From an uncultured Clostridium sp. (GTDB lineage: Bacteria; Bacillota; Clostridia; Lachnospirales; Lachnospiraceae), in assembly GCA_958349075.1 (NCBI GenBank), contig CATWBR010000106.1, positions 1-11,302 of the forward strand: 11,302 bases of DNA, read 5' to 3'. Below are positions 1-11,302 of this stretch, one piece after another. Position 1 is the first letter of the stretch, and each line of letters starts with the position of its first letter. The position numbers and the translations under genes were made by a program. The notes below the pieces were generated by a model that searched no databases, had not been told where the DNA came from, and was given only the letters and a program-made list of their open reading frames with translations.

Positions 1-56
1 CCGCGAGGTGTTTTCACGCGTTTTTGCGTGAAAATCCCGAGTTACACGGCGCGAAC
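1..56 (+). repeat. Left copy of flanking inverted repeat (~57 bp)
   Basis: This segment matches the reverse complement of 11175-11231 almost base for base, with three substitutions and one single-base length difference in the hairpin loop. It contains a perfect 9-bp stem, TTTTCACGC at 11-19 and GCGTGAAAA at 26-34, around the loop GTTTTT. It starts at the first base of the window, so the match may extend further left. There is no T-run after the stem, so it is not a canonical intrinsic terminator on the + strand. It ends about 12 bases before the promoter of the first regulator. It is probably one copy of a dispersed intergenic palindromic element; no transposase lies between the two copies. 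Confidence 0.85.
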
Positions 57-68
57 AGTAACTAGTGA

Positions 69-98
69 TTGACAGATGGATGGCCGTGAATATATCAT
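69..98 (+). promoter_or_regulatory. Predicted sigma-A promoter of first IclR gene
   Basis: A consensus -35 TTGACA at 69-74 is followed by TATCAT at 93-98 with an 18-base spacer; TATATC at 91-96 with a 16-base spacer is an alternative -10. The core GATTGACAGA plus TATCATA recurs in front of the second IclR gene at 1065-1096. The promoter lies just inside the left repeat copy, so transcription of this unit begins within the bracketed segment. Confidence 0.6.
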
Positions 99-128
99 AG
101 GAATGGAACATCATTATAAACAGCCGAT

Positions 129-144
129 TTCCCGGCGGGGGGAA
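129..144. promoter_or_regulatory. Weak candidate operator dyad before first IclR gene
   Basis: TTCCC at 129-133 and GGGAA at 140-144 form a short dyad between the predicted promoter and the Shine-Dalgarno site. It resembles TTTCC-N7-GGAAA upstream of the second IclR gene, although the spacing differs. IclR-type regulators commonly bind imperfect palindromes near their own promoters, so autoregulation is possible. The site is short and GC-rich and could be chance. Confidence 0.2.
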
Positions 145-167
145 CCGGACGGGGAGAAGGAACTGCA

Positions 168-938
168 ATGAAGGAAGAAAAAGACAAATCAAAGAATCTT
201 CAGACGGTGGAGCGCGCACTGGATGTGCTGTACCTGTTTCATAAGTACAATGGAATTACACTGAGCTTTGTGGCTGAGGAGATGAATATGAGTACCACGG
301 TGGCCTACCGCCTCTTGTATACACTGGCAGACAGCGGCTTTCTAAGACAGGAGAAAGCCAGCAAAAAATATTATCTGGGGGAGAAGAGCCTGCTGTTGGG
401 CTACAGGGCGATTCAGTCCCAGGAGCTTGAGAAGACGGCATATCCAATTATGAAAAACCTGGTGGAAAAATGCGGACTGGGAGTAATCTTAACCTCCTGT
501 GCGGATATGCAGAGCCTGTGTGTGGAAAAAATAGATGTGGAGGATGATCTGCAGCTATCGATGAGGGTGGGAGGGATATACCCGATCCATAAGGGGGCGT
601 CGAACCGGCCGCTGCTTGCATATATGGAGCGGGAGAAGGCCGGTGCCTACATTGATTCCCTGGATATCACGGATGAAGAGAAGGAAGCTATGGGGCACGA
701 GATGGAGGAAATCAGGAAAAGAGGTTACGATCATACGCAGGGGCTGCTGACGCCGGGACTTTTCTCCATCGGATTTCCGGTGTTCGGAATGAGAAACAAG
801 CTGATCTTCTGTATCAGCATCGGCGGCTACTGTTTTGACATGAAAGAGGAGCAGCGTCTGCTCTACCTCCATGAGACGAGAAAAGCGGCGGCGGAGCTGA
901 GCCGTCTGTTCGGTGCTGAGGAATATCCGGGAGACTGA
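168..938 (+). CDS. IclR-family transcriptional regulator (paralog 1)
   Basis: This 256-residue protein has IclR-family size and layout. A winged helix-turn-helix spans about residues 11-75, with the HTH core near 30-53 (ITLSFVAEEMNMSTTVAYRL) and a wing ending in YYLGEKS. A ligand-binding IclR domain follows, about 85-250. In the ligand domain the usual GK-type turn reads HKGASNRPLLA. The start ATG is preceded by GGGGAGAAGG at good spacing. It aligns without gaps to the regulator at 1155-1922, about 68% identical by my count, with residues 123-151 identical in both. The two differ mostly at residues 25-28, 152-175 and scattered ligand-domain positions, including Cys111, which is Ser in the paralog. 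It is monocistronic, with its own promoter and terminator. It probably controls the catabolic operon and itself, responding to a small-molecule effector; whether it activates or represses cannot be told. Confidence 0.93.
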   Translation: MKEEKDKSKNLQTVERALDVLYLFHKYNGITLSFVAEEMNMSTTVAYRLLYTLADSGFLRQEKASKKYYLGEKSLLLGYRAIQSQELEKTAYPIMKNLVEKCGLGVILTSCADMQSLCVEKIDVEDDLQLSMRVGGIYPIHKGASNRPLLAYMEREKAGAYIDSLDITDEEKEAMGHEMEEIRKRGYDHTQGLLTPGLFSIGFPVFGMRNKLIFCISIGGYCFDMKEEQRLLYLHETRKAAAELSRLFGAEEYPGD

Positions 939-952
939 TATTGACCATCCGG

Positions 953-997
953 GCGGGATGAAGGAACGTGAAATGCGTTCTTCATCCCGCTTTTTTT
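953..997 (+). terminator. Rho-independent terminator after first IclR gene
   Basis: The stem GCGGGATGAAGGAACG pairs with CGTTCTTCATCCCGC, with one bulged G and a short TGAAATG-type loop, and is followed at once by seven T residues at 991-997. It begins 15 bases after the stop codon. It separates the first regulator from the second regulator and its operon. Confidence 0.92.
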
Positions 998-1066
998 ATG
1001 AAAGAATTATTGCAAAAGTAACAAAAAACGAGGCTGTATTTTGTATAATTATTCAAAAAAAACAGA

Positions 1067-1095
1067 TTGACAGAAATGCTTTAGTGATTTATCAT
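1067..1095 (+). promoter_or_regulatory. Predicted sigma-A promoter of the IclR2-catabolic operon
   Basis: TTGACA at 1067-1072, a 17-base spacer, and TATCAT at 1090-1095 make a near-consensus promoter in an AT-rich stretch. A second possible -10, TATAAT in the TTGTATAATT run near 1041-1050, lacks a good -35. The sequence around the -35 (GATTGACAGA) and at the -10 (TATCATA) matches the promoter in front of the first IclR gene. It should drive the six-gene operon 1155-7346. Confidence 0.65.
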
Positions 1096-1116
1096 AATAA
1101 CATAATTACGATTTAA

Positions 1117-1141
1117 GAAAATGATTTCCGCAAATAGGAAA
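1117..1141. promoter_or_regulatory. Candidate operator in leader of IclR2 operon
   Basis: The leader between the predicted -10 and the start codon holds GAAAATGATTTC (1117-1128) and, overlapping it, TTTCC (1125-1129)-N7-GGAAA (1137-1141). Family members typically bind palindromes built from GGAAA/TTTCC-like halves, as in the E. coli IclR site. The position downstream of the promoter would fit repression or autoregulation. This is pattern matching only. Confidence 0.35.
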
Positions 1142-1154
1142 ATGAGGTGAGATA

Positions 1155-1922
1155 ATGAGCGGAAGCAGTGAAAAATCGAAAGGCCTCCAGACGGTGGAGC
1201 GGGCGCTGGATGTACTGTACCTGTTTTGTGAGTGCGAGGGAATCACCCTGAGTTTTGTGGCTGAAAGGCTCAATATGAGTCCTGCCGTAGCCTACCGTCT
1301 GCTGTATACGCTGACCGACAGCGGATTCCTGCGCCAGGAGAGGGCGGGGAAACGGTATTACCTGGGTGAAAAAAGCCTGCTGCTTGGTTATCAGGCGATA
1401 CGCTCCCAGGAGCTCAGGCAGATAGCATATCCTGTTATGGAGAAGCTGAAACAAAAGTGCGGCCTGGATGTTTTTCTCACGGTTAGTGTGGATATGCAGA
1501 GTCTTTGTGTGGAAAAGCTTGATGTGGAGGATGATCTGCAGCTTTCAATGCGGGTAGGAGGAATCTATCCCATCCACAAGGGAGCATCCAACCGCCCGCT
1601 TCTGGCATTTGCAGATGAGCAGGCAAGGGAGGGCTACCTTTTATCCCTGAAGCTTGGTGAGAATGAGAGAAAGAAGCTTGAGGGCGAGATGGAAGAGGTG
1701 AGAACGAGAGGATATGACTATACAAGAGGCCTCCTTTCACCGGGGCTTTTTGCCATCGGAATTCCCGTATTTGGGATGAGGAACAGACTGGCGGGCTGCA
1801 TCAGTGTCGGTGGATACAGCGCCGGGATGAAAGAGGAAAAATTCGACTCCTATCTGAAGGAGACCATGGCTGCGGCTGCGGAGATAAGCCGGCTGTCGGG
1901 AGCCGAAGAACAGGCACTGTAA
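1155..1922 (+). CDS. IclR-family transcriptional regulator (paralog 2)
   Basis: This 255-residue IclR regulator is the close paralog of the protein at 168-938. The winged HTH is at about 11-75 (core ITLSFVAERLNMSPAVAYRL) and the ligand-binding domain at about 85-250, including the KGASNRPLLA turn. GAGGTGA lies 4-5 bases before the ATG. It is the first gene of the operon: only 26 bases, containing TAAGGAGGA, separate it from the DUF917 gene, so it is cotranscribed with the enzymes it likely controls. The residue at the place of Cys111 of paralog 1 is Ser, and residues 152-175 differ strongly, so the two may sense different ligands or form mixed oligomers. IclR proteins usually act as dimers or tetramers. 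The effector is unknown. Confidence 0.93.
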   Translation: MSGSSEKSKGLQTVERALDVLYLFCECEGITLSFVAERLNMSPAVAYRLLYTLTDSGFLRQERAGKRYYLGEKSLLLGYQAIRSQELRQIAYPVMEKLKQKCGLDVFLTVSVDMQSLCVEKLDVEDDLQLSMRVGGIYPIHKGASNRPLLAFADEQAREGYLLSLKLGENERKKLEGEMEEVRTRGYDYTRGLLSPGLFAIGIPVFGMRNRLAGCISVGGYSAGMKEEKFDSYLKETMAAAAEISRLSGAEEQAL

Positions 1923-1948
1923 AGTTTAAGAGGAATAAGGAGGATATC

Positions 1949-3046
1949 ATGGCTAAACTTAATTTGACAATGGAACATCTGGAGGCTGCGGTTTTAGGAG
2001 GCTGCGTTCTGGGCGGAGGCGGAGGCGGCTCCATGGAAAAGGGAATGAGAACGGCAAGACTGGGACTTTTGCTGGCTCCCGTAACGCTGGTGGATCCGGA
2101 AGATATGGATGAGGACGCGATTCTTGTGAACGTATCAAATGTAGGGGCGCCGTCCGCTACGGAAGCCTGGGTGGATCCGATGGATAACGGGCGCGTTGTC
2201 ACCGTGCTCTGTGAAAAGATGGGAATTCAGGCAGACGGTATCATTACCAACGAGGCGGGAGGAAGCGCATCGGTCAACGGCTGGCTTCAGAGCGCTCTGT
2301 TAGGCATTCCTCTGGTAGACGCTCCATGTAACGGCAGAGCGCATCCGACCGGCGTGATGGGCTCCATGGGACTTCACCGGATTCCGGATTACTATTCCTA
2401 CCAGGCGGCAGTCGGCGGAAAACGCGAGAATGGAAGAAGGATCGAGATGGCGGCGGGAGGCAGCCTGAGCAGCGCTGCCAGACTTGTCCGGGAGGCAGCC
2501 GTGGAGGCGGCAGGCCTTGTGGCGGTCGCACGAAATCCGGTTACTCTGGCCTACGCAAAAGAAAACGGAGCCTGTGGCGCCGTGAAGCAGGCGATTGAAC
2601 TGGGACAGGCCATGATAGCCGCGAGACAGGAGGGAGCCGATGCAGTCCTGAAAGCGGTCTGTGATTTCCTGGGAGGAAATATCATTGCAAGGGCAAAAGT
2701 AGAGCAGGTGGACTTGAAATGCAGCGGAGGATTCGACACGGGTGTTGTGAAGGTAGGGGATGTGGAACTGACTTTCTGGAATGAATATATGACGGCGGAA
2801 AAAGATGGCGAAAGGATTGCGACGTTCCCTGATCTTATCATGACCTTTGACGCGGAGACAGGAATTCCTTTCACTTCAGCCGAGGTGAAAGAGGGGATGA
2901 CGGCGGCGGTTCTCGTGGTAGACAGGAGGAAAATCAAGCTGGGAGCCGGCATGAAGGATCCGGAATTATTTGTTCCATGTGAGAAAGCAGTGGAGAAGGA
3001 GATGATCTCCTATGTTTTTCCTGAGGCGGAATGCAACAGCAAATAA
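1949..3046 (+). CDS. DUF917 / S-methyl-thiohydantoin desulfurase family protein
   Basis: At 365 residues this is typical for DUF917 proteins (Pfam PF06032, now named for S-methyl thiohydantoin desulfurase). The N-terminal domain opens with a family-typical glycine loop, LGGGGGGSMEKG at 21-32. It continues with NVSNVGAPSATEAW (61-74), NEAGGSASVNGW (101-112) and PLVDAPCNGRAHPTG (121-135), the equivalent of the conserved GRA-x-P segment. The C-terminal domain (about 245-355) includes DVELTFWNEYM (271-281) and a cell-binding-free, soluble profile. No signal peptide or membrane span is seen. The family occurs beside hydantoinase-like and amino-acid catabolic genes, and one branch desulfurises S-methyl thiohydantoins. 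The actual substrate here is unknown, and the presence of Cys127 beside the GRA motif may mark a distinct subfamily. TAAGGAGGA sits 4 bases before the ATG. It is followed 27 bases later by the transporter gene, in the same operon. Confidence 0.85.
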   Translation: MAKLNLTMEHLEAAVLGGCVLGGGGGGSMEKGMRTARLGLLLAPVTLVDPEDMDEDAILVNVSNVGAPSATEAWVDPMDNGRVVTVLCEKMGIQADGIITNEAGGSASVNGWLQSALLGIPLVDAPCNGRAHPTGVMGSMGLHRIPDYYSYQAAVGGKRENGRRIEMAAGGSLSSAARLVREAAVEAAGLVAVARNPVTLAYAKENGACGAVKQAIELGQAMIAARQEGADAVLKAVCDFLGGNIIARAKVEQVDLKCSGGFDTGVVKVGDVELTFWNEYMTAEKDGERIATFPDLIMTFDAETGIPFTSAEVKEGMTAAVLVVDRRKIKLGAGMKDPELFVPCEKAVEKEMISYVFPEAECNSK

Positions 3047-3073
3047 TACGAAAGAGGATGGTGGGTTAATAGT

Positions 3074-4660
3074 ATGAAAGAAGAAAACAAGAATGTTAAC
3101 AAAGTGAAAAACGAATACATATCGGCATTTGAACCGCAGATTATCGGAATTGGCGTTCTTCTGGCAATCCTTTCCGCAATCATTTGTATGCAGATCATCG
3201 GAAAAGTCGGCGTGACTCCGAATACTTCCCTGATTGGAGCAATCTTTGCCATGCTGCTTGCGAGGGTACCGCTTGCATCCATGACAAAGTTCCGTTCACT
3301 CGAAAGACAGAACCTGCTTCAGACAATCGTGTCCGGAGCCGGATTCTCAGCGGCAAACTGCGGATTTATTGCAGTCGGTATTTTATACGGAATCGGTAAG
3401 GCTGAGTACATCATGCCGATGGCAGTCGGATGTATCGTCGGAACCGGAATTTCCGTTATCGTGGTTGGAAGACTTTTCGACTCCAAGATATTCCCGGCAC
3501 GCGGAGCATGGCCTCCCGGAGTTGCCACGGCCAGCGCTATCCAGGCGGGAGATGAGGGCGGAAAGAAGGGAAAACGACTGCTGGAAGGTCTTGCCCTCGG
3601 CGTAGTCGGAAGCTATTTCAAGATTCCGATGGCCGGAATCGGTATCGTATTTATTGCAAACATTTTCTCCATGGCGGGCCTTGGAATCGGTTTAATACTT
3701 AGAGGTTACTCCACCGTTATTTTCCGGGGATTCAACATGGGGGCCTCAAATATCCCGCAGGGCATTATGATTGGAGCCGGCGGTGTTGCACTAATCCAGT
3801 CTCTTCTTATTATCTTTAAAGACAAAAAGAAGACAGGTCCTGCACAACCGGTTATGGATGACGTGACGGTTTCGGCGGGAGCGGCCAAGAAGACGATTTT
3901 CACAAGTTTCGGAGCCTATGCACTCGGTGCAATGGCTACTGCGGCGGTGACAGGCATCATCGGAGGAATGGCCCCGGGAAAGATTGTCCTCTGGGTAATC
4001 TGGGCGGCATTTTCTTCAACCGTAGCCATGATGCTCGTCGGTATGGCAGCCATGCATTCCGGCTGGTTCCCGGCCTTTGCCATAACGACTATCTTCATGA
4101 CACTCGGAATTTTCATGGGCTTTGAACCTCTTCCCCTGGCAGTGCTTACAGGATACATCGGCGCGGCAGGACCGTGTTTTGCAGATATGGGATACGACTT
4201 AAAGACAGGATGGATTCTGCGCGGTGAAGGCAAAGACCGTGAACGTGAACTCTACGGCAGAAAACAACAGGTTATCATTGAGTTCATCGGTGTTGTAATC
4301 GGTATTGTGGTTGTAATGTTCTTTGCCATGATGTTTATGAAACAGGATATCATGCCTCCGATCAGCAAGGTGTTTGCAACGGCCGTATCCGCAGGAGCCG
4401 ACGCGGCTATCATAAAGGAACTCCTCATCTGGGCCGTACCGGGAGCAATCATCCAGCTTATTTTTGGGAACAAGATGGTGGGCGTGCTTTTTGCCACAGG
4501 ACTTCTTTTAAACAACCCGACCTACGGGATCGCAGTATTAATCGCAGTTGTAGTCCGTATGATTTTCGGTACGGAATTCATGGAAGTAAGAGATGCCGGT
4601 TTTATCGCGGGAGACGGACTTTTTGGATTCTTCTCCAACGTACTCAGGGCATTCTTCTGA
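3074..4660 (+). CDS. OPT/YSL-family membrane transporter
   Basis: This 528-residue protein is almost entirely hydrophobic, with about 12-14 membrane segments (for example 22-42, 52-66, 82-107, 112-133, 186-208, 226-248, 277-297, 304-327, 333-350, 402-421, 452-478, 482-498). A short charged N-tail and a lysine-rich cytoplasmic loop near 249-274 are also present. The segment GAWPPGVATASAIQAGD at 144-160 resembles the conserved FPSGTATA-type motif of OPT proteins, which import oligopeptides or metal-peptide chelates by proton symport. It is shorter than many bacterial OPT proteins (600-700 residues), in keeping with a compact subfamily. The ribosome site is mediocre: GGTGGG 8 bases before the ATG, or AGAGG 16 bases before. 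Operon context makes it the likely importer of the substrate handled by the neighbouring enzymes. Direction and substrate are inferred. Confidence 0.78.
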   Translation: MKEENKNVNKVKNEYISAFEPQIIGIGVLLAILSAIICMQIIGKVGVTPNTSLIGAIFAMLLARVPLASMTKFRSLERQNLLQTIVSGAGFSAANCGFIAVGILYGIGKAEYIMPMAVGCIVGTGISVIVVGRLFDSKIFPARGAWPPGVATASAIQAGDEGGKKGKRLLEGLALGVVGSYFKIPMAGIGIVFIANIFSMAGLGIGLILRGYSTVIFRGFNMGASNIPQGIMIGAGGVALIQSLLIIFKDKKKTGPAQPVMDDVTVSAGAAKKTIFTSFGAYALGAMATAAVTGIIGGMAPGKIVLWVIWAAFSSTVAMMLVGMAAMHSGWFPAFAITTIFMTLGIFMGFEPLPLAVLTGYIGAAGPCFADMGYDLKTGWILRGEGKDRERELYGRKQQVIIEFIGVVIGIVVVMFFAMMFMKQDIMPPISKVFATAVSAGADAAIIKELLIWAVPGAIIQLIFGNKMVGVLFATGLLLNNPTYGIAVLIAVVVRMIFGTEFMEVRDAGFIAGDGLFGFFSNVLRAFF

Positions 4661-4690
4661 TACCCGAGTATCATTGATATAGCAGATTAT

Positions 4691-4704
4691 GAGGCCGGGG
4701 CCTC
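4691..4704 (+). other. Intercistronic hairpin between transporter and DUF1177 genes
   Basis: GAGGCCGGGGCCTC is a 5-6-bp GC-rich stem with a 2-4-base loop in the 79-base gap after the transporter stop codon. A smaller stem, GATAC/GTATC, lies at 4659-4672. There is no T-run, so neither should terminate transcription. Such hairpins can set segment-specific mRNA stability or processing, which could give the membrane protein and the soluble enzymes different dosage. Function is inferred. Confidence 0.4.
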
Positions 4705-4739
4705 AGAAAGAGAAAAATTATAACCGGGAGGAGAACGTA

Positions 4740-5687
4740 ATGTTATTAAAACAGTTAATTGAATTATATGATTTATTAGACAGCAGTACGGCCAGCGGGG
4801 AAGCGGTGAAAGAATATTTCTGCGGCATCAATGAAAATGCCGATGTGACCGTCTATGAACTGAAGGGAGCCCGCGGGAAGACCGATATGATCCGGATCCG
4901 CGTCCGCGGTACAAACGGCAAGTCGGCCGGAAAAGATGCCCCTACGATGGGAATTCTCGGAAGGCTCGGAGGCTTGGGAGCAAGGCCGGAGCGGCTTGGC
5001 TTTGTGTCTGACGGCGACGGCGCCCTGACTGCCCTGGCAGTGGCCGCAAAGCTTCTGGATATGCAGAAAAAGGGAGATTACCTGGACGGCGACGTGGTGA
5101 TATCCACCCACATCTGCCCCAATGCGCCGACCCAGCCTCACAAACCTGTGGCATTTATGGGCTCTCCGGTCGATATGGCTCAGGTAAATAAGGAAGAAGT
5201 GAACGGCGAACTGGATGCCATTCTTTCCGTGGATACGACAAAGGGCAACCGGATTATCAACCACCGCGGGTTTGCCATCTCCCCGACGGTCAAGGAGGGT
5301 TACATCCTGAAGGTAAGCGATGATTTACTGGATTTAATGCAGATTACAACGGGAAAACTGCCGCAGGTATTTGCTCTGTCCATGCAGGATATTACACCTT
5401 ACGGCAACGATGTTTACCATTTAAACAGCATTCTTCAGCCGGCTACGGCCACGGATGTGCCGGTGGTGGGAGTTGCCATAACGACTGAGGCGGCGGTACC
5501 GGGATGTGCGACGGGAGCAAGCCACATTACGGATTTAGAGGAGGCGGCCCGCTTTATGCTTGAGGCCGCAAAGGCATACGGACGCGGAGAATGCAGCCTG
5601 TATGACGAGGAGGAATACGCAAGGCTAAGGGGACTTTACGGTTCCATGAAGCGTCTCCAGACACTCGACGGGAAAGAGGTTCGGTAG
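4740..5687 (+). CDS. DUF1177 family protein, possible metal-dependent hydrolase
   Basis: I place the start at 4740 (MLLKQLIELYD...), because GGGAGGAG at 4726-4733 sits 6 bases before it. An in-frame ATG at 4689 would add 17 residues and lacks a ribosome site. The resulting 315-residue soluble protein matches the DUF1177 family, whose function is not established. Visible motifs are VSDGDGALTALA (89-100), ISTHICPNAPTQPHKP (121-136), SVDTTKGNRI (163-172) and ASHITDLEEAARF (260-272). The order Asp-rich turn, His/Cys strand, SVDTT strand and late His-x-x-x-Leu-Glu recalls the metal-site order of M20/M42 peptidases, without the usual Glu-Glu pair. A hydrolase or deacylase role is therefore an inference. 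It lies between the transporter and AroM genes, with an 18-base gap to the latter. Confidence 0.8.
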   Translation: MLLKQLIELYDLLDSSTASGEAVKEYFCGINENADVTVYELKGARGKTDMIRIRVRGTNGKSAGKDAPTMGILGRLGGLGARPERLGFVSDGDGALTALAVAAKLLDMQKKGDYLDGDVVISTHICPNAPTQPHKPVAFMGSPVDMAQVNKEEVNGELDAILSVDTTKGNRIINHRGFAISPTVKEGYILKVSDDLLDLMQITTGKLPQVFALSMQDITPYGNDVYHLNSILQPATATDVPVVGVAITTEAAVPGCATGASHITDLEEAARFMLEAAKAYGRGECSLYDEEEYARLRGLYGSMKRLQTLDGKEVR

Positions 5688-5705
5688 CGGAGAGAGGAGA
5701 AGGCG

Positions 5706-6374
5706 ATGAAAATAGGGGCGATTACCATCGGGCAGGCTCCCAGGGAGGATGTGACCTGCGATGTACTTCCGTTTCTGGGGGAAGGGGTTACCCTGCTGCA
5801 GGCGGGAGGCCTGGACGGACTTACCAGAGAAGAGATTGAGGCGTTTGCGCCGGGACCGGGTGACTATGTGCTTATCTCCAAACTCCATGACGGGACGTCG
5901 GTTGTATTTGCCGAAAAATACATCCTGCCGCGGCTCCAGTCCTGTATTGAACGGCTGGAGGAACAGGGAGTTAAGCTCATCCTGTTCTTCTGCACCGGCA
6001 GGTTTCCGGACTGTTTCCGGAGCCGTGTCCCTCTGATTTTCCCCTGTGACCTGCTGAACGCCGTTGTGCCGGTTCTCACTCCGAATTCCAGCATCGGCGT
6101 GATTACGCCAAAGGCGGAACAGATAGGCCAGGCCACCGGAAAATGGCAGGAACTGGTGAAGCATGTGAAGGTGCTGGCGGCTTCCCCATACGGCGATCCG
6201 GTTGAGCTTACGCGGGCGGCGGAGCAGATGCGGGGGGAGCCGGTAGACCTGATTGTCCTGGACTGTATTGGATATAATATATCCATGAAACAAGAGATGG
6301 AGGCGCTCAGCGGAAAGCCGGTTGTGCTGGGAAGAACACTCCTGGCCAGGATTGCGGGTGAGATTGCCGGGTAA
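5706..6374 (+). CDS. AroM-family protein, racemase-like
   Basis: This 222-residue protein matches the AroM family in length (E. coli AroM is about 225) and opening, IGAITIGQAPREDV (3-16). AroM is coexpressed with shikimate kinase in E. coli, but its activity is unknown, and no aromatic biosynthesis gene is present here. Two cysteines, Cys96 in ILFFCTGRFP and Cys187 in LIVLDCIGYN, sit at positions and in strand-Cys-turn contexts like the catalytic pair of Asp/Glu and hydantoin racemases (about 82 and 194 in proteins of about 230). SSIGVITP (128-135) and KPVVLGRTLLARIAG (204-218) also resemble segments of that fold. In this operon a racemase or epimerase-like role on an amino-acid derivative is plausible but unproven. 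AGGAGAAGG before the ATG is a strong ribosome site. Confidence 0.82.
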   Translation: MKIGAITIGQAPREDVTCDVLPFLGEGVTLLQAGGLDGLTREEIEAFAPGPGDYVLISKLHDGTSVVFAEKYILPRLQSCIERLEEQGVKLILFFCTGRFPDCFRSRVPLIFPCDLLNAVVPVLTPNSSIGVITPKAEQIGQATGKWQELVKHVKVLAASPYGDPVELTRAAEQMRGEPVDLIVLDCIGYNISMKQEMEALSGKPVVLGRTLLARIAGEIAG

Positions 6375-6404
6375 TGCAAGTAGAGAAGAGAGGCAGCAGA
6401 TAAA

Positions 6405-7346
6405 ATGGATATTATCAATTGTGCAAAAAAGATTTTGACCGGATGTATGGATGTGAAACCGGAAGAAACAGTGCTGGTTGTGACGGACGACAACAAAGCC
6501 GTCATAGGACAGGCCTTTTATGAGGCGGCAAAGCAGCTCGGCTGTGAGGCGCTGCTGATGACGATGAAGGAGAGGCAGTACTCGGGCCAGGAGCCTCCGA
6601 AACCGGTGGCGGACGCCATGCTGAATGCAGACGTGGTTCTCTGCCCGACGGCAAAATCCCTGACCCATACGAATGCAAAGATTGCGGCGGCAAAGAACGG
6701 AGCCCGTATCGGGACCATGCCAAATATTGCGGAAGAAATGCTCTATCAGGGAGCCATGACCGCCGATTACGCCCGCGTCGAGAAACTGACCGGACAGGTG
6801 ACGGAGCTTCTGACGAGTGCAAAGACTGCCAGGATCGAGAAAGAAGGCTATGTCCTGACCATTGATCTGGAGGGCAGAAAAGGCGTGCCAAGTACGGGAG
6901 TCTACAGGACGAAGGGAGACGCCGGAAACCTGCCGTCGGGGGAGGCATACATCGCCCCGGTTGAGAACGGTTCCAACGGAGAAATGAAGATAGACGGCTC
7001 CATGGTGGGCCTTGGCAAACTGGAGGAGCCGATCTTTGTGAAGGTGGAGCAAGGAAAGCTCAGGGAAATCCGGGGAAAGAGAAGTGAGGAACTGTCCGTA
7101 CTTCTGGCCAACGAAAACAACGCCACACTCGGCGAACTTGGAATCGGAACGAATGAAAAAGCCATTCTCTGCGGTGTGATTCTGGAGGATGAAAAGGTGT
7201 ACGGGACGGTCCATATCGCTTTCGGAACCAACGTGTCCTTCGGCGGAACGGTGAAAGCGGACTGCCATATGGATGGGATTATCCTGAAACCGGATCTGTA
7301 TCTGGATGATTGTCTGGTGATTAAGGGCGGGGAGTTTCAGATTTAA
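6405..7346 (+). CDS. M29-like metallo-aminopeptidase family protein
   Basis: This 313-residue protein resembles the short branch of the aminopeptidase T/M29 family (COG2309-like), which also includes the iron enzyme 2,5-dihydroxypyridine dioxygenase. An N-terminal Rossmann-like domain (about 1-135) contains ETVLVVTDDN and ADVVLCPT. The C-terminal part carries candidate metal ligands in the family order: Glu180 in NLPSGEA, Glu244 in LGELGIGTN, His270 in GTVHIAFG, and His288 with Asp290 in DCHMDG. All ligands appear intact, so it should be an active metalloenzyme. Peptide-bond hydrolysis and ring-opening oxygenation are both possible by homology; the anaerobic host context favours hydrolysis. 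The ribosome site AGAGG is rather far (12 bases) from the ATG. It is the last gene of the operon. Confidence 0.82.
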   Translation: MDIINCAKKILTGCMDVKPEETVLVVTDDNKAVIGQAFYEAAKQLGCEALLMTMKERQYSGQEPPKPVADAMLNADVVLCPTAKSLTHTNAKIAAAKNGARIGTMPNIAEEMLYQGAMTADYARVEKLTGQVTELLTSAKTARIEKEGYVLTIDLEGRKGVPSTGVYRTKGDAGNLPSGEAYIAPVENGSNGEMKIDGSMVGLGKLEEPIFVKVEQGKLREIRGKRSEELSVLLANENNATLGELGIGTNEKAILCGVILEDEKVYGTVHIAFGTNVSFGGTVKADCHMDGIILKPDLYLDDCLVIKGGEFQI

Positions 7347-7401
7347 TCCGGGAATAAGAAGAAAACGTGTTCAGCGAATTTTTATTGTCAGTTAATCATT
7401 T

Positions 7402-7452
7402 AAAAATACTGGTTTGCAAGGGAGGATGCTCCTTTACAAACCGGTATTTTTT
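7402..7452 (+). terminator. Long terminator at end of catabolic operon, possibly bidirectional
   Basis: AAAAATACTGGTTTG (7402-7416) pairs with CAAACCGGTATTTTT (7437-7451) with a single G-T pair. The loop itself folds, because AAGGGAG pairs with CTCCTTT. The A-run before and T-run after the stem allow termination from either side. It lies 55 bases after the M29-like stop codon and separates this operon from the exporter operon. Confidence 0.88.
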
Positions 7453-7494
7453 GTATCCGTCCTCTTTTTTTCTGGGAGAAACGTCCAAAAATCT

Positions 7495-7528
7495 TACAAT
7501 TTCCTGAATATCGCGGAAATATATTGTA
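7495..7528. promoter_or_regulatory. Dyad upstream of exporter operon
   Basis: TACAATTTCC (7495-7504) faces GGAAATATATTGTA (7515-7528); the outer TACAAT/ATTGTA and inner TTTCC/GGAAA halves match, with a two-pair insertion in the right arm. It lies 15 bases before the best promoter candidate, a suitable place for a regulator site. No regulator gene adjoins the exporter, so the binding protein is unknown. Confidence 0.35.
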
Positions 7529-7542
7529 TTTGAAGTAATCCT

Positions 7543-7571
7543 TTGTCATACTTCGTTTATTAGGTTAGAAA
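7543..7571 (+). promoter_or_regulatory. Candidate promoter of ABC exporter operon
   Basis: TTGTCA at 7543-7548, a 17-base spacer and TAGAAA at 7566-7571 make the best sigma-A-like match in the 154 bases between the terminator and the adaptor gene. The -10 matches only four of six consensus bases, so the promoter may be weak or regulated. An alternative, TTGTAT (7524-7529) with CATACT, is poorer. Confidence 0.4.
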
Positions 7572-7606
7572 ACAAAAGTTCAAAATATAAAGCGGGGAGC
7601 AAAATT

Positions 7607-9085
7607 ATGTGGCATAAAAGAAAAAAAGATGAGAATGAAAACATGTACGATGAAATGTATGATGAAACTGCTTCTTCGGAAGAGGCTGAAAAAAATTTAG
7701 AGGAGAATACGGAAACAGCCGCAGGGAAAGAGTCTGATGAAAAAATCCAGCCGGATTTCGCCGAGGAGAAAAATGTGGCGGTGGTCGAGCAGGAGCTGGA
7801 AGAATATCTGAAGGAAGATCACAGCGGCGGCAAGAAGAAAAAGAAAAAATTCGGCCACTGGAGCAAAAAGAAAAAGCTGGTTGTGGGCGGCTGCGCCGTA
7901 CTCCTGGTGTTCATCGGAGGCCGCGTTGTCCTGGGAGGCAATAAGCAGGTGGCTCCCGTTGTGGCTTCCATGCCTCTGGCAAAGGGCGATGTGACCGAAG
8001 TGCTGAGCCTCAGCGGCCCAGTTTCTGGTACGGAGAGTGCGGATGTGGTTTCTAATCTTCACGCGGAAGTGCTTCAGATTATGGTCCGGGAAGGCGACCG
8101 GGTGGAAAAGGGACAGACACTGGCTGTCATCGACAGCAGCGATGCCCGTAAAGCAGTCGATATTGCACAGAATTCCTACGATCTTGCCGTCAGCGAATAT
8201 AACGAAAATATCAGGGATACGCAGCACAAATATGAAAAGGCGGTTCAGGATTATAATACGGCAAAGCTGAATTACGACAGGAACAGGGTCCTGTTTGACG
8301 CAGGCGATATCTCATCGGCAGATTTGGAGGCGGCCAGCAACGCGCTTAAGGATGCCGCCAGGGAGAAAGACTCCTATACCGTGGAAAAAGGCAGGGCTCT
8401 TCCCGATAAATCCTATGAATTAAAGGTGAAATCGGCACAGTTTGAACTGGATCAGAAGAAGACGGATCTGGAAAATGCGGAGGTTAAAAGCCCGATCACA
8501 GGCACGGTAGTCCGTGTCAATTCCAAAGTGGGTCAGTTCGCAGATAAACCCGAGGATGAAAAACCGATGTTTATCGTCGAGAACCTGGATAATCTGGAGA
8601 TGGAGATTGCCGTCAGCGAATATTCTATTTCTAAGGTGAAAGTGGGCCAGAAGGCACAGATCGACGCCGACATTTTAAACGGAGTAAGCCAGGAGGGAGA
8701 GATCATCTCGATTTCCCCGACCGGTGAGGAAAAGGGCGGCGGCTCAACGGAACGTGTGGTTCCCGCAACAATCCAGATTGAAGGCGGGGCATCGAACGGG
8801 CTGATTGCCGGTATCACAGCCAAGGCATCCCTGGTAACGGGAGAGGCCAAAGGAGTGTTCACGGTTCCGCAGACCGCCATTGTGACCTCCGAGGACGGCA
8901 GCATCAACGTGGCTTCCGTTGACGCCTCCACGAACACAATACATATGATTCCGGTGACAACGGGAGTAGAGAGCGATCTTGACGTGGAAATCAATCCTGT
9001 CGAGGAAGGCGCGCTCACAGAAGGAATGAAGATTGTCATTTCTCCGGCAGGACTGACGGAAGGAATGGCGGTGACGACCCGATGA
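7607..9085 (+). CDS. HlyD/MacA-type membrane-fusion adaptor of ABC exporter
   Basis: This 492-residue protein is the adaptor of a Gram-positive MacAB/YknXYZ-like exporter. One membrane span at about 91-110 (LVVGGCAVLLVFIGGRVVLG) anchors it. Outside lie the first half of a lipoyl-like domain (about 138-176, AEVLQIMVREGDRVEKGQTL), a charged coiled-coil hairpin (about 180-290) and the second lipoyl half (AEVKSPITGTVVRVNSKVGQ, 291-310). A beta-barrel (about 325-415) and a membrane-proximal domain (about 416-490) complete it. The cytoplasmic N-tail is unusual: about 75 mostly acidic, Glu-rich residues followed by two lysine runs (76-81, 87-90). GGGGAG precedes the ATG. The ATPase gene follows after about 75 bases. 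Export of an antimicrobial or peptide-like compound is typical of the family; the cargo is not identifiable. Confidence 0.88.
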   Translation: MWHKRKKDENENMYDEMYDETASSEEAEKNLEENTETAAGKESDEKIQPDFAEEKNVAVVEQELEEYLKEDHSGGKKKKKKFGHWSKKKKLVVGGCAVLLVFIGGRVVLGGNKQVAPVVASMPLAKGDVTEVLSLSGPVSGTESADVVSNLHAEVLQIMVREGDRVEKGQTLAVIDSSDARKAVDIAQNSYDLAVSEYNENIRDTQHKYEKAVQDYNTAKLNYDRNRVLFDAGDISSADLEAASNALKDAAREKDSYTVEKGRALPDKSYELKVKSAQFELDQKKTDLENAEVKSPITGTVVRVNSKVGQFADKPEDEKPMFIVENLDNLEMEIAVSEYSISKVKVGQKAQIDADILNGVSQEGEIISISPTGEEKGGGSTERVVPATIQIEGGASNGLIAGITAKASLVTGEAKGVFTVPQTAIVTSEDGSINVASVDASTNTIHMIPVTTGVESDLDVEINPVEEGALTEGMKIVISPAGLTEGMAVTTR

Positions 9086-9160
9086 GAGCAGTTGGAATGA
9101 GAAAAGTTCCGGTGAGAACGGCACGGTCGGGAACGGAACAGAATGAGGGAGGCGCAGACA

Positions 9161-9961
9161 ATGTTTGACAGAGAAGAACTCCGGAGCAAAATCAGAAAAA
9201 GGCTGGACCGGAAAGCGGAGCTGCCGGAAGTCGATACGGATGAGTTGATTAAAATTGTCAACCTCTGCAAGGTGTATGACACGGGCGCGGTCAAGGTAAT
9301 CGGCCTTAAGAATATTAACCTTACCATCAGGAAAGGCGAATTTGTGGCAATCATGGGCCAGTCCGGTTCGGGAAAATCCACGCTGATGAACATTATCGGC
9401 TGTCTTGACCGGCCGGTAATGGGGCATTACTATCTGGACGGAATCGACATTGCCGCACTGAACCAGGATCAGCTCTCCAGGATCAGGAATCAGAAGATAG
9501 GATTTGTATTCCAGTCCTTTAACCTGATATCCAGGACATCGGCGGAAAAAAATGTGGAACTTCCTATGACATATGCGCATCTGCCGAAAAAACTCCGGCA
9601 TGAGCGCGCCGTGGAGCTGCTCGGACGTGTGGGCCTTGGCGAGAGGACGGAGCACATGCCCAATGAGATGTCGGGCGGACAGAGGCAGAGGGTGGCAATT
9701 GCCAGAGCCCTGGCCAACGAGCCGCCTCTGATACTGGCGGATGAGCCGACCGGAAACCTGGATACGGCTTCGTCGGTTGAGATTATGGAACTCTTTTCCC
9801 AGCTTCACAAAGAGGGAGCCACAGTGGTTGTAGTCACCCATGAGGAAGATATAGCGGCGTTTACGGAGCGGATTATCCGGTTCCGCGACGGCGAAATCGT
9901 AAGTGATGTGAGAAATAAGAAAAAAGAGGATCCGGAGAGGGAGGTGGCGCCATGCTGCTAG
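9161..9961 (+). CDS. ABC exporter ATP-binding protein (MacB/LolD type)
   Basis: I choose the ATG at 9161, because GAGGGAGG at 9145-9152 is 8 bases upstream. An in-frame ATG at 9143 would place the ribosome site inside the gene and add six residues. The 266-residue protein has all ABC ATPase motifs: Walker A GQSGSGKST (66-74), Q-loop Gln118 in FVFQSFNL, signature SGGQRQ (171-176), Walker B LILADE (190-195), D-loop near GNLD, and switch His227 in VVTHEED. The extra N-terminal stretch of about 30 charged residues before the usual start of the domain is a little longer than in most relatives. The stop overlaps the permease start by 10 bases (ATGCTGCTAG), which suggests coupled translation of the two subunits. 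It powers the adaptor-permease complex. Confidence 0.93.
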   Translation: MFDREELRSKIRKRLDRKAELPEVDTDELIKIVNLCKVYDTGAVKVIGLKNINLTIRKGEFVAIMGQSGSGKSTLMNIIGCLDRPVMGHYYLDGIDIAALNQDQLSRIRNQKIGFVFQSFNLISRTSAEKNVELPMTYAHLPKKLRHERAVELLGRVGLGERTEHMPNEMSGGQRQRVAIARALANEPPLILADEPTGNLDTASSVEIMELFSQLHKEGATVVVVTHEEDIAAFTERIIRFRDGEIVSDVRNKKKEDPEREVAPCC

Positions 9962-11172
9962 AAAATATGTTCATGGCTTTTTCAGCCCTCAGGGCCAACA
10001 AAATGAGGTCGTTTTTAACAATGCTCGGCATTATCATCGGCATCGGTTCCGTTATCTCCATTGTATCCATCGGGGACACGATGAGGGGAATGTTTTCAAG
10101 CCTTTACCAGGATATCGGTATCACCCAGGCGTATCTGGGGATCGGCTACTGGATTGACGACACCAGGCAGAGCGATTACTTTACAATGGACGAATTAAGC
10201 CGTATTAAGTCGGTCTTCGGAGACAAAATCAGCTACATAGACAGCGCCATGTCAACCTCGGCCGACGCCATCGCCGGACGCAATAAGATTAAATTCAATT
10301 TCGAGGGAATCGACTATAATTACAACGACGTACAGCCCGTCGACATTCTTTACGGCAGATATTTAAATGAGGGCGATGTCAAGGCGCGGAGAAACAATGC
10401 GGTTCTGGAGGTGGGCAGCGCCAGGATGCTGTTCGGCACGGATAACGCCGTGGGCCGTACATTCAGAACCCAGCTCTATGGAAATGTCCAGGAATTTACG
10501 GTGGTGGGCGTCTATGAAAAGAAGCAGAGCGCCTTCCAGAAATTGATGATGGGCACTCCGAGCGACAAGGGAAGCGCATATATACCCTGGACTCTTTTAA
10601 CCTGGCCCAATGATTATTTTTATTACTGCCATTTCTTCGCGGATACGACGATGAATGAAGCGGAGCTGAATTCGTTTTACGATGATCTTCTGACCTATGT
10701 TGCAAAGACAAAGGGCCGTGAAAAATCGGAATTTTATATGGAGACGGCCATCAGCCAGATGGGGCAGGTTGACTCCATGATGGCGGGACTTTCCATGGCG
10801 GTGGGCGGCATTGCCGCAATCTCTCTGATCGTAGGCGGCATCGGAATCATGAATATCATGCTGGTATCCGTGACGGAGAGGACAAGGGAGATCGGTATCC
10901 GAAAAGCGCTGGGAGCAAGAACCAGGGATGTCCTGATCCAGTTCCTTACGGAATCTGCGATTCTCTCGGCCTGCGGAGGACTGATTGGAATACTTTTGGG
11001 CGGGGGCCTCGTCACCCTGGTTGGAGCCGTAATCGGCGTGCCGACTATTGTCAAACCGGGAGTAATCCTTGTGGCAGTGACATTCTCGGCCGTTGTCGGA
11101 ATCTTTTTCGGCCTCTATCCTGCGTCGAAAGCGGCGAAATCCGACCCCATTGACGCACTGCGGTACGAATAG
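9952..11172 (+). CDS. ABC exporter permease (MacB/FtsX type)
   Basis: This 406-residue permease has the MacB layout. Membrane segment 1 lies at about 21-40 and a large extracytoplasmic MacB-type domain at about 45-275. A C-terminal FtsX domain follows, with segments at about 283-305, 330-352 and 370-388. The cytoplasmic loop TERTREIGIRKALGAR (308-323) is the family hallmark that contacts the ATPase. The tail SKAAKSDPIDALRYE is also typical. GGGAGG lies just before the ATG, which overlaps the ATPase gene. With only four spans per chain the active unit should be a dimer, together with the ATPase and adaptor. The right repeat copy begins 2-3 bases after the stop, with no separate terminator before it. 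Confidence 0.93.
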   Translation: MLLENMFMAFSALRANKMRSFLTMLGIIIGIGSVISIVSIGDTMRGMFSSLYQDIGITQAYLGIGYWIDDTRQSDYFTMDELSRIKSVFGDKISYIDSAMSTSADAIAGRNKIKFNFEGIDYNYNDVQPVDILYGRYLNEGDVKARRNNAVLEVGSARMLFGTDNAVGRTFRTQLYGNVQEFTVVGVYEKKQSAFQKLMMGTPSDKGSAYIPWTLLTWPNDYFYYCHFFADTTMNEAELNSFYDDLLTYVAKTKGREKSEFYMETAISQMGQVDSMMAGLSMAVGGIAAISLIVGGIGIMNIMLVSVTERTREIGIRKALGARTRDVLIQFLTESAILSACGGLIGILLGGGLVTLVGAVIGVPTIVKPGVILVAVTFSAVVGIFFGLYPASKAAKSDPIDALRYE

Positions 11173-11174
11173 GA

Positions 11175-11231
11175 GCTCGCGCCGTAGAACTCGGGATTTT
11201 CACGCAAAATACGCGTGAAAACACCTCGCGG
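11175..11231 (-). repeat. Right copy of flanking inverted repeat (~57 bp)
   Basis: The reverse complement of this segment matches 1-56, with three substitutions near the inner end and one extra base in the loop. The stem TTTTCACGC (11197-11205) with GCGTGAAAA (11213-11221) is perfect and encloses a 7-base loop, AAAATAC. It starts two bases after the permease stop codon and so lies in the 3' untranslated region of the exporter mRNA, where it may protect or delimit the 3' end. No T-run follows the stem directly. Confidence 0.85.
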
Positions 11232-11239
11232 AATAACGG

Positions 11240-11267
11240 TTGTGAATAGTTACCATTTTTTTACAAT
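11240..11267 (+). promoter_or_regulatory. Possible promoter for a gene beyond the right edge
   Basis: TTGTGA at 11240-11245 and TACAAT at 11262-11267 with a 16-base spacer lie in an AT-rich stretch after the right repeat. No ORF is visible in the remaining 35 bases, so the assignment depends on sequence outside the window. The match is modest. Confidence 0.25.
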
Positions 11268-11302
11268 TTTATGAAAATTATTTAAGACACTCGCCATTTA
11301 CC

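What the first reader, a model, noticed from the sequence alone, without database searches (positions are those of the whole stretch)
1949..7346. Undescribed catabolic module: DUF917, OPT transporter, DUF1177, AroM and M29-like enzyme
One promoter and tight spacing join a peptide-type importer to four soluble proteins, three of them from families with poorly defined or unknown activity. The fold-level hints (hydantoin desulfurase family, racemase-like cysteines, two metal-hydrolase-like proteins) point to import and stepwise breakdown of a modified, cyclic or D-configured amino-acid or peptide derivative. As far as I know no pathway has been assigned to this combination.
Basis: partly seen in the sequence, partly recalled or inferred. 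Interest (0 to 1): 0.72.

Follow-up and report, generated by a model that had tools for sequence, protein, structure and literature searches.

The report
Modified-dipeptide import and breakdown operon
A bacterial gene cluster that recurs in several bacterial groups and in a salt-loving archaeon, and that probably imports a small modified, perhaps ring-shaped, dipeptide and cuts it into usable amino acids; its central enzyme (DUF1177) has no assigned function, and part of the gene set was already noticed in a 2024 paper.

Summary
The five genes are real, intact and in the stated order. The operon probably starts at an IclR regulator (1155) and ends at a strong terminator (7405-7455). In 392 genomes of one order AroM passes its cut-off in 5, within 300 bases of DUF1177 in 4. 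A haloarchaeon keeps DUF917-DUF1177-AroM-M29. Importers (OPT, Dpp-type ABC, NCS1) and dipeptidases (M29-like, PepV, PepE) swap. Seven loci carry a cyclodipeptide-oxidase-like pair, all with OPT and AroM. DUF1177 models as an M20/M28 fold, AroM as a hydantoin/allantoin racemase fold; the module's DUF917 is nearest thiohydantoin desulfurases but far below their cut-offs. Best reading: uptake and hydrolysis of a modified, probably cyclic, dipeptide-like amide; substrate unproven. A 2024 paper already reported DUF917, AroM, racemases, OPT and peptidases around cyclodipeptide oxidases, so the set is only partly new; the DUF1177 hub and the oxidase-free version are the additions.

The parts
1067..1095 (+). 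promoter-like site TTGACA-17-TATCAT before IclR2
   Evidence: consensus scan, 11 of 12 matches; total number of sites not above shuffles
1155..1922 (+). IclR-type regulator, probable first gene of the operon (tandem paralogue of 168-938)
   Evidence: Pfam PF01614 86.6 bits, PF09339 44.8 bits; 26-base gap to DUF917; IclR hits also in L025, L031, L035, L061, L079 and IclR genes annotated beside DUF1177 in Klebsiella, Sodalis and Paenibacillus plasmids
1949..3046 (+). DUF917 / S-Me-THD-like protein, module-type clade
   Evidence: Pfam PF06032 76 bits, PF20906 96 bits; NCBIfam desulfurase models 290 and 287 bits, below cut-offs 450 and 440; 46% identical to the archaeal module protein, 26% to the HyuA-linked type
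3074..4660 (+). OPT-family importer
   Evidence: Pfam PF03169 53.6 bits
4740..5687 (+). DUF1177 protein, hub of the module; predicted M20/M28-like metallopeptidase fold
5706..6374 (+). AroM protein, hydantoin/allantoin/Asp-Glu racemase fold with two invariant cysteines (C96, C187)
6405..7346 (+). M29-like aminopeptidase/amidase
   Evidence: Pfam PF02073 45 bits; profile match to 2,5-dihydroxypyridine dioxygenase 7cn3 E 2.7e-9 and PepS 4icq E 1.3e-4; E180, E244, H270, H288, D290 invariant in 12
7405..7455 (+). intrinsic-terminator-like hairpin closing the operon
   Evidence: fold -24.8 kcal/mol, z -6.5, followed by a T run
948..1000 (+). intrinsic-terminator-like hairpin separating the first IclR gene
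   Evidence: fold -27.3 kcal/mol, z -6.0, followed by a T run

Best explanation
It is a catabolic operon for a small modified, probably cyclic, dipeptide-like amide (2,5-diketopiperazine, or a dipeptide carrying a hydantoin-like ring), built around DUF1177. Proposed working: an IclR regulator senses the compound; OPT imports it (in other species a Dpp-type ABC or NCS1 importer may do so); DUF917, a relative of enzymes named as acting on thiohydantoins, and/or DUF1177, a hydrolase-fold protein of the M20/M28 type, opens or unmasks the cyclic amide; AroM, with a racemase fold and two cysteines, epimerises an alpha-carbon so that D- or mixed forms become usable; the M29-like metalloenzyme cuts the resulting linear dipeptide into amino acids. 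Some relatives add a cyclodipeptide oxidase before ring opening. Shown: gene content, order, co-occurrence, fold predictions, invariant residues, exchange of importers and dipeptidases. Inferred: every reaction, their order and the substrate.
For: Co-occurrence: 81 DUF1177 loci (80 fetched plus window): AroM 48, DUF917 35, M29-like 34, OPT 29, PF01177 racemase 28 (25 of these over 100 bits); all four core partners 23. AroM is directly downstream (300 bases or less, same strand) in 39 of the 76 loci with room for it, 22 of 49 clusters at 85% identity. Background: AroM passes its cut-off in 5 of 392 genomes of one order, within 300 bases of DUF1177 in 4 of the 5; an M29-like match over 100 bits is in 1 of 116 genomes, the one with the whole module. 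Same order DUF917-DUF1177-AroM-M29 in the haloarchaeon Salinigranum. Dipeptides: importers OPT (29 loci) or Dpp-type ABC parts (18 loci, one of them also with OPT); PepV in L031 (NF005591 509.7 over 435; a second PepV model, TIGR01886, not met, 326 against 632) and PepE in Klebsiella (327 over 156); PepE also annotated in Sodalis. Cyclic: CDOA/CDOB-like pair in 7 of 81 loci, one a fusion, all 7 with OPT and AroM; AlbB-like genes in 2 of 392 genomes, both about 3 kb from DUF1177; a HyuA-type gene within 10 kb of DUF1177 in L055, L063, L072, L074 and in Planococcus, with NCS1 in L055, L074 and Planococcus. Folds.
Against: 27 of 81 DUF1177 loci have none of the four partners; 7 of 11 DUF1177 genes in the 392-genome sample have no AroM in the about 3.8-kb stretch. 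5 of 6 genomes with DUF917 and 7 of 8 with OPT in the 116-genome sample are without DUF1177; five of those seven OPT genes (49-54% identical to the window's, closer than the 42% of the module OPT of G001) were looked at, and the neighbours annotated told nothing about peptides. No oxidase, HyuA or separate PF01177 racemase in the window itself. The 35 DUF917 loci include four with a HyuA-type gene, whose DUF917 is of the other clade in the three compared (L055, L063, L074), and one 34-bit partial hit (L067). The DUF1177 fold match has no sequence support (hhalign probability 0.4%), and my by-eye reading puts an arginine (R75) where the first metal histidine of M28 would be, so catalysis is not shown. 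The 80 loci were picked by similarity to the window and are partly related.
Confidence: 0.5

Rival explanations
1. Hydantoin/ureide (allantoin-like) catabolism: the module handles five-membered cyclic ureides rather than dipeptides; DUF917 acts on a (thio)hydantoin, AroM racemises hydantoins, a hydrolase removes a carbamoyl group.
For: AroM fold nearest hydantoin and allantoin racemases; DUF917 clade nearest thiohydantoin desulfurases; PucR-type regulators in 34 of 81 loci, CN_hydrolase in 12 (10 over 100 bits) and NCS1 permease in 5; the authors of PMC11055893 favour hydantoin/allantoin-like substrates (sections 6 and 12 read).
Against: Importers are mostly peptide-type; PepV and PepE dipeptidases sit inside the module in some species; HyuA-type genes in only 4 of 81 loci and not in the window; the NCBIfam desulfurase cut-offs are not met.
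Confidence: 0.2
2. Damaged-protein scavenging: the substrate is an aspartyl-type dipeptide (succinimide, isoaspartyl or D-aspartyl) from aged protein; racemases restore L-Asp, DUF917/DUF1177 open the imide, the peptidase finishes.
For: PepE, recalled as specific for Asp-X dipeptides, stands where the M29-like enzyme would be in Klebsiella and Sodalis; PF01177 Asp/Glu/hydantoin-type racemases in 28 of 81 loci, 25 over 100 bits; an aspartoacylase-like gene in the archaeal module.
Against: PepV (a broad dipeptidase, recalled) in another module; the cyclodipeptide oxidase link is unexplained; the two racemase proteins tested (L025, L108) match no NCBIfam racemase equivalog.
Confidence: 0.12
3. General dipeptide scavenging operon with accessory genes of unrelated function, kept together only by co-regulation; no modified or cyclic substrate.
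For: Peptide importers plus peptidases; DUF1177 found in many loci without the partners.
Against: Does not explain the frequent coupling of DUF1177 with racemase-fold AroM (39 of 76 loci directly adjacent) nor the module-type DUF917 clade shared with an archaeon.
Confidence: 0.13

Closest known systems
Non-CDPS cyclodipeptide-oxidase (CDO) gene clusters (PMC11055893, Nat Commun 2024)
   Same: DUF917, AroM, PF01177 racemase, OPT, peptide ABC importers and peptidases; Blautia named as a holder (section 6). L003, L005, L011, L032, L040, L043, L046 look like this kind.
   Different: The window has no CDO gene; DUF1177 is not named there (the paper is not among those holding the term); dipeptidase exchange and the DUF1177-centred view are not in the two sections read.
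Thiohydantoin / S-methyl-thiohydantoin desulfurase (NCBIfam NF058529, NF058532)
   Same: Near full-length homology to the window DUF917 (287 and 290 bits).
   Different: Scores far below both equivalog cut-offs; the ergothioneine pathway in which such enzymes act is recalled, and no other gene of it was recognised in the window's annotation.
Hydantoin / allantoin / Asp-Glu racemase superfamily (PF01177; 2eq5, 3qvk, 5lg5)
   Different: 15-16% identity; activity not shown for AroM (stated in PMC11055893).
M20/M28 metallopeptidases (1amp, 1xmb, 5k8m; clan name MH recalled)
   Different: 8-15% identity, no profile match to neighbouring M20 proteins, first metal histidine apparently replaced (by-eye reading).
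HyuA / DUF917 / NCS1 hydantoinase-type cluster (Planococcus plasmid)
   Same: Cyclic-amide-type gene set lying beside DUF1177.
   Different: Its DUF917 is of another clade (26% to the window).

Membership tests
DUF1177 (PF06675) | curated Pfam score | tested here: met
   459 bits, cut-off 25, residues 41-309
AroM (PF07302 / NF007788) | curated scores | tested here: met
   263 over 23.8; 205.6 over 198
Cys-Cys racemase superfamily | racemase fold | tested here: met
Cys-Cys racemase superfamily | two catalytic cysteines | tested here: met
   C96 and C187 invariant in 18 sequences and aligned with a Cys in each of two stretches of the neighbouring PF01177 proteins (hhalign, probability 57%); catalytic role recalled
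Cys-Cys racemase superfamily | racemase activity | not testable with these tools
   needs an enzyme assay
S-methyl thiohydantoin desulfurase (NF058532) | equivalog score 450 | tested here: not met
   290.4 bits
thiohydantoin desulfurase (NF058529) | equivalog score 440 | tested here: not met
   287.1 bits
S-Me-THD-like (DUF917) Pfam families PF06032/PF20906 | both domains over cut-off | tested here: met
   76 and 96 bits, cut-off 27 each
OPT transporter (PF03169) | curated Pfam score | tested here: met
   53.6 over 25.8
Peptidase M29 (PF02073) | curated Pfam score | tested here: met
   45.1 over 27, but only profile positions 183-351 of 406
Peptidase M29 (PF02073) | Glu/His/Asp metal ligands | tested here: inconclusive
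   E180, E244, H270, H288, D290 invariant in 12; their role as ligands is recalled and not checked on a structure
2,5-dihydroxypyridine dioxygenase (NicX) | His-His-Asp iron site (recalled) | tested here: not met
   CHxD kept, but E244 aligns with a His of the dioxygenase (alignment)
M20/M28 metallopeptidase (for DUF1177) | fold | tested here: met
M20/M28 metallopeptidase (for DUF1177) | sequence-profile relation and complete metal ligand set | tested here: inconclusive
   hhalign probability 0.4% against neighbouring M20 proteins; D91, D165, H227 conserved in at least 97% of 82 sequences, R75 at the expected first His by eye
CDO gene cluster | CDOA and CDOB genes | tested here: not met
   none in the window with either profile; the window is one contig piece, its wider genome is not held

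The most novel reading that the evidence does not exclude
DUF1177 founds a new enzyme family: a cytosolic ring-opening hydrolase on the M20/M28 fold that, with a thiohydantoin-desulfurase-like DUF917 partner and the AroM racemase, breaks down cyclic (including D-configured) dipeptides in gut anaerobes, other bacteria and haloarchaea, giving a missing catabolic route for diketopiperazines and a role for the non-biosynthetic cyclodipeptide oxidases.
Probability: 0.17. Interest if true: 0.82.

Novelty: new variant of a known kind. Interest (0 to 1): 0.5.

Why it matters
DUF1177 has thousands of homologues (7,998 scored, a capped list), yet the one paper in the library that holds the term 'DUF1177' concerns DUF1996 proteins (listing only). 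AroM, whose gene was sequenced beside aroL in E. coli in 1986 (a reference seen in PMC11055893), is called not experimentally characterised there. The survey ties both to one small, testable pathway and gives the orphan cyclodipeptide oxidases of anaerobes a possible catabolic setting. PMC3852281 (2013) states that it remains unclear which enzymes hydrolyse diketopiperazines (passages), so an assay of these proteins would bear directly on that question, if it is still open.

Tried and rejected
Tried without result: the window's own genome is not held; solved-structure sequence searches find nothing at E 0.001 for DUF1177, AroM or OPT. OPT genes of the same subfamily in five genomes without DUF1177 were fetched for a substrate clue; ten neighbouring proteins were annotated (kinases, P-type ATPase, FtsX permease and so on) and told nothing. 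DUF1177 against neighbouring M20 proteins by profile: no match, so the fold claim rests on the model alone. Nine paper searches were made. The thiohydantoin-route search found no paper at 4 of 5 terms. Judged by titles and abstract beginnings, those bearing on the question are PMC11055893 (sections 6 and 12 read, plus passages), PMC3852281 (passages) and PMC11760959 (listing only). PMC12915319 and PMC9503626 were seen as passages, PMC4738358 and PMC6061476 in listings only. Supplementary files were not read.

Considered and rejected: purine (allantoin) catabolism as first choice, because the peptide importers and PepV/PepE fit it poorly; peptidoglycan-peptide recycling (considered from knowledge only, not tested); the MacA/MacB exporter as part of the module (260-base gap and hairpin); the flavoprotein between M29 and racemase in Salinigranum as a CDO (51 bits only; my reading of its sequence is another type of nitroreductase). 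L063's CDOA hit (50 bits) was dropped from the oxidase count for the same reason.

Limits: my first ORF caller lost the window's AroM and M29 genes to a longer antisense ORF; counts quoted are from the frame-complete rescan, where any hit at E 1e-8 counts: weak ones are three racemase hits of 38-49 bits (L032, L065, L077), two CN_hydrolase hits (L042, L050), one DUF917 (L067) and some PucR and SBP5 hits. AlbA is only one of many nitroreductases matched by the L046 protein (third of 62); the AlbB-like partner is what marks the pair, and in L032 it scores only 53 bits. The Fisher value 0.0004 for oxidase with OPT (7 of 29 against 0 of 52) ignores relatedness.


Full report
WHAT IS THERE. The window encodes, on the + strand, two tandem IclR regulators (168-938, 1155-1922), DUF917 (1949-3046), OPT (3074-4660), DUF1177 (4740-5687), AroM (5706-6374), an M29-like protein (6405-7346), then a MacA-like and two MacB-like proteins (7607-11172). 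Hairpins with T-runs follow the first IclR gene (948-1000) and the last module gene (7405-7455), and the gene gaps from IclR2 to M29 are 18 to 79 bases. So the likely operon is IclR2-DUF917-OPT-DUF1177-AroM-M29, 1155-7346. The promoter-like site at 1067-1095 is only a consensus match.

IS THE ASSOCIATION REAL. With the window that makes 81 loci, scanned with profiles built mostly from them: AroM within 10 kb in 48, DUF917 35, M29-like 34, OPT 29, PF01177 racemase 28 (25 over 100 bits), PucR 34, Dpp-type binding protein and permease 17 each; AroM, DUF917, M29 and OPT all present in 23, none of the four in 27. Several contigs are short, so true absences may be fewer. AroM directly downstream on the same strand: 39 of 76 loci with room; by 85%-identity clusters 22 of 49. 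The strict order DUF917-DUF1177-AroM-M29 occurs in 17 of 81; the window is not among them, because OPT lies between DUF917 and DUF1177.

BACKGROUND. In 392 genomes of the order of G001 (the genome of the Blautia locus L003), DUF1177 occurs in 10 (11 genes) and AroM over its cut-off in 5. In 4 of those 5 AroM lies within 300 bases of DUF1177 by profile bounds (G001, G376, G317, G050; not G042). An AlbB-like profile finds 2 of 392 genomes, both about 3 kb from DUF1177. One (G001) supplied a row of that profile; the other (G317) seemingly did not, though it looks like the genome of L032, which had been fetched by DUF1177. In a 116-genome sample DUF917 occurs in 6 genomes, OPT in 8, and an M29-like match over 100 bits in 1; only G001 has any of these three together with DUF1177. 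Against the reading: 7 of the 11 DUF1177 genes have no AroM in the about 3.8-kb stretch held.

ACROSS TAXA. Annotated plasmids show the module beyond the Firmicutes (7 records hold DUF1177; 6 were read). Klebsiella pneumoniae and Sodalis: IclR-OPT-DUF1177-AroM-PepE-racemase. The archaeon Salinigranum rubrum: ABC transporter-DUF917-DUF1177-AroM-aminopeptidase, then racemase and an aspartoacylase-like gene. Paenibacillus: IclR-ABC transporter with an ArgE/DapE-type protein-DUF1177-AroM. Planococcus: NCS1-DUF917-HyuA on one side of DUF1177, HyuA/HyuB on the other. Niallia, unannotated there, carries PucR-racemase-OPT-DUF917-DUF1177-AroM-M29 by my profiles.

WHAT THE EXCHANGES SAY. The importer changes (OPT, Dpp-type ABC, NCS1), and so does the peptidase: M29-like in 34 of 81 loci; a PepV in L031 (NF005591 509.7 over cut-off 435, though TIGR01886 is not met) and PepE in Klebsiella (327 over 156). 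M20 amidohydrolases and ArgE/DapE types sit in the ABC versions. Unrelated dipeptidases in similar positions suggest that a linear dipeptide is an intermediate (inference). A CDOA/CDOB-like pair follows or flanks the module in 7 of 81 loci: in L046 the nitroreductase part matches AlbA 8uc3_A at E 7.7e-20 (other nitroreductases score alike) and the small part AlbB 9exv_C at E 6.5e-4; in L005 the two are fused. All seven have OPT and AroM, six of the seven DUF917.

PRIOR WORK. PMC11055893 (sections 6 and 12 read) analysed 274 oxidase clusters. It reported DUF917, AroM, PF01177 racemases, OPT and peptide ABC transporters as enriched, and peptidases in many, in those without a cyclodipeptide synthase, and proposed hydantoin/allantoin-like substrates, purine metabolism or secondary metabolites. 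It says DUF917 and AroM had not been experimentally characterised; NCBIfam now names desulfurase equivalogs related to DUF917. The present survey reaches the same set from DUF1177, shows that the oxidase is optional, and favours catabolism of a modified dipeptide because of the importers and dipeptidases. PMC3852281 (passages) says the enzymes that hydrolyse diketopiperazines were unclear. One library paper holds the term DUF1177 (listing only).

VERDICT. The pathway reading (modified, probably cyclic dipeptide) is the best-supported but unproven; the hydantoin/ureide reading is the main rival.

Noticed in passing
window 1-54 and 11177-11231: Near-perfect inverted repeats (94-96% complementary) at both window ends; perhaps copies of a dispersed repeat at which a metagenome contig broke. 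The AroM query's identical database entry is on contigs of at most 11,345 bases.
   Followed up: partly
window 168-938 and 1155-1922: Tandem IclR paralogues, 73% identical over 300 nt, each behind a TTGACA...TATCAT box.
   Followed up: no
window 7607-11172: MacA-like adaptor and MacB-like ATPase and permease downstream, separated from the module by a terminator-like hairpin.
   Followed up: no
L010:10931-11764, L017:12607-13440, L035:12534-13457, L075:2147-2986: A 277-307 aa protein family beside the module, hits in 6 of 81 loci; the one member tested has no Pfam match (protein 7).
   Followed up: partly
L005:13276-14148: Fused CDOA-CDOB-like protein of 290 aa beside the module in an uncultured Blautia.
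   Followed up: yes
L108 (Klebsiella pneumoniae plasmid pRHB26-C08_2) 7559-12966: The module lies on a plasmid typed as conjugative, between transposase genes, so it may move horizontally.
   Followed up: no
L088:329-3088: On a 3-kb contig of G028 a DUF917 and an M29-like protein (183 bits) flank a binding protein (SBP_bac_3) without DUF1177 in the stretch held.
   Followed up: no
L021, L026, L034, L069, L073 (L069 and L073 Clostridioides difficile): Another DUF1177 setting: DUF3100 (PF11299) protein, a small protein (163 aa in L021) and an M20-type amidohydrolase.
   Followed up: no
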